Positions 1-64,000 of a stretch of 64,000 bases of DNA are shown here, piece after piece. A program made the translations under genes and the position numbers. The DNA is taken from the NCBI RefSeq assembly GCF_039655875.1, contig NZ_JBBYXK010000002.1, forward strand, positions 620,001 to 684,000, in the 5' to 3' direction. This DNA comes from Emcibacter sp. SYSU 3D8. GTDB lineage: Bacteria; Pseudomonadota; Alphaproteobacteria; SMXS01. Position 1 is the first letter of the stretch. Every line of letters starts with the position of its first letter. A model generated the notes under the pieces. It had not been told where the DNA came from. It was given only the letters and a program-made list of their open reading frames with translations, and ran no database searches.

Positions 1-2
1 AG

Positions 3-758
3 CCGGGCACCGGCAGCGACCTGCAGGGCGTCAAGACCACGGCGCTGCTCGACGGCAACCACTATGTGGTGAACGGCAACAAGACCTTCATCTCCAACGG
101 CCAGAACGCCGACCTGGTCATCGTCGTCGCCAAGACCGATCCGAGCCTGGGCGCCAAGGGCATCAGCCTGCTGCTGGTCGAGGCGGACCGCGACGGCTTC
201 GCGCGCGGCCGGAACCTGGACAAGATGGGCATGCACGCGGCCGACACGTCCGAGCTGTTCTTCACCGACGTGCGGGTGCCGACGTCGAACCTGCTCGGCC
301 CGGAGGAGGGCAAGGGCTTTGCCCAGCTGATGAGCGAGCTGCCGCAGGAGCGCCTCGGCATCGCGCTCAACGCCCAGGCCGTGGCGCAATATGCCTACGA
401 TCTGACCGTGGCCTATGTGAAAGAGCGCAAGGCGTTCGGCAAGACGGTGTTCGACTTCCAGAACACCCGCTTCAAGCTGGCCGAGCTGAAGACCCAGGTC
501 GAGGTCGGCTGGGCGTTCTGCGACAAGTGCATCGAGCATCATCTGCGCCACGAACTGACCGCCACCGACGCGGCCATGGCCAAGCTGTGGGTCACCGAGA
601 TGCTGGGCCGCGTGGTCGACGAGGGCGTGCAGCTGCACGGCGGCTACGGCTTCATGAACGAGTACCCGATCACCCGGCTCTATACCGACTCGCGCGTGCA
701 GCGCATCTTCGGCGGCACGTCCGAGATCATGAAGGAACTGATCAGCCGGTCGATCTGA
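3..758 (+). CDS. Acyl-CoA dehydrogenase, C-terminal part (5' end outside window)
   Basis: FAD-dependent acyl-CoA dehydrogenase, catalysing alpha,beta-desaturation of an acyl-CoA with electrons going to ETF. The frame is open from the first bases, and about 251 residues are visible: a PGTGSD motif of the beta-barrel domain, then the C-terminal helical domain ending GGTSEIMKELISRSI. The usual medium-chain catalytic Glu before GTSE is Gly here. The ERLGIA motif supplies a Glu at the place used by isovaleryl- and long-chain enzymes, so the base is probably there. The start codon and FAD N-domain lie upstream. Substrate length cannot be read from this fragment. It converges on the copper cluster. 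Confidence 0.93.
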   Translation, partial: PGTGSDLQGVKTTALLDGNHYVVNGNKTFISNGQNADLVIVVAKTDPSLGAKGISLLLVEADRDGFARGRNLDKMGMHAADTSELFFTDVRVPTSNLLGPEEGKGFAQLMSELPQERLGIALNAQAVAQYAYDLTVAYVKERKAFGKTVFDFQNTRFKLAELKTQVEVGWAFCDKCIEHHLRHELTATDAAMAKLWVTEMLGRVVDEGVQLHGGYGFMNEYPITRLYTDSRVQRIFGGTSEIMKELISRSI

Positions 759-779
759 CAGTTATTCGCCGTCCTTTTC

Positions 780-809
780 TCGTCATCCCCGCGCACGCGG
801 GAATGACGA
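780..809. repeat. REP-like palindrome between convergent genes
   Basis: Two 14-base arms (780-793 and 796-809) are complementary except for one C/A mismatch and are separated by CA. The arms read TCGTCAT followed by a C/G-rich CCCGCG block. The element sits between the stop of the acyl-CoA dehydrogenase and the stop of the PepSY gene. There is no T-run on either side, so it looks like a GC-rich extragenic palindrome rather than an intrinsic terminator, although the RNA hairpin could still protect 3' ends. Confidence 0.6.
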
Positions 810-834
810 TTTGGGGAGGGGTGGAGCTTGACGA

Positions 835-2169
835 TTAGGCAGTCCTTAGCCCCAACCAGATACTGACCGGCCGCACCCGTCGCAGCACCAGCCATTCGAA
901 GAGCGCGATCGCGATCAACGACGCCCCCAGCACCGGCAGGAACACCGCCAGCGCCAGGATCAGCACGGCAAGGCCAACGCCGATGCGGCCGTCCGGCGCA
1001 GGCGGCGCACCCAGCCGGCCGTCGGGACGCCGCTGCCACCACATGACGTAGCCGGTGACGCTGAGTCCGATCAGCGACAGCGCGGTCAGCACGCCCAGCG
1101 CCTGGTTGAGCGGACCGAACAGCTGGCCCTCATGGGCGGCGATGCCGTAGCCGACGATGCGGTCCACCAGATGACTGTCGCCGAAGCCTTCGCGCCGCAC
1201 CACCGCGCCGGTGGCCGGATCGAGCACCAGCATGACCCGCTGCGGCCGGTTCTGGGTATCCGAGCGCGCCACCCAATCGGGCGATTTCGGCCAGCGGTCG
1301 GAGGGCGGCTGGATCAGCACCGGCGGCGGGAGGCGCAGCGGCCGGACCGCCGCGACCATGGCATCGAACGAGTCCGGCACGCCCGCAGGGTGCGCCCCAT
1401 GGCCACCAGGAGCGTGATCGTGATGGACGTGGGCCGCCATGCCGGCCTTCCAGTCCTGCTTGCCGCCGGTCATGCCTGTGGCCTGCTTGATGTCCTTGAA
1501 CGCGCCGCCCCACACATTGGTCCAGGGCAGGCCCGAAAGCAGCAGGCACAGCGCGAAGGCCGACACCCAGATGCCGATCACCGCGTGAAGGTCGCGCCAG
1601 AACTGCCGCCCACCCTGCTTCAGGCGCGGATAGAGCACGCCGGCCAGGCCGGCGGCCTTGCGCGGCCACCAAAGGTAAAGCCCGGTCACGATCATGACGA
1701 TGGCCCAGCTGGCCGCCAATTCCACCAGGATCGCGCCCGAATCGCCGATCAGCAACTCGCCGTGGATGGTCTTGACCACCTGCATCAGCCGCTCGTCCTC
1801 GGGCACCATGCCGAGCACCGCCGCCGATCGCGGGTGAACGAACACCCGGACATCGCCGTCCGGCCCCGCCACGGTCACCCGCGCGGCATCGGCCGCGTCG
1901 GCGCGTACCTCGTAGGACCGCAGCGACGATCCCGGTACCGCCGCCAACGCCGCGCCGACCTGCGCGGCGGCGCTGGCGGAAGCCCCGGTTCCGCCGATGC
2001 CGTCATAGCTCCGCTCCAGCCACGCCTCGACCTGCGGCTTGAACAGATAGGTCGAGCCGGTGAGCGCCAAAACGATCACGAAGGGCACGCAGAACAGCCC
2101 GGCATAGAAGTGCCAGCGCCAGATCGCGCGGTAGGCCGCACCAGCGTTTCCTGTCGTCCTGCCGCTCAT
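835..2169 (-). CDS. PepSY-associated membrane protein (PiuB-like)
   Basis: A 444-residue inner-membrane protein of the PepSY_TM family, often found beside siderophore or copper receptors and thought to handle metal reduction or transfer in the periplasm. Hydrophobic segments appear near residues 18-45, 155-175, 205-230, 350-375 and 395-435, with a large periplasmic PepSY-like part between the first two. A His-rich loop (HVHHDHAPGGHGAH, about residues 247-260) could bind metal. It is the last gene of a minus-strand cluster with a TonB receptor and a PCu(A)C chaperone 53 bp upstream, which points to copper. The exact reaction is not known for the family. Confidence 0.82.
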   Translation of the reverse strand: MSGRTTGNAGAAYRAIWRWHFYAGLFCVPFVIVLALTGSTYLFKPQVEAWLERSYDGIGGTGASASAAAQVGAALAAVPGSSLRSYEVRADAADAARVTVAGPDGDVRVFVHPRSAAVLGMVPEDERLMQVVKTIHGELLIGDSGAILVELAASWAIVMIVTGLYLWWPRKAAGLAGVLYPRLKQGGRQFWRDLHAVIGIWVSAFALCLLLSGLPWTNVWGGAFKDIKQATGMTGGKQDWKAGMAAHVHHDHAPGGHGAHPAGVPDSFDAMVAAVRPLRLPPPVLIQPPSDRWPKSPDWVARSDTQNRPQRVMLVLDPATGAVVRREGFGDSHLVDRIVGYGIAAHEGQLFGPLNQALGVLTALSLIGLSVTGYVMWWQRRPDGRLGAPPAPDGRIGVGLAVLILALAVFLPVLGASLIAIALFEWLVLRRVRPVSIWLGLRTA

Positions 2170-2222
2170 GTCCGCCTCACCTTCGCCGCTTCATCCCGGA
2201 CACGCCCATGCGCATGGGACGG

Positions 2223-2714
2223 TCAGTGGCCCATATGCTGATGGTGTCCGGCGCTGTGCGGCGCCGCCGCGCCCACCGGGGCCACGTCGAATCGCACATC
2301 CACCGCGCCCGCTTTCTCGAAGCGCAGCACGCCGGGGAAGGAGTCGCCTTCCCTGAGGGGCTGCTTGAGGCTCATGAACATGATGTGGAACGAGCGCGGC
2401 TTCAGGGTAAGCGTGCCGTTGGCGGGCACCGCCAGACCTTCCGGCCGGTGCTGCATGGACATGGTGCCATTGCTTTCGACCACTTCGTGGAGTTCGACCT
2501 TGCCTGCGATCTCCGGCGCCTCGACGGCCAGGAGGCGGTCCGCCGCGCCGGTATTGGCGATGGTGAGATAGCCGGCGCCGACTTTCGAGCCGCCGGGCGT
2601 GGCCCGCGACCAGGGGTCGGTGATCGTGAGCGGGCCAGCCTTGTATTCTGCGGCAAAAGCGTGGCCCGACATGATGCTGACCAGCAGCATGAGTGCGGTG
2701 GCGGTACGAAACAT
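2223..2714 (-). CDS. PCu(A)C family periplasmic copper chaperone
   Basis: A 163-residue exported protein of the PCu(A)C (DUF461) family, which binds Cu(I) and passes it to cytochrome oxidase or to import systems. An N-terminal signal peptide runs to AFA|AEYKAG (about residue 21). The family copper motif is present: His in LHEV, Met ten residues on (TMSM), then a His-Ile-Met pair in FHIMFM. The C terminus is His-rich (HHQHMGH), a common second copper site. The open frame continues upstream inside the TonB receptor gene, but the ATG at 2714 directly precedes a good signal peptide. It lies 38 bp after the receptor gene. Confidence 0.9.
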   Translation of the reverse strand: MFRTATALMLLVSIMSGHAFAAEYKAGPLTITDPWSRATPGGSKVGAGYLTIANTGAADRLLAVEAPEIAGKVELHEVVESNGTMSMQHRPEGLAVPANGTLTLKPRSFHIMFMSLKQPLREGDSFPGVLRFEKAGAVDVRFDVAPVGAAAPHSAGHHQHMGH

Positions 2715-2752
2715 GATGGTCTCCCTTGCGGTTGATGGGCGGCGATCCATGG

Positions 2753-4831
2753 TCAAAGCCTCACTGTCAGGCCGGCGAACAGGGACCTGCCCTCGCCGGG
2801 ATAGAATACCGCCTTTGACACGGCCGGGTCGGCGGCGTTGGTGAGCGCGCCGAACTCGCCCACATAGCGCTTGCCGGTGAGGTTGCGGCCATCGAGGTAG
2901 AGCGTGACATGCTCGCCGATGTCGATGCCGGCGCCAACCGACAGCAGCGCGTAGCCGGGCACCTTCATGGTGTTGGCATAGTCGGCCCAGACGGATGCGG
3001 GACGCCAGTCGATGGCCGGGGCGACGTGCCAGCCCGCCGGATGGCGATAGGTCAACTCGGCCCGGTACTGATGCTTCGGCGCCACGGGCAGGCGGTTGTC
3101 GCCATAGACCGAATCGCCGTCGAAGGTGAAGTCGCTGAAGGTATAGCTCTGCTTGAGCGATACGGCGCCGCCGCCGGGCGCATGACGCAGGATGGTCCAA
3201 TCCAGCGCCGCCTCGACGCCCTGGTGGATGGTCTTGTCGGCGTTGAAGAAGCTGGCGGGAATGCCGGCGGCAAGCTGGAAGCTCAGCAACTCGCCCTTCA
3301 CCGCGGCGCGGTAGAAGGTGACGTCCCAGGCAAGCTCGCCGGTACGGCCCCGCGCGCCGATCTCGCCGGTCCATGCCCGCTGCGCGTCCACCGGCACGAA
3401 GCCGGGATTGGGCGACTGGACCAGGGCACCGTAATGGGGTGGCTCCACCGACCGGGTGATGTTGGCGTAGATCTGGGCGCCGCCGGCGAATTCCCACAGC
3501 AGGCCGATGCGGGGCGAGAACCAGTCGAAATTCTTCGACGCGGCGTTGGCCGGGTTGAAGTAGTCGGTATAGTCGCGCGTGGCCCGGCCATAGGAGCCGC
3601 CGGCGACGAGAGCCAGTTGCTCGATGACGAACAGGCGTGCTTCGGCGAACACGTCAAGGCCGCTGGCCTTCTGCTGCGAATCGCCGAACTGGAAACCGCT
3701 GGCGCCGCCCGTATTGACATAGAGCTGCTGTTTTCTGGTGCCCTGGCGATAGGACAACCCCCAGAACAGATCGGCCCGCAGGCCCGCGAGCTCGCCAGAC
3801 CAGTCGAAGCGGCCGAACGCACCCTGGGTTTCGATATCCTGGTCGATGATGATCGGGATCGGGTGGTGCAGCCTGGTGGCCGTGGCGTAGACGCCGCCCT
3901 CGAAGAGCAACGCGTCATTGAACCGCCAGCGGGTCTGCAACGTGCCGCGCGCGACCGTCTGGTCACGGGCCCAGTCGTTGGCGACAACGCCGGCACCGGC
4001 GTTGCGCGGCACGGTCAGCGCGTCGCCCAGCGTGAGAGCGCCCGGCACCTCCTGCTTGATGTCGGCATAATAGCCGATGGCGCGGATTTCCCGATCCTCG
4101 CCCAGCGAATAGCCCACGTTCAGCGTGCCGCGGCCCTGGCTCTGCTTGCTGTGATCGCGCCAGCCATCGGCGGTGAGGCCGCTGCCTGCGGCATAGATGT
4201 CCCAGTTGCCGAACTGCCGGGCGATCGCGGCGCGGCCCCGGAAACTGCCGAACGATCCGCCCTCGAGGCGCAGCTCGTTTTCCGCCTCGGCGGTCTTGCC
4301 ATTGGGGGTGAACAGGTTGACCGCGCCGCCCAGCTGCGCGCCGCCGAAGCGCAGCGCATTGCCGCCCTTGTACACTTCCACATAGCGGGCGCCGAGGGCG
4401 TCCACCTTCTGGAAATCGGAGAACCCGTCGGCATCGGCGAAGGGGACGCCGTCCTGCGCGATAAGCACGCCGCGCTGGTGATAGGACTGGTCGATCCCCG
4501 ATCCGCGAATCGACAGGCGGGATTCCTCGCCATAGCGTTTCTGGGCGAGCACACCGGGCACGTCGCGAAGGATGTCGGCAAAGCCGGTGGCGAGGCGATT
4601 CTCGTAGCTTTCGGCGGACACGGCGGCCACGGCGCCGGGCGTGCGGGACAGACGCTTGCGCGCCTCGGCGACGACGGGCGGCTCGCCCGGAATGACGTTG
4701 GCGCTGACGATGATGCTGTCGGGCTTGGCGGCATCGGGTGCCGGCCGAAGATCTTCGGCAAAGGCGGTCGAGGAAAGCGGCAGCAGGCAGGCCAGCGCGC
4801 GCACGGAGACGGTGATACGGAACGGATTCAA
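2753..4831 (-). CDS. TonB-dependent outer-membrane receptor, probably for copper
   Basis: A 692-residue TonB-dependent receptor. A signal peptide of about 25 residues ends at AFA|ED. The plug domain spans about residues 60-170 (RLSIRGSG, EVYKGGNALRFG) and the rest is a 22-strand-type barrel ending LFAGLTVRL. Such receptors import metal complexes across the outer membrane using TonB energy. The substrate is not readable from the sequence. Context (DUF2946 protein upstream, PCu(A)C chaperone and PepSY protein downstream) argues for copper rather than ferric siderophore. Length and architecture are normal for the family, and no frameshift is seen. Confidence 0.9.
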   Translation of the reverse strand: MNPFRITVSVRALACLLPLSSTAFAEDLRPAPDAAKPDSIIVSANVIPGEPPVVAEARKRLSRTPGAVAAVSAESYENRLATGFADILRDVPGVLAQKRYGEESRLSIRGSGIDQSYHQRGVLIAQDGVPFADADGFSDFQKVDALGARYVEVYKGGNALRFGGAQLGGAVNLFTPNGKTAEAENELRLEGGSFGSFRGRAAIARQFGNWDIYAAGSGLTADGWRDHSKQSQGRGTLNVGYSLGEDREIRAIGYYADIKQEVPGALTLGDALTVPRNAGAGVVANDWARDQTVARGTLQTRWRFNDALLFEGGVYATATRLHHPIPIIIDQDIETQGAFGRFDWSGELAGLRADLFWGLSYRQGTRKQQLYVNTGGASGFQFGDSQQKASGLDVFAEARLFVIEQLALVAGGSYGRATRDYTDYFNPANAASKNFDWFSPRIGLLWEFAGGAQIYANITRSVEPPHYGALVQSPNPGFVPVDAQRAWTGEIGARGRTGELAWDVTFYRAAVKGELLSFQLAAGIPASFFNADKTIHQGVEAALDWTILRHAPGGGAVSLKQSYTFSDFTFDGDSVYGDNRLPVAPKHQYRAELTYRHPAGWHVAPAIDWRPASVWADYANTMKVPGYALLSVGAGIDIGEHVTLYLDGRNLTGKRYVGEFGALTNAADPAVSKAVFYPGEGRSLFAGLTVRL

Positions 4832-4896
4832 GAAGGGAGCTCCCAGCAGTCGGACGAAACAGAGCCGGCGCGCGATGAAACGGCCGGCGGCAGGCG

Positions 4897-5325
4897 TCAG
4901 ACGAGGGAGGGCGGTCCGGTCGCGGGTGGGGGCGGTGCGGCGAGGCCTTCGCCGGGGCGTTGCTGGACGGCGGCCCAGGACGGTGCGGGCGCGGCGACCG
5001 GCGCGGCGAGTTCGAGGAGAGCCGGCGCGGGCGGCGCGACATTGGCGGCAACAGCGGCGAACACGCAGGGCTCGCCGGACTTGCCGGACTCACCGTTGTC
5101 CTGGTGGCCGCCGGACGCCGGTTTGGCGGGTATGCCGTAGCTTTCGGCCTTGATGGTGATCAGGCCGGCCGAGCTGCAGATCACCAGCGCCGGCAGGTCA
5201 CCGTCTTCCGCCGGTTGCTGCAGCATGATGCCGCCGGGCAGGGCGAATCGCACCGCGAGCGCGAGCACGGTCAGCGTCACGAAGACGCGCGACATCCAGC
5301 CGGTGATCGGAGATGCGAAAGCCAT
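4897..5325 (-). CDS. DUF2946 family protein, first gene of copper cluster
   Basis: A 142-residue protein with an N-terminal membrane or signal segment (about residues 10-33) and two conserved-looking cysteines: one in VICSSAG, one in PCVFAAVA. This layout fits DUF2946. Proteins of this family commonly sit just upstream of TonB-dependent receptors. In Bordetella a DUF2946 upstream ORF (CruR) is reported to repress its downstream receptor in response to copper. The C-terminal third is Pro/Ala-rich. The gap to the receptor gene is 65 bp. Whether it acts as a regulatory peptide here or as a metal-binding membrane protein is open. Confidence 0.75.
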   Translation of the reverse strand: MAFASPITGWMSRVFVTLTVLALAVRFALPGGIMLQQPAEDGDLPALVICSSAGLITIKAESYGIPAKPASGGHQDNGESGKSGEPCVFAAVAANVAPPAPALLELAAPVAAPAPSWAAVQQRPGEGLAAPPPPATGPPSLV

Positions 5326-5397
5326 GGCGGGTTCTGTAGCGCCGAAACGGCCTGTCGTCCAGCGCGGCTGTGACCGAATTTGTGCAGGTCTATGGCG

Positions 5398-7227
5398 CTA
5401 AAAGTGGAGTTCGGCGTCCATCACGCGCACCTCGACCATGCCCCAGACCGCATTGGCGAGGCAGATTCTGTCGGCCGAGCGGACGTCGTCCGGAGACAGT
5501 GGCCGCACCTCGACCGGCGTGCCGGTCATGAAGTGCCGCCGAAACACGCCCGGCAACAGTCCGGACGATACTGGCGGCGTCAGCCAATGTCCGTCCTTCT
5601 GGAGGAACAGGGTGCTGCGTGCGCCCTCGGTGACCTCGCCGCGCTCGTTGACGAACAGCAGATCCCAGTGACCTGCGGCGGCAGCGGCCTTGAGCGCCGG
5701 GTCGTAGACATCGCGCCGGGTGGTCTTGTGGGCAAGGTACGGATCGGCCGCGTTCACCGGCTTGGCCGCCCACGCAACGCTCGGCACCTGTGCACGCAAC
5801 GCCGCGCGCTGCGCCTCCACGTCCAGCGCAACGGCGGTGACCGAGACCTCGCCCGACGGCCCGAGCAGCAGCCGCACCCGCTGATCGGCTTGTGAGGAAT
5901 AGCCTTCGGCGGCAAGGGCGAGCATGTCGCGGATGGCGGTCTCGTCGAACGGATAGACGAAATAGGCCGCTGAATCCCGCAGCCTTTCGAGATGCGGCTC
6001 CAGCAGCCAGTAGCCGCCGGCACGCTCCCACAGCAGCGTTTCGATCAACGCCGGGCGATCCCGGGGATCCCGGAGGAACGCGGCCTTCAGCAGGCATTCG
6101 TCCCATTCGGCGGCGCCTTGCGAATCAGCCACCACGCCGCTGCCGATGCCCATGCGCGCGACGCCGCTTTTTTCGACGACAAGGGTACGGATCGGCACGC
6201 TGAACGCGGCGTCGCCATCCGGGGCGATGTGGCCGATGGCGCCGGTATAGACGCCCCGCGCCCGCTGCTCCAGCGCGGCAATGATCTCCATGGCACGTAT
6301 CTTGGGCGCGCCGGTCACCGAGCCGCACGGGAAAATGGACGTGAGCACGTCAAGGGTCCGCGGCCCGTCGGTCACCTCGGCGCGAACGGTCGAGACCATC
6401 TGCAGCACGGTCGGAAAGGCTTCCACCTCGAACAGGCTGTCGACGACGACCGTTCCGGGAAGGGCGAGGCGCGACAGGTCGTTGCGCTCCAGATCGACGA
6501 TCATCAGGTTCTCGGCGCGAGATTTGGGATCGTTCCTGAGGACGCTCGCCGCTGCCTCGTCCTCGGCAAAGGACCGGCCGCGCGGCGCGGTGCCCTTCAT
6601 CGGCTTTACCGTCAGCCGGTTACCCCGGCGCTCGAGAAACAATTCGGGAGAATGGGACGACACGCACCAGTCGCCTGCCGCAATGAAGCCGCCATGAGCG
6701 ACGGGCTGGGCCTGGCGGAGGGCAGCATGCAGCCCGAGCGGGTCACCGGAGAAATCCGCGGCCGCGTCCATAGTCAGGTTGATCTGGTACACATCGCCCG
6801 CCGCCAGGTACTCCTGCACCCGCTCAAAGGCCGCCAGATAATCCGCGCGGGCCAGCATGGGGCGCAGTGGCGACAGCCTGAAGGACGAGCCCTGCGTCCG
6901 CTCGCGCCAGAACAAGTCGACATCGGACCGGTCGAGCCGCCGGAGGCGGCTGAACAGGCCGAACCAGACCAGTGGCTCGCGGCGCGCGTCCGGCATCCGT
7001 GCTGCGAGCCTCGGCTCCAGCGCATAGCCGACCTCGTAGGATAGCCAGCCTGCCGCGTGCAATCCCTCGTTGAGGCCTTGCTGTATCTCGCCCAACGCCG
7101 CGGCGATCCCGGCCGGATCGTCGCAGCGGACGATTCGTTGCGGCCGCTCGAACAGCAGCGATTTCGCGCGCGGATCGCGGCTATTCTCCAGCAACACAAA
7201 CGGATCGTTGGGCATCAGCGCTGTCAT
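5398..7227 (-). CDS. pabB: Aminodeoxychorismate synthase I / aminodeoxychorismate lyase fusion (PabB-PabC)
   Basis: A 609-residue fusion for p-aminobenzoate synthesis in the folate pathway. Residues to about 370 form the chorismate-binding PabB domain, with the signature GSVTGAPKIRAMEI. Residues from about 385 form a class IV PLP enzyme resembling 4-amino-4-deoxychorismate lyase (PabC), with a lysine in YLAHKTTRRD that could hold PLP. PabB aminates chorismate with ammonia from a glutamine amidotransferase partner not encoded nearby, and PabC releases pyruvate to give PABA. The fusion is a known bacterial arrangement. It is divergent from the lipoprotein gene at 7333. Confidence 0.93.
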   Translation of the reverse strand: MTALMPNDPFVLLENSRDPRAKSLLFERPQRIVRCDDPAGIAAALGEIQQGLNEGLHAAGWLSYEVGYALEPRLAARMPDARREPLVWFGLFSRLRRLDRSDVDLFWRERTQGSSFRLSPLRPMLARADYLAAFERVQEYLAAGDVYQINLTMDAAADFSGDPLGLHAALRQAQPVAHGGFIAAGDWCVSSHSPELFLERRGNRLTVKPMKGTAPRGRSFAEDEAAASVLRNDPKSRAENLMIVDLERNDLSRLALPGTVVVDSLFEVEAFPTVLQMVSTVRAEVTDGPRTLDVLTSIFPCGSVTGAPKIRAMEIIAALEQRARGVYTGAIGHIAPDGDAAFSVPIRTLVVEKSGVARMGIGSGVVADSQGAAEWDECLLKAAFLRDPRDRPALIETLLWERAGGYWLLEPHLERLRDSAAYFVYPFDETAIRDMLALAAEGYSSQADQRVRLLLGPSGEVSVTAVALDVEAQRAALRAQVPSVAWAAKPVNAADPYLAHKTTRRDVYDPALKAAAAAGHWDLLFVNERGEVTEGARSTLFLQKDGHWLTPPVSSGLLPGVFRRHFMTGTPVEVRPLSPDDVRSADRICLANAVWGMVEVRVMDAELHF

Positions 7228-7332
7228 GAAGTCGGTCTAGCCGATCCGGCGTGCACCGGAAAGAGCCATCGTTGCTCGACACCCGCCCACGCCATTCCCT
7301 ATGCTGCGGGGACTCCGGACAAGGGAATGCGC

Positions 7333-7956
7333 ATGAATTTCCGGATTTTAACCGTGCTTGCACCGCTGGCCGTGGCCGCTTGCGGCCCGTCGCCGACCAT
7401 CGGTCTGCTCGAGGACCATGTGGAGCACGACATCCGCAGCAACTTCGTGGTCTGCTCCAACTATCAGTGCACGGCGCGCTACAACGTGGCCCTGACCGAC
7501 GCCGAATGGAGACAGGTGCGGGCGTTCTTCGATCCGCCCGCCACCGATGCCGCCGCCGAGCGCCGGCAGATCGCGCTCGCCATCGGCCAGATCGAACGCA
7601 TCGTCGGCCCCAAGACGGGCACCACCGGCGACAGGCCCGGCGCCGCCATCCTGACCACCCGCACACGCGGCCAGATGGACTGCCTCGACGAATCCCACAA
7701 CACCACGGTCTATCTGCACCTGCTCGAGCGAAACCGGCTGCTGACATGGCACAAGGTGGGTCAGCCGATCATTCGCGGCCATGTCATCGACCGCTGGTTC
7801 CACAACACGGCGACGGTGACCGACACCGCCACGGGCATCCAATGGGTGATCGATTCCTGGTTCGGCGCCAACGGCGAACCAGCCGACGTGGTCACCGCCG
7901 ACGTCTGGCTCGATGGCTGGGAACCGGAGAAGTACAAATCCCGGACGGATCGCTAG
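7333..7956 (+). CDS. Lipoprotein with possible Cys-His-Asp triad, function unknown
   Basis: A 207-residue predicted lipoprotein: the signal peptide ends with the lipobox VAAC (Cys17 of the form starting at 7333). AAGGG lies 7 bases before this ATG, whereas the upstream in-frame ATG at 7327 touches it, so 7333 is preferred. The C-terminal half holds MDCLDES, WFHNTAT and WVIDSWF, an order of Cys, His and Asp that resembles transglutaminase-like peptidases. This is an inference from spacing only; no family was recognised with confidence. Its TAG stop overlaps the TAG of the convergent bd-oxidase small gene within the palindrome CTAG. Confidence 0.75.
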   Translation: MNFRILTVLAPLAVAACGPSPTIGLLEDHVEHDIRSNFVVCSNYQCTARYNVALTDAEWRQVRAFFDPPATDAAAERRQIALAIGQIERIVGPKTGTTGDRPGAAILTTRTRGQMDCLDESHNTTVYLHLLERNRLLTWHKVGQPIIRGHVIDRWFHNTATVTDTATGIQWVIDSWFGANGEPADVVTADVWLDGWEPEKYKSRTDR

Positions 7957-8075
7957 AACGCCCGCCCCAGCATCACGAACAGCCACCGGACGCCATAGGC
8001 CAGCGCGGCGAATGCCAGCAACGAGGCCAGCCACAGGCCAGCAAACCACAGCAGGCGGCGGGGCACTTCGCGCAT
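7953..8075 (-). CDS. DUF2474-type small subunit of bd oxidase
   Basis: A 40-residue protein with one transmembrane helix (about residues 9-35) and a basic N terminus (MREVPRR). Its ATG overlaps the cydB stop as TGATG, which implies translational coupling. Tiny single-helix proteins encoded directly after cydB (CydX, CydZ, DUF2474) stabilise the haems of bd oxidases. The length and the WFAGLW / GVRWLF pattern fit DUF2474, which accompanies cyanide-insensitive-type enzymes. It is easily missed because it is so short. Confidence 0.85.
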   Translation of the reverse strand: MREVPRRLLWFAGLWLASLLAFAALAYGVRWLFVMLGRAF

Positions 8076-9076
8076 CAGTGGTGGTATCCCTCGCCGTGGC
8101 GGACCTTGCCGCGGAATACCCGGTAGACGATGATCGTGTAGGTCAGCACCAGCGGCACGAACAGCAGCGCCCCCACCAGCAGGAATATCTGCGTCTCGGG
8201 CGGCGCGGCGGCCTCCCAGATAGTGAAGGCGCGCGGCACGATATAGGGCCACAGACTGACCGCCAGCCCCAGATAGGACAACAGGAACAGGCTGATCGAC
8301 AGGAAGAAGGGAGCGCCTTCGCGCCGGTTCTTCAGGGCCAGCAGGAGCAGCAGGGCAACGGCGGCCGTCAGGATGGGTATGGGCGCCAGCAACAGCAGGT
8401 TGGGCATGGAGAACCAGCGGGCAGCGATCTCGGGCTGCAGCAGCGGTGTCCAGAGGCTTACCACGATGATCGCGGCCAGCAGGCCGATCGTCAGGCCCTT
8501 GGCGGCCTTGAACATCCAGTCCTGCAGGTCGCCCTCGGTCTTGCCGATCAGCCAGGTGGACCCGAGCAGGCCATAGCCGATCACCAGCGCCACGCCGGTG
8601 AAGATGCTGAAGGGCGTCAGCCAGGAGAGCGCATTGCCGACGAACACGCCGTTCTCGATCGGCAGCCCCTGGACGAAGCTGCCCAGCACCAGGCCCTGGG
8701 CGAAGGCCGCAATGGTGGAGCCGGCGGCAAACGACAGGTTCCACGCCCATTTACTGGTGTTGGATCCGTGCCGGAACTCGAAGGCGATGCCCCGGAAAAC
8801 CAGCGCCACCAGAAACAGGATCAGCGGCACGTAGAGCGCTGGCAGCACCGTGGCATAGGCCAGCGGAAACGCGCCGAACAGGCCGGCGCCGCCCAGCACC
8901 AGCCAGGTTTCATTGCCGTCCCAAACGGGCGCGATGCTGTCCATCATCACATCGCGCCATTCCTCGCGCCTGGTGAAGGGAAACAGGATGCCGACACCCA
9001 GGTCGAAGCCGTCCATGATGATGTACATGGCGACGCCGAAGGCGATGACGGCGGTCCAGATGAGAGTGACGTCCAT
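8075..9076 (-). CDS. cydB: Cytochrome bd ubiquinol oxidase subunit II (CioB/CydB)
   Basis: A 333-residue inner-membrane protein with about eight to nine helices, starting MDVTLIWTAVIAFGVAMY. It matches the CydB family (GVGILFPF, WDGNETWLV motifs). With CydA it forms the quinol oxidase that reduces oxygen to water at high affinity. An AGGGAG site lies 7 bases before the ATG. The gap from cydA is only 11 bp, and the 3' end overlaps the small subunit gene. The partner CydA has a short Q-loop, so the pair is of the cyanide-insensitive (Cio) type. Confidence 0.95.
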   Translation of the reverse strand: MDVTLIWTAVIAFGVAMYIIMDGFDLGVGILFPFTRREEWRDVMMDSIAPVWDGNETWLVLGGAGLFGAFPLAYATVLPALYVPLILFLVALVFRGIAFEFRHGSNTSKWAWNLSFAAGSTIAAFAQGLVLGSFVQGLPIENGVFVGNALSWLTPFSIFTGVALVIGYGLLGSTWLIGKTEGDLQDWMFKAAKGLTIGLLAAIIVVSLWTPLLQPEIAARWFSMPNLLLLAPIPILTAAVALLLLLALKNRREGAPFFLSISLFLLSYLGLAVSLWPYIVPRAFTIWEAAAPPETQIFLLVGALLFVPLVLTYTIIVYRVFRGKVRHGEGYHH

Positions 9077-9087
9077 ATGCGTTCTCC

Positions 9088-10443
9088 CTATGCCGCCTGG
9101 GACGGCGCGAGCGCGGGCTGGCGCGTGCTGTCGTCAGGCGCCGGACCCTGCCGCGCGATCCGGGCCGCGAAGTACAGGAACGCCGCCAGCACCATGTGAT
9201 AGACGATGGCGAACAGCATCAGCGAGGTCAGCACCTCGGGCGCCTGAAGCTGCGGCGATACGCTGTCGGCGGTGCGCACCAGCCCATAGACCGTCCAGGG
9301 CTGCCGTCCCACCTCGGTGACGGTCCAGCCGGCCAGGGTGGCGACGAACCCGACCGGTCCCATGGCGACCATCCCCCACAGATAGGGCCGGACCGCGGGC
9401 AAGCGTTTGCGCAGCAGCACGCCGAGCCAGGCCATGCCGATCATCAGCAGTCCGATACCGACCATGATCCGGAATGCGAAGAACACGATGGCGACAGGCG
9501 GCCGGTCCGCCGCAGACACATCCTTCAGCCCGGGGACGACACCGTCCGCATCGTGACGCAGGATCAGACTGGCGCCGTCGGGTATGCCGATCTCCAGATG
9601 GTTGGTCTCGGCAACCTCGTCGGGCAGGGCGAACAGCAAGAGCGGCGTGCGCGGGCCGGTGTCCCAGTTACCTTCCATGGCCGCGACCTTGACCGGCTGA
9701 TGCTCCAGGGTGTTGAGGCCGTGCTGGTCGCCGACGAACAACTGCAACGGCGCCAGGATGGCGGCGGCCGTGATGGCGAGCTTGAGCGCCTTGCGTGCCG
9801 TGTCAGCGTGTCTGTCATGCAGCATCTGCCAGGCCGACACCGCCGCGACCACGAACGACATGGTGAGCAGCGTGGCCAGCACCATGTGGGCCAGACGGTA
9901 GGGAAACGACGGGTTGAAGATCACATCCCACCAGCTTGCGACGTAGAAGATACCGTCGGCGCCCAGAATGTGGCCCTGCGGCGTCTGCATCCAGGAATTG
10001 GCGGACAGGATCCAGAATGCCGACAAGGTCGTGCCAAACGCCACCATCAGGGTCGCGGTATAGTGCAGGATGGGACCGACCCGCTTCCAGCCGAACAGCA
10101 TGATGCCGAGGAAACTGGCCTCCAGAAAAAATGCCGTGAGCACTTCATAGCCCAGCAGCGGGCCCAGCACATTGCCGGTTGCGAGGGAAAATGCGCTGAA
10201 ATTGGTGCCGAACTGGAACGACATGGGGATGCCGGTAACCACGCCCATGCCGAACGACAGGGCAAAGATCCGCACCCAGAAACGATAGAGGTCGCGCCAG
10301 CGCGGGTCCCGCGTCTTCAGCCAGAGCCCCTCGACCAGCGCCAGGAAGCAGGCAAGTCCGATGGTGAGGGTGGGAAAGAGGATATGGAAGGCGATCGTAA
10401 ACGCGAACTGCAATCGGCTTAACAGGACAGTATCGATTTCCAT
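9088..10443 (-). CDS. cydA: Cytochrome bd ubiquinol oxidase subunit I (CioA/CydA)
   Basis: A 451-residue haem- and quinol-binding subunit of bd oxidase in the inner membrane. Features include the N-terminal helix with a haem-ligand His at about residue 20 (AFHILFP), a His in YRLAHMV, a Met in FRIMVG and the family signature GRQPW. The protein is shorter than E. coli CydA (about 520) because the Q-loop between helices 6 and 7 is short, as in Pseudomonas CioA. The C terminus is Pro/Ala-rich. A low-oxygen or stress regulator site was not identified upstream; a terminator for the preceding gene lies at 10556-10584. Confidence 0.95.
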   Translation of the reverse strand: MEIDTVLLSRLQFAFTIAFHILFPTLTIGLACFLALVEGLWLKTRDPRWRDLYRFWVRIFALSFGMGVVTGIPMSFQFGTNFSAFSLATGNVLGPLLGYEVLTAFFLEASFLGIMLFGWKRVGPILHYTATLMVAFGTTLSAFWILSANSWMQTPQGHILGADGIFYVASWWDVIFNPSFPYRLAHMVLATLLTMSFVVAAVSAWQMLHDRHADTARKALKLAITAAAILAPLQLFVGDQHGLNTLEHQPVKVAAMEGNWDTGPRTPLLLFALPDEVAETNHLEIGIPDGASLILRHDADGVVPGLKDVSAADRPPVAIVFFAFRIMVGIGLLMIGMAWLGVLLRKRLPAVRPYLWGMVAMGPVGFVATLAGWTVTEVGRQPWTVYGLVRTADSVSPQLQAPEVLTSLMLFAIVYHMVLAAFLYFAARIARQGPAPDDSTRQPALAPSQAA

Positions 10444-10555
10444 TCAATTTCCCCGGTGAAGGCGTGGCCGCGCCCCTTAGATGGCAGCGGCCGGCAGGAA
10501 TGGCATACGCGAATTCACTATAGCACCCATGCCCGCGGGAAGTCCCTGAAACGGC

Positions 10556-10584
10556 AAAAAGCCGGTCAACAGACCGGCTTTTTT
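10556..10584 (-). terminator. Intrinsic terminator after the 58-aa gene
   Basis: A perfect 7-bp stem (GCCGGTC, 10561-10567, with GACCGGC, 10572-10578) and an AACA loop, flanked by five A on the left and six T on the right, so it can act in both directions. On the minus strand it lies about 25 bases after the stop of the 58-aa gene and separates that operon from cydA. Confidence 0.85.
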
Positions 10585-10609
10585 GATCGAAATCAATGAT
10601 ATGGCAAGA

Positions 10610-10786
10610 TCAGGCCGGCTCGGCCGAGAAGTCCTCGAACGCCCATTCCTCGCCTGAATCCATCTGTTCCTCGAACAGCTCTTCGGCGGCCATCGCCGCT
10701 TCATCCTCGCTGTCCGCTTCAACGGTGGCGATCCAGTAAAAGGTGCCGCGCTTCAGGTTGGCGCGCAAGGTGACTTCGTATTTCAC
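10610..10786 (-). CDS. Small acidic protein of unknown function (58 aa)
   Basis: The start is GTG at 10786, giving 58 residues: a beta-rich N-terminal half (KYEVTLRANL, FYWIATVEA) and a strongly acidic helical part (EDEAAMAAEELFEEQ) ending FSAEPA. It starts 8 bases after the stop of the acyl-CoA dehydrogenase gene and is followed by an intrinsic terminator, which together make a believable small gene at the end of an operon. The amphipathic, alternating pattern reads like real protein, not random GC-rich sequence. No family was recognised. Confidence 0.7.
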   Translation of the reverse strand: MKYEVTLRANLKRGTFYWIATVEADSEDEAAMAAEELFEEQMDSGEEWAFEDFSAEPA

Positions 10787-10794
10787 GGTCGGCC

Positions 10795-12015
<1,221 letters not shown>

Positions 12016-12119
12016 GGAGATCCTCCCGAGTATGGCCGTGGCCGGCGCCTGGCGCGGTCGCGCCCTTTTATACCGGGGAATCCGCCGTTGCCAAGGGGAG
12101 GTTTGGCCGGACCGCCACG

Positions 12120-12803
12120 TCAGTCGGCGTCAGCGAGGGCGCTCTGCAGAGGTCTTCTGTCCAGGTCGGGCATGTGAATCGCCGCCAGATCCGGGATTCG
12201 GCCGTTGAGCGTGGGGACATCCTTGCTGGCCATGGTGCGCTGGGCCGGATCGTTGCAAAGCGGGGCGGACGTCGCCGGCAGCATGTCGGTGTCGAATTCG
12301 CCGCGAAGCACGGCGCCATCGGACTTGGCGACGATCGCCGTCGCCGCAGCGGCCATATCCTCGCAGAACAGCTTGTTGCCGAACGTGTTGAGCGAGAAAT
12401 AGTTGGCCAGGCTGGTCATGTACTTGTTCAGCGCATCCTTGTGGCCCTGGCCGTAGCTGCGCTTGAAATAGGCCTGCATCACCGTCGAATGGGCGCTCAA
12501 CTCGTTATTGTAGCGCAGGATGAACTCGTTATAGGTCTCGTGCAGTTTCAGGCCGGGCTTGTGGACGCATTTCAGCGCCGCCACCATCAGCGCGGCCTGC
12601 AGGCCGCGGGCCTGCTCGGCGGTGGTTTCCGCCTTGGTCATGCACGGGAGCGCCAGGGCTGTGCCGGTCATTCCGGAAATGGCTACCAATGCTACCACCG
12701 CATGCAAGGTACGGCGCAAAACGGCACGGAATCCGATGTGGCCTCGACGCGTGATAATGTGACCTCTCCTTGATCCGTGACATGGCCGCGCGGCGCGGTC
12801 CAT
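12120..12803 (-). CDS. Exported protein of unknown function with four cysteines
   Basis: A protein of up to 227 residues. A Sec signal peptide ends at [10 protein letters not shown], and four Cys ([23 protein letters not shown]) suggest a disulfide-bonded periplasmic domain rich in helices. The first ATG (12803) would leave an unusually long 34-residue n-region and has only a weak G-run upstream. An AAGGAG sequence at 12771-12766 stands exactly 7 bases before an in-frame ATT (12758-12756), which would give a normal signal peptide. The true start may therefore be the rare codon ATT. No family recognised. Confidence 0.7.
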
Positions 12804-12841
12804 GTGTAGCCCCCAGGGGCGCTACTATAGCCGTGCGGGCC

Positions 12842-13162
12842 TCAAATCTCAAAATCCGAATTGTTGGCGGGCAGCGCGTCATCGCCGAACCGGATCGACG
12901 GGCCGGCGGCGCGAATGCGCTCGCGGGCCGTCAGCGGCTGGTGGTCGCCGGTGATCTCGATGGCATAGACGCCGACCACGAGGTTGGCCGCCGCGTCCTT
13001 CTCGGCAGCCGCGACCAGCGCCTCCGATTCCTCGCCCGCGGCGACGGTCGCCTCGTGAATCTGGGCGGTCCAGCCGCTGTCGCTGTTGAAATACACGATG
13101 ACTCCATCGCGCAGGCGGTTCGCCGTCACCACCCGATACACTTCCACGTCGCCGTCAGCCAT
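12842..13162 (-). CDS. DUF2849 family protein
   Basis: A 106-residue soluble protein beginning MADGDVEVYRVVTANRLRDG, a pattern typical of DUF2849, with the YFNSDSGW motif following. In many alphaproteobacteria DUF2849 genes sit between cysG and the sulfite reductase gene cysI, so a role in sulfate assimilation is assumed. Here no cys genes are adjacent, which leaves its context unusual. An AAGGAA sequence lies close to the ATG. It is divergent from the MaoC gene at 13367. The molecular function is unknown. Confidence 0.75.
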   Translation of the reverse strand: MADGDVEVYRVVTANRLRDGVIVYFNSDSGWTAQIHEATVAAGEESEALVAAAEKDAAANLVVGVYAIEITGDHQPLTARERIRAAGPSIRFGDDALPANNSDFEI

Positions 13163-13366
13163 GGTGGTTCCTTTCGTCTGCGCCCTGTCGGCGCGAACTC
13201 ACTGTCGCGCCTTTTTGACAACACCGGCCTGCCCGGCGGCAAGTACTTTTTGCCGCGCCAGGCGACCAAGGCCGCTTCTTGCCGCGCCCGCGGGCCGCGA
13301 CTATACAGGTTGGCAACGACAACGCGTCACGTGCAAACTGCCCGACGCGATCCGAAGGAAACGCCC

Positions 13367-13798
13367 TTGCCCGAACAGACCGGCTACTATTTCGAAGACC
13401 TTGCCGAAGGCATGACCGCCTCATTCGCCAAAACGGTGACAGATGCCGACATCGTGCTGTTCGCGGGCGTCAGCGGCGACACCAACCCGGTCCACATCAA
13501 CGAGGAATTCGCGCGGGAGACCATGTTCAAGGGCCGCATCGCCCACGGCATGCTGTCGGCCAGCCTTATCTCCACCGTGTTCGGCACCAAGATGCCGGGA
13601 CCGGGCTGCATCTATATGAGCCAGAGCCTGCGCTTCAAGGCGCCCGTGCGTCCCGGCGACACGGTGACCGCCAAGGTCACCGTGGTCGAACTCCGGCCCG
13701 AGAAGAAGCAGGCGCGCTTCGAGTGCGTCTGCCTGGTGGGCGGCAAGCCGGTACTCGATGGCGAGGCGCTGATCCTGGTTCCATCGCGTCCGGCATAG
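13367..13798 (+). CDS. MaoC-like (R)-specific enoyl-CoA hydratase
   Basis: A 143-residue single hot-dog domain. The motif FAGVSGDTNPVHINEEFA holds the Asp and His used as the hydratase pair in (R)-specific enoyl-CoA hydratases (PhaJ/MaoC). The start is TTG at 13367 with GAAGGAA 6 bases upstream; no in-frame ATG lies near the domain start, and the frame runs far upstream without coding character. Likely reaction: water addition to trans-2-enoyl-CoA giving (R)-3-hydroxyacyl-CoA. It stands 11 bp before ribF and may be co-transcribed. Confidence 0.9.
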   Translation: MPEQTGYYFEDLAEGMTASFAKTVTDADIVLFAGVSGDTNPVHINEEFARETMFKGRIAHGMLSASLISTVFGTKMPGPGCIYMSQSLRFKAPVRPGDTVTAKVTVVELRPEKKQARFECVCLVGGKPVLDGEALILVPSRPA

Positions 13799-13809
13799 AC
13801 CCAACACCC

Positions 13810-14811
13810 ATGAAGCTCTACAGGCACCTGAAGAACCTGCCGCGCAGCGTGACGGGCTCCGTCGTCGCCTGGGGCAATTTCGATGGATTCCACAAGGGCC
13901 ATCAGGCGGTGGTTCGCCGCGCGGCCGAAATCGCCGACGAAACGGGCGCGCCGCTGGCGGTGATGACCACCGAGCCGCATCCCTCGCAATTCTTCCGGCC
14001 CGAGACGCCGTCATTCCGGCTGATGAGCCTGCGCTCGAAGGCCCAGGCACTGGAGGCGTTCGGCGCCGACGTCCTGTTCGTGCTCGCCTTCGACGCCGCC
14101 CTTGCCGGCACGCCGGCCGAGGATTTCGTACGCGAGGTGCTGGTGAAGCAACTCAGGATCAGGCACGTGGTCACCGGCTACGACCAGCGATTCGGCAAGG
14201 GCCGCGGCGGCGATGCGGACCTGTTGCGCCGCATGGGCAGCGAGGCCGGGTTCGGCGTCACCATGGTGGAGCCGCTGCAGGCGGGCGGCTCGGTCTATTC
14301 CTCGTCCCGGGTGCGCGAGCACCTGCGCGCCGGCGAACCCGACCAGGCGGCGACGTTGATGGGCCATTGGTGGCGCATCGAGGGCCGGATCGAGCTGGGC
14401 GACCAGCGCGGCCGGACCATCGGCTTTCCCACCGCCAATGTCAGCTGGGGTGATTATCTGGAACCCCGGCTGGGCGTCTATGCGGTGCGCATGCATGTCG
14501 AGGACGGCGCGCACCGGGGCGTTTATGACGGCGTGGCCAATCTGGGGCGGCGGCCTACTTTCGGCAAGACCGACATCAGCTTCGAGGTGCATCTGTTCGA
14601 CTTCGACGGTGACCTTTACGGCGCCCATGCCGGCGTCGACATGATCGCCTTCATCCGGCCCGAGCAGAAATTCGACGGGCTGGACGCGCTGAAGGCGCAA
14701 ATCGCCGCCGATGCCACGGCAGCCCGCGCCATGCTGGCCAGCCCGGCAGCGGCGACAGGCCGTTTCCCGCCGGCAACGCGGCGGACCTCGACAGGCACCG
14801 GCCCGGCCTGA
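13810..14811 (+). CDS. ribF: Bifunctional riboflavin kinase / FAD synthetase
   Basis: A 333-residue enzyme that phosphorylates riboflavin to FMN and adenylates FMN to FAD in the cytoplasm. The N-terminal nucleotidyltransferase domain has GNFDGFHKGHQ (about residues 22-32), the FAD-synthetase version of the HIGH motif. The C-terminal riboflavin kinase domain has GRTIGFPTANV (about residue 200). The last 30 residues are a low-complexity Ala/Thr/Pro tail. The neighbour downstream is lspA with no ileS between them, unlike the common ribF-ileS-lspA order. Confidence 0.96.
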   Translation: MKLYRHLKNLPRSVTGSVVAWGNFDGFHKGHQAVVRRAAEIADETGAPLAVMTTEPHPSQFFRPETPSFRLMSLRSKAQALEAFGADVLFVLAFDAALAGTPAEDFVREVLVKQLRIRHVVTGYDQRFGKGRGGDADLLRRMGSEAGFGVTMVEPLQAGGSVYSSSRVREHLRAGEPDQAATLMGHWWRIEGRIELGDQRGRTIGFPTANVSWGDYLEPRLGVYAVRMHVEDGAHRGVYDGVANLGRRPTFGKTDISFEVHLFDFDGDLYGAHAGVDMIAFIRPEQKFDGLDALKAQIAADATAARAMLASPAAATGRFPPATRRTSTGTGPA

Positions 14812-14922
14812 TACACACTGCCACCGGATTCGGACGACGCGGGCCATGCGCCGCAGACAATTGGTACGGATGACGCCAGAGCCTTCACGACAGATGACGA
14901 CCATCGAGGGGCGGATCGCCCC

Positions 14923-15408
14923 ATGAGCCGTCGCTCGAACATCGGCTGGGCTACCGCCGCGGGCACCATTGCGCTCGACCAGGGCGTCAAGTGGTGGCTG
15001 CTGACCTCCTACGACATCGCGTCGCGCCATCCGGTCGAAGTGACCCCGTTCTTCAACCTGGTGATGACCTGGAACCGGGGAGTCAGCTTCGGCCTGTTCG
15101 GCGACTATGGCGACCTGATGCGTTGGCTGCTGTTCGGATTCGCGGTCGCCGTCTCGATTGCTCTCGCGGTCTGGATGATTCGGGCCACGAACCTATTTCT
15201 TACGGTGGCGCTCGGGCTGATCATGGGCGGCGCGCTGGGAAATGCGGTCGACCGGATCGCGCACGGAGCAGTGGCGGATTTCTTTGATTTTCATGTGGCG
15301 GGATGGCACTTTTGGGCCTTCAACGTCGCCGATAGCGCGATTTCGGTCGGAGTGGTCCTGCTGCTGTGGGACGCGTTCTTCGGTTCCGGCCGACGGCAGG
15401 GCGAGTAA
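14923..15408 (+). CDS. lspA: Lipoprotein signal peptidase (signal peptidase II)
   Basis: A 161-residue integral membrane aspartyl peptidase that removes signal peptides from diacylglyceryl-modified prolipoproteins. Four helices are visible. The catalytic aspartates lie in GNAVDRI (about residue 108) and FNVADS (about residue 137), and FFNLVMTWNRGVSFGLF is the conserved family block. Its substrates in this window include the lipoproteins at 7333, 15426, 60050 and 61691. It is followed after 17 bp by the DUF3035 lipoprotein gene, an arrangement conserved in alphaproteobacteria. Confidence 0.96.
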   Translation: MSRRSNIGWATAAGTIALDQGVKWWLLTSYDIASRHPVEVTPFFNLVMTWNRGVSFGLFGDYGDLMRWLLFGFAVAVSIALAVWMIRATNLFLTVALGLIMGGALGNAVDRIAHGAVADFFDFHVAGWHFWAFNVADSAISVGVVLLLWDAFFGSGRRQGE

Positions 15409-15425
15409 GGAAACAGGACAGGATC

Positions 15426-15914
15426 ATGGTGGCACGAAACTCGATCGGCCTCTCCTTGGCGTTGGCGTTGCTGGCCACCGGCTCGCTCAGCGGCTGTGGC
15501 GGCCTGAAGGATGCGCTGGGCGCCAACAAATACCCGCCCGACGAGTTCGCGGTCGTCTCCAAGCGCGCGCTGGTGATTCCGCCGGATTACAATCTGCGCC
15601 CGCCGGGGCCGAACCAGCCCAAGCCCAGGGACGCCGATCCGTCGGAGATGGCGCTGCTGGCCCTGTTCCCCGAATCCAAGCAGCAGGTGGCGATCACCTC
15701 GCCCGCCGAACAACAGCTGATGAAGGCGACCGGCGGCGCGTCGGCCGATGCCAATGTGCGCTCGGACCTGTCGCCGGAAGGCACCGTGGTCAACAAGGGC
15801 AACATGACCGAGCAACTGCTGTACGACAACAAGGTGGAGGGCGCGCCCCAGACCACCATCCAGCGCGAAGCCCCGACCCAGTCGTCGCCGGACTATATCG
15901 GCCCGCTCCAGTAA
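15426..15914 (+). CDS. DUF3035 lipoprotein (BamF-like)
   Basis: A 162-residue lipoprotein: the signal peptide ends in the lipobox LSGC, then comes a Pro-rich region (YPPDEFAVVSKRALVIPPDY) typical of DUF3035 and a Gln/Pro-rich C terminus. DUF3035 proteins lie between lspA and M16 peptidases in many alphaproteobacteria. As I recall they have been linked to the BAM outer-membrane assembly machine under the name BamF; that link is from memory and not testable here. It would sit in the outer membrane facing the periplasm. Confidence 0.85.
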   Translation: MVARNSIGLSLALALLATGSLSGCGGLKDALGANKYPPDEFAVVSKRALVIPPDYNLRPPGPNQPKPRDADPSEMALLALFPESKQQVAITSPAEQQLMKATGGASADANVRSDLSPEGTVVNKGNMTEQLLYDNKVEGAPQTTIQREAPTQSSPDYIGPLQ

Positions 15915-15925
15915 AGAGGTGCCAC

Positions 15926-17332
15926 CTGAGACAGGACGCACGGTCAGCCCGTCACCTTCTCGGATTGCTCGTCGCCATGCTGATCGCCCTTTCCGGGGCC
16001 TCGCAGGCGCGTGCCGCCGAGGCGCTCGACAGTCATGAATACACCCTGGGCAACGGCCTGAAGCTCCTCGTCATCGAGGATCACCGGGCGCCCATCGTCA
16101 CCCATATGGCCTGGTACCGGGTCGGCGCCACCGAGGAATTCGGCGGCAAGACTGGCCTGGCGCATTTCCTCGAGCACCTGATGTTCAAGGGTACCGAAAA
16201 GGTGCCCGCCGGCGAGTTCTCGAAGACCGTCAGCCGAAACGGCGGCCAGGACAACGCCTTCACCTCGTCCGACTACACCGCCTATTTCCAGCAGGTCGCC
16301 ACCGACAAGCTGCCGCTGGTCATGGAGATGGAGGCGGACCGCATGGTGAACCTGAAGATCGCCGAGGACGAGGTGAACCAGGAGCGCGACGTGGTCATCG
16401 AGGAGCGCCGCACCCGTACCGAGAATTCGCCGCCCGCCCTGTTTCGCGAGCAGATGGACGCAGCCCAGTTCCTTTCCCACCCCTACCGGGTGCCGGTGAT
16501 CGGCTGGATGAACGATATCAAACGGCTGACGCGCGCCGACGCGCTGGGCTTCTACAAGCTGCACTATGCGCCCAATAACGCGGTCGTGGTCGTCGTCGGC
16601 GATGTGGATGCCGACGCGGTCAAGGCCCTCGCCGACCGGACCTACGGCGTCATACCCGCCAAGCCGGTGCCGCCCCGCACCGCCAGCGTCGAGGCGCCGC
16701 AGCTCGCCGCCCGCGAGCTGGTGATGACGGATGCCCGGGTCAGCCAGGTATCGTGGGTGCGCACCTACTCGGCGCCCAGCTACCAATACGGCGACAGCCA
16801 GCTGGCCGTGCCGCTCGAAGTGCTGAACGAGATTCTCGGCGGCGGCACCACCAGCCGGCTCTACCAGACCCTGGTTGTCCAGAAGCAACTGGCGATCGAG
16901 GCCGGCTCCAGCTATGGCGGCTATGGGCTGGGCCCGTCCACCTTCGGCATCTCGGTCAGGCCGCAAAACGACGATCCCGCGCCGATACCTGCCGCGGTCG
17001 ACGCGGTCATCGCCGATCTGGCGGCGTCCGGCGTCACCGACGAGGAACTGAAACGCGCCAAGAAGTCGCTGAAGGCCGCCGCGGTCTATGCCCGCGACAG
17101 CGGTCAGGGACTGGCCAACATCTTCGGCGCATCGCTGGTCACCGGCCGCAGCGTCGAGGATGTGATGAGCTGGCCCGACAAGATCGAGGCCGTGACCAAT
17201 GCCGAGATCATCGCCGCCGCCCGCACCATCTTCGTGCCCCAGCGGTCGGTCACGGGTCTGCTGCTGCCGGATCGGGCCGGTGCGCCCGCCGCCGCGCCGT
17301 CTGCGCCGCCGCCCGGACCGGAGCACCCATGA
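15926..17332 (+). CDS. M16 zinc peptidase, catalytic subunit
   Basis: About 468 residues. The inverted zinc motif HFLEH is followed by an Glu in the EVNQERDVVIEE helix, so this is the active member of an M16 pair (PqqL/insulinase-like) working in the periplasm. A clear signal peptide (n-region RQDARSARHLL, cleavage at ARA|AEALD) requires a start near 15926, where the only candidate is CTG with AGAGGTG just upstream. The next ATG (15977) would leave a signal peptide with no basic end. The C terminus is Ala/Pro-rich. It overlaps the second M16 gene by ATGA. Confidence 0.92.
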   Translation: MRQDARSARHLLGLLVAMLIALSGASQARAAEALDSHEYTLGNGLKLLVIEDHRAPIVTHMAWYRVGATEEFGGKTGLAHFLEHLMFKGTEKVPAGEFSKTVSRNGGQDNAFTSSDYTAYFQQVATDKLPLVMEMEADRMVNLKIAEDEVNQERDVVIEERRTRTENSPPALFREQMDAAQFLSHPYRVPVIGWMNDIKRLTRADALGFYKLHYAPNNAVVVVVGDVDADAVKALADRTYGVIPAKPVPPRTASVEAPQLAARELVMTDARVSQVSWVRTYSAPSYQYGDSQLAVPLEVLNEILGGGTTSRLYQTLVVQKQLAIEAGSSYGGYGLGPSTFGISVRPQNDDPAPIPAAVDAVIADLAASGVTDEELKRAKKSLKAAAVYARDSGQGLANIFGASLVTGRSVEDVMSWPDKIEAVTNAEIIAAARTIFVPQRSVTGLLLPDRAGAPAAAPSAPPPGPEHP

Positions 17333-18657
17333 TGACCCGCTTGCTCGCAGCCCTGGTGCTGGTCTTCACCTTCGCGGCCCGCGCCGACGCCGTGGAAATC
17401 AGGGAAGTGGTCAGCCCGGGCGGCATCAAGGCCTGGCTGGTGGAACAGCATTCGATTCCGCTGGTGGCGATGAGCTATGAGTTCGAGGGCGGCGTCTCGG
17501 CCGATCCCGACGGCAAGAGCGGGCTCGCCTATCTCGTATCGGGCCTGCTGAACGAGGGCGCCGGCGATCTCGACTCGCTGGCCTTTCAGAAGGCGCTCGA
17601 CGAACGGGCGATCCGCATGAGCTTCGACGCCGACCGCGACCAGTTCAGCGGCAGCATGGTGACGCTGACCGAGGAACGGTCCGAAGCGTTCCGCCTGCTG
17701 GGCCTGGCGCTCAGCCAGCCGCGCTTCGACGCCGACGCCGTGGAGCGGGTGCGCGACCAGGTCCGCTCGATCCAGCGCTCGGAAGACGACCAGCCTCGTT
17801 CCATCGCCGCCAAGGCATGGATGCGGGCCGCTTTCCCCGGGCATCCCTATGCCAACAATACGACGGGCACGCCCGAAAGCCTCGCCAGCCTGACAGCCGC
17901 CGACCTGCGCGCCTATGTGACGGACAACTTCACCCGCGACCGGCTGATCGTAGGCGTGGTCGGCGACATCACGCCGGCCGAGCTGGGTCCGCTGCTCGAC
18001 AGCACCTTCGGTGCGTTGCCGGCGACGGGCGCCGAACTGACGGTGCCGGACACCGCGCTGGCAGAGGCGAAAACCCAGGTCATCGAGCGCCAGGTGCCGC
18101 AGAGCGTCGCCGTGTTCGGCATGCCGGGCATCAAGCGCGACGACCCTGACTGGTATGCCGCCATGGTGATGAACCAGATTTTCGGCAGCGGCGGGTTCTC
18201 GTCGCGGCTGATGGAGGAAGTGCGGCGCAAGCGCGGCCTGACCTATGGCGTCTACACCTATCTGCAGCCCTACAGCCATGCCGGGCTGGTGCTCGGCACC
18301 GTCGCCACCGTCAACGCGCGCATGGGCGAATCCAAGCAGGTGATCGAGGACGAGATCACCCGCATGGCGCAGAGCGGCGCCACCGAAGCCGAGGTCGCCG
18401 ATGCCAAGACCTACCTGACCGGCTCCTACGCGCTCAATTTCGACACCAGCGGCGCCATCGCCGGTCAGCTGGTCGGTATCCAGCGCTACGGCTTCGACCG
18501 GGACTACATCAACAAGCGAAACTCGTATGTCGAGTCGGTGACTCGCGAGGACGTGAACCGGGTCGCCAAACGGCTGCTGGATTCGAGCCGGCTGTTCTGG
18601 GTCATCGTGGGCAAGCCGGAAGGACTCGAGTCGACGCCGGAGCCCGCAACGCCATGA
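17329..18657 (+). CDS. M16 peptidase-like partner lacking the zinc motif
   Basis: A 442-residue exported M16-family protein with a signal peptide (cleavage around ADA|VEIREV). At the position of the HXXEH zinc motif it reads AYLVSGLLNEG, so it cannot bind zinc. M16B enzymes work as heterodimers of one catalytic and one non-catalytic chain, and the overlapping upstream gene supplies the HFLEH chain. The RRKRGLTYGVYTY block is the conserved substrate-strand motif. Its end overlaps pgi by ATGATG. Confidence 0.92.
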   Translation: MMTRLLAALVLVFTFAARADAVEIREVVSPGGIKAWLVEQHSIPLVAMSYEFEGGVSADPDGKSGLAYLVSGLLNEGAGDLDSLAFQKALDERAIRMSFDADRDQFSGSMVTLTEERSEAFRLLGLALSQPRFDADAVERVRDQVRSIQRSEDDQPRSIAAKAWMRAAFPGHPYANNTTGTPESLASLTAADLRAYVTDNFTRDRLIVGVVGDITPAELGPLLDSTFGALPATGAELTVPDTALAEAKTQVIERQVPQSVAVFGMPGIKRDDPDWYAAMVMNQIFGSGGFSSRLMEEVRRKRGLTYGVYTYLQPYSHAGLVLGTVATVNARMGESKQVIEDEITRMAQSGATEAEVADAKTYLTGSYALNFDTSGAIAGQLVGIQRYGFDRDYINKRNSYVESVTREDVNRVAKRLLDSSRLFWVIVGKPEGLESTPEPATP

Positions 18658-19924
18658 TGCCCTTCACCCAGAACCTTGATGCCTGCTTCGAGACCGCCGT
18701 CAGGAGCGGAATCAGCCGGTCGGCATTCGACAGGGTCATGGGCAAGGCACTGGACGGCGTGGCGCGCCTTCGCACCGCCTACGACGCGCGCACCCTGCCG
18801 CTGCTGCACCTGCCCGAAGACACCGCCGACCTGCTGAGCCTGACCGACATTGCCGGGCTATTGTCGCGCCAGAGCAATCACGTGGTCGTGCTGGGCATCG
18901 GCGGATCGAGCCTGGGCGGCCAGACTCTGACGACCCTGGCCAAACGCGGCCGCAAACCGTCGATCGAGTTCGCCGACAACCTGGACCCGGTCGCGCTGGG
19001 CGAACTGCTGACCGGTATCGACCTGCTCGACACCAGCTTTATCGTCGTCTCCAAGTCGGGCGGCACGCCCGAGACCCTGGCCCAGTTCCTGATCCTGCTC
19101 GATGCCTACCGCTCGCGCGGCCTGGACGAGGAAGTGCGCGCACGGGTGATCGCCATCGTCCAGCCGGGCGCCAGTCCGCTGCGCGACATCGCCGCCGGGT
19201 GGTCGATCCCCATGCTCGATCACGATCCCGACCTGGGCGGCCGGTACTCGGTGCTGTCCTGCGTCGGGCTGCTGCCTGCGACGATCGCGGGTCTCGATCC
19301 CTGGGCGATCCGTTCCGGCGCGGCCGCCGTGCTGGGTGACCTCCTGCATTCTGACACCTCCACGCCGGCGCTCGGCGCCGCCGTCATCGGCGCCCTCGCC
19401 GAGGAAAGAGCCGTCACCACGCTGGTCATGATGCCCTATGTGGGCCGGCTCGAACGGGTCGGCCACTGGTACCGCCAATTGCTGTCGGAAAGCGTCGGCA
19501 AGGATGGCAAGGGGCTGACACCGCTGGCCGCGCTGGGTCCGGTGGACCAGCATTCCATGCAGCAATTGCTGGTCGATGGTCCCGACGACAAGCTGGTGAC
19601 CGTGATTACCGCCGACATTGCCGGCACAGGCCCCACCGTGCCGGCCGACCTGGCCCAGGACAAAGCCCTGTCCTTCATGGCCGGGCGCACCATCGGCGAC
19701 ATCGTCGCGGCGCAGGCCAGGGCCAGCATGGACGTGCTGATCCGCAAGGGGCATCCGGTCCGCCACATCCATGTGGCGCGCGCCGACGAGAAGGCGGTCG
19801 GCGGCCTGCTGATGCACTTCATGCTGGAAACCATTCTCATCGGCGATATTCTGGGCGTCGATCCGTTCGACCAGCCCGCTGTCGAGCTGGGCAAGATCCT
19901 CACACGGGAATACCTCCAGGCAAC

Positions 19925-19928
<4 letters not shown>
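18654..19928 (+). CDS. pgi: Glucose-6-phosphate isomerase
   Basis: A 424-residue cytoplasmic enzyme interconverting glucose-6-phosphate and fructose-6-phosphate. Two SIS domains are visible: [11 protein letters not shown] (about residue 80) and [15 protein letters not shown] (about residue 140), then GGRYSVLS and a C-terminal helix with [11 protein letters not shown]. It is shorter than the 550-residue E. coli form and close to the compact bacterial and archaeal type. It overlaps both the M16 gene before it and mutL after it, so its expression is tied to them. The pairing with mutL has no evident functional meaning. Confidence 0.92.
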
Positions 19929-21709
<1,781 letters not shown>

Positions 21710-21727
<18 letters not shown>

Positions 21728-21904
21728 CTTTCGCCGTCGCGTCGCCTTGGTCTTCACGTCGTCTATTTCCAGGATCAGATTGTCCGCCTCGATTGCCGCG
21801 AGACGCAGATAGGTGGCGACGCTATCGGCGCCCGCCAGTTCGGCGTCCTTCTCGAGGTAACGGATCGTCTCATAGATTGCCCGGAGCGATTCACGCCCTG
21901 TCAT
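21710..21904 (-). CDS. Small hypothetical protein (64 aa)
   Basis: A 64-residue frame starting [20 protein letters not shown]: helical, amphipathic, with a basic tail ([14 protein letters not shown]). An in-frame ATG exists farther upstream (22015), but it lies inside rsmD and the extra residues look non-coding; AAGG stands 8 bases before the chosen ATG. It follows rsmD after 77 bp on the same strand and overlaps the last 18 bp of mutL tail to tail. No family recognised. It is kept because its sequence reads like a real helical protein and it fills an otherwise empty gap. Confidence 0.5.
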
Positions 21905-21981
21905 GGCCCAGCCTTGCACGTTCAAAATGGTTGCCCAATCAATAAGGATCAACGTACTGCAACTTCCGGCCTGCAACAACG

Positions 21982-22545
21982 CTATGGCACCTCCCGGGTT
22001 TCGTAACAGGTGCAAATAATTCTGGTTGCGCCGTAGCGCCGGTCGTCAACCGGGCTGAAGGCCGGCGGCAGCGCCGGCTCTTCGGCGGCCGGCAACTCGA
22101 TGACCACGAACGCGCCCTCGGCCAGCCAGCCGCCATCCGCCGCGGCCGCGAGCGACGGCGCGATCAGCGACTGGCCATAGGGCGGATCAAGAAAGGCGAG
22201 GGTCGCGGCAAGCGGCCGGGGCGCAAGCCGCGCCGCGTCGGCCCGGACGATCTCGCACAGCGCCTCGGCCTTGAGCGCCGCCACATTGGCCCGCACCAGC
22301 GCCAGCGAGCGCGGATCCTGGTCGACGAACACGGCCCGCGCCGCGCCGCGCGACAGCGCCTCCAGCCCCAGTGCGCCGGTACCCGCGAACAGGTCGAGCA
22401 CGATGGCGCCGTCCAGCACCGGCGGGGACCGGTGCGCCAGGATGTTGAACAGGGATTCGCGGACCCGGTCGGTTGTCGGCCGCACCCGATCATCGGCCGG
22501 CGCCGCCAGCCGGTGCCCGCGATACCGGCCACCGACGATTCGCAT
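21982..22545 (-). CDS. rsmD: 16S rRNA (guanine(966)-N2)-methyltransferase
   Basis: A 187-residue Rossmann-fold methyltransferase. It begins MRIVGGRYRGHRL, has RPTTDRVRESLFNIL (the RsmD substrate motif), the SAM site VLDLFAGTGALGLEALSRG and the catalytic FLDPPYG. It methylates G966 of 16S rRNA in the assembled 30S subunit. It lies downstream of the pseudouridine synthase gene on the same strand, a neighbourhood seen in many alphaproteobacteria. Confidence 0.95.
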   Translation of the reverse strand: MRIVGGRYRGHRLAAPADDRVRPTTDRVRESLFNILAHRSPPVLDGAIVLDLFAGTGALGLEALSRGAARAVFVDQDPRSLALVRANVAALKAEALCEIVRADAARLAPRPLAATLAFLDPPYGQSLIAPSLAAAADGGWLAEGAFVVIELPAAEEPALPPAFSPVDDRRYGATRIICTCYETREVP

Positions 22546-22603
22546 CAGAGCGCCTTGAGGGGAAGCGGCGCTGCGTCGCCGCTCGAAAGCCCCGGGCCAA
22601 CCA

Positions 22604-23374
22604 TCACTTCGCCTTGAGCTGGTAAGCCGCGCCGAGTTGGGTGCGCAGCACCGGCCGCGTCACTTCGCGCACCTCGCCGCGGGCCAGGGTGCCAAGCTGG
22701 AACGGGCCATAGGCGACGCGGATCAGCCGGCTGACCTGCAGGCCGGCATGCTCCAGCAGCTTGCGCACCTCGCGGTTCTTGCCTTCGCGGATGCCGACGG
22801 CGATCCAGGTGTTCGACGCCTTGCGGCTTTCCACCTCCACATCCGCGGGCGCGTATTTGATGCCGTCGACGACGACGCCCTTGCGCAGCTGCTCCAGCCG
22901 TTTTTCATCGGGCTCGCCCCAGGCGCGGGCGCGGTATTTCCGCTTCCAGCCAGTCTTCGGGCTTTCCAGGTGCCGCGCCAGCTCGCCGTCATTGGTCAGC
23001 AGCAGCAGCCCTTCCGAGTTGATGTCGAGACGCCCCACGGAAATCACCCGCGGCATCTCCTTGGGCAGGTTGTCGAACACCGTGTTGCGGCCCTTCGGGT
23101 CGCTGTGGGTCGTCAGCAGCCCCGGCGGCTTGTGATAGAGCCACAGCCGTGTCGGCTCGGCGCCGGCAATGGGTTTGCCGTCGACGGTGATGACCTGTCC
23201 CGGCGTGACGTTCAGCGCCGGGCTGTCCAGCGTCTTGCCGTCCACCGCGACACGCCCGGCCTCGATCATAGCCTCGGCCCCGCGCCGCGAGGCCACACCC
23301 GCCCGCGCCAGCACCTTGGCGATCCGCTCGCCGTCCTTGGTTTCGCCGGTTTTTTCGTTCATGCCGCGCACCAT
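22604..23374 (-). CDS. rluB: RluB/RsuA-family pseudouridine synthase
   Basis: A 256-residue rRNA pseudouridine synthase. The N-terminal S4 RNA-binding domain ([21 protein letters not shown], about residues 16-36) is followed by the catalytic domain with [18 protein letters not shown], where the Asp is the catalytic residue. The best match is RluB (23S U2605), but RsuA and RluE share this layout. Two starts are possible: ATG 23374 or ATG 23362 (MNEKTGE); neither has a strong ribosome site. The gene precedes rsmD by 58 bp. Confidence 0.9.
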
Positions 23375-23429
23375 AGTGCGGATCGGGGCCGTGCGAAACG
23401 GCGCTGTGCGATATGTTGGTTGCCGAGCC

Positions 23430-23822
23430 CTATGCCAGGTCGATCCGCGCCTGGTGTCCGGAGGACGCGGCGAGGCGTTGGTCGCTGGTCAGCAACGGAG
23501 CGCCCAGTATTTCGGCAAGGGCCACGTAGGCGCCGTCATAGGCGGACACGTTGTGGCGCAGCTCCCAGATACGCTCCAACAGCACATCGTGCCGATGGCG
23601 CGTCAGCGGGAAATCCGCCATTGCCGCCAGGATTGCGCGCGCCTGCTGATCGTCGATTTCGCCGACCGCGGCGTACCGGCGGATCACATGCGCAACCTCG
23701 ACATCGACAAGATGCGGCGCGTGGAGCGTTTCCCCCGGCCGGAAAATGCGCCGCTCCACCGCCAGTCCTGCTGGCCTGCGCAAAAACGCCTCGATCAGCG
23801 CCGACGCATCGACGACGATCAC
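23430..23822 (-). CDS. VapC-type PIN-domain toxin
   Basis: A 130-residue PIN-domain RNase. The acidic metal site is complete: Asp in VVDASALI (about residue 5), Glu in VDVEVAHV (about 42), Asp in [12 protein letters not shown] (about 94) and Asp in LLTSDQRLA (about 112). VapC toxins cut tRNA or rRNA and are neutralised by the antitoxin encoded just upstream, with which this gene overlaps by ATGA. The target RNA is not predictable. The pair stands between rluB and a GNAT gene and may be a later arrival. Confidence 0.9.
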
Positions 23823-24049
23823 GGGCGGTCGCGCTCGGCGCGTATCACCTCGGCGGGACTGACCGACACGTTCACTTCCGGCAACCTCTGTAAGCGAGCG
23901 CGCATTTCCTCCAACGTCGGCCGTTCCGCCACCTCCCGGACCTGGCCGAGTAAGTACTCGGACAATGACATGCCGGCGAGCGCCGCGCGGGACTTGAGTT
24001 TGCGATGCAGGTCGTCAGGGACGTTCCGGATTTGAATCATCGTGGTCAT
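23819..24049 (-). CDS. FitA/VapB-type ribbon-helix-helix antitoxin
   Basis: A 76-residue antitoxin. The N-terminal ribbon-helix-helix begins MTTMIQIRNVPDDLHRKLKSRA and continues MSLSEYLL; the C-terminal part (about 45-76) is the toxin-binding tail. This is the FitA class commonly paired with PIN toxins. Such antitoxins also bind their own promoter. Upstream (about 24050-24080) the sequence ACATGTGGATCACATGT on the plus strand is a near-palindrome placed where an autoregulatory operator would be expected. Confidence 0.9.
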   Translation of the reverse strand: MTTMIQIRNVPDDLHRKLKSRAALAGMSLSEYLLGQVREVAERPTLEEMRARLQRLPEVNVSVSPAEVIRAERDRP

Positions 24050-24088
24050 GTGAAGAGGATAGACACATGTGGATCACATGTAAACATG

Positions 24089-24544
24089 CTACAGCGAGAG
24101 GGTGAAAAACAAGCTATTGGAATCAGGTACATAGTCGCCGAAGGCGGGGCAGTTTACGAACCCATGGCTCCGGTAGAGCGCATGAGCCGGGCGGAAGGAG
24201 TCCCAGGCGCCGGTCTCCAGGCTGAGGCGCGACATGCCGGCGTCCCGCGCCACCGCGATGATGTGGGCCAGCATCGCCCGGCCCGCGCCGCGTCCCCGCA
24301 GGGATTCGGCGGTGTGCATGGACTTCACCTCGCCGTGATCGGCCGACAGCCGTTTCAGCGCACCGACACCCGCCAGCGTATCGCCGTCCCAGATTGTCCA
24401 GAGGGTGATATCGGGCGCCTTTAGCCCGCTCAGGTCGAGCGCATGGGCGCTGCCGGGCGCGGTTGCAGCCCGCGCGGTGGTCAGGTGAATGCGCAGCAGG
24501 TCGGTGACCCGTCGATCGCTGAAATCGGCTTCAATGATATGCAT
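24089..24544 (-). CDS. GNAT family N-acetyltransferase
   Basis: A 151-residue GCN5-related acetyltransferase with the acetyl-CoA loop RGRGAGRAML (motif A, about residue 85) and the C-terminal ALYRSHGFVNC strand typical of small-molecule acetylating members (yeast-PhnO/YafP-like). The substrate is unknown. It lies 39 bp upstream of the antitoxin gene on the same strand and could be co-transcribed with the toxin pair. GNAT proteins can themselves be toxins (TacT type), but those pair with their own DUF1778 antitoxin, which is not present here. Confidence 0.85.
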   Translation of the reverse strand: MHIIEADFSDRRVTDLLRIHLTTARAATAPGSAHALDLSGLKAPDITLWTIWDGDTLAGVGALKRLSADHGEVKSMHTAESLRGRGAGRAMLAHIIAVARDAGMSRLSLETGAWDSFRPAHALYRSHGFVNCPAFGDYVPDSNSLFFTLSL

Positions 24545-24712
24545 CGCCTGTCAGCCTGCCGCTGCAGCGGTCAGCGTAGCGCGGGCGGCGAGGCCATGAA
24601 AGCCGCATCAACTGACCGAAGGCAGGCAATGGTGTCATTTCACAGACCGCCGCCTCCCGTCCCCGTACACCCTGTGCTTGACGCTTTTCAGCCCTTTCCC
24701 CATGGTCCGCCC

Positions 24713-25159
24713 ATGCGCAACCCGTTCATGCAGATCGCTCTGGAAGAAGCAGCCGCCGCCGCCTCTCGCGGCGAAGTGCCGGTCGGCGCCGTGCTGATCG
24801 GGCCCGACGGCAATCTGCTGGCGCGGGACGGCAACCGGATCGTCGAACTTCGCGATCCCACCGCCCATGCCGAGATGATGGTGATCCGTGCCGGGGCGCG
24901 GGCGCTCGGCAGTGAACGGCTGACCGGCTGCGATCTCTACGTCACGCTGGAGCCCTGCCCGATGTGCGCGCAGGCCATGGCGTTCGCGCGCGTCCGCCGG
25001 GTGTATTACGGGGCCGCCGACCCGAAGGGCGGCGGCATCGATCACGGTCCGCGCATCTTCGCCCAGCCCACCTGCCATCACGCGCCCGAGGTTTACGGCG
25101 GCATCGGCGAGGGCGAAGCCGGGCGGCTGCTGAAGGACTTCTTCGCGGCACGGCGCTGA
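24713..25159 (+). CDS. tadA: tRNA(adenine34) deaminase TadA
   Basis: A 148-residue zinc deaminase that converts A34 of tRNA-Arg(ACG) to inosine, an essential step for reading CGN codons. The zinc and catalytic motifs are both present: HAEMM (His and the proton-shuttling Glu, about residue 54) and PCPMCAQAM (two Cys ligands, about residue 84). The start is ATG 24713 (MRNPFMQIALEEA). The open frame extends upstream with no coding look. It faces away from the rluB-rsmD side. Confidence 0.95.
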   Translation: MRNPFMQIALEEAAAAASRGEVPVGAVLIGPDGNLLARDGNRIVELRDPTAHAEMMVIRAGARALGSERLTGCDLYVTLEPCPMCAQAMAFARVRRVYYGAADPKGGGIDHGPRIFAQPTCHHAPEVYGGIGEGEAGRLLKDFFAARR

Positions 25160-25263
25160 TCGGGATGTTCATTGCGGCTGCCGGGCGGCCAGGTGACGCT
25201 GCCTTGCCGGAAAACGCGGTAAGCGATTCCGCTTTGACCAGATAAGTTCTAAGATTCCCCGTC

Positions 25264-26574
25264 ATGGACCTGTCCCGCACCATCCGAGACATCACAGCCT
25301 GGGCAAATCAGACTGCGGACTGGGCCGTGGCGCATGTGCTGAGCCTGGCGACACTGGGCCAGCTGATTGCCATCGCGCTCAGCTTCATCGTCGCGCGGCT
25401 TGCCGCGCGGCCGATCAAGCGCTGGATCGCGGCGCAGACCATGCAGGCCACCGCTGCCGAGCGGACGCGGGACGTCATGCTGCTGCTGGTCACGCCGGCC
25501 ATCTGGCTGGTGCTTCAGATCATCCTGCTGCAGGGCGCCAAGGAAATTCAGCTGGATAATGTGCCGCTCAGGATCAGCATCAATCTGCTGGCCGCCTGGC
25601 TGCTGATCCGCCTGCTGACCGCGCCGGTGCGCAACCCGGTAATGGCGCGGCTGATCGCCGTCGTCGCCTGGAGCGTGGCCGCGCTCAACATCCTGGGCAT
25701 CCTCGACCAGACCATGGTCCTGCTGGAGCATGTGGCGATTCCGATGGGCAAGGGCAGCGCGTTGTCCATACGCAACGTGCTGATCGCCGTGCTGGCGCTG
25801 GTCATCTTCGTCTGGATGGCGCTGATCGCCTCACAATTCGTCGAACAGCGGCTGTCGCGGACACAAAGTTTCACGCCGTCGGCGCGGCTGCTGCTGACCA
25901 AGATCGCCCGCTTCCTGCTGGTCGCCGTCGCCATCGTCGTCGGCCTGGGCTCGGCCGGCCTGGACCTGACCTTCTTCGCCTTCTTCGGTGGCGCTCTCGC
26001 CGTCGCCGTCGGTTTCGGCCTGCAGCGGGTGACCTCAAACCTGTTTAGCGGCTTCATCCTGCTGATGGACCGGTCCATCAAACCAGGCGACGTGATCGAG
26101 ATCGAGGGCACCTATGGCTGGATCAACAAGCTGGCGACCCGCTACACCTCGGTGATCACCCGCGACGGCACGGAATATCTCGTACCAAACGAAGACCTGA
26201 TCACCCAGGTCGTGGTGAACTGGTCCCATTCCAACCGTCTGGTGCGCCAGCATGTGAAGGTGCTGATATCCTATGACAGCGACGTCAGCGTGGCCCGGCG
26301 GCTGTGCATCGAATCCGCCAAGGAAACCGAGCGGGTGCTGGAGACGCCGGCGCCGCTGTGCATGTTGCTCGATTTCACCGACAACGGCGTTCAGCTCGAG
26401 TTGCGGTTCTGGATCGAGGACCCCCAGAACGGCATCACCAATGTGCAAAGCGCGGTTCGGCTGAGAATCTGGGACAAGTTCAACGCATCGGGCATCCGCT
26501 TCCCGTTCCCGCAGCGCGATGTTCATCTGGTCGACGCGCCGGGTCTCAAGGGCATATGGCGTGACGAGACCTGA
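25264..26574 (+). CDS. Mechanosensitive ion channel, MscS family
   Basis: A 436-residue inner-membrane protein with about five to six helices (near residues 32-52, 78-95, 105-120, 135-155, 175-200, 215-240). The MscS pore and beta domain follow: GGALAVAVGFGLQRVTSNLFSG (pore helix, split here by description at about residues 240-260), then KPGDVIEIEG and LVPNEDLITQVV. It opens under osmotic downshock to release solutes. The larger number of helices resembles MscK/YbdG-type channels. The alpha/beta hydrolase gene begins three bases after its stop. Confidence 0.93.
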   Translation: MDLSRTIRDITAWANQTADWAVAHVLSLATLGQLIAIALSFIVARLAARPIKRWIAAQTMQATAAERTRDVMLLLVTPAIWLVLQIILLQGAKEIQLDNVPLRISINLLAAWLLIRLLTAPVRNPVMARLIAVVAWSVAALNILGILDQTMVLLEHVAIPMGKGSALSIRNVLIAVLALVIFVWMALIASQFVEQRLSRTQSFTPSARLLLTKIARFLLVAVAIVVGLGSAGLDLTFFAFFGGALAVAVGFGLQRVTSNLFSGFILLMDRSIKPGDVIEIEGTYGWINKLATRYTSVITRDGTEYLVPNEDLITQVVVNWSHSNRLVRQHVKVLISYDSDVSVARRLCIESAKETERVLETPAPLCMLLDFTDNGVQLELRFWIEDPQNGITNVQSAVRLRIWDKFNASGIRFPFPQRDVHLVDAPGLKGIWRDET

Positions 26575-26577
26575 TCA

Positions 26578-28137
26578 TTGAGTCTGGCGCGGACCCTCAT
26601 CATTGCTGCGTTGATCGTCGCGGCCGGCTACGGCACGACCGTGCTCTGGCGCGCCCTGGAGCGGCCGGACAGCCGGCTGGAGACGGCCAGGTGCTGGTTC
26701 GACAACCCGGCGTCCCGCAGCGTCGAGTGCTATCGCTTCACCGCGCCCGAGAGTCGCGGCACCGCCAGCAATCGATCCATCCGCTTCCCGGTGGTGATCT
26801 TCCGCAGCCCGTCGACCCCGGAGGATGAGCCGCCCGTGCTGCATCTCATGGGTGGCCCGGGCCAGCCGGCCAGCATCGAGAACAACGATCAAATCAAGGG
26901 CTGGGCGCAGTTCCTCGATGGCGCGGTGTGGGCGCGCGACCGCGACCACATCGTCGTCGATACCAGAGGCGTGGGCGGATTGTCGGAGCCCCGATTGCGC
27001 TGCCCCATGCTGAGCGACGTGGGCTGGATATTGTCGCTGGAGACGCTGAAACGCACGCCCGGCGCCCGGGAAGCGGCCGTGCGCAAAATGGTCGAGAGCT
27101 GCCGGGCCGGTTTCGTGAACGAGGGCATCGATCTGGCCGCATACGATACGGCGAACGCGGCCACCGACCTCATCGACCTCCGGCACGCGCTGAAGCTGCC
27201 GTCCTGGTCGATCTACGGCATCTCCTACGGCACCCGGCTGGCGCTGGAGCTGATACGGCGCGATCCCGAGGGCGTGCATGCCGCCGTGCTGGATTCGCTC
27301 AGTCCGCCGGACGAGCCGACCATCGCCAGCCTGCTGCCGAACCTGGACCGCGCCCTCGGGCTGGTCTATGCCGACTGCGCCGCCCAGCCAGCATGCGCGG
27401 GCGCCTATCCGGATCTGTCCCGGGACATGGAGGCCGCCGTGGCGCGGCTGCGCGCGGCGCCAGTGGCCATGACGGTGAAACAGCCCGGCGGAACCCGCAC
27501 CCTGCAAGTGGTGCTCGATGACGCACTCTATCTGCAGATCGTGGAATATGCGCTGGTCTCTGGATCATGGGTGCCCTTCCTGCCCGGCATCATCAACGAC
27601 ACCGCCAAGGGCGGCACCAGGCTGCTCGCACATCTGGCTGCCAGGCTGCTGTTTGACGATTATTGGCAGCACGACGCCAACGCCCTGCTGCTGTCCACGC
27701 TGTGCCGCGAGGAAGTGCCGTTCAACACCAGCGCGGCGATGCGCCAGTCAGTCGATGCACATCCGCTGCTGCGGAACCTGGAGCCCGACGCATTGCTGTT
27801 TGCCAGTTGCGCCTCCTGGCCGGTGGGCAAGGCGCCGGACACGTTCCGCGAGCCGGTGGTCAGCAACGTGCCGGCATTGCTTATCAACGGCGCCTACGAC
27901 ACCCGCACGCCGGCGGCGTACGCCGAACGCCAGGCAGCCCATCTGACCTATGTCTACCGTATCGTGCTGCCCAACCGGGGTCACTCGCCCAGTCCTTCCA
28001 GCAACTGCGCCAAGGCCGCGATCGATGGCTTCCTGGACAATCCGCTGAGCCCGGCACCCCCGGCATGCCTGCAGCACCAGCGCCCTCCCCGCTTCATGAC
28101 ACGCGGCGGCCCCGCCGACCGGATCGAACGGCTGTAG
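26578..28137 (+). CDS. Alpha/beta hydrolase, tripeptidyl/prolyl aminopeptidase-like, membrane-anchored
   Basis: A 519-residue hydrolase with an N-terminal membrane anchor (about residues 4-22). The nucleophile elbow GISYGT holds the Ser at about 216, an oxyanion region reads MGGPGQP, Asp is in NGAYDTRTP (about 440) and His in NRGHSPS (about 469), forming a complete triad. The C-terminal TAP-like region suggests a peptidase that removes N-terminal residues or tripeptides in the periplasm. The start is TTG 26578, three bases after the MscS stop, so the two are probably co-translated. Confidence 0.85.
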   Translation: MSLARTLIIAALIVAAGYGTTVLWRALERPDSRLETARCWFDNPASRSVECYRFTAPESRGTASNRSIRFPVVIFRSPSTPEDEPPVLHLMGGPGQPASIENNDQIKGWAQFLDGAVWARDRDHIVVDTRGVGGLSEPRLRCPMLSDVGWILSLETLKRTPGAREAAVRKMVESCRAGFVNEGIDLAAYDTANAATDLIDLRHALKLPSWSIYGISYGTRLALELIRRDPEGVHAAVLDSLSPPDEPTIASLLPNLDRALGLVYADCAAQPACAGAYPDLSRDMEAAVARLRAAPVAMTVKQPGGTRTLQVVLDDALYLQIVEYALVSGSWVPFLPGIINDTAKGGTRLLAHLAARLLFDDYWQHDANALLLSTLCREEVPFNTSAAMRQSVDAHPLLRNLEPDALLFASCASWPVGKAPDTFREPVVSNVPALLINGAYDTRTPAAYAERQAAHLTYVYRIVLPNRGHSPSPSSNCAKAAIDGFLDNPLSPAPPACLQHQRPPRFMTRGGPADRIERL

Positions 28138-28174
28138 TTTCCGGGCACAACCGGACCGGCATCGATCCCGCCGT

Positions 28175-30079
28175 TCAGGCGTCGAGCACGTCACGGATCT
28201 TGTTGGCCAGCACGTCGCGCGTATAAGGTTTGGCCAGCAGGTCGACAAGGCCCGCTTCAAGCCGATCCAGCGCGCTCTGCTGTCCCTCGGCGTAACCCGA
28301 CATCAGCAGCGCCCGGCAGCCTTGGACCCGGCCCATCACGGCCATCACCACGTCGGGACCGCTCATGCCCCTGGGCAATGAGACATCGCTGAGGACAAGA
28401 TTTGGATGGATCTGGAATTCGTCGATGAGCCTGAGCGCATCGGGTCCATCGCCCGCCGAATAGACCTCATAGCCCAGATTGGTGAGCACCTTCACAAGCG
28501 AGCGCCGGACCGTGGGCTCGTCTTCGACCACCAGTATCGTCTCCGACCCGCGCGGCAGCGCCGTGGATGGATCCACCCGGGCCTTCTCGACCACTGCTGT
28601 CTCGGCCGGCGGAAAGTACAGCCTGACGGTGGTCCCGGCGCCTTCCGCGCTTTCGAGTTCGACGTGTCCGCCCAACTGCTTCACCAGCCCATAGACCATG
28701 CTCAGCCCCAGCCCGCTGCCCTTGCCGGATTCCTTGGTGGTGAAGAATGGCTCGAACGCACGCTCGGAGACTTCGGGCGGCATACCGCGCCCCGTATCCG
28801 TCATTGACAGCATCACATAATTTCCCGCCGCCACCGCGGAACCGTCGCCGGCATCGCGCGCGTTCAAGGTGACGTTCCGGACATCGATCAGCAATTCGCC
28901 GTGATCCGGCATCGCGTCCCGCGCATTGATCGCCAGATTCAGCATGGCGTTTTCGAGCTGGCTGCGGTCAGCCAGGGCAGGCCGCAGGCCGTCGGCCTGG
29001 GTGGTTCTGATCGTAATGGCGTCGCCAAGCGTCCGCTGGAGCATGCCCGTCATCTCCATGACGGTTGCGCCGACATCGACCGATTCCGACTGCAGCGCCT
29101 GATCCCGCGAGAACGCAAGCAGGTAGCGCGTCAGCTCGGCGCCGCGCTCGACGGTCCGCATGGAGGCCTTAACGAATTCCTCGCTTTCCATGTCGCCCGC
29201 AGTGCGGCTCCGGAGAAGCTCGAGATTCATTTGCAGGCCCATCAGCAGATTGTTGAAATCGTGCGCAACGCCGCCCGCCATCTGGCCGAGCGTCTGGATT
29301 CTCTGAGCCTGCTGCGCCCTGCTTTCGGCCTGCTTGCGGTCCGTGATGTCCAGTGACCAGCCAAGCAGCCGCGCCGGCTTTTCGCCGGGGGCGCTCACCA
29401 GGAAAACATCCGTTTCCACCCAGCGCCGGGTGCCATCGGGCAGCATTGCCAGCGCTTGGACGGGCTGCACGTTCTTCTGGCCCTCCATGACTGCCGTTGC
29501 CGCCACCGCCAGGCGCTGACGGTCTTCCGCGCCATAGATCTCAAGGCCTTGCTGCACGCTGAATATGGCGCCGTCGCTGGAGCCGCGCGAAAAAAGCGGC
29601 TCTCCGCCGAGGATGCGAAAGTGACCTGCTTCCGGAATCGCCTCCCACACCACCATCTTGGCGTGCTTGGATACGAACGCGAATACTTCCCTGCCGGCCT
29701 CGAGACGCCGCAATTCGTCGCGCTGGATGCTGATGTCGAAGAAAACCCCCAGGATGCCGAGCAGCTTGCCGTGCTCGTCCTCGACGGTGTTCGCGCTGAC
29801 ATAGAGATCGACGGGTGCACCATCGGTGCGTCTGGCGACCAGTTCACCGGAATAGGTCTTCTCCTGGACAAGCCGTGCGACGAAGGCCTGCGACCCCTCC
29901 ATATCTTCCCAGAACTTGGCCGCCCGCTTGCCGACGACCTCGCCGCGGTCCTTGAGGCCCCAGATCCGCAACGCGGTGTCGTTGGCGAAGACCACCCTGA
30001 ACCTGGCATCAAGCACGACGAAGGCACTGGGACTGGCGACCATCCCTTTCAGGATCAGCCCGGCAGGCATGTCAGTCAT
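28175..30079 (-). CDS. Hybrid PAS-domain sensor histidine kinase
   Basis: A 634-residue soluble kinase. Two PAS domains (about 10-125 and 140-260) are followed by HisKA with the phospho-acceptor His in [13 protein letters not shown] (about 285), HATPase ([30 protein letters not shown]) and a C-terminal receiver domain with the acceptor Asp in LVLSDVSLPRGMSG. No membrane segment is seen, so it senses a cytoplasmic signal. Its kinase-receiver half closely resembles that of the divergent kinase at 30471. No separate output regulator is encoded nearby. Confidence 0.93.
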   Translation of the reverse strand: MTDMPAGLILKGMVASPSAFVVLDARFRVVFANDTALRIWGLKDRGEVVGKRAAKFWEDMEGSQAFVARLVQEKTYSGELVARRTDGAPVDLYVSANTVEDEHGKLLGILGVFFDISIQRDELRRLEAGREVFAFVSKHAKMVVWEAIPEAGHFRILGGEPLFSRGSSDGAIFSVQQGLEIYGAEDRQRLAVAATAVMEGQKNVQPVQALAMLPDGTRRWVETDVFLVSAPGEKPARLLGWSLDITDRKQAESRAQQAQRIQTLGQMAGGVAHDFNNLLMGLQMNLELLRSRTAGDMESEEFVKASMRTVERGAELTRYLLAFSRDQALQSESVDVGATVMEMTGMLQRTLGDAITIRTTQADGLRPALADRSQLENAMLNLAINARDAMPDHGELLIDVRNVTLNARDAGDGSAVAAGNYVMLSMTDTGRGMPPEVSERAFEPFFTTKESGKGSGLGLSMVYGLVKQLGGHVELESAEGAGTTVRLYFPPAETAVVEKARVDPSTALPRGSETILVVEDEPTVRRSLVKVLTNLGYEVYSAGDGPDALRLIDEFQIHPNLVLSDVSLPRGMSGPDVVMAVMGRVQGCRALLMSGYAEGQQSALDRLEAGLVDLLAKPYTRDVLANKIRDVLDA

Positions 30080-30470
30080 GGCCCCGTCTCTCCAACCTCG
30101 AATCCCATCCGGGACTCCTCACGATCGGCCAATTCTGTCAGGTTTACATTCCCGGCGGGCATTAAGGCGGCGCGTTTGGACGGCTGCCGGAACATTCGAG
30201 ACAAAGGGACCTTGCTGACGCAGAGATGGTGCCCCTGCATGGTAGGCGACGCCGTCCGTGCGGCGCAAGGTGCGTTTCCGTACTGATTCGGTACGCCGGC
30301 CCTTGGCCTCCGCCGCCGCCAACAGCCTTCGTTCGGCCTATGGGGAGCGCAGGCACTGGGCCAATGCGGGGCAGTCGCCGCACCCGCACACCACCCCCGC
30401 AGGCCAATTCCGTTTCGCGCAGACCCGTTCGTCCCAGTAGAGTTCAACGATCAGCGAAGGGGGACTGCGC
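30080..30470. other. 391-bp intergenic region between divergent kinases
   Basis: No convincing gene, RNA or terminator is seen. It must contain promoters for both kinase genes, but no clear -35/-10 pair was found. A small inverted repeat CGTAC-N7-GTACG lies at 30279-30295. The frames that run through it look like GC-rich noise. Confidence 0.4.
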
Positions 30471-33215
30471 ATGGCGTGGTGGGACAGGCTATTCTCCACG
30501 GAAAATTATATGCCGCACGGGCACTGCTATCTCTGGGAGCCGCATATCCTGTGGCTCCATGTGATTTCGGACGCGGCTATCGGCCTGGCCTACTTTTCCA
30601 TCCCGATCGTGCTGATGCTGTTCTCTCGCCGCCGAAGCGACCTGAAACTGAACGCCATCTTCTATGCCTTCTCGGCCTTCATTCTTGCCTGCGGCGTGAC
30701 GCATTTCTTCTCGGTCTACACCGTCTGGAACCCCGCATATCTGCCGGAGGGCCTGCTCAAAGCCCTGACGGCGGCGATCTCGATGGTCACCGCGGCGGCG
30801 CTGTGGCTGGTCCTGCCCCGGCTGGTGGCGCTGCCAAGCCCGGCCAAACTGGCGGCGGCCAATGCCCAGCTGAACGAGGAAATCCAGACCCGCTGGGAAC
30901 TGGATCGGCAGATCACCGCCCAGAACGCCGAGCTTCGGGCCAGCAACAGATTACTGGCCATGCGCGAATACGCGCTCGACCACGCCGCCGGGGCTATCGC
31001 CATGGCCGACCTGAAGGCCAATATCACCTATTCGAACCAGGCCTTCGCCACCCTTCTTGGCGTCGCCCGGGTGTCCGACCTGGTGGGACGTAATGCCCTG
31101 GAGTTCCTGCCGGAGGGCAGCGCCGCGCTGGCCGACCTGCTGCGCAACGGGCAGTGGATCGGGGAAATCGGTGTCCTTCGGCCCAATGGCGAGACCCGCC
31201 AGGCCGCGGCCGCCGCCGGTCTCGTCGACTTTGGCGACGACAGCCCGAAACTGATCATGGCCTCGTTCCTCGACGTCACCGATACCCGCCAGGCACGCTC
31301 GGCCCTGCACGAAAGCGAGGCGCGCCTCGCCAACGCCCAGCGCATCGCCAAACTTGGCAACTGGGACCTGACCCTGGCCGACGGCAGCACCAGCTGGTCG
31401 GCGGAAATCTATCATATCTTCGGCGTGGCGCCGGGATCGGAGCCGTTCGACATGGACCAGACTCTGGCGCTGATCCATCCGGGAGACCGTGCGGCGGTTC
31501 GCGCCGGCTTCGAAAAATGCCTGGTGCCCGGCAACGGCCCGGCCTCGTGGCAATTCCGCATCGTTCGACCAGACGGCGTCATCCGGCACGCCTCCAGCCA
31601 GGCCGAAGCGGTGTTTGATGCCGCCGGAAAGCCGGTGCGGGTCTCAGGCACGATGCAGGACGTGACCGATCAGGTGGTCGCCGAGAGCGCCACGCGCCGC
31701 ACCGAGGCCTTCCTCGACCAGATCATCGAAAATATCCCCGCCATGCTGTTCGTCAAGGATGCCGAGGACTTGCGGTTCCTGACCATCAACAAGTCAGGCG
31801 AGGAGCTGCTGGGCGTACCGCGCTCCGAACTGATCGGCAGGAACGACGCGGACTTCTTTCCACCGGATCAGGCAAAGGCCTTCACCCAGGCGGACCGGTC
31901 CGTGCTGGCCGGACGGCGGCCCGTCGTGATTCCCGAAGAGGTCATTCAGACGCGGGAAAAAGGCGAGCGCCTGCTGCGTACCATCAAGATTCCGGTCTAT
32001 GACGAGGAGGATCAACCACTCTACCTGCTTGGCTTCTCGGACGACATCACCGAGCGCAAGCAGCTCGAGCTGCAGTTCCGCCAGGCCCAGAAAATGGAAA
32101 CCGTGGGCCACCTGACCGGCGGCGTCGCGCACGATTTCAACAACGTGCTGATGGCCATGCAGATCAATCTGGAAGTGGTGGAGGAACGGGTACAGTCCGA
32201 CGCCGAAGCATCGGAATGTATTCGCATGGCGCTGGGCGCCGTGCAGCGCGGCGCCGACCTGACCGCGCGGCTGCTGGCGTTTTCGCGCCGTCAGCCGCTC
32301 CGGCCCAAAGTGGTCAACGTCAATGTTCTGATCCGCGAAATGATGCGCCTGCTGCACCGGGCCCTGGAGGAGGACCTCGACGTGGAAACGGTGCTTACCG
32401 CCGGCATCTGGTCCATCGAGGTCGACCAGGCGCAGTTGGAAAACGCCCTGATCAACCTGGCGGTCAATGCCCGCGACGCCATGCCCGAGGGCGGCAAGCT
32501 GACCATCGAGGCCGGCAATACCCGGCTGGACGATGACTATGTCCGCGACTTTGACGACGTCCGGCCGGGCCAGTACGTCATGATCGCGGTTTCCGATACC
32601 GGCCAAGGCATGGAGCCAGACGTACTGGAGCGAGCCTTCGATCCGTTCTTCACCACCAAGGATGTCGGCAAGGGCAGCGGCCTTGGCCTCTCCATGGTTT
32701 ATGGCTTCGTCAAGCAGTCCGGCGGCCATGTGAAGCTGTACAGCGAGGTCGGCCATGGCACCACCGCGAAGCTGTATTTCCCGCGGGTGACCGCCTCGGC
32801 CAAGGCAGCGGCCGACGAGACACCGCGCGACATACCGGCAGGGCAGGGCGTGGTGCTGCTGGTCGAAGACGATTCCTCGGTGCGCCGGTCGGTGACGCAC
32901 GCATTGAGGGCGGCCGGGTACACCGTGCATGCGGCCGAGGCCGGCGCCGAGGCGATTGCGCTTGTCGAGGGCGGGCTGCGGCCGATCCTGCTGCTGGCCG
33001 ACGTGGTGCTGCCGCGCGGCATGAGCGGCAGCGACGTATCGGCGGCGGTGAACCGGCTCGTGCCCGGCTGCCGTACATTGTACATGTCCGGCTACACCGA
33101 CAACGCCATCGTCCACCATGGACGGCTCGACCCGGGCGTGGTGCTGATCTCCAAGCCGTTCACCAGGCAGGCATTGGCGGCCAAGGTTCGCGAGGTGCTG
33201 GAGGCGGGCGGCTAG
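30471..33215 (+). CDS. Hybrid histidine kinase with ethylene-receptor-type membrane domain
   Basis: A 914-residue kinase. Three helices (about 25-50, 60-82, 92-115) match the ethylene-binding domain of plant ETR1 and cyanobacterial homologues. Asp34, Tyr41, Pro45, Cys74 and His78 fall at exactly the spacing of ETR1 Asp25, Tyr32, Pro36, Cys65 and His69; Cys and His bind Cu(I). Three PAS domains (about 155-270, 280-400, 405-525) follow, then HisKA (His in [11 protein letters not shown]), HATPase ([24 protein letters not shown]) and a receiver (Asp in LLLADVVLP). It probably senses ethylene or a similar ligand through copper at the membrane. Ligand and output are inferred. Confidence 0.93.
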
Positions 33216-33216
33216 G

Positions 33217-34296
33217 TCAGCCGTTCCAAAGGTCGTAGACGGGATCATCCGGCGCGCGCGCGCCGCGCAGCGGCAGGCTGGCGAAAACGCCCTTGTCCCA
33301 TTGGGCCGTGGTCGGGCGGTTGACGTTCCAGTCCAGCACGAAGGCCCGCCCGGTCAGCTTCCACACGCCGCCGCGCCGCTCGAAACGGTCGAGGAACCGG
33401 CCGCCGATCATCCGGTCGACGGTGCCCGACTTGCGCGGCAGCACCTCGATGCGCGCCACCTGCGTTTCGCCGACCGCCCGGTCGCCGCTGACTTCGTAAT
33501 AGTCGGTGCCGATCAGATGGGTGAGCCGCTCGAAGCGGTCCCGTATGCCGGCCCAATAATCACAAAAGCCCTCGAACCCGCCCGAGAATTCACCGTAGGA
33601 AATCTTGGCGTCCGGATGCCACAGACTGCGCATGAGCGCATCGTCGGCCCGGTCGGCCGCGCGGCAATAGGCCGTGTTGATCTCGTGCAGCGCCTGTTTC
33701 GATACCGCCTTGTCGATGGCGGCGGCCCGGTCGGCGACCGGCGGCGCCGCGGCCGTACCGGCGTCACCGCCCGCCCACGCGTCCAGCATGCGGGTTGCCG
33801 GATCCTTGTCGCCGCGTCCGCCAAGCGGAATGCCTGCATATTGCGGGCTCGCCGTATCCATGGACCAAGGCAGGTTGATGTTCCAGTCGAGCACGAAAGT
33901 GCGGTGCACGATCTTCCAGCCGCTATCCCGCCGCTCGAGCCGGTCCAGATAACGCCCGCCCATCAGCCGTTGCATACGGCCGCCCTCGTCCTCCTCGTCG
34001 CGGTAGCCCAGGCCGTAGCTCTCGGCCACCGCCGTGTCGCCGTCGATCCTGATCCAGATGTTCGACGTGCGGTGGGTGGTCGGCGGCCGCTCGAGGGGCG
34101 CGCCCGTCACCATGGTGCAGAAATCCGCCGCCAGGCCGGCGAAGACACCGTATTCCACGGTCGCGCCCGGGTGATAGCAGGCGCTCATCAGCGCATTGTC
34201 CGACCGGTCGATACCTCGGCCATGGGCGGCAAGCACCTGTTCGATCGCGTGCTTGTCGGCAAGTTCCCGGAGCGCCGCCTCCAGCGCCGCACTCAT
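33217..34296 (-). CDS. Tandem SnoaL-like (NTF2-fold) double-domain protein
   Basis: A 359-residue protein made of two SnoaL-like domains. The first is about residues 10-165 (FVLDWNINLPW near its end), the second about 200-345 (FVLDWNVNRP). Both begin with a helix (QVLAAHGRGIDR / EINTAYCRAADR), continue with HPGA/HPDA and end with GGRYLDRLERR/GGRFLDRFERR. Members include ring cyclases, steroid isomerase and limonene-epoxide hydrolase relatives, as well as many unassigned proteins. Its ATG overlaps the stop of the upstream single-domain gene. No substrate can be inferred. Confidence 0.85.
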   Translation of the reverse strand: MSAALEAALRELADKHAIEQVLAAHGRGIDRSDNALMSACYHPGATVEYGVFAGLAADFCTMVTGAPLERPPTTHRTSNIWIRIDGDTAVAESYGLGYRDEEDEGGRMQRLMGGRYLDRLERRDSGWKIVHRTFVLDWNINLPWSMDTASPQYAGIPLGGRGDKDPATRMLDAWAGGDAGTAAAPPVADRAAAIDKAVSKQALHEINTAYCRAADRADDALMRSLWHPDAKISYGEFSGGFEGFCDYWAGIRDRFERLTHLIGTDYYEVSGDRAVGETQVARIEVLPRKSGTVDRMIGGRFLDRFERRGGVWKLTGRAFVLDWNVNRPTTAQWDKGVFASLPLRGARAPDDPVYDLWNG

Positions 34297-34811
34297 TGGA
34301 ACAGCCCGCTATAGAGCAGGTCGGCAGGCTTGCGGTCGCCGCGCACGCCAAACCGCAGGTGCCATTGGGCGGTGGACGGATTGTTCATGTTCCAGTCCAT
34401 CACCAGCATGAGATGGGCGTATTTCCAGACACCGTCGCGCCGCTCGAACTGGGCGGCATAACGCCCGCCCACGAAACCCTCGACCCCATTGCCATCCGCA
34501 TCGTAGCTGAACGCCGAGAACAGATAATATTCGCCAGCCGCCCGGTCGCCCCTGATATCGAACCATTCGTTGGCGAGGCTGTGCGCCGTCCGCTTCAGCG
34601 AGCCCATGACGTCGAGGACGCGCGGGCAGAATTCGGCGGCGCTGGTCTCCAGGATCCCGAATGACGCCACGGCGTCCGGATGGAACAGGCTGGTCAGCAA
34701 GGGCAGGTCGCACCGGTCGAGCGCACGGCCATACAGCGCGTTGAGGTCGTGCAGCGCCTGGCGCGCAAGCACGGCATCGAGTGGATCGCTCGCACCCTGT
34801 CCCTTGGGCAT
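34293..34811 (-). CDS. SnoaL-like (NTF2-fold) protein
   Basis: A 172-residue single SnoaL-like domain related to each half of the next gene: ALYGRALDRCDLPLL, FHPDA, GGRYAAQFERRDGVW and MDWNMNNPSTAQW align with the same blocks there. The fold forms a cone-shaped cavity used by isomerases, cyclases and hydratases. It overlaps the double-domain gene by ATGA, so the two are probably translated together and may form a mixed oligomer. A short N-terminal stretch (MPKGQGASDPLDAV) precedes the domain. Confidence 0.85.
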   Translation of the reverse strand: MPKGQGASDPLDAVLARQALHDLNALYGRALDRCDLPLLTSLFHPDAVASFGILETSAAEFCPRVLDVMGSLKRTAHSLANEWFDIRGDRAAGEYYLFSAFSYDADGNGVEGFVGGRYAAQFERRDGVWKYAHLMLVMDWNMNNPSTAQWHLRFGVRGDRKPADLLYSGLFQ

Positions 34812-34893
34812 GGCAACACTCCCCGTTCACAGCGCTCCTGCTCCCCAGCGAAACGCTTCCCGTCCGACCTAATGCGTGGCCCGCCGAAATGCC

Positions 34894-34917
34894 GCGTCGT
34901 GGCCATTGCCACGACGC
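34894..34917. repeat. Perfect 10-bp inverted repeat
   Basis: Arms GCGTCGTGGC (34894-34903) and GCCACGACGC (34908-34917) are fully complementary around a CATT loop. It lies 60 bases after the ppa stop (minus strand) and before the start of the SnoaL operon. No T-run follows on either strand. It could be the 3' hairpin of the ppa message, or an operator for the SnoaL promoter. Confidence 0.6.
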
Positions 34918-34976
34918 ATCGTTGAAAGATTATAGCAATCGGAACGGCAGCGCGACGAGTTCGCGCGTGCCGGGGT

Positions 34977-35516
34977 TCAGCCCTTGGCCGCCGCCGCGGC
35001 CGCCGCCATGCCCTCCAGCACCAGCTGCTGGGTTTCCTCGACGTCGAGCCATTTGGCGATGGTCACCCACTTGCCCTTTTCCAGATCCTTGTAGTGCTGG
35101 AAGAAATGGCCGATCTGCTCGACCAGGATCGGCGGCAGGTCGCGGTAGGACTTGATGCCGGTGTAGAACGGGTGCAGCGCATCGACCGGCACGGCGAGAA
35201 TTTTCTCGTCGGCGCCGGCCTCGTCCTGCATGACCAGCGCACCGATCGGCCGGCAGCGGATCACCGCGCCCGGCACCACCGGCACCTGGCTGATCACCAC
35301 CACGTCGCAGGGGTCGCCGTCGTTGGACAAGGTCTGCGGAATGAAGCCGTAATTGCCCGGATAGTACATGGCGGTGTGCAGGAACCGGTCCACGAACAGG
35401 GCGCCCGACTCCTTGTCGAGCTCGTACTTCACCGGCACGCCGCCCAGCGGAATTTCTATGATCACGTTGAGGTCGCTGGGCGGATTGACGCCGGCGGAAA
35501 TCTTGTCGAGGTTCAT
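34977..35516 (-). CDS. ppa: Inorganic pyrophosphatase
   Basis: A 179-residue family I soluble pyrophosphatase that hydrolyses PPi to two phosphates and drives biosynthetic reactions. Typical blocks are IEIPLGGVPVKYELDKESG, DRFLHTAMYYPGNYGFIP, the metal-binding NDGDPCDVVV and the DEKILAVP / KWVTIAKW regions. The ATG at 35516 has AAGGAG 5 bases upstream, so it is preferred over the longer frame. The Ala-rich C terminus (AAAAAAAKG) is normal for alphaproteobacterial forms. A hairpin at 35573-35588 lies in its leader. Confidence 0.96.
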   Translation of the reverse strand: MNLDKISAGVNPPSDLNVIIEIPLGGVPVKYELDKESGALFVDRFLHTAMYYPGNYGFIPQTLSNDGDPCDVVVISQVPVVPGAVIRCRPIGALVMQDEAGADEKILAVPVDALHPFYTGIKSYRDLPPILVEQIGHFFQHYKDLEKGKWVTIAKWLDVEETQQLVLEGMAAAAAAAKG

Positions 35517-35655
35517 CTGCGCTCCTTGGTCGTATTTCCGGCGGTGCGGAGCAGCCAACGGCCACACCACGCCTGGGGACACCCCCAGACGCTGCCCACC
35601 GTTTCGCGCAGCTTGTTAGCGGTTAGGGCGGCCAATTGACAGCCCGAAGTGCCGC

Positions 35656-36726
35656 TCAGGCCCCGATCTTGCGGGCCATCTCCCATGCCTTTTCTGCAAG
35701 GGGCCGCGCCTGCCGGCCGGATTCGGTCGCCTTGGCGCTGGCCGCCGTGCCGGCCTTGACCCGTCCCATGATGCCCTGGGAAATCGCCGCCAGCCGGAAG
35801 ATGTTGTAGACGAGGTAGTAATCCCAATTGTCGATGCCGTCGCGGCCGGTGCGCTCGCAATACATCCGGATGTACTCGTCCTCGGTCGGGATTCCGAGTT
35901 CGTGCACGTCGCGGTGGACGAGGCCGGTGGTGTTGGCCTGCGACACCAGGTGATAGGGCATGCAGTTGTAGCTGAAGTCCGCCATGGGATCGCCGATGGT
36001 CGACAGCTCCCAGTCCAGGATGCCGATCACCCGCGGCTCGGTGGGATGGAAGATCATGTTATCGAGCCGGAAGTCGCCGTGGACGACGCAGGGGCCGTGA
36101 TCGGGCGGCAGATTGGCCGGCAGCCAGTCCATCAGCTTGTTCATGGCGTCGATCTCTTCGGTCTCGGACAGCCGGTACTGCTTCGACCAGACATGGATCT
36201 GGCGGGCGATGTAGTCGCTGGCCTTGCCGAAATCCTCGAGCCCGATGGCGCGGAAGTCGGCCTTGTGCAGCCGGGCCAGCGCGTCGACCATGCCCTCGTA
36301 GATGGCGAGGCGGCCTTCCTTGGGCACCTCGGGCAGGTCCGGCGTCCAGAAGATGCGGCCTTCCATGAAATCCATGATGTAGAACCAGGTGCCGACCACC
36401 GAATCGTCGGTGCACAGCGCATAGGTCTTCGGCACGGGCACGTCGGTCTTGCCCAGCGCGGTGATCACCTTGTACTCGCGGTCGACGGCGTGGGCCGACT
36501 TCAGCAGCTCGCCCGGCGGCTTGCGGCGCATGACATAGCGCTTGCCGCCGGCGTCGAGCAGGAAGGTGGGATTGGACTGGCCGCCCTTGAACTGGGCAAC
36601 GTCCACCTGGCCGGAGAAGCCCTCGACGTTCTTCTCCATGAACGCCTGCAGCTTCGCCACATCGAAGCGGTGCTGCTCGCGCACCTCCTGGGTGCCGGAA
36701 AATTCGGTCGCGCGGTCGATCGCCAT
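35656..36726 (-). CDS. APH-like kinase (ACAD10/11-type phosphotransferase family)
   Basis: A 356-residue aminoglycoside-phosphotransferase-fold kinase. HGDFRLDNMIFHP (catalytic loop, about residue 212) and GILDWELSTIGDPMADF (metal Asp, about 238) are complete. The overall sequence fits the family fused to acyl-CoA dehydrogenase in human ACAD10/11 and represented by LvaA, the 4-hydroxyacyl-CoA kinase of Pseudomonas levulinate catabolism. A matching ACAD11-like dehydrogenase lies at 10795-12015. It is not an antibiotic resistance gene by this assignment. Regulation may involve the promoter at 36773-36800. Confidence 0.88.
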   Translation of the reverse strand: MAIDRATEFSGTQEVREQHRFDVAKLQAFMEKNVEGFSGQVDVAQFKGGQSNPTFLLDAGGKRYVMRRKPPGELLKSAHAVDREYKVITALGKTDVPVPKTYALCTDDSVVGTWFYIMDFMEGRIFWTPDLPEVPKEGRLAIYEGMVDALARLHKADFRAIGLEDFGKASDYIARQIHVWSKQYRLSETEEIDAMNKLMDWLPANLPPDHGPCVVHGDFRLDNMIFHPTEPRVIGILDWELSTIGDPMADFSYNCMPYHLVSQANTTGLVHRDVHELGIPTEDEYIRMYCERTGRDGIDNWDYYLVYNIFRLAAISQGIMGRVKAGTAASAKATESGRQARPLAEKAWEMARKIGA

Positions 36727-36772
36727 GCCTGTCCCCGTGATGCAGGTTCGTTGTGCCCGGCGGGCATGGCCT

Positions 36773-36800
36773 TTTTTAGCGCAAATCGCCGGGGTGTAAA
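36773..36800 (-). promoter_or_regulatory. Possible sigma-70-type promoter for the APH-like kinase
   Basis: On the minus strand TTTACA (36800-36795) and TAAAAA (36778-36773) are separated by 16 bases, about 50 bases before the kinase ATG. It is in an otherwise GC-rich 183-bp gap, but both boxes deviate from consensus. Confidence 0.35.
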
Positions 36801-36909
36801 GCGGCTGGCCTGCGTCACTGTCCCTATTCGACGACGCCGGGTGTGCCTGATTGTGCCATCACCGAAGGCGTGCTCGCAGTGGCCGACGGGCTCTGGGGAC
36901 TGACGTGAA

Positions 36910-38178
36910 CTACCGCCCGACCGCCCGCCAGCCGATATCGCGGCGGCAGAAGCCTTCGGGCCAGTCCAGCTTGTCGATGGCGGCATAGGCGCGCTGCTGG
37001 GCCTCGGCGATGGTCGTCCCCATGGCGGTAACGCCCAGCACCCGGCCGCCGGTGGCGACGACCTTGCCGTCCCGCAGCGCGGTGCCGGCGTGGAATACCT
37101 GCACGCCATCCGCCTTGGCCGCCTCGTCCAGGCCGCCGATGACGGTGCCCTTGTCGTAGTCGCCCGGATAGCCGTTCGCCGCCATCACCACGGTGAGCGC
37201 CGGCTCGTCGCGCCAGCGCAGGTCGAAATTGGCGAGCTGGCCGTCGGCCGAGGCGATCAGCGCGGGCAGGATGTCGGATTTGAGCCGCATCATCAGCACC
37301 TGGCATTCCGGGTCGCCGAAACGGGCGTTGTATTCGATCAGCTGCGGGCCGTTGTCGGTGATCATCAGCCCGGCGAACAGCACGCCGCGGAACGGGCGGC
37401 CTTCGGCGTTCATCGCCGCGACGGTGGGACGGATAATCGTCTCCATCACCGCGTCGATCACCTTCCGGGTCATCACCGGCGCGGGCGAGTAAGCGCCCAT
37501 GCCGCCCGTATTCGGGCCGGTGTCGCCGTCGCCGACGCGCTTGTGGTCCTGGGCGGTGGCGAGCGCGAGAGCGTGCTCGCCGTCAACCAGCGCGAAGAAG
37601 CTGGCCTCCTCGCCGATCAGCCATTCCTCGATCACCACCTCGGCGCCGGCCGCGCCGAACCGGCCGCCGAAGATGTCGTCGATGGCGGCGATGGCCTCGG
37701 CATCGGTCTCGGCCATGATCACGCCCTTGCCGGCCGCGAGACCGTCGGCCTTCACCACGATCGGCGCGCCCTTTTCGGCGACGAAGGCCTTGGCGGCCGC
37801 CGCGTCGCCGAACCGGCCATAGGCAGCGGTGGGCATACCGTATCTGGCGCAGAGATCCTTGGTGAAGCCCTTCGAGCCTTCCAGCACGGCGGCGTAGGCG
37901 CGCGGACCGAAGGCCTTGATACCCGCTGCGTCCAGCCGGTCGACCAGGCCGAGCACCAAAGGCTGCTCCGGCCCGACGACGACGAAGTCGATGTGATTGT
38001 CCCGGCAAAAGCCGACGATGCCGTCCAGGTCGTCGGCGGCGATGGCCACGCATTCGGCTTCCTGCGCGATGCCGCCGTTACCGGGCGCGCAATACAGCTT
38101 CGTGCACAGGGGCGAGGCCGCTATGGCCCAGCAAAGGGCGTGCTCACGGCCGCCCGAGCCGACAACGAGAACCTTCAT
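36910..38178 (-). CDS. purD: Phosphoribosylamine-glycine ligase (GAR synthetase)
   Basis: A 422-residue ATP-grasp enzyme of purine synthesis joining glycine to phosphoribosylamine. It begins [19 protein letters not shown], has the nucleotide region [14 protein letters not shown] and the family blocks [14 protein letters not shown] and [11 protein letters not shown] (seen as [12 protein letters not shown]). Length matches the family. It is divergent from xseA with a 47-bp gap, an arrangement found in several alphaproteobacteria, so the two share a promoter region. Confidence 0.97.
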
Positions 38179-38225
38179 GCTGCTCTTCTTTCATCCGGGG
38201 TGCGGCTCTTGTAGCATAGGTCCCC

Positions 38226-39791
38226 ATGAGCACAAGTCCCACGGCCGGCGCGGCCCCGAACGTCCCCGAATATTCGGTCGGCGAACTCTCCAACGCCATC
38301 AGGAAGACGCTGGAGACCCGGTTCGACCACGTCCGCGTGCGCGGCGAGATCACCGAGTTCATGGCCGCCCGGTCGGGCCATCTCTACATGTGCCTGAAGG
38401 ACGAGTCCGCCAAGGTGAAGGCGGTGATGTGGAAGGGCACGACCAGTCGTCTGACCTTCCGGCCCGAGGACGGGCTGGAGGTGCTGGTGACCGGAAAACT
38501 CACCACCTACGGCCCCCGGTCCGAATACCAGCTGGTGATCGAGAACATGCAGCCGGCGGGCGCCGGCGCGCTGATGGCGCTGCTGGAGGAGCGCCGGAAG
38601 AAGCTGGCGGCCGAGGGCCTGTTCGACGCCGGCCGCAAGCGGCCGATCCCCTATCTGCCGGCGGTGATCGGCGTGGTCACCTCGCCCACAGGGGCCGTGA
38701 TCCGCGACATATTGCACCGCCTGGCCGACCGCTTTCCGCGCCACGTATTGCTGTGGCCCGTGCTGGTCCAGGGACCGGACGCCGCGGCGCAGGTGGCCGC
38801 CGCCATCAATGGCTTCAACGCCATCGAACCGGGCGGCACGGTGCCGCGGCCCGACGTCCTGATCGTGGCGCGCGGCGGCGGAAGCCTCGAGGATCTGTGG
38901 GCGTTCAACGAGGAGATCGTGGTGCGCGCCGCCGCTGCCAGCCAGATCCCGCTGATCTCGGCCGTGGGCCACGAGACCGACACCACCCTGATCGATCATG
39001 CTTCCGACCGGCGCGCACCGACGCCCACCGCCGCCGCCGAAATGGCCGTGCCGGTGCGCGAGGACCTGCTCGATCGCATTGCCGGGCTGGAGCGCCGGCA
39101 CCGGCAGGGCACGCGCCGGCTGATGGAGGAGCGCCGCACCGCCCTGACGGCGGCGGCGCGGGCGCTACCTGATCTCAACGCCATTCTCGGCCTGCGCCAG
39201 CAGCGTTTCGACGAGCTGTCCGAGCGCCTGCCGCGCGCGCTCGTCGCCAACACCCAGGCACTCCGGCATCGGCTGGCCGACGTGGCAGGCGGCCTGCGGC
39301 CTTCGCTGTTGCGCGGAGGAGCGCAGCAGGCCGACCGGACGCTGACCGAACAGGCCGCCCGGCTGCCCCGCGCCTTGCAGGCCAATATCCAGGGTCACCG
39401 GCACCGCCTTGGCCAGGCGTCGGCGGGGTTGCGGCCCGCGCTGGTCAGCGGCCGCATGGCCGATGCGGGGCGCGTGCTGAACGACCGCGCAGGCCGGCTG
39501 GCGCCGGCGGTAGCGCGCGCGCTGGAGCAGCGCACGGCGGCGCTTGCCGCCGCCGCGCGGGTGCTTGACAGCCTGAGCTACCAGAACGTGCTGAAGCGCG
39601 GCTACGCGGTGATCCGCGACGCCGACGACCGGCCGGTGACTGAAAGCAGGGCCGTATCGCCCGGTGACGGGCTGAGCATCGAGTTCGCCGATGGCCGCGC
39701 CCATGTGCTGGCGACCGGCGAGGGCGCGCCGCCGCGCGCGGCGCCGAAGAAGAAGCCGCCCGCGGCCATTCCGCAGGGAGACCTGTTCTGA
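38226..39791 (+). CDS. xseA: Exodeoxyribonuclease VII large subunit
   Basis: A 521-residue large subunit of exonuclease VII. The N-terminal OB fold (residues to about 110, SVGELSNAIRKTLE) is followed by the catalytic domain with VTSPTGAVIRDILHRLADRFP, ARGGGSLEDLWAFNEE and SAVGHETDTTLIDHASD. The coiled coil between about residues 330 and 450 contains a repeated unit of about 45 residues (RLPRALVANTQALRHRL / RLPRALQANIQGHRHRL), longer than usual. The C terminus ends with the YQNVLKRGYAVIRD block and a basic tail. The partner XseB is not encoded in the window. Confidence 0.95.
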   Translation: MSTSPTAGAAPNVPEYSVGELSNAIRKTLETRFDHVRVRGEITEFMAARSGHLYMCLKDESAKVKAVMWKGTTSRLTFRPEDGLEVLVTGKLTTYGPRSEYQLVIENMQPAGAGALMALLEERRKKLAAEGLFDAGRKRPIPYLPAVIGVVTSPTGAVIRDILHRLADRFPRHVLLWPVLVQGPDAAAQVAAAINGFNAIEPGGTVPRPDVLIVARGGGSLEDLWAFNEEIVVRAAAASQIPLISAVGHETDTTLIDHASDRRAPTPTAAAEMAVPVREDLLDRIAGLERRHRQGTRRLMEERRTALTAAARALPDLNAILGLRQQRFDELSERLPRALVANTQALRHRLADVAGGLRPSLLRGGAQQADRTLTEQAARLPRALQANIQGHRHRLGQASAGLRPALVSGRMADAGRVLNDRAGRLAPAVARALEQRTAALAAAARVLDSLSYQNVLKRGYAVIRDADDRPVTESRAVSPGDGLSIEFADGRAHVLATGEGAPPRAAPKKKPPAAIPQGDLF

Positions 39792-40600
39792 GGCTGTTGC
39801 TCGCCGCAATGCTGTTCCTCGCCATCGCCTGCCCCGCGCACGCCGGGTTGCGTCTCGATGGCCAGATGACCCAGGGCGGCATGATCATCGGCCATGCGGA
39901 TCCCGGTGCGGCTGTGGTGCTGGACGGGCAACCCGTGCGCGTTGCGCCCGACGGCCGCTTCGTATTCGGCTTTGGCCGCGACGCGCCGCCATCGGCCGTG
40001 CTGCAGGTGTCCTCGCCCGACGGTCAGACCGAACAGCGCATACTTGCGATTGCCCAGCGCCGCTGGGACATACAGCGGATCGACGGCCTTCCGCCCTCTA
40101 AAGTGACGCCGCCGCCCGGCCTGGCCGAGCGGCTGAAACGGGAACGGGCCGCCATCGGCGCGGCCCGCCGGCATGTCAGCGACGCCATGTTCTGGGCCGA
40201 GACGCTGGTATGGCCGTCGAGGGGAAGAATCTCGGGCGTCTACGGCAGTCAACGTATTCTCAACGGCGTGCCCAAGCAGCCACATTATGGCGTCGACGTC
40301 GCCGGACCGAAGGGATCGCCGGTGTCGGCACCGACCGCCGGTATCGTGACGCTGGCCGAGTCCGATTTCTATTACGAGGGCGGCATTGTCATCATCGACC
40401 ACGGCTACGGCGTTTCCTCCACCCTGATCCACATGGAGCGGGTCGACGTCAAGACAGGCGAATCAGTCGGGCAGGGCCAGCGAATCGGGCTGCTGGGGGC
40501 GGCGGGACGCGCGTCCGGACCCCATTTGGACTGGCGCATCAACTGGAATGGGGTCCGCCTCGACCCGGCGCTGGCAATTTCGCCCATGCCTGATAATTAG
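39788..40600 (+). CDS. M23-family peptidoglycan endopeptidase-like protein, exported
   Basis: About 270 residues. The probable start is CTG at 39788, which overlaps the xseA TGA and has AGGGAG 7 bases upstream, giving the signal peptide MRLLLAAMLFLAIA with cleavage at AHA|GLRL; TTG 39797 is the alternative. A C-terminal LytM/M23 domain has HYGVDVAGP (HxxxD zinc motif) and GPHLDW in place of the usual HxH. The first His of that motif is kept and the second is Asp, seen in some M23 relatives. It would cut or regulate cell-wall crosslinks in the periplasm. Confidence 0.9.
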   Translation: MRLLLAAMLFLAIACPAHAGLRLDGQMTQGGMIIGHADPGAAVVLDGQPVRVAPDGRFVFGFGRDAPPSAVLQVSSPDGQTEQRILAIAQRRWDIQRIDGLPPSKVTPPPGLAERLKRERAAIGAARRHVSDAMFWAETLVWPSRGRISGVYGSQRILNGVPKQPHYGVDVAGPKGSPVSAPTAGIVTLAESDFYYEGGIVIIDHGYGVSSTLIHMERVDVKTGESVGQGQRIGLLGAAGRASGPHLDWRINWNGVRLDPALAISPMPDN

Positions 40601-40617
40601 CCGCCGTAACCCGGCGG
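40601..40617 (+). terminator. Possible terminator hairpin after the M23 gene
   Basis: CCGCCG (40601-40606) and CGGCGG (40612-40617) pair around TAACC directly after the TAG stop. The T-rich stretch starts only about 10 bases later, so it is an imperfect intrinsic terminator. Confidence 0.4.
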
Positions 40618-40677
40618 ATGCTGCCTATTATTTCTTCTTTGTTGCAGTTGCTGGCTATTTTATGTGCATTTTGATGC

Positions 40678-40693
40678 GTTGCAATACCGCAAC
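40678..40693. promoter_or_regulatory. Dyad GTTGC-N6-GCAAC, possible activator site
   Basis: A perfect 5-bp dyad (40678-40682 and 40689-40693) in an AT-rich region about 110 bases upstream of the sigma-54-like promoter. That is the distance at which bacterial enhancer-binding proteins usually bind. It is only loosely like NtrC sites. Confidence 0.35.
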
Positions 40694-40789
40694 AGCGAAG
40701 CGCAAATGCAGCATGAAATCCCTAAAAACTTTCATAAAGCGTTGACCTGCCTCATTCCTGGGTCCATTCCGCAATGCGACATGCCGAGT

Positions 40790-40804
40790 TGGCACGTCTC
40801 TTGA
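40790..40804 (+). promoter_or_regulatory. Sigma-54-like promoter for the TorF-type porin
   Basis: TGGCACG-N4-TTGA at 40790-40804 matches the sigma-54 consensus TGGCACG-N4-TTGC at all but the last position of the -12 box. The gap of about 75 bases to the ATG at 40879 leaves room for a normal leader. Homologous porin genes often precede nitrogen-regulated glnK-amtB, which supports the idea. Confidence 0.5.
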
Positions 40805-40878
40805 GTATAAACATTTAGAGCGCAGACACCCTGCTCTGAGACACTAGAAAACGCACCCCGAAGGGTAAGGAAGGACAC

Positions 40879-41655
40879 ATGATGAAGTTCACGAAGGCAA
40901 TCGCGCTGGCCGCACTGGCCGCCGGCATCATCACGACCAGCGGCCCGGCCATGGCCGAAACCGCGGCGGAGCCCGATTTCAGCTTTAGCGGCAACATTGC
41001 GATCACCAATGATTACGTGTTCCGCGGCTTCACCCAGACCAACGAGGATTTCGCCGTACAGGGCGGTTTCGACCTGGCCCACAAGAGCGGCCTGGCCGTT
41101 GGCGTCTGGGCGTCGAACATTGAGTTCCTGGACGAGACGGGCGGCAATTCCACGTCGGTCGAAGTCGATCTGTATGCCAGCTATTCCGGCACCTTCGGCA
41201 ACAGCATCTTCGGCTATGAAGTCGGCGCCATCTACTACATGTATCCCGGAGACCCGTCGGGCAGCGACTACGCCTATTGGGAGTTCTGGGGCAAGGTCAG
41301 CGCCGATTTCGGTTTCGCCTCGGTGGGTACCGGCATCGTCTATTCGCCTGACTTCTTCGGCGGCGCGGGCGACATGATCAACGTGCCGCTCGATGTGAGC
41401 GTGCCGATTCCCCTCGGCAGCGACCGGTTCGGCCTGAGCGTCAGCGGCCAGCTCGGTTACAACGAGTACACCAATGCGGGCGTGACCTGGGACGGCGTCC
41501 ACGACAGCTACCTGAACTGGAACATCGGTCTGACCCTGAGCATCACCGACTGGTTCGACGTGGATGTCCGGTATCACGACACCGATCTGGACAACGTCTA
41601 CTGCCACAAGCTTTGCGACGAGCGCGTCACCGTCATGGTCAGCCGCTCGATCTGA
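40879..41655 (+). CDS. TorF family putative porin (TIGR02001-like)
   Basis: A 258-residue exported protein. The signal peptide cleaves near AMA|ETAAEP; then come FSFSGNIAITNDYVFRG, FDLAHKSGLAVGVWASN and many alternating aromatic strands ending VTVMVSRSI, as expected for a small outer-membrane beta-barrel. The start NDYVFRGFTQT is the hallmark of the family called Gcw_chp/TorF. Substrate unknown. Family members frequently sit beside ammonium-transport genes, though none is present here. Two ATGs (40879, 40882) share the AAGGAAGGA site. A strong terminator follows at 41693. Confidence 0.88.
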   Translation: MMKFTKAIALAALAAGIITTSGPAMAETAAEPDFSFSGNIAITNDYVFRGFTQTNEDFAVQGGFDLAHKSGLAVGVWASNIEFLDETGGNSTSVEVDLYASYSGTFGNSIFGYEVGAIYYMYPGDPSGSDYAYWEFWGKVSADFGFASVGTGIVYSPDFFGGAGDMINVPLDVSVPIPLGSDRFGLSVSGQLGYNEYTNAGVTWDGVHDSYLNWNIGLTLSITDWFDVDVRYHDTDLDNVYCHKLCDERVTVMVSRSI

Positions 41656-41692
41656 TTACCTAGACAAGCCAGCCAGCTTCTCTCCCAACTGG

Positions 41693-41729
41693 GCCCGGGA
41701 CCGGAGACGGTCTCGGGCACTTTTCTTTT
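41693..41729 (+). terminator. Intrinsic terminator after the porin gene
   Basis: A 10-bp stem, GCCCGGGACC (41693-41702) with GGTCTCGGGC (41709-41718), contains one G-U pair and a GGAGAC loop, and is followed by CTTTTCTTTT. It lies 38 bases after the porin stop. Confidence 0.9.
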
Positions 41730-41746
41730 GGGGATGGCGGCGACGC

Positions 41747-42559
41747 TCAATCCTTCTTGGGAAGCTTCGGCTCGAATTCGTGCAGCTTCGCGATCAGCTT
41801 GGGCTGGAGCACCGGATTGGCGGCGATGACGTTCTGGTTCTTCCCGCCCTTGCCGTGAAACACATAGGGCTGGCCGTCGCGATTGGTGCAGATGCCGCCC
41901 GCCTCCCGCAGGATCAGTTCGGCAGCGGCGATGTCCCAGTCGTTCTGCGGCTTCAGGTTGATGCAGGCATCGTGATCGCCGCGGGCGACCAAAGCCACCC
42001 GATAGGCGATGGAATTCACCATGTGGATTTTCACCGGGGGCCACGGCGTGCGCCAGTGGCGGTCGTCGAACATGGCGCGGTAGCTGATCATGCGCACATT
42101 TTTCAGCTCGGCATGATCGCTGACCCGGATCGGCTGGCCGTTGCAGGTCGCGCCGCCGCCCAGACTGGCCTCGAAGAATTCGTCGGTTGCCGGGTTGAAC
42201 ACGGCCCCCAACACCGCCTCGTCGCCATGCACCAGCGCGGCGCAGATCGTGAAATGGGGCTTGCGTTCGATGAACGCGCGGGTGCCGTCGATGGGATCGA
42301 CCACCCAGGTAAAGGGCAGGCCCGGCGTGTGCGGCGAGCGCTCGGATTCCTCGGATAGCCAGCCGTCGTCGGGCAGGTCGCCCAGCAGCCGCTCGCGCAA
42401 TAACGCGTCCACTGCCAGGTCGGCCTCGGTGACCGGGTCGTCGGCGGCCTTCTCCCATTTACGGGCGCCCTTGCGGAAATAATCCATGGCGAGGGCGCCC
42501 GCCTCGCGCACGGCGGCCAGCATCACCTGACGGCGAACACTGTGATCAACTTCCGGCAA
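41747..42559 (-). CDS. cysQ: Inositol-monophosphatase family phosphatase, CysQ-like
   Basis: A 270-residue Mg-dependent, lithium-sensitive-type phosphatase. The metal site is complete: DPVTEADLAVD (about residue 42), Glu in LSEESER, WVVDPIDGT (about 86) and NDWDIAAAELILREAGG (Asp about 209). CysQ removes the 3' phosphate from PAP or PAPS formed in sulfate assimilation, while relatives act on inositol phosphate. The pairing with a pmbA gene, whose 3' end overlaps this start by 14 bp, is common in alphaproteobacteria for CysQ. The exact substrate is not decided by sequence. Confidence 0.88.
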   Translation of the reverse strand: MPEVDHSVRRQVMLAAVREAGALAMDYFRKGARKWEKAADDPVTEADLAVDALLRERLLGDLPDDGWLSEESERSPHTPGLPFTWVVDPIDGTRAFIERKPHFTICAALVHGDEAVLGAVFNPATDEFFEASLGGGATCNGQPIRVSDHAELKNVRMISYRAMFDDRHWRTPWPPVKIHMVNSIAYRVALVARGDHDACINLKPQNDWDIAAAELILREAGGICTNRDGQPYVFHGKGGKNQNVIAANPVLQPKLIAKLHEFEPKLPKKD

Positions 42560-43889
42560 TGGTCATTCCGTCGATACGCATGGTGGGCGCGTTGACGCCG
42601 TACTTGAACACCAGGTCGTCGGCCGGAATGATGGCCTTGTACATGTCCCGCAGATTGCCGGCGAGGGTAAGGCCGGAAACCGGATAGGCCAGCTCGCCCT
42701 TCTCGATCCAGAAACCCGACGCGCCGCGGCTGTAATCGCCGGTGACGCCGTTGACGCCCATGCCGATCATCTCGGTGACATAGAAGCCGTCGTCGATGGC
42801 GCCGATCAGGTCCTTCACGCTGACCTTGCCCGGCGCCATGTAGAAATTGGTCGGGCCGGGTGCCGGAAGGCCGACGCCCCGGCTGGCGTGGCCGGTGCTC
42901 GCCAAATTGAGCTGTCGGGCCGAGGCGCTGTCCAACATCCAGGTGGTCAGCCTGCCGTCGTCGATGATGTTCTGGCGCCGGGTCGCCACGCCCTCGCCGT
43001 CGAACGGCTTCGAGCGCTGGCCGCGCGGCCGCAGCGGATCGTCGATGACATTGATGCCGGGCGCGAAGATCATCTCGCCCAGGCTGTTCTTCAGGAAGCT
43101 GGTGCCGCGCGCCACGGCGCTGCCGGAGATGGCGCCGGTGAGGTGGCCGAGCAGGCCGCCGGACACGCGCGGGTCGTACACCACGGGCACCTTCCTGGGC
43201 TTGACGCTGCGCGCGCCAAGGCGGCGGATCGTCCGTTCGGCGGCCCGGCGGCCGATATCGGCCGGGTCGGCCAGGTCCGAGCGGTGGCGGGCACTGTCAT
43301 ACTCGTAGTCGCGCTCCATGGCGGTGCCTTCGCCCGCCAGCACCGAGACGCCTACCGCGAAGCTGGTGTTCTCGTAGCTGCCGGCGAAACCGTGCGACGT
43401 GGCGATGGCGATCCGGCCGCGGCTCCAGCTTGCGCTGGCGCCTTCCGAATTGGTGATGCCGGAGACGGCGCGGGCCGCATCCTCGGTGGCGCGGGCCTGT
43501 TCGATCAGTTCCTCGGCGCCAGGCTCGGAATTATCGATCATGTCCAGGTTGTCAGGCCAGTTCTTGGCCAGCAGCGCCGGGTCGGCAAGGCCGGCGAACG
43601 GGTCTTCGGGGGCATAGCGTGCCATGTCGACGGCGCGCTGGGCGATCAGCTCGAGCGCCATGGGCGCCACGTCGCTACCCGAGACGATGGCTTGCTTGCG
43701 GCCGATCAGCACGCGCAGCCCCACATCGCGGCCTTCCGACCGCTCCAGATCCTCCATCTGGCCGAGACGGCATGACACGCCGAGCGAGGCGTTTTCGAGC
43801 AGCACGGCGTCGGCGTTTTCCGCGCCCGCGCGTTTGGCGAGATCCAGCAGCCTGGCCAGAATATCGAGGGATGGCCCGGTCTGGGTCAT
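42546..43889 (-). CDS. pmbA: TldD/PmbA family metallopeptidase
   Basis: A 447-residue protein of the TldD/PmbA (TldE) family, which in enterics matures microcins and degrades the antitoxin CcdA. The start is ATG 43889 with AAGGAG 5 bases upstream; the longer frame to 44066 is not supported. The sequence shows GAENADAVL, VYDPRVSGGLLGHLTGAISG and the C-terminal GVNGVTGDYSRGASGFWIE block. PmbA lacks the HExxxH zinc motif and acts as the non-catalytic partner of TldD; none of that motif is seen, consistent with PmbA. tldD is outside the window. Confidence 0.93.
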   Translation of the reverse strand: MTQTGPSLDILARLLDLAKRAGAENADAVLLENASLGVSCRLGQMEDLERSEGRDVGLRVLIGRKQAIVSGSDVAPMALELIAQRAVDMARYAPEDPFAGLADPALLAKNWPDNLDMIDNSEPGAEELIEQARATEDAARAVSGITNSEGASASWSRGRIAIATSHGFAGSYENTSFAVGVSVLAGEGTAMERDYEYDSARHRSDLADPADIGRRAAERTIRRLGARSVKPRKVPVVYDPRVSGGLLGHLTGAISGSAVARGTSFLKNSLGEMIFAPGINVIDDPLRPRGQRSKPFDGEGVATRRQNIIDDGRLTTWMLDSASARQLNLASTGHASRGVGLPAPGPTNFYMAPGKVSVKDLIGAIDDGFYVTEMIGMGVNGVTGDYSRGASGFWIEKGELAYPVSGLTLAGNLRDMYKAIIPADDLVFKYGVNAPTMRIDGMTIAGS

Positions 43890-43952
43890 GACGTCTCCTT
43901 GGTGAAATTGACGGCGCTTACTATAGAGTGGTTTCGCCTGACGGGAATACCG

Positions 43953-44057
43953 GTTACCGAGTGGGAAGTTCGGCCGATCATGGCTATTGTCAATGTTGGC
44001 GGCAGGTAACCGTGCCCATGGCGCATTGCATAGACTCTGGTGTAAACTGCCGGTAAC
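43953..44057. promoter_or_regulatory. Three GGTAAC motifs in the pmbA-tetR divergent region
   Basis: The hexamer GGTAAC occurs as its reverse complement at 43953-43958 and directly at 44005-44010 and 44052-44057, in a 194-bp divergent interval. Two copies extend to GGTAACCG. Repeated short motifs next to a TetR-type gene are candidate operators. Confidence 0.35.
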
Positions 44058-44083
44058 AAGAACCAAAAGCAGCCCTTTCTACG

Positions 44084-44731
44084 ATGGCTCATCGCGACGC
44101 TGAAGCAACCCGCAAAAACATTCTCCAGGCCGTTGGCCGGGTTCTTTCCCGGGACGGCTTCACCGGCCTTGGCGTCAACGCCATCGCCAAGGAAGCCGGC
44201 ATCGGCAAGCCGCTGATCTACCGTTATTTCGGCGGCTTGGCGCCATTGCTGGAAGAGTTCGGCAAGGACGCGCACTTCTGGCTGGCGGTCGCCGATATCT
44301 CGGCCGAGGCGCAGGACGAGACCGGCGGCAAGCAGATCGACGATTATGCCGAACTCGTGCGCCTGTCGATCACCTGCTACACCCGCATCCTGCGCCAGCG
44401 GCCCATGATGCAGGAAATCATGGCGTCGGAACTGACCGCGCCCCCTGAGCTGATCGAACCGCTGGCCCGCGCGCGGCGTGGCGCAGCGCGGGCATCGACC
44501 GGCAAGTTCATGCACGGCGTCGAGGCCCCCGAAGGGATCGACGCCGACGCGGTCTATGCGATTCTGCTGTCGGGTTTCCAGCACCTGGTGTTGCGCTCGC
44601 GGGTCGCCGAGGATTTCTGGGGCGTCCCGCTCCGCTCGGAGGAAGACTGGAAGCGGCTGGAGAAGGCGTTCGGCCTGCTGGTGCACGGCGTGTTCGATGC
44701 CCGCAGGAAACAGGTCCAGCCGGCCGACTGA
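44084..44731 (+). CDS. TetR family transcriptional regulator
   Basis: A 215-residue regulator. The N-terminal helix-turn-helix spans about residues 10-55: ATRKNILQAVGRVLSRDGF, GVNAIAKEAGIGKPLIYRYF. The ligand-binding C-terminal domain is helical and unassigned (TetR_C_33-like length). It may repress itself, the ABC-F gene 42 bp downstream or pmbA on the other side; the GGTAAC motifs upstream are candidate binding sites. The ligand is unknown. Confidence 0.92.
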   Translation: MAHRDAEATRKNILQAVGRVLSRDGFTGLGVNAIAKEAGIGKPLIYRYFGGLAPLLEEFGKDAHFWLAVADISAEAQDETGGKQIDDYAELVRLSITCYTRILRQRPMMQEIMASELTAPPELIEPLARARRGAARASTGKFMHGVEAPEGIDADAVYAILLSGFQHLVLRSRVAEDFWGVPLRSEEDWKRLEKAFGLLVHGVFDARRKQVQPAD

Positions 44732-44773
44732 CCGCGCTTCCGCCCACGCCGGCTTCCTGCTAAACCCCGCGCC

Positions 44774-46603
44774 ATGAGCCCACCGATCCTCGCCCTGAAG
44801 AATGCCGGCCTTACCTTCGGCCGCACGCCGCTGTTCAGCGGCGTAGAACTGGCCGTGTCGCCCGGCGACAAGATCTGCCTGGTCGGCCGCAACGGCAGCG
44901 GCAAGTCGACCCTGCTGAAGGCGCTGGCCGGCATCATCGACGTCGACACGGGCGAGCGCTTCGTCCAGCCCGGCACCAGGGTTGCCTACCTGCCGCAGGA
45001 CCCGTCCCCCGACCAGAGCCTGACCGTCGCCGACTATGTTTCCGAAGGCCTCGATGCGGACCACCGCGAACAGCGGCAGTACCGTGTCCGCGACCTGCTC
45101 GGCACGCTGGGCCTCGATCCCGGGGCGCTGATCGGCACCCTGTCCGGCGGCGCGCTGCGCAAGGCGGCCATCGCCCGCGCCTTTGTCGGCGACCCCGACG
45201 TGCTGTTGCTGGACGAGCCCACCAACCACCTCGATATCGCCGTCACCCTCTGGCTGGAAAGGACCCTGGCGAGCACGCCCACCGCGCTGGTGCTGATCAG
45301 CCATGACAGGGCCTTCCTGCGCGCCGTCAGCAAACGCACCTTCTGGCTCGACCGGGGCAGCATGCGGGTCATGGAAAAGGGTTTCAGCGCGTTCGACGAA
45401 TGGTCGGAGGCCGTCTTCGCCGAAGAGGAAGCGGTGCGGCACCGGCTGTCCAGGAAGATCGCCGAGGAAACCGAGTGGCTGCACAAGGGCGTCACCGCGC
45501 GGCGCAAGCGCAACCAGGGCCGGCTGCGCGAGTTGCATGTCCTGCGCGAGCGCCGCCAGAAGCAGCTCAAGCAGCCCGACAAGATCGAGCTGGACCTGAC
45601 CGACGGCCCGCCGGCCGGCCGGCGCATCGTCGAGGCCCGCAACATCAGCAAATCCTATGACGGCAAGCTGATCATCGACGGCTTCTCGACCCGCATCATG
45701 CGCGGCGACCGGGTCGGCATCGTCGGCCCCAACGGCGCGGGCAAGACCACCCTGATCAAGCTGCTGACCGGCGAGATGCGCCATGACAGCGGCCAGATCA
45801 AGCTGGGCACCAACCTGGAAGTCGCCTATTTCGACCAGACCCGCGCCAAGCTGGATCCCAAGCAGACCCTGTGGGAAACCCTGACCGACGCGAAGAACGG
45901 CGGCGGCGGCGATTCGGTCAATGTCCAGGGCACGGTGCGCCATGTGGTCGGCTACCTGAAGGACTTCCTGTTCGACCCGGACCAGGCGCGCCAGCCGGTG
46001 GGCGCACTGTCCGGCGGCGAGAAGAACCGGCTGCTGCTGGCCAAGCTGTTCACCAAGGAATCCAACGTCCTCGTGCTCGATGAGCCGACCAACGATCTGG
46101 ATATGGACATGCTGGACGTGCTTGAGGACATCGTCGCCTCCTATGCGGGCACGGTCCTGCTGGTCAGCCATGACCGCGATTTTCTCGATCGCATGGTGAC
46201 CAGCACCATCAGCTTCGACCCCGACGGCAAGGTGCGCGAATATGCCGGCGGCTATTCGGATATGCTGAGCCAGCGCGGCGGCGAAAAAGCCATCCTGGCC
46301 ACCCTGCCGCAGCCCGACCCGCCCGCCAGGCCCAGGCCCGCTGCGGCGCCGCGCCAGCCCGCCAAGGCGCGCATGACCTTCAGGGACCGGCACGAGCTGG
46401 AGAAGCTGCCGGGCGAGATCGAGGCGCTGGAGCGCGATATCGCCCGCATCGAGGGCCAGCTCGCCGATCCCGCCGGTCTTGACGTTGAGGGCATCGCCAG
46501 GCTGGCCAAGCTGCTGGAAACCGCGCAAAGATTGCGTGAACGCAAGCAGGACCGATGGCTGGAACTGGAAATGATGCGGGAGGATCTGGAAGGCGCGGCA
46601 TAA
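44774..46603 (+). CDS. ABC-F ATPase, Uup-like
   Basis: A 609-residue soluble protein with two ABC domains and no membrane part. First domain: Walker A GRNGSGKST (about 38-46), signature LSGGALRKA, Walker B LLLDEPTNHLD. Second: GPNGAGKTT (about 320), LSGGEKNRL, VLDEPTNDLDMD. A C-terminal coiled coil (about 535-609, RHELEKLPGEIEALERD) marks the Uup branch, which binds DNA or ribosomes and influences transposon excision and 50S assembly. ABC-F proteins also include ribosome-protection factors, but the Uup C-terminal domain argues against a dedicated antibiotic role. Confidence 0.93.
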   Translation: MSPPILALKNAGLTFGRTPLFSGVELAVSPGDKICLVGRNGSGKSTLLKALAGIIDVDTGERFVQPGTRVAYLPQDPSPDQSLTVADYVSEGLDADHREQRQYRVRDLLGTLGLDPGALIGTLSGGALRKAAIARAFVGDPDVLLLDEPTNHLDIAVTLWLERTLASTPTALVLISHDRAFLRAVSKRTFWLDRGSMRVMEKGFSAFDEWSEAVFAEEEAVRHRLSRKIAEETEWLHKGVTARRKRNQGRLRELHVLRERRQKQLKQPDKIELDLTDGPPAGRRIVEARNISKSYDGKLIIDGFSTRIMRGDRVGIVGPNGAGKTTLIKLLTGEMRHDSGQIKLGTNLEVAYFDQTRAKLDPKQTLWETLTDAKNGGGGDSVNVQGTVRHVVGYLKDFLFDPDQARQPVGALSGGEKNRLLLAKLFTKESNVLVLDEPTNDLDMDMLDVLEDIVASYAGTVLLVSHDRDFLDRMVTSTISFDPDGKVREYAGGYSDMLSQRGGEKAILATLPQPDPPARPRPAAAPRQPAKARMTFRDRHELEKLPGEIEALERDIARIEGQLADPAGLDVEGIARLAKLLETAQRLRERKQDRWLELEMMREDLEGAA

Positions 46604-46614
46604 GCCCGGCGCCT

Positions 46615-47523
46615 ATGCCGCCCGGCGGCGCGTTCGTCACCTTCGCAGCCAGCGACGGCGCCGAGCTCCGCTATGCGCTGTGGCCGCGCGAGAGCGCCCG
46701 CGGCACCGTGACCCTGCTGGGCGGTTTCACCGAATTCATCGAGAAGCATTTCGAGACCGTCCAGGACCTGCTGGACCGCGGCTTCGCGGTCGCCGCCATG
46801 GACTGGCGCAGCCAGGGCCTGTCCCAGCGCAGCGTGTCCAACCCCCAGAAGATCCACGCCACCAGCTTCCGCCGCTATGCCGACGACCTGCAGGAGCTTC
46901 AGGAACGAATAGTCGGGCTGGCGTTGCCCGGACCGTATTTCATCCTCGCCCATTCCATGGGCGGCCACATCGCCTTGCGCTACCTGCACAACCGGCCGCC
47001 CGCCATCAGGGGCACAGTGCTGTCGTCACCCATGATCGACATCGCCCTGCCGGCACGGCTGCGCTGGGCCATCGGCGCCATTGTCAACGGCGCGGTCAGC
47101 CTGGGCTTCGATGAGGCCTATGCGCCCGGTGCCCGCGACTACGGCCCGTGGAAGCAGCAATTCGAGGGCAACACGCTCACTTCCGATCCGGTGCGCTTCG
47201 CCGATGCCCATTACTGGATTGCCAGGAACCCCGCACTGGCATCGGGCGGCGGCACCTATGGCTGGCTGAAGGCCGCGCTGCGCTCGATCAGACTGTTCGA
47301 AGACCGGGCCTATCTTGACCTGTTCCGCAGCCCCATCTGCCTGGTGCAGGCCGGCGCCGACAAGGTCGTCTCCAACACAGCCCAGGACCGGTTCGCCGAA
47401 CGGGTACCGGCGTGCGAACTGCACCGCATCGAAGGCGCCCGGCACGAGCTGCTGAAAGAACGCGACGCGCTGCGCAACCAGTTCTGGGTTATCTTCGACG
47501 CGTTCGTGAGCAAACTCCTCTAG
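46615..47523 (+). CDS. Alpha/beta hydrolase, lysophospholipase/monoacylglycerol lipase-like
   Basis: A 302-residue hydrolase of the PldB/serine aminopeptidase S33 group. The nucleophile elbow is AHSMGGH (Ser about 115), Asp lies in VQAGADKVV (about 245) and His in EGARHELLKE (about 273); GGFTEFIEKH forms the oxyanion region. No signal peptide is seen, so it is cytoplasmic or membrane-associated. It probably cleaves lysophospholipids or monoacylglycerols. The start ATG 46615 lies 11 bases after the ABC-F stop. Confidence 0.9.
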   Translation: MPPGGAFVTFAASDGAELRYALWPRESARGTVTLLGGFTEFIEKHFETVQDLLDRGFAVAAMDWRSQGLSQRSVSNPQKIHATSFRRYADDLQELQERIVGLALPGPYFILAHSMGGHIALRYLHNRPPAIRGTVLSSPMIDIALPARLRWAIGAIVNGAVSLGFDEAYAPGARDYGPWKQQFEGNTLTSDPVRFADAHYWIARNPALASGGGTYGWLKAALRSIRLFEDRAYLDLFRSPICLVQAGADKVVSNTAQDRFAERVPACELHRIEGARHELLKERDALRNQFWVIFDAFVSKLL

Positions 47524-47595
47524 GGAGGGCTCACCCATCCCGGGCGGGGGCGCGGACAAGGCATACCGGCATCTGCCGGCGCGGAAGGAACGGAG

Positions 47596-48390
47596 ATGAA
47601 CGAGGCACGGCCGAATCGCAGGTTGCTGAAGCTGTGCGCGGCTGGCGCCGTCGGCATTCTGCTGGGACTGGCGATCACCGTCACACGCATCATCGCGACC
47701 GCGCCGACGCCAGAGGACGAATTGGCGGCCGCGCTCGACAACAACGCCGTCTTCCAGCTCGCTATCCGGCACGACCCATCATTGCGGGACGTATATCTGG
47801 CCCGGCTGAAGACGGCGTACGCGGCCGGCGGCATCGACGCATCCGCGTCGGAGGCCCATGCCATCGGCCAGGAGATCGGCCGCGCCTACTCGCCGATGCT
47901 GCTGGCGACAGCGTCCGATGCCGCGCTGGCCGACTTTCTCGATGTCACCACCGAATACCTGGCCGACGCATATGATTCAGACCCCGATGGTTGTTACGCG
48001 TTTGCCCGCGGGCACGTGGTGAATGGCAACGCGCCGTTGCCGCCGGACATCCGGAATCGGCTCGGGAATGTCATGCTGAACCTGGTTGCGACTGCGACCA
48101 GCGCGCCCGTGACCATGAGCCCCGACGAATGGATGGCGGGCCGGGCCAAGGTCGAGGAAATTCGGGCGTCGCTCGCCCAGGGCGAGGAAGCGGACCGGAT
48201 GTATTTTGGCGGCCATGCCGGCAGGCCGGCGTCCAACGCCGCCGAGCGCAAGGGGACATGCCTGTTCCTTGCGCGGGTCTACCAGAAGCTGGGGCGGACC
48301 GACGCGCCGTTGCGCTACCTGGCGCTGCGCGCCATGTCCGCGCCAAAACCGCGCCCGAAACCGCAGGAGTCCTTCAAGGACAGCGTCTGA
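47596..48390 (+). CDS. Membrane-anchored hypothetical protein
   Basis: A 264-residue protein with one N-terminal membrane anchor (about residues 12-33, CAAGAVGILLGLAITVTRII) preceded by basic residues, so the rest lies in the periplasm. The body is helical (EDELAAALDNNAVFQLAIRHDP, AHAIGQEIGRAY) with a Cys in DGCYAFARG and another in KGTCLFLARVY, a possible disulfide. The C terminus is basic and Pro-rich. GGAACGGAG stands before the ATG. No family recognised, and the neighbours give no clue. Confidence 0.8.
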   Translation: MNEARPNRRLLKLCAAGAVGILLGLAITVTRIIATAPTPEDELAAALDNNAVFQLAIRHDPSLRDVYLARLKTAYAAGGIDASASEAHAIGQEIGRAYSPMLLATASDAALADFLDVTTEYLADAYDSDPDGCYAFARGHVVNGNAPLPPDIRNRLGNVMLNLVATATSAPVTMSPDEWMAGRAKVEEIRASLAQGEEADRMYFGGHAGRPASNAAERKGTCLFLARVYQKLGRTDAPLRYLALRAMSAPKPRPKPQESFKDSV

Positions 48391-48405
48391 AGAAAACGGG
48401 TTGCG

Positions 48406-49209
48406 CTAGCCGTTCAATGCCCTGAGCGCGGCCTCGTGCACCCGGCGGTCGCCGGCGGCGAGGATACGGCCCGCCTGCCACGCCGGCTCGCCTTCCCAGT
48501 TGGTGACGATGCCGCCCGCGGCCTCGACGATGGGGATCAGCGCGTGAATGTCATAAGGCTGCATTTTGGCCTCGACGATCAGGTCGACCAGGCCATGCGC
48601 CATCATGCAATAGGCGTAGCAGTCACCGCCAAAGCGGCGCAGCTTCACCCGCTCCTCGACCCGGCGGAACGCGGGCATGTCGACTTCGGGCTCGAACATG
48701 TCTGGTGTCGTTGAATAGAGCACCGCGTCCTCGAGATTGGCGCAGGGCCTGACCTTCAGCCGGCGATCGCCCAGAAACGCGCCGCTGGGCCCGCCGGTGA
48801 AGCGCTCGCCGGTAATCGGCTGATCCATGATGCCCAGCACCGGGCGCTGATATTCGGCCAGGCCGATCAGCGTGCCCCAGGTGGGAAAGCCGCCGATGAA
48901 CGAGCGTGTGCCGTCGATGGGGTCGAGCACCCAGGTGAAACGCTCGCCCCATTCGGCGCCGTGTTCCTCGCCATACACCGCGTGGCCGGGATAGCGGTCG
49001 GCGATCAGCGCGCGCATGGCCGCCTCGGCGTCGCGGTCGGCGGCGGTTACCGGATCGAAGTCGGCAACGCGCTTGTTGTCGATGGCGCCGGCCGACCGGA
49101 ACAGCGGCCTGATCACCGTGCCGGCGGCATCGGCCAGCACATGCGCAAAGGCGAGCAGCTCGCGCGCTTCGGCATCGCTCAGTCGCTCTTTGCCATCGGT
49201 ATCAACCAC
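48406..49209 (-). CDS. hisN: Histidinol-phosphatase, inositol-monophosphatase family
   Basis: A 267-residue IMPase-fold enzyme. Metal site: DFDPVTAADRDAE (about residue 45), EEHG (about 75), WVLDPIDGTRSFIGGFPTWG (about 92-110) and the Asp in QPYDIHALIPIVEAAGG. The SFIGGFP motif with the following Trp is characteristic of HisN, which performs the penultimate step of histidine synthesis in alphaproteobacteria and actinobacteria. The start is GTG 49209, with AAGGGG 6 bases upstream, rather than the ATG at 49242. Confidence 0.9.
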   Translation of the reverse strand: MVDTDGKERLSDAEARELLAFAHVLADAAGTVIRPLFRSAGAIDNKRVADFDPVTAADRDAEAAMRALIADRYPGHAVYGEEHGAEWGERFTWVLDPIDGTRSFIGGFPTWGTLIGLAEYQRPVLGIMDQPITGERFTGGPSGAFLGDRRLKVRPCANLEDAVLYSTTPDMFEPEVDMPAFRRVEERVKLRRFGGDCYAYCMMAHGLVDLIVEAKMQPYDIHALIPIVEAAGGIVTNWEGEPAWQAGRILAAGDRRVHEAALRALNG

Positions 49210-49279
49210 GGATTTCCCCTTGCGTAGGCTGCATCGCTGCATAGGTTAGGCACTCCAATCCAACAGGGGAAGCATCCAA

Positions 49280-50407
49280 GTGGCCGCCCGCGACTGCGAC
49301 TTTCTGATCATCGGCGCCGGCATCGCCGGAGCAAGCGCCGGCTATTTCCTCAGCCGCCACGGGACCGTGGCGCTGCTGGAGCGGGAAAGCGCGCCCGGCT
49401 ATCACACGACCGGCCGTTCGGCGGCGTTCTATGCGCCATCCTATGGCGGCACCAGCATCCGGCCGCTGACCATTGCCTCGGGCCCGTTCCTGCGCCAGCC
49501 GCCGGAAGGTTTCTCCGATACCAAACCGCTGAGCGAGCGGCGCGCGCTCTACATCGCCCGCCAGGACCAGGTCGCCGAACTCGACGCCTTCGAAGCCGCG
49601 CTCCGGGTGCTGGAGCCCGATATCGTGCGGCTCGGGCCGGCGCAGGCGCGGGCGTTGTGCCCGGTGCTGCGCGAGGATTACGTGGCCTCGGCGCTGCTCG
49701 AGCCGGAATGTTCCGACCTGGACGTCAATGCGGTGCATCAGGGGTTTCTGCGCGGCCTGCGCCAGCGCGGCGGCACCGTTGTCACCGACGCCACCGCCCA
49801 GTCCATTACCCGGGTCGGCGGACAATGGTCCGTCGAGACGCCGTCGGGCACGTGGCGCGCGCCGGTGCTGGTCAATGCGGCCGGCGCCTGGGCCGATCAG
49901 GTGGCGCAGCTGGCGGGCCTCAGGCCCATCGGCATGCGCCCGTTGCGGCGGACCATCATCATCCTGCCGCCGCCGCCGCTGTTCTCGCCGCATTGGCCGG
50001 TGGTGCTGGACATCGGCGACCAGTTCTACTTCAAGCCGGAATCCGGCCGCATCCTTGCCTCTCCGGCCGACGAAACACCCAGCGACCCGGTCGACGCCCA
50101 GCCCGAGGAGCTCGACATCGCCATCGCCATCGACCGCATCCAGCAGGCGGCCGATATCCCGGTCCGGCACGTGGACAACAAATGGGCGGGCCTGCGCACC
50201 TTCTCGCCCGACCGCACGCCCGTTGTCGGCTTCGACGGCAGCGCCCCGGGGTTCTTCTGGTTCGTCGGTCAGGGCGGCTACGGCATCCAGACCGCGCCGA
50301 TGATGGGGCGGCTTGCCGAAAGCCTGATCATCGACCGGAACATGCCCGAGGAACTGGCCGGCTTCGACGTGTCCGCCGCCACCTACGATCCCGACCGTTT
50401 CCGCTGA
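49280..50407 (+). CDS. FAD-dependent amino-acid oxidoreductase (DAO family)
   Basis: A 375-residue flavoprotein. The N-terminal dinucleotide motif GAGIAGASAGYFL (about residues 12-24) is followed by ERESAPGYHTTGRSAAFY, typical of the glycine/D-amino-acid oxidase family. The C-terminal part has WAGLRTFSPDRTPVVGF and FVGQGGYGIQ. It likely oxidises an amine or D-amino acid, passing electrons to oxygen or a quinone. The start is GTG 49280 with AGGGGA upstream. It precedes the quinone oxidoreductase gene by 10 bp, suggesting a two-gene operon. Substrate unassigned. Confidence 0.9.
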   Translation: MAARDCDFLIIGAGIAGASAGYFLSRHGTVALLERESAPGYHTTGRSAAFYAPSYGGTSIRPLTIASGPFLRQPPEGFSDTKPLSERRALYIARQDQVAELDAFEAALRVLEPDIVRLGPAQARALCPVLREDYVASALLEPECSDLDVNAVHQGFLRGLRQRGGTVVTDATAQSITRVGGQWSVETPSGTWRAPVLVNAAGAWADQVAQLAGLRPIGMRPLRRTIIILPPPPLFSPHWPVVLDIGDQFYFKPESGRILASPADETPSDPVDAQPEELDIAIAIDRIQQAADIPVRHVDNKWAGLRTFSPDRTPVVGFDGSAPGFFWFVGQGGYGIQTAPMMGRLAESLIIDRNMPEELAGFDVSAATYDPDRFR

Positions 50408-50417
50408 CGGAGATTTC

Positions 50418-51392
50418 ATGCGCGCCATCATCTGCCGCGAACACGGCGACCTGTCCGTCCTGAAGCTCGAGGACGTGCCCGATCCGGTTGCCGGCCCCGG
50501 ACAGGCGCTGGTGCGGATCCGCGCCTGCGGCATCAACTTCGCCGACAGCATCATGGCGGCGGGCAAGTATCAGAACCAGCCCGAGCTGCCGTTCATTCCC
50601 GGCTCCGAGATCGCCGGCGACGTGGTGGCGCTGGGCGAGGGCGCGGCAGGATGCTCCGTCGGCGACCGGGTGATGGGCCTGCCCGGGCGCGGCGGCTATG
50701 CCGAACTGGTGGCGGTGAATGTCAATCGGCTGACCCGCCTGCCGGAGCATCTGGCCTACGAGCAGGCCGCCAGCTTTGCCGTGACCTACGGCACCAGCCA
50801 CGTGGCGCTCGCCCACCGGGCGCGGCTGAAGCCGGGCGAGACGCTGCTGGTGCACGGCGCAGCCGGCGGCGTGGGCCTGACAGCGGTCGAACTGGGCAGG
50901 ATCATGGGCGCGCGGATCATCGCCACGGCGGGCGGCCCGGACAAGCTGGAGATCGCCCGCGCCGCCGGCGCCCACGAGACCATCGATTACCTGGCCGAGG
51001 ATATCCGCGAGCGGGTGAAGGCGCTGACCGGCGGCCGCGGCGCCGACGTGGTCTATGACCCGGTAGGCGGCGATGTGTTCGACGCCTCGCTGCGCTGCGT
51101 CGCCTTCGAGGGCCGCATCCTGGTGATCGGCTTCGCCGGGGGCCGCGTGCAGCAGATCCCGGCCAACCACGTGATGGTGAAGAACGTCGACATCATCGGC
51201 GTCAACCGACCGGCCTATGACAGCTTCGCACCCGACGTGTCACGCGCCAGTCAGGAGGAACTGCTCGGCTGGCTGGCGGCCGGCAAGATCAGGCCGCTGG
51301 TATCGCGGACTTTCCCGCTGGAGCAGGCCGTCGAAGGACTGAAATCGGTGGTTACCCGCAAGTCCACGGGCAAGGTGGTGATCAGCCCCTGA
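50418..51392 (+). CDS. NADPH:quinone oxidoreductase, MDR superfamily
   Basis: A 324-residue medium-chain dehydrogenase/reductase. The catalytic N-domain holds GPGQALVRIRACGINFAD and FIPGSEIAGDVVALG; the NAD(P) domain has HGAAGGVGLTAVELG (Rossmann AXXGXXG, about residue 145) and ATAGGPDKL. Zinc ligands are absent, as in zeta-crystallin-type quinone oxidoreductases, so it reduces quinones or activated alkenes. It ends KSTGKVVI. It is co-oriented with the FAD oxidase; a link in redox recycling is possible but not shown. Confidence 0.92.
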   Translation: MRAIICREHGDLSVLKLEDVPDPVAGPGQALVRIRACGINFADSIMAAGKYQNQPELPFIPGSEIAGDVVALGEGAAGCSVGDRVMGLPGRGGYAELVAVNVNRLTRLPEHLAYEQAASFAVTYGTSHVALAHRARLKPGETLLVHGAAGGVGLTAVELGRIMGARIIATAGGPDKLEIARAAGAHETIDYLAEDIRERVKALTGGRGADVVYDPVGGDVFDASLRCVAFEGRILVIGFAGGRVQQIPANHVMVKNVDIIGVNRPAYDSFAPDVSRASQEELLGWLAAGKIRPLVSRTFPLEQAVEGLKSVVTRKSTGKVVISP

Positions 51393-51467
51393 AGGCCGGC
51401 CAGACACGGCGGCAGGCCGGGGAGTCCCGCTGTAACCCATTGTTCATGAAACACTTCCCGAATTGCC

Positions 51468-51495
51468 TTGATTCATGGCCGGGGAGTCCTAAAAT
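51468..51495 (+). promoter_or_regulatory. Sigma-70-type promoter of the sRNA candidate
   Basis: TTGATT (51468-51473), 16 bases, TAAAAT (51490-51495). It predicts a start near 51502, exactly at the foot of the first RNA hairpin. Confidence 0.65.
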
Positions 51496-51501
51496 CAGTC
51501 A

Positions 51502-51601
51502 TGTACCTTTGGCCGCGAGTTTCGCGAGAAGGTACTGCCCTTCGTGGGCGTTTCCTCCCTAAACTTGGGCCACTTCAGGCATCTGGAGTGGCTCTTTTTT
51601 T
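51502..51601 (+). ncRNA. Trans-acting sRNA candidate with three hairpins and CCUCCC loop
   Basis: A promoter and a terminator bracket about 100 bases with no open frame. Hairpin 1 (51503-51535) pairs GTACCTT with AAGGTAC and nests CGCGA/TCGCG. Hairpin 2 (51537-51549) is GCCC-TTCGT-GGGC. A single-stranded stretch GTTTCCTCCCTAAACTTG (51550-51567) contains CCTCCC, able to mask Shine-Dalgarno sequences. Hairpin 3 is the terminator. This layout resembles, from memory, the alphaproteobacterial suhB/MmgR sRNA family; membership was not verified. Confidence 0.65.
51569..51601 (+). terminator. Strong intrinsic terminator of the sRNA candidate
   Basis: A 10-bp stem, GCCACTTCAG (51569-51578) with CTGGAGTGGC (51583-51592), has one wobble pair and a GCAT loop, followed by CT and seven T. 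It can stop both the sRNA and read-through from the quinone oxidoreductase gene. Confidence 0.9.
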
Positions 51602-51672
51602 GACCGGCCCGGGCGCGCAAGCGCCGCACCGGCGGTATTGTTCCGGTCCGGGACGATCGTTGAGGGGCCGGC

Positions 51673-52596
51673 TCAGAATGCCTTGAGCAACTCGGTCGGC
51701 AACGCGGCCAGCGCCGCGATCAGCGCACTCATGGCGTCGCGCAGCGGCGTAAAACCCTCGCTGCGGCTCATGGTTGCCTCGTCCATATAGAGCGCGCGGT
51801 TGATCTCGATCTGCAGGGCGTGCCGGCCTTCGCGCGGCATGCCGTAATACCGGGTGTTGAAGCCGCCCGAATAGGGATCGTTGCGCACCACCCGGAAACC
51901 CTGCTCGGTCAGCGCCTGCTGCGCCACCGTCATCACGTCGCCGTGGCAGCTTCTGCCATAGCGGTCTCCCAGGATGATGTCGGGCACCGATCCGCCGCTC
52001 TTGAGCGGCATGTCGCCCCACGAGCCGCCGCAGGACGGCATGGAATGGCAATCGATCAGCACCGCGCAGCCATACTGGGCGCGGGTCCGGTCGAGCAACC
52101 GCGACAATGCCTGGTGATAGGGCTTGTAGACCACCGACACCCGGCGCTCGGCCTCGGCAAAGGGCATGCGCCCGTCATAGATGGCGGTACCGCTCGCCAC
52201 GACGCGGGCGATGGTGCCCAGGCCGGCGGCGACCCGGCCCGACCGGGCGTTGACGTATTCGGGCAGCGGCCCGTCGAACATTTCCGGGTCCAGCTCCCAC
52301 GCTTCCCGGTTCACGTCCAGATAGGCGCGGGCATAGGTCGCCTGGATCAGCGGCACCCCCAGATGGGGCGCGGCGCCGAACAATTCGTCCACGAAGGCGT
52401 CTTCGGATGCGCGCAGGGTGAGGGGATCGAGCCGCGACGACGCGATGAAATCGGCCGGGTAGTGGCGGCCGCTATGCGGCGACGCAAACACCAGCGCCGC
52501 GGTCTGGCGCGCCGGTTCGGTCACCAGGCATGCGGGCGGGCCGGATTCGGTGTCGAGCGCGGCTTGGATGTCGAGTGCGGGTTCGCTGGGGGTCAT
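51673..52596 (-). CDS. N-formylglutamate amidohydrolase family protein
   Basis: About 307 residues (323 if the ATG at 52644 is used). SPHSGRHYPADF (about residue 40 of the shorter form) and CHSMPS (about 180) are the metal and substrate motifs of this family. HutG-type enzymes release glutamate from N-formylglutamate in histidine breakdown; other members act on different N-acyl amino acids. No hut genes are nearby, so the substrate is uncertain. The ATG 52596 begins MTPSEPALDI; neither start has a strong ribosome site. Confidence 0.85.
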   Translation of the reverse strand: MTPSEPALDIQAALDTESGPPACLVTEPARQTAALVFASPHSGRHYPADFIASSRLDPLTLRASEDAFVDELFGAAPHLGVPLIQATYARAYLDVNREAWELDPEMFDGPLPEYVNARSGRVAAGLGTIARVVASGTAIYDGRMPFAEAERRVSVVYKPYHQALSRLLDRTRAQYGCAVLIDCHSMPSCGGSWGDMPLKSGGSVPDIILGDRYGRSCHGDVMTVAQQALTEQGFRVVRNDPYSGGFNTRYYGMPREGRHALQIEINRALYMDEATMSRSEGFTPLRDAMSALIAALAALPTELLKAF

Positions 52597-52726
52597 GGTC
52601 CGATCATCTGGTACCGGATGCACCCTCCGGCAAGGCACTTCCATATGGAATTATGACGGATTCTGGCCGCAGGGCAACCGGGCGCGCGCGAAACGCACAA
52701 GGCGGCGCATTCCGGCAACACAGGTC

Positions 52727-52754
52727 TTGCGCGCACGAAGGTTTTGCTTATAGT
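52727..52754 (+). promoter_or_regulatory. Promoter of tRNA-Val
   Basis: TTGCGC (52727-52732), 16 bases, TATAGT (52749-52754), 16 bases before the mature tRNA 5' end. The -10 box is strong, and the GC-rich stretch between it and the tRNA is typical of stable RNA genes. Confidence 0.65.
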
Positions 52755-52770
52755 CCGCGCCGATCCCGAG

Positions 52771-52845
52771 GGGCGCATAGCTCAGTGGTAGAGCACTACG
52801 TTGACATCGTAGGGGTCGCAAGTTCGAACCTTGCTGCGCCCACCA
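52771..52845 (+). tRNA. tRNA-Val (anticodon GAC)
   Basis: A 75-base tRNA. The acceptor stem GGGCGCA pairs with TGCGCCC, the D-arm is GCTCAGTGGTAGAGC, the anticodon arm CTACG-TTGACAT-CGTAG has anticodon GAC, and the T-arm contains GTTCGAACC. The CCA end is encoded. It reads GUC and GUU valine codons. No integrase or second copy of the tRNA 3' end is seen nearby, so it is not serving as an attachment site here. Confidence 0.97.
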
Positions 52846-52963
52846 TCATCCTCCCGGAAACAATCGAGAACGTCGCTGCCCCCATCGGGGTACAAGCGTC
52901 TTGCGACCCGCAATGGGCGGAATGCCACGTTCCTGACCGTCGGCCATGGCGTGCATCAGCGGA

Positions 52964-53416
52964 TCATTTGGGCGCGAGACCGACCGCTGCGAGAACACGG
53001 TCCAAGGTGCTTTCCTGGCGGCCGACACCCTCGAAATCGCCTCGCAATGCCTTCAACGCATATCGCTCCTTGTTGATCTCATCCGCTGTCCGGAAGCCTA
53101 ATCGGCGGAGGATCGGCACAGGCGGACACCATCCCTGAATAGCGTGCTGAAGGAGGAACGCGGAGACGAGCGCCGGCAGCACAAGCCACCTGCGATCTGA
53201 CACTGCGCCGAGCAGAACCCCGGAAAGGGCCAAAGTTGAAGCGTTCGCTTCGATGGCCCTCTCTATGTCCCATTCCCGATCAAGTTCAGTCAGGCGTTCG
53301 GGAATCTCGTCTTTGTGTGACCGGAAGTACGCAACGCTTTCCCGCGTCGCCTCTGCTATCCGGTCGTTGATTTCTGGTGCGGTGCTAACCTGGACTCGCT
53401 GGCGAGTGCTTCTCAT
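52964..53416 (-). CDS. YgaP-like DUF2892 membrane protein
   Basis: A 150-residue protein: a soluble charged N-terminal region (about 1-55, helical) and a C-terminal DUF2892 hairpin of two helices (about 62-78 and 83-100, LALSGVLLGAVSDRRW, LVSAFLLQHAIQGWCP) followed by PILRRLGFRT and a short tail. DUF2892 is the membrane part of YgaP-type rhodanese proteins and is linked to sulfide or persulfide handling; here no rhodanese domain is attached. GGAGGG precedes the ATG. It is the last of three adjacent minus-strand genes. Confidence 0.78.
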   Translation of the reverse strand: MRSTRQRVQVSTAPEINDRIAEATRESVAYFRSHKDEIPERLTELDREWDIERAIEANASTLALSGVLLGAVSDRRWLVLPALVSAFLLQHAIQGWCPPVPILRRLGFRTADEINKERYALKALRGDFEGVGRQESTLDRVLAAVGLAPK

Positions 53417-53430
53417 CGAACCCTCCTGCT

Positions 53431-53889
53431 CTAAACTGGTCTTCTTGCAGCTGCCCTTCTCAGGAGCCAGCCACCGACGATCATCGCAGCACCCCAGGCC
53501 AGGAATGCGTAGTCCCAGACCGATTGGCCGGCCACCTGATACACATGATGCAGGTTCAGGATGTGATGATCGATTACCCCTTCGACAACATTGAACAGCC
53601 CCCACCCCATTAACATCGATCCCGAGAGCGCCTGTCCGGACCTGGATTCATCCAGGTCTTTCGTCGCCTCCCAGAGCAGCCAGATTCCGATTGCCGTGGC
53701 CATCCAGACGAGTGCGTGAAAAGCGCCGTCCCAGACCATGTTGATCTTCGCACCGATCAGGGTATCAGCCGGAATGCGGGCGGAGAGCATGTTGTGAAAC
53801 TGGAGAAGTTGATGGAACAGGATGCCATCGACAAAGCCGCCCATTCCGATGCCTATCGCGAGACCTGCAGCATGCAATTTCCGCGGCAT
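53431..53889 (-). CDS. DUF2243 membrane protein
   Basis: A 152-residue integral membrane protein with four helices (about 8-25, 50-75, 88-110, 122-145). Histidines are conserved within it: DGILFHQLLQFHN, VWDGAFHAL and VVEGVIDHHILNLHHVYQ, a set well suited to metal or haem binding within the membrane. This is typical of DUF2243, a family without a known function. Its ATG overlaps the stop of the upstream CXXCH gene as TGATG, and the DUF2892 gene follows after 14 bp, so all three are probably one operon. Confidence 0.85.
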   Translation of the reverse strand: MPRKLHAAGLAIGIGMGGFVDGILFHQLLQFHNMLSARIPADTLIGAKINMVWDGAFHALVWMATAIGIWLLWEATKDLDESRSGQALSGSMLMGWGLFNVVEGVIDHHILNLHHVYQVAGQSVWDYAFLAWGAAMIVGGWLLRRAAARRPV

Positions 53890-54101
53890 CAGGAACTCCG
53901 TGCGTAAAGCGCAAATGCAACGACGACGCCGAGTGCAGCCATCGGGGCGGCAACCAGCGCCAGATTGATCAGGAAGTCGCCTTGAAACAGTCGCTCCCTG
54001 ACAGCTTCGGCCGTTTCGCTGTGGCACAGCGTGCACGCGAGCAGCGGGGAGGCAGGAAAAGCCGCCAATCCAACTGTCAGAAGTCCAACGCGCATTGTCA
54101 T
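53889..54101 (-). CDS. Small CXXCH membrane protein
   Basis: A 70-residue protein. The start ATG 54101 has GGAG 5 bases upstream. A signal peptide ends at LLA|CTLCHSETAEAVRERL, leaving a CXXCH motif at the very N terminus of the mature chain, followed by one membrane helix (about 43-66). CXXCH is the attachment site for c-type haem, but a thiol or metal site is also possible because no further haem ligands are visible. It is the first gene of the DUF2243 operon (TGATG overlap). Confidence 0.78.
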   Translation of the reverse strand: MTMRVGLLTVGLAAFPASPLLACTLCHSETAEAVRERLFQGDFLINLALVAAPMAALGVVVAFALYARSS

Positions 54102-54431
54102 GCCAACTCCGTCCGTTGTTGGCATAACAGTCGTTTCGGGCAAATGTTCCGGTCACCAGATGGTGAAATCAAGCCGGTCTTGCGGATCGAAACCGGCGGA
54201 AAGGGCCATATTTTTCGGGTTTCCGATCTGGCGGCACCGGACGGCCTCCAAAAGCTGTTCGCGCCGAGGGGCTGACAGTCAGGGTGCTGTGCGCCGCCCG
54301 GCGATATCGCACGGGCCTTTTGCGGTTTCCCTCAATAAAATCAGCATTGATGATTTACTCTAAAAATGGCGTTGTCTACTGTCCTGTCCAGCAGGCGGAA
54401 CACCGCCGCGCAATTGAGGGGAGATACTCGC
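54102..54431. other. 330-bp divergent intergenic region with imperfect palindrome
   Basis: No gene is seen. The right half is AT-rich. AATCA-G-CA-T-TG-A-TGATT at 54339-54355 is a 17-bp near-palindrome (seven of eight pairs) and could be an operator for the oxidoreductase gene at 54432. No clear sigma-70 promoter was identified. Confidence 0.4.
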
Positions 54432-55445
54432 ATGTCCGCAACCAACCGGCCCATCAACCGCAAGGTCGTGCTCGTCAGCCATGTCAACGGCCTGGTCGGG
54501 CCCGAGCACTTCCGGATCGAGGAAGAGACCACGCGTCCACCGGGCGAGGGGCAGGTTCTGGTCGAGACGGATTCCATTTCCATCGACGCGTTCATCCGCA
54601 CCAGCCTGAACGACACGGAAGGCCTGCACACCCAGGTGCCGGTCGGCGGCACCGTCATCGCCCTGGGCGTCGGCCGGGTGATCGAGAGCAATGCGCCGGG
54701 CTGGTCGGTGGGCGATGCGGTGGCCGGGCCGCTCTGCGCCCAGACCCATGCGACCCTGCCGGTTGGCATGTTGCAGAAGATCGACGATTCCATGCCGCTG
54801 TCCACCTATCTGGGGGCACTGGGCCTGACCACCGGCGTCACCGCCTATTTCGGCATCCGCGAGGTGGGTCAGGTGAAGCCCGGCGAGACCGTGCTTGTCT
54901 CGGGCGCGGCGGGCGCGGTCGGATCCATCGTGGGGCAGATCGCCAAGATCGCCGGGGCGCGGGTGATCGGTCTGGCGGGCGGGCCGGACAAGGTCGCCTA
55001 TCTGACCGGCACGCTCGGCCTCGACGCCGGCATCGACTACAAGGGCGAGGATGTGGACGCCCGGCTCAAGGAACTGGCGCCCGACGGCATCGATGTGTTC
55101 TTCGACAATGTGGGCGGCGAGATCCTCGACATCGCGCTGGACAATATCCGCGAGCGCGGCCGGGTGGTGATCTGCGGCGCCATCTCGCAATACAACGACC
55201 AGCAGCATGTGCGCGGCCCGAGCCTGTATCTGCGCCTTGCCGAGCGCTATGCGCGCATGGAGGGCTTCACCGTCATGCACTTCACCGCGCAATTCCCCGA
55301 AGCCTATGCCCAGCTGGGACAATGGCTGGCCGAAGGCAAGCTGAAGATGCCGGAACAGGTGGTGCACGGCATCGACGCCTTTCCCGCCGCCCTGCGCTCG
55401 CTGTTCGTCGGCGGCAACACCGGGAAGATGCTCGTCAAACCGTGA
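54432..55445 (+). CDS. NADP-dependent oxidoreductase, CurA/PTGR-like MDR
   Basis: A 337-residue medium-chain reductase of the leukotriene B4 dehydrogenase/curcumin reductase type. TTGVTAYFGIREVGQVKPGE and SGAAGAVGSIVGQIAKI (Rossmann motif, about residue 155) are the family blocks, followed by FFDNVGGEILD and CGAISQYN. It reduces the double bond of alpha,beta-unsaturated ketones with NADPH. The start ATG 54432 has GGGGAGA 7 bases upstream and is preferred to the longer frame. An imperfect palindrome lies at 54339. Confidence 0.92.
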   Translation: MSATNRPINRKVVLVSHVNGLVGPEHFRIEEETTRPPGEGQVLVETDSISIDAFIRTSLNDTEGLHTQVPVGGTVIALGVGRVIESNAPGWSVGDAVAGPLCAQTHATLPVGMLQKIDDSMPLSTYLGALGLTTGVTAYFGIREVGQVKPGETVLVSGAAGAVGSIVGQIAKIAGARVIGLAGGPDKVAYLTGTLGLDAGIDYKGEDVDARLKELAPDGIDVFFDNVGGEILDIALDNIRERGRVVICGAISQYNDQQHVRGPSLYLRLAERYARMEGFTVMHFTAQFPEAYAQLGQWLAEGKLKMPEQVVHGIDAFPAALRSLFVGGNTGKMLVKP

Positions 55446-55501
55446 CCGCGGCTTGCGCCCGGTCCGGCCAGGCACCGCGTCATCCCTGATCAGGAGTTCG
55501 G

Positions 55502-56158
55502 ATGCAGGCGGCGAGAAGGCCTCGCCGCTTGCCGCGGCAACCGCTGGCCCCTACCTTCCACGCGATGCCAAAATTTTATCCGGGTCCCATAACCTTCTCG
55601 AAGCCGGCCATGCTGCTGCCGGCAATGCTTGGCGTGCTGCTGCTCGCGGCCGGGCCGGCACAGGCCCTGGCGCCGATCCGGGACTATCTGAGCACCGGCG
55701 AGGCGGGCGAGCGCGACCACGCCTATCCGCTAATGCGCTGCGGCGCGCTCTACATGTCGTCGCTGAAGGTGGCGGGCGCCGGCGTCACGCCGGACAAGGC
55801 CGAGAACGTGATGCAGACGGCAATGAAGATGATCGCCATCGCCACCTCGTTCCGCATGACACCCGGCGACGATCCAACGGCGACCGCCAATGGCGTGATG
55901 GACGAGGTCGAGCGGATGGTCGAGGAGTACGGCGCCGAGAGTGCGGCCACGGGCAGAGGATCGCTGGTGAAGCAGGATTTCAAATATTGCCGCAACTTCG
56001 CCGAGCCGTTCGCGCGCAATTATGACATGGACCCGCCCCAGGCAGTCCGCCAGCCCCGGCCGGTGCCGCGTGAAACGCCCGCACCCCAGCCGCAGCCGCG
56101 CCGCCAGGAACCGGAGATCCGCCCCGGCGACGTGCCCGGCGCGCCGTTGCCGCACTAG
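55502..56158 (+). CDS. Exported hypothetical protein with Pro-rich tail
   Basis: Up to 218 residues. AGGAG stands 5 bases before ATG 55502, but the signal peptide (MLLPAMLGVLLLAAG, cleavage AQA|LAPIRD) starts only at about residue 37; ATG 55565 or 55610 would give a more normal length. The mature part has two Cys (LMRCGALY and KYCRNFAE) that could form a disulfide, then a Pro/Arg-rich C terminus (about 175-218). Its fold resembles the other four-Cys exported protein at 12120 only in general. No family recognised. Confidence 0.7.
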   Translation: MQAARRPRRLPRQPLAPTFHAMPKFYPGPITFSKPAMLLPAMLGVLLLAAGPAQALAPIRDYLSTGEAGERDHAYPLMRCGALYMSSLKVAGAGVTPDKAENVMQTAMKMIAIATSFRMTPGDDPTATANGVMDEVERMVEEYGAESAATGRGSLVKQDFKYCRNFAEPFARNYDMDPPQAVRQPRPVPRETPAPQPQPRRQEPEIRPGDVPGAPLPH

Positions 56159-56181
56159 CAACCGGCGCAATGCCGGCAGGC

Positions 56182-56811
56182 CTATGCCTGGGCGCTGGGA
56201 CGGCTCTCGATCCGTTCCCACCAGCGCAGCAGATTGGGATGCCGCTCGGTGAAGAACAGTCCCTCGCCCTTGCCGGTCCCGAGACGGGCATATGTGGTGA
56301 TGTCGACCACCGTGAACGCGTTGCCGGCGATGTAGTCGCGGCCGGCCATCTCCCCTTCCAGCCAGTCGAACTTCTTCAGCGCGTCCTTGCGGCACGCCTC
56401 GACATAGTCCGGCACCTGGGTCAGCACCTCGGCGAAGAACGGCTGCGAGTGCTTGACGAAACTGGTGACGTAGCTGGCCACGTCCAGCTCGATGCGGCGG
56501 TTCCACATCTCGATGATGGCGCGCTCCTTCGGCGTGGTGCCGAACAGCGGCGGGTTGGGATGCAATTCCTCCAGATAGCGGCAGATGGCGTAGGACTCGC
56601 TCAGATAGGTGCCGTCCTCCAGCCTGAGCACGGGCAATGCCGCCATGGGATTGATCCGGCGGAATTCGGGCGTGCGGTGTTCCATCTTCGAGAACGCCAC
56701 GTTCTCGCGCTGGATCTCCAGCCCCTTTTCCGCCAGGTACATCCGCACCCGCTTGGTATTGGAGCCGGCCTTGTTGTCGAGCAACGTCAGGCCCTCGAGC
56801 CGAGTGGTCAT
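56182..56811 (-). CDS. Glutathione S-transferase
   Basis: A 209-residue GST. The thioredoxin-like N-domain begins LEGLTLLDNKAGSNTKRVRMYLAEKG, with the cis-Pro and substrate site at NPMAALPVL and the glutathione gamma-Glu site at YLSESYAICRYLEE. The helical C-domain has DYIAGNAFTVVDI (the conserved N-capping box). It conjugates or reduces small electrophiles using glutathione in the cytoplasm; the class and substrate cannot be fixed. GGAGAC precedes the ATG. It is divergent from the phosphodiesterase-like gene. Confidence 0.93.
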   Translation of the reverse strand: MTTRLEGLTLLDNKAGSNTKRVRMYLAEKGLEIQRENVAFSKMEHRTPEFRRINPMAALPVLRLEDGTYLSESYAICRYLEELHPNPPLFGTTPKERAIIEMWNRRIELDVASYVTSFVKHSQPFFAEVLTQVPDYVEACRKDALKKFDWLEGEMAGRDYIAGNAFTVVDITTYARLGTGKGEGLFFTERHPNLLRWWERIESRPSAQA

Positions 56812-56961
56812 GATGTCTCCTGCTGATTCCCTGTTCCGCAGGCAGAGTAGCCCCGCATGTCCCTGAAGCGAAAGGCCGATATGCCCCGCGGCCGGTTGAT
56901 CCGGGACGTCCGGTCTCCTAATGTCTGCCCGATTGGCGCTGGACGCGCCTTCAGGAGGGGC

Positions 56962-58503
56962 ATGCCGGCAAAAGTACTGTTCATCGGACTCGATGCGGGC
57001 AGCGCGGCGCTGGTCCGCCGGTTCGCCGCCGAGGGCGCCATGCCGACCTTCTCCCGGCTGGAGCGTGATGGCGCGCTGTGCCGGCTGGAAAGCCCGCTGC
57101 GCACCTTGCCGGGCGCCATCTGGCCCGAGATCATGACTGGGATTTCCTGCGGCAGGATGGCCGAGTTCTACCATCCGGGCCAGCTTCATACCGGCGAATC
57201 CCGAATCCGGCCGATCAGCGAGGAAGAGACGCGGACGGAACGATATTTCTGGACGAAGGCCAGCCGCGCCGGCCGGAGGGTCGCGGCCATCGACATTCCC
57301 CAGGGCGTGCTGGCGCCGGACCTGAACGGCATCCAGATCGCCGAATGGGGCGTGCATGACCGCAATTTCCGCCCCGGCTCGGTTCCCCCGGAGCTGATGG
57401 GCGAGATGAGTGCGCTGTATGGCGACCATCCCATCCAGGGACGCGCCTGCGACACGCTGGCCAGCCAGCAAGGACACGACGTCCTGCTCGATGGCCTGCT
57501 GAAAGGCTGCCGCAGCAAGGCCGACATGATGGTGGACCTGCTGGACCGGGAACACTGGGACCTGTTCGCTTGCGCGTTCGGCGAAACCCACTGCGCCGGC
57601 CATCAGCTCTGGCACCTGCTGGACAAATCCCACCCCGAGCATGACCCCGATGCGCCCCAACATCTGCGCGATTCCATGAAGCTGATCTATTCGGCGATCG
57701 ACGAGGGCATTGGCCGTCTGATCGATCGCGCCGGGACGGATACCACGGTGATGGTGCTGACGAGCCACGGCGTCGGACCCTATGCGGGCGGGCCGCAGCT
57801 GCTTCCGGAGATAATGTCGCGGCTGGGCATGTCGAGCCATGCCGATTCGCCCCTGCGCCGTGCGTTGCGCGGCATGCACAATCAGGCCCGCTACCTGCCC
57901 TTCGGCATCAAGCGCCTTTTGCGCAAGACCCTCGGATTTGGTGCGCTGCGCCGCGTGCAGTCGGGGATCGGCGCATCATTTGACCCGTTCGAGTCTCCCC
58001 GCACCCGTGCCGGCGCGGTGAAGAACAACCGCTGCGGCGCCATCCGGCTGAACCTGAAAGGCCGCGAGCCCTTCGGCTCGGTCGCGCCGGGCGCCGAGGC
58101 ACAGGCGCTGATGGCCGAGCTGTGCGATGCCCTGATGTCCCTGACCCTGGCAGGAACCGGCAAGCCGATCGTCGAAAGCATCGTCAGCGCCGAAGACGCG
58201 TTTGGACCCGGTCACCATCCGGACGTGCCGGACCTGATCATCCGCTTCCGCTCCGACATCGGGCCGATCGAGGCCTGCCATTCGGCCCGGGTGGGCCATG
58301 TGGCGGTCCCGATCCGCTCGCCGGGATATCCGCGCACCGGCGACCATGTGCCCAATACGCGATTATGGGCGGCAGGTCCCGATATCCGCGCGGGACGGCG
58401 GATGCCCGACGGCAACGTGCTCGATATCGCGCCCACCATCCTCCACCTGCTTGGCGTGCCTGCCGGAGACACCGACGGCAAGCCGCTCCCGCTTCACCAC
58501 TGA
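56962..58503 (+). CDS. Type I phosphodiesterase / nucleotide pyrophosphatase-like enzyme
   Basis: A 513-residue alkaline-phosphatase-superfamily protein. Metal ligands are visible in FIGLDAGS (Asp about 10), LTSHGVGP (Asp absent, His about 260) and the GETHCAGHQLWH region (about 200-212); the nucleophile is probably the Thr in RTLPGAIWPE. It hydrolyses phosphodiesters, phosphonates or sulfates, but the substrate is unknown. No signal peptide is seen. AGGAGGGG precedes ATG 56962, which is preferred over the earlier in-frame ATGs. The MFS transporter at 58558 follows after 54 bp. Confidence 0.83.
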   Translation: MPAKVLFIGLDAGSAALVRRFAAEGAMPTFSRLERDGALCRLESPLRTLPGAIWPEIMTGISCGRMAEFYHPGQLHTGESRIRPISEEETRTERYFWTKASRAGRRVAAIDIPQGVLAPDLNGIQIAEWGVHDRNFRPGSVPPELMGEMSALYGDHPIQGRACDTLASQQGHDVLLDGLLKGCRSKADMMVDLLDREHWDLFACAFGETHCAGHQLWHLLDKSHPEHDPDAPQHLRDSMKLIYSAIDEGIGRLIDRAGTDTTVMVLTSHGVGPYAGGPQLLPEIMSRLGMSSHADSPLRRALRGMHNQARYLPFGIKRLLRKTLGFGALRRVQSGIGASFDPFESPRTRAGAVKNNRCGAIRLNLKGREPFGSVAPGAEAQALMAELCDALMSLTLAGTGKPIVESIVSAEDAFGPGHHPDVPDLIIRFRSDIGPIEACHSARVGHVAVPIRSPGYPRTGDHVPNTRLWAAGPDIRAGRRMPDGNVLDIAPTILHLLGVPAGDTDGKPLPLHH

Positions 58504-58557
58504 ATTCTGCACCCGTGCTGGCCGGCCCTTGGCCGCGGCCCGCCCACGGCCTATGGT

Positions 58558-60036
58558 ATGCGATCCCTGAACCGGATCGATGCATTGTCGAAGTCGCCGC
58601 CCGCCGCAGTTCGCCCTTCCATGATGGTGCCGCTGGTGATTGCCTGCGCGCTGTTCATGGAAACCCTGGACGGGACGGTGATCGCGACCGCCATTCCCGC
58701 CATCGCCCGGGACCTGGACGAAAGCCCGCTGGCGCTCAACCTGGCAATGACCGCCTACATGCTGAGCCTCGCCGTGTTCATACCGCTGAGCGGCTGGCTG
58801 GCCGACCGGTTCGGTGCGCGGCGCATCTTCTGCGCCGCTATCGTGGTCTTCACCCTGAGCTCGCTGGGCTGCGCGCTGGCGGTCGATCTCAATACGCTGA
58901 TTCTTGCGCGTGTCTGCCAGGGCATGGGTGGGTCCATGATGATGCCGGTCGGCCGGCTGATCCTGCTGCGCACCATTCCCAAGAACCAGTTCGTCAAGGC
59001 CATGAGCTGGGTGGTGATCCCGGCGCTGGTCGGCCCGGCGGTCGGCCCGCTGCTGGGCGGCTTCATCGCCACCTACTGGTCGTGGCGCTGGATTTTCCTG
59101 ATCAACCTGCCGATCGGCGCGTTGGGCCTGTTCCTGGCGCTGCGCCACATCGGCCCCATCACCGGTCCCAAGCCGCGCAAACCCGATATCGCCGGCTTCC
59201 TGATGCTGGGACTTGGCCTGGGCAGTTTCGCCTTCGCCATCGACAATCTGGGCCGGGGCATCCTGCCGGCCTGGTCGGTGGTGGCCGGTTTCGCGGTGGC
59301 GGCCGTCACGCTGACGATCTATGGACGCCATGCCCTGCTCAGCCGGTATCCGGCGCTCGACCTGCGGCTGCTGCGCATCCCCACCTTCCGCATCGCCACC
59401 GTCGGCGGCTCGGTGTTCCGTGTCGGCATCGGCACCGTGCCGTTCCTGCTGCCGCTGATGTTCCAGCTGGGCTTCGGCCTGTCGCCGCTGGAATCGGGGG
59501 CGCTCACCTTCTCCACCGCCATCGGCGCCATGACCATGAAGGTCGTGGCCACCTGGGTGCTGCGCCGGTTCGGCTTCAGGACGCTGCTGACCTGGAACGC
59601 GCTGATGAGCGGCGTGCTGCTTGCAGCGACCGGCCTGCTCCGGCCGGATACGCCCTATCTGATCGTGCTGGCGCTGCTGATGGTCTCGGGCTTCTTCCGC
59701 TCGCTGCAGTTCACCTGCTTCAATGCCCTCAGCTTCGCCGATGTGGATGACGCGCGCATGAGCAACGCCACCAGCTTTTCCAGTGTTGCCCAGCAGCTCA
59801 GCCTGGGCATGGGCGTGGCGTTTGCCGCCCTGCTGCTCAGCCTGGTGCCCGGCATGGCGGACGGCCATACCGTCCAGCGCATCGACCCGGACAACTTCCT
59901 GCCGATCTTCGCCGCAGCGGGCCTGATGTGTGCCGCGTCCTGGCTCTGGGTCCGCAAGCTGACACCGGATGCGGGCGCGGTGATGAGCGGCTTTGGACGG
60001 AAGCCGTCATCTAACGCCGAATTACCCGCCGAGTAG
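58558..60036 (+). CDS. MFS drug:H+ antiporter-2 (DHA2) family transporter
   Basis: A 492-residue inner-membrane exporter with about 14 helices. Motif C/D1 of DHA2 is METLDGTVIATAIPAIARDL; GWLADRFGARR is motif A, and GPAVGPLLGGFIATYWSWRWIF is motif C. Such proteins export drugs, detergents or metabolites with proton exchange. The substrate cannot be read. It may be co-transcribed with the phosphodiesterase-like gene 54 bp upstream, and it converges on a small lipoprotein gene. Confidence 0.92.
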   Translation: MRSLNRIDALSKSPPAAVRPSMMVPLVIACALFMETLDGTVIATAIPAIARDLDESPLALNLAMTAYMLSLAVFIPLSGWLADRFGARRIFCAAIVVFTLSSLGCALAVDLNTLILARVCQGMGGSMMMPVGRLILLRTIPKNQFVKAMSWVVIPALVGPAVGPLLGGFIATYWSWRWIFLINLPIGALGLFLALRHIGPITGPKPRKPDIAGFLMLGLGLGSFAFAIDNLGRGILPAWSVVAGFAVAAVTLTIYGRHALLSRYPALDLRLLRIPTFRIATVGGSVFRVGIGTVPFLLPLMFQLGFGLSPLESGALTFSTAIGAMTMKVVATWVLRRFGFRTLLTWNALMSGVLLAATGLLRPDTPYLIVLALLMVSGFFRSLQFTCFNALSFADVDDARMSNATSFSSVAQQLSLGMGVAFAALLLSLVPGMADGHTVQRIDPDNFLPIFAAAGLMCAASWLWVRKLTPDAGAVMSGFGRKPSSNAELPAE

Positions 60037-60049
60037 CGGCGTCCCAAGT

Positions 60050-60412
60050 CTACTGGTTGTTCCAGGCAGGCGACCGGGCGATGTCGCTGAACGCCTTTCT
60101 GGCCGCCTCGGCAGGTTCGCCCTCGATTCGCTGGCCATCGGCCGAGATCTGGTCCAGTTCGCCGTCACCGTCGATGGTGCAGCGGACCACGATTCGCCGT
60201 GGTTCTTCCGAATCCTGGGTAATGAAGTCGATCTGCGACTGACCGGGTCCCCAGCTGTGCGTGTCGACCTTGCCGCCGGTGATCGGCTCGCCCAGCGCCC
60301 TGGCCGCGGAAATGCAGCCGCTGGTCAACACCTCCGGCTTGTAGACGACGCCGCAGCCGGCCAATGCCACGGCGAGTCCGAACAGGGCCGTGCCCTTCGC
60401 AATTCCGATCAC
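60050..60412 (-). CDS. Small lipoprotein, paralogue of the one at 61691
   Basis: A 120-residue lipoprotein: the signal peptide ends in the lipobox LAGC. The mature part shares a pattern with the lipoprotein at 61691: GCISAARALGEP near the start, an S-x-I-x-F strand, VVRCTIDGDGELDQI and DGQRI, then AARKAFSDIA. Two mature Cys (GCIS, VRCT) probably form a disulfide. The two genes flank the cytochrome b561-YceI pair, which suggests a duplicated component of the same pathway. No known family was recognised. Confidence 0.8.
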   Translation of the reverse strand: MIGIAKGTALFGLAVALAGCGVVYKPEVLTSGCISAARALGEPITGGKVDTHSWGPGQSQIDFITQDSEEPRRIVVRCTIDGDGELDQISADGQRIEGEPAEAARKAFSDIARSPAWNNQ

Positions 60413-60498
60413 GTTTCCTCCGCTACCCTGGGCGCACGCCGATCCGGGGCGCCGCCTTCCTTATAGGTAACGCCGCCGCGCGGCGAAAGTGGCGGCCT

Positions 60499-61137
60499 TC
60501 ATGTGCCGGACTTCGACGCGACGGCATCGATCACGATCCTGACGTCGAGGCCGACCCACTGGCCGGTGGCCCATTGCCCGTCGCCCACCTTGAAGTCGGT
60601 GCGCGTGATGCTGAAGCCGGCCTTGATCGCCGCCCGGTCGCCGTCTGGCGTCAGGGTGAAGGGAATGGTGACCTGCCGCTCGATGCCCTTGATCGACATC
60701 ACGCCGGTAGCCTCGAAGCGCCGGTCGTCCTTCTTGACGATCTTGCGGGACCTGAACGTCGCCCTCGGGTGATCCGCCACGTCGAACCAGTCGCTGCCGG
60801 GCAGCGCCTCGTTGCGCTGCTTGTCGCCCGCGTCGATGGCCGACAGGTCCACACTCGCCGTCAGCGTCGCCCTGGCCAGATCCGACGGATCGAGGGTGAG
60901 GTCGGCGGCGAATCTGGGGAATCTGCCGGTAAACTCCTGGCCAAGCTGGGTGGCGGTGAAGGTCAGGCTGCTCTTTCCCGGCACGATGCGCCATGTCGGC
61001 GCCGCCGGCTTCGCGGCCTGGGCGGGCGCCGGCCGCGTGTGGCCCGCGGCATCTTCCTTGTGCTTGCCGCCCGCCGCCCATGCCCCGGATGCGGCAAGGC
61101 ACGCCGTCAGCAGCGAAACCGTCAGCCACCGTGTCAT
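60499..61137 (-). CDS. YceI family periplasmic protein
   Basis: A 212-residue exported protein. A signal peptide (cleavage about AWA|AGGKH) and a Lys/His/Ala-rich linker precede the lipocalin-like YceI domain: WRIVPGKSSLTFTATQLGQEFTG (start of the barrel), FDVADHPRATFRS and FSITRTDFKVG. YceI proteins bind polyisoprenoids or quinones in a hydrophobic pore. Its ATG overlaps the stop of the cytochrome b561 gene, a common pairing in which the cytochrome may reduce the bound quinone. Confidence 0.93.
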   Translation of the reverse strand: MTRWLTVSLLTACLAASGAWAAGGKHKEDAAGHTRPAPAQAAKPAAPTWRIVPGKSSLTFTATQLGQEFTGRFPRFAADLTLDPSDLARATLTASVDLSAIDAGDKQRNEALPGSDWFDVADHPRATFRSRKIVKKDDRRFEATGVMSIKGIERQVTIPFTLTPDGDRAAIKAGFSITRTDFKVGDGQWATGQWVGLDVRIVIDAVASKSGT

Positions 61138-61694
61138 CGCTGCTCTCCCTGCGGCGGGCGCAGGAACGGCACCATGCGCGCCAGAACGTCATCCTTCAGG
61201 ATGAAATGATGCTTGAGCGCCGCCGCGACGTGCAGCACCAGCAGCGCGACCGCGCCGAATGCCAGCCAGACATGCGCCGCCAGCGCCGCGCCGAACATGG
61301 ATTTCGGCACCGGCAGATGCGGCCAGGAGATCTGGCCGTAAAGCACCGTCGGAATATTGTAGGGCGAGGCCGACACCATGGCCCAGCCCAGCAACGGGAT
61401 GAGGATGATCAGCCCGTAGAAGCCGATATGGGTGGCCCGCGCCGCGATCCGCTCCCAGGGCTTGAGCGTCGGCGGCAGCGGCGGCGCCCGGTGCGTCAGC
61501 CGCCATGCCAGGCGCAGCAGCGACAGCAGCAGCACGGTGATGCCGATCGACTTGTGCCACTGGTACAGCGCGAACTTGCGGGCGAGTTCAGCATCCGGCA
61601 GGCCGGTCATGACGATGCCCAGGACCACCAGCGCGCCGACCGCCAGCGCGATCAGCCAGTGCAGGGTGATCGCCACCGCCGAATAGCGGGTCAT
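61134..61694 (-). CDS. Cytochrome b561-type membrane protein
   Basis: A 186-residue di-haem cytochrome with four helices (about 8-33, 45-62, 90-112, 140-165). Haem-ligand histidines are in place: ITLHWLIAL, YQWHKSIG, AAHVWLAFG and VLHVAAALKHHF. It moves electrons between quinone and superoxide or a periplasmic acceptor. The start ATG 61694 overlaps the stop of the upstream lipoprotein gene (ATGA), and its own stop overlaps yceI (ATGA), so three genes form one tight operon. Confidence 0.94.
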   Translation of the reverse strand: MTRYSAVAITLHWLIALAVGALVVLGIVMTGLPDAELARKFALYQWHKSIGITVLLLSLLRLAWRLTHRAPPLPPTLKPWERIAARATHIGFYGLIILIPLLGWAMVSASPYNIPTVLYGQISWPHLPVPKSMFGAALAAHVWLAFGAVALLVLHVAAALKHHFILKDDVLARMVPFLRPPQGEQR

Positions 61695-62044
61695 CGCCCG
61701 GTCGCCGCGGCGAAGGCGGTTTTCGCGGCATCGAGGTCGCCATTCCGTGCGCGGGTGCCGTCGATCTTGATGCGGGTCAGGGCGCCGCGCATGTTGACCT
61801 TGCACTTGATATTGACCGTCACCGGCCCGGCGCCGTCCGGCTGCAGGTGAAACCGCAGGATCGATTCTCGCCCGACAACCGCGCGGTAGTCGAGCGACCC
61901 GCTGGCAAGGTCCGGCCGCAAGGCGGCCGAGGCGGCCTCGCAGCCCGCCAGCATGGACTTCTTGCCCAGCGGCTCGCCGCACGCAGCCAGCGCCATCAGA
62001 CCCGCGATCGTGACGAGAATTCGTATCCGCATTGTCAGAGTCAT
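61691..62044 (-). CDS. Small lipoprotein, first gene of the b561-YceI operon
   Basis: A 117-residue lipoprotein with lipobox LAAC. Two Cys of the mature part (LAGCEAAS, IKCKVN) align with those of the lipoprotein at 60050, as do the blocks ILRFHLQPDG, NMRGALTRIKIDGTR and DAAKTAFAAA. They are therefore paralogues. It is the first gene of an operon with cytochrome b561 and YceI (ATGA overlaps). A role in delivering or receiving the redox ligand is possible but unproven. No family name is assigned. Confidence 0.8.
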   Translation of the reverse strand: MTLTMRIRILVTIAGLMALAACGEPLGKKSMLAGCEAASAALRPDLASGSLDYRAVVGRESILRFHLQPDGAGPVTVNIKCKVNMRGALTRIKIDGTRARNGDLDAAKTAFAAATGR

Positions 62045-62171
62045 AGCACGGCGGCGCGCGGCGTCCAGCGCGGCGGTTTTTCAGCATGGCCGCTGGAAAC
62101 TTCGCTGGACATTACCGCGAGATGGACGTTTGCTTAACTGGCGCCGGGCCAAAAGATATTGGGGAGATATC

Positions 62172-63629
62172 GTGGTCGAGGAAACGGGACACCGTCCGCT
62201 GTCGAGGCGGACCATCGTCTTCTACGGTCTGTCCGAAATGCCGCTGCAGGTGGCCAGCGTCGTCGTTTCCGCCTACCTGCTGAACTATTATGCCACCGAT
62301 CTGGGACTCGGCCTCGCGGCCATGGGATTCGTCTGGCTGTTGGCGCGAATCTTCGATGGCGTCACCGACCCGCTGATCGGATATCTGAGCGATATCACCC
62401 GGACGCGGTGGGGTCGCCGGCGCATCTGGATGGTTGCGTCCGTGCCGGTGATGATGCTGGCCGTCTGGAAACTGTTTTTTCCACAGCTGCCGGTCGACGA
62501 AACCTATTTCCTGATCTGGATGCTGATGCTGTGGCTCGGCTGGACCATGCTGCTGATCCCCTATTACGCCTGGGCTGCCGAGCTATCGACCGACTACAAC
62601 GAGCGGTCGGTGATCGTCGGCTGGCGCGTCTGGCTCGGCATGGCGGCCAACGTCTCCAGCAAGGCGCTGCCGGTTCTGGCCCTGCTGGTGTTCGGATTTG
62701 GCGGGACGCGCGAGGTGCTGCTGATGGTCGGCGCCATGACCCTGGTGCTGGTGCCGCTAACAGTCGGCCTGACGGTCGCGAATGTGCCCGAATTGCCGGA
62801 ATTCCAGCCCACCACCATTCCTTTCTGGCGCGGCCTGAAAGTGATGTGGCGCAACGGCCCGTTCCGCCGGCTGATCGTGGCGTTCTTCATCAGCTACATG
62901 GGGACCACGGTCGCCACCGCGACAGTCCTGTTCTACATCCGCAGCGTGGTCGGCGAGGAAAAGCTGGGGATCGTCTTCCTGCTCGCCTTCTATCTGGCAT
63001 GCCTGGTGGGCATTCCGTTCTGGGTCTGGCTCTCGAAGCGGATCGGCAAGCACAAGACCTGGATCGCCTGCCTGATGATCTATCCCTGCACCAGCCCGTT
63101 CTATCTGCTGCTGGGCGAGGGCGACTTCTGGTGGATGATCCCGATCACCATGGCCACCGGCTTCGGCGCCGGATCGAATCAGGTGCTGGCCAGTTCCATG
63201 AAGGCCGATGTCATCGACCTGGACACCATGATGACCGGACAGAACCGTGCCGCCCTGTTCTTTTCCGTATGGGCGATGGCCACCAAGCTGGCCCTGTCGA
63301 TCGGACCGTGGCTCGCGCTGACGCTGCTCGCCTGGCTCGCCTTCGACCCGGCGCCGGGCGCGGCCAATTCGGATACCAGCCTGTGGGGCCTGAAACTCGT
63401 ATTCGCCCTGGGCCCGCCCGTCTTCATGATCGTGACCATCATTGTCGCCTGGCGCTATCCGATTACCGAGGAACGCCACCGCCGCATGCGCGCGGCCATC
63501 GAGCGGCGCAACGCGCGCCGCACCGAACGCGAACGGGTCGCGGAAGCCGTGCGGGCGACGGCGGAATGGGCTACGTATTCTCCGGCACCAGTCCCGCTCA
63601 GGCCCGGCCCGGATCCTGCCCGCGGATAG
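62172..63629 (+). CDS. MFS transporter, GPH (glycoside-pentoside-hexuronide:cation) family
   Basis: A 485-residue, twelve-helix transporter. The GPH hallmark is ARIFDGVTDPLIGYLSDI followed by TRWGRRRIW. YYAWAAELSTDYNERS and the FGFGGT region fit the MelB-like family, and SSMKADVIDLDTM in the C half is also typical. Members import glycosides, hexuronides or terpenoid-type compounds with sodium or protons. The start is GTG 62172 with GGGGAGA upstream; the longer upstream frame lacks membrane or coding features. Substrate unknown. Confidence 0.88.
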   Translation: MVEETGHRPLSRRTIVFYGLSEMPLQVASVVVSAYLLNYYATDLGLGLAAMGFVWLLARIFDGVTDPLIGYLSDITRTRWGRRRIWMVASVPVMMLAVWKLFFPQLPVDETYFLIWMLMLWLGWTMLLIPYYAWAAELSTDYNERSVIVGWRVWLGMAANVSSKALPVLALLVFGFGGTREVLLMVGAMTLVLVPLTVGLTVANVPELPEFQPTTIPFWRGLKVMWRNGPFRRLIVAFFISYMGTTVATATVLFYIRSVVGEEKLGIVFLLAFYLACLVGIPFWVWLSKRIGKHKTWIACLMIYPCTSPFYLLLGEGDFWWMIPITMATGFGAGSNQVLASSMKADVIDLDTMMTGQNRAALFFSVWAMATKLALSIGPWLALTLLAWLAFDPAPGAANSDTSLWGLKLVFALGPPVFMIVTIIVAWRYPITEERHRRMRAAIERRNARRTERERVAEAVRATAEWATYSPAPVPLRPGPDPARG

Positions 63630-63656
63630 GAACCCTACGATCAAGCAGGTTATCCG

Positions 63657-64000
63657 ATGACCGATCAGGATTTGATTTTCAACCGAAGACCCGCCACGGC
63701 ACAGGAGATGGCCAGCTTCAGCACGGCGCTCACGGTCCTGGCCGGAAAATGGAAGCTGGAAATCCTCTGGCATCTCAGCCTGGGTACAAAGCGGTTCAGC
63801 CAGTTGCGGCGCGCGCTGCCCCGCATCACCCAGCACATGCTGACGGCCCGTTTGCGCGAATTGGAAGCTGACGGAATGATTCACCGCAAGGTGTATGCCG
63901 AGGTGCCACCGAAAGTCGAATATACGCTCTCGCGCGCCGCAGTCGACCTGGCGCCCATGTTCGCCGCCGCGTTAGAGTGGGCATACAAGTATTCGGACAG
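63657..64000 (+). CDS. HxlR family transcriptional regulator (3' end outside window)
   Basis: 114 residues are visible. A winged helix-turn-helix matches HxlR/MarR-like regulators: LAGKWKLEILWHLSLG, FSQLRRALPRITQHMLTARLRELEADGMI and VPPKVEYTLS. Members respond to aldehydes, disulfides or other reactive compounds. The start is ATG 63657, 28 bases after the transporter stop, so it may be co-transcribed with and regulate the transporter. The stop codon lies outside the window. Confidence 0.88.
   Translation, partial: MTDQDLIFNRRPATAQEMASFSTALTVLAGKWKLEILWHLSLGTKRFSQLRRALPRITQHMLTARLRELEADGMIHRKVYAEVPPKVEYTLSRAAVDLAPMFAAALEWAYKYSD

Follow-up and report, generated by a model that had tools for sequence, protein, structure and literature searches.

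Domain organisation of the locus

The window, by which we mean the whole 64,000-nucleotide stretch of DNA analysed, encodes a hybrid sensor histidine kinase in which an N-terminal ETR1_N domain is followed by three PAS domains, the kinase core and a fused receiver (Table 1). The three PAS stretches are matched by TIGR00229, and the PAS domains, HATPase_c and Response_reg all score above their Pfam cut-offs. HisKA alone, at 25.2 bits, falls slightly below its cut-off of 26.9, with the HDFNN box present. The architecture given in the initial annotation (three PAS domains, kinase and receiver) is confirmed. Furthermore, the motifs of a hybrid kinase are complete, including His554, the N, G1 and G2 boxes, the receiver Asp844 and the lysine of SKPFT. 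A Pfam search of the window protein matched no light-sensing domain. The similarity of the protein to the cell-cycle kinase CckA lies in the PAS-kinase-receiver half, and identity with CckA was rejected, the best NCBIfam CckA score being 368 against a cut-off of 1000. Within the genome, the protein has 44 matches, chiefly through its kinase half.

Table 1. Features of the window discussed in the text, with positions in the window and residue numbers in the receptor protein
Feature	Residues	Position	Strand	Basis or remark
Copper-acquisition-type set: PepSY_TM, PCuAC chaperone, TonB-dependent receptor		835-4831	-	Domain matches
Divergent PAS-HisKA-HATPase-REC hybrid kinase, 634 aa		28175..30079	-	Between hydrolase and receptor
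Hybrid sensor histidine kinase, 914 aa, ATG start		30471..33215	+	ETR1_N - PAS x3 - HisKA - HATPase_c - REC
PHGHC motif	15-19	30513..30527	+	His16, Cys19; predicted periplasmic, before helix 1; also in AzoEtr1
Transmembrane helix 1	24-54	30540..30632	+	Asp34, Tyr41, Ile44, Pro45; AlphaFold2, alignment, hydropathy
ETR1_N (Pfam PF25487)	26-121	30546..30833	+	117.8 bits, cut-off 27
Transmembrane helix 2	61-86	30651..30728	+	Ile71, Cys74, His78; AlphaFold2, alignment
Transmembrane helix 3	90-120	30738..30830	+	Lys97; AlphaFold2, alignment
PAS_3 (second of three PAS)	308-395	31392..31655	+	Pfam
PAS_4 (third of three PAS)	420-531	31728..32063	+	Pfam
HisKA dimerisation/phosphoacceptor region	547-608	32109..32294	+	His554 in HDFNN box at 32130-32132
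HATPase_c	652-772	32424..32786	+	69.8 bits
Receiver domain	795-906	32853..33188	+	46.3 bits; phosphoacceptor Asp844 at 33000-33002

Conservation of the site within the genus

The putative receptor gene is conserved at a single site in three congeneric species (~67% identity). In two congeneric genomes, G004 and G002 (the RI_34 MAG), the site comprises mscS, an alpha/beta hydrolase gene, the receptor, two SnoaL-like genes, ppa, a phosphotransferase-like gene and purD, and the receptor immediately follows the hydrolase. In the window, a second, divergent hybrid kinase lies between these two genes (Table 1). Among five congeneric genomes, this kinase is found at the site solely in the window's species, and it was rejected as an ancestral signalling partner because the site is without it in the four relatives. 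Furthermore, its kinase half is less like that of the receptor than are several other kinases of the genome. The two adjoining SnoaL-like genes of the window (33217-34811, minus strand) belong to a large family in this genome, with 24 matches for one query.

In G005 and G007 the site is empty (L218 10804-10829 and L219 1794-1816), the hydrolase and SnoaL genes being separated by a gap of 22-25 bp that holds neither kinase. Since two species of the genus are without the receptor gene, both at the site and elsewhere, the receptor is dispensable. An unrooted tree of the flanking proteins places G005 and G007 together (support 0.84) and apart from the three carriers, which is compatible with either one loss or one gain of the receptor, and the GC content of the gene is similar to that of its neighbours. 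The receptor of the RI_34 relative is short of about one PAS, indicating that PAS content varies within the genus. Both relatives (L184 ~8870-8890 and L032 ~7955-7970) share an AT-rich element, TATAAAATT(C/T)GAAA, in the short gap before the receptor start, which is possibly a promoter; no such element is visible immediately ahead of the receptor in the window.

The sensor domain retains the ethylene-binding residues of ETR1

Asp34, Tyr41, Pro45, Cys74 and His78 stand where the initial annotation had placed them, with the spacings of ETR1 (7, 4, 29 and 4), and none of the five varies among 23 aligned alphaproteobacterial domains. Indeed, the seven ethylene-binding residues of ETR1 (D25, Y32, I35, P36, I62, C65 and H69) all have their counterparts in the window protein (D34, Y41, I44, P45, I71, C74 and H78), the output lysine is also kept as Lys97, and all binding residues are intact in the window copy and in both congeneric copies. 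The spaced pattern of five residues arose in 2 of 400,000 shufflings of the same 137 residues, and chance is ruled out more strongly by the match to PF25487 (E 2.6e-34, covering model positions 2-97 of 97).

Structure prediction, which had been proposed as a check, points to three transmembrane helices of the ETR1 type in residues 1-137. The AlphaFold2 model, based on 60 sequences, is a three-helix bundle with a mean pLDDT of 89 and a pTM of 0.74, the block that holds most of the PHGxC segment being less certain (66). Cys74 and His78 (i, i+4), as well as Asp34 and Tyr41 (i, i+7), would each share a helix face, as judged from their spacing only. Helices 1 and 2 are joined by a positively charged loop (residues 52-59, SRRRSDLK), and the N-terminus is therefore predicted by the positive-inside rule to lie outside. 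No solved structure was matched by sequence, or convincingly by fold, and neither comparison brought up the membrane domain of an ethylene receptor.

The nearest tested relative is AzoEtr1 of Azospirillum brasilense Sp7, a protein of 525 aa with D35, C75, H79 and K98 (Carlew et al., 2025; PMC11819568). Its residues 1-130, made in Pichia, bind 14C-ethylene saturably, and cells in which the gene is disrupted lose ethylene binding (PMC11819568). We located the gene in the Sp7 replicon NZ_CP012915 as an ORF of 525 aa, the next ORF, which overlaps it, encoding a response regulator. The AzoEtr1 sensor and the window protein are 50% identical in a gap-free alignment of 133 residues.

Together, the domain order, the residue conservation, the predicted three-helix fold and the homology to a proven ethylene-binding domain are directly supported here. 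From sequence, we consider the window protein to be a bacterial ethylene receptor, presumably a dimeric hybrid histidine kinase of the inner membrane that senses ethylene through Cu(I), with a probability of roughly 0.8. An ethylene-receptor-type sensor kinase, as first proposed, is the best reading of the full ETR1_N match, the seven residues and the gap-free identity to AzoEtr1; against it stands the fact that the link to function by identity runs through a single Azospirillum protein, whose output is simpler in having one PAS and lacking a receiver. By analogy with AzoEtr1 and ETR1, we infer that the window protein would bind both ethylene and copper, and the bacterium probably senses ethylene.

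An N-terminal motif outside the Pfam model

Upstream of helix 1, the window protein carries a PHGxC motif that is common to the bacterial members and lies outside the Pfam model. Its Cys was known before: a single N-terminal Cys had been noted in cyanobacterial receptors, with a dimer disulfide suggested (PMC6682694). Discussion of the motif His was not found in the literature open to the search. Among 93 ETR1_N domains, nearly all of them picked with the Pfam model, whose start is after the motif, His16 is kept in 79 and Cys19 in 83, compared with 79 for Asp34, 83 for Tyr41, 74 for Pro45, 86 for Cys74 and 88 for His78. Loci from the pattern scan described below were left out of this count, the only pattern of that scan containing PHGxC. 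The conservation of the motif therefore equals that of the known binding residues.

Copies without Cys74 or His78 are mostly also without His16 or Cys19 (76/8/1/8; Fisher p 1e-6). A specific tie to the copper ligands was rejected, since the loss is equally associated with that of Tyr41, Pro45, Ile71 and Lys97 and the rows are not phylogenetically independent; the equal strength of these associations indicates that the co-loss reflects decay of the whole domain. PHGxC, predicted to lie on the periplasmic side, might form a second copper site that either loads Cu(I) to Cys74 and His78 or is part of the binding site, an idea that we regard as rather unlikely. If true, it would set these proteins apart from plant receptors, in which the N-terminal cysteines provide the disulfide of the dimer. 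The motif poses a simple mutagenesis question on copper loading.

Distribution of ETR1_N and the nature of the signal

In counts that take in the starting genome, already known to be ETR1_N-positive, PF25487 is matched by 27 of the 385 alphaproteobacterial genomes sampled and by 23 of 299 across the phylum; the figures are 15 of 25 for the class to which a Nostoc belongs and 5 of 80 for the phylum to which an Acidobacteriaceae MAG belongs. Named genomes were also scanned with a sequence pattern, which gave at least 579 confirmed relatives, the best 80 of which span many phyla. The pattern was derived from an 8-row alignment, the 23-row alignment being too diverse to yield patterns, and a single-protein scan of genome contigs with the sensor domain gave no match. 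According to a review, many proteobacteria carry the ETR1 domain, with varied output domains (PMC7700396). The surprise implied in the initial annotation thus fails, as ETR1_N is widespread beyond cyanobacteria and a non-photosynthetic bacterial receptor has already been published. With the domain both widespread and reviewed as proteobacterial, the receptor is not of a new kind; it extends a known bacterial family by one member.

Among the matches listed, the hosts include Bdellovibrionales, Thiomargarita, Acidobacteriota and groundwater MAGs, for which plant ethylene is no obvious signal. This distribution, together with PCuAC and TonB-type copper genes in the same window, would be consistent with a copper site that was kept for another natural signal, be it copper itself or CO, acetylene, isoprene or a different small molecule that is unsaturated or binds Cu(I). 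We consider such a signal improbable, since all seven ethylene residues are kept, including the non-ligands Tyr41, Ile44, Pro45 and Ile71, and ethylene is bound by the closest relative that has been tested (PMC11819568). The copper genes reported at 1-5 kb are real; the link to the receptor drawn from them was rejected, as they lie 26 kb from it with many unrelated genes between, and neither position nor other evidence ties the two.

Decayed ETR1_N domains are known in other bacteria (L024, L025, L027, L028 and L030). One of these, L030 (1426-1833, plus strand), is a close paralogue of L007 that keeps the Asp, Tyr, Pro and second-helix His, while Gly replaces the second-helix Cys and Arg the N-terminal His; its sequence makes it likely to be a natural non-binding ethylene receptor. 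Decay of this kind, the three PAS domains between membrane domain and kinase, and the change in PAS content in the RI_34 relative would all suit a transmembrane domain inherited from an ethylene receptor as a membrane anchor, with the PAS domains reading the physiological signal. This is very improbable for the window protein, whose domain, like those of both congeneric copies, is undecayed, unlike the five loci above.

Proposed mechanism of signalling

As an ethylene receptor, the protein would hold Cu(I) among its three transmembrane helices by Cys74 and His78, with Asp34 tuning the Cu(I) site and bridging to Lys97. Ethylene dissolved in the membrane would bind Cu(I) and change the helix bundle, and this change would reach the kinase core by way of the three PAS domains. 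We also infer the dimeric state, the sign of the response, the output route and the physiological role. Ethylene most likely lowers autophosphorylation of His554, following the inverse-agonist model put forward for ETR1, SynEtr1 and AzoEtr1, and phosphate would move from His554 to Asp844 of the fused receiver, then on to some Hpt or response regulator. No cognate response regulator adjoins the receptor. Hpt matches are confined to two large ORFs, and a ChpT-type output was rejected for want of a convincing ChpT, the one marginal match lying inside a kinase ORF.

The window protein contributes a well-conserved probable ethylene receptor, in hybrid-kinase form, from an alphaproteobacterial order represented by few genomes (10 here), and the case shows how common ETR1_N is beyond plants and cyanobacteria. 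Furthermore, a genus with both carriers and exact empty sites offers natural pairs for studying the role of bacterial ethylene sensing.

Comparison with known receptors

AzoEtr1 and the window protein, both alphaproteobacterial, have in common the seven binding residues, the PHGxC segment, the Lys, and a downstream PAS and histidine kinase. They differ in output: AzoEtr1 (525 aa) has a single PAS and lacks a receiver, its response regulator being encoded separately by a gene that overlaps its 3' end, whereas the window protein (914 aa) has three PAS domains, a fused receiver and no adjoining response regulator. SynEtr1 (slr1212) of Synechocystis sp. PCC 6803 likewise combines an ETR1-type three-helix sensor and the seven residues with a histidine kinase output; unlike the window protein, it doubles as a light receptor, and its signal goes to slr1213. 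Arabidopsis ETR1 shares with the window protein the spacing of Asp25, Tyr32, Pro36, Cys65 and His69, the Cys and His that serve as Cu(I) ligands, and the organisation of a hybrid kinase with a receiver, whereas plant receptors have GAF in place of PAS, two N-terminal cysteines (Cys4 and Cys6) and CTR1 as their main output.
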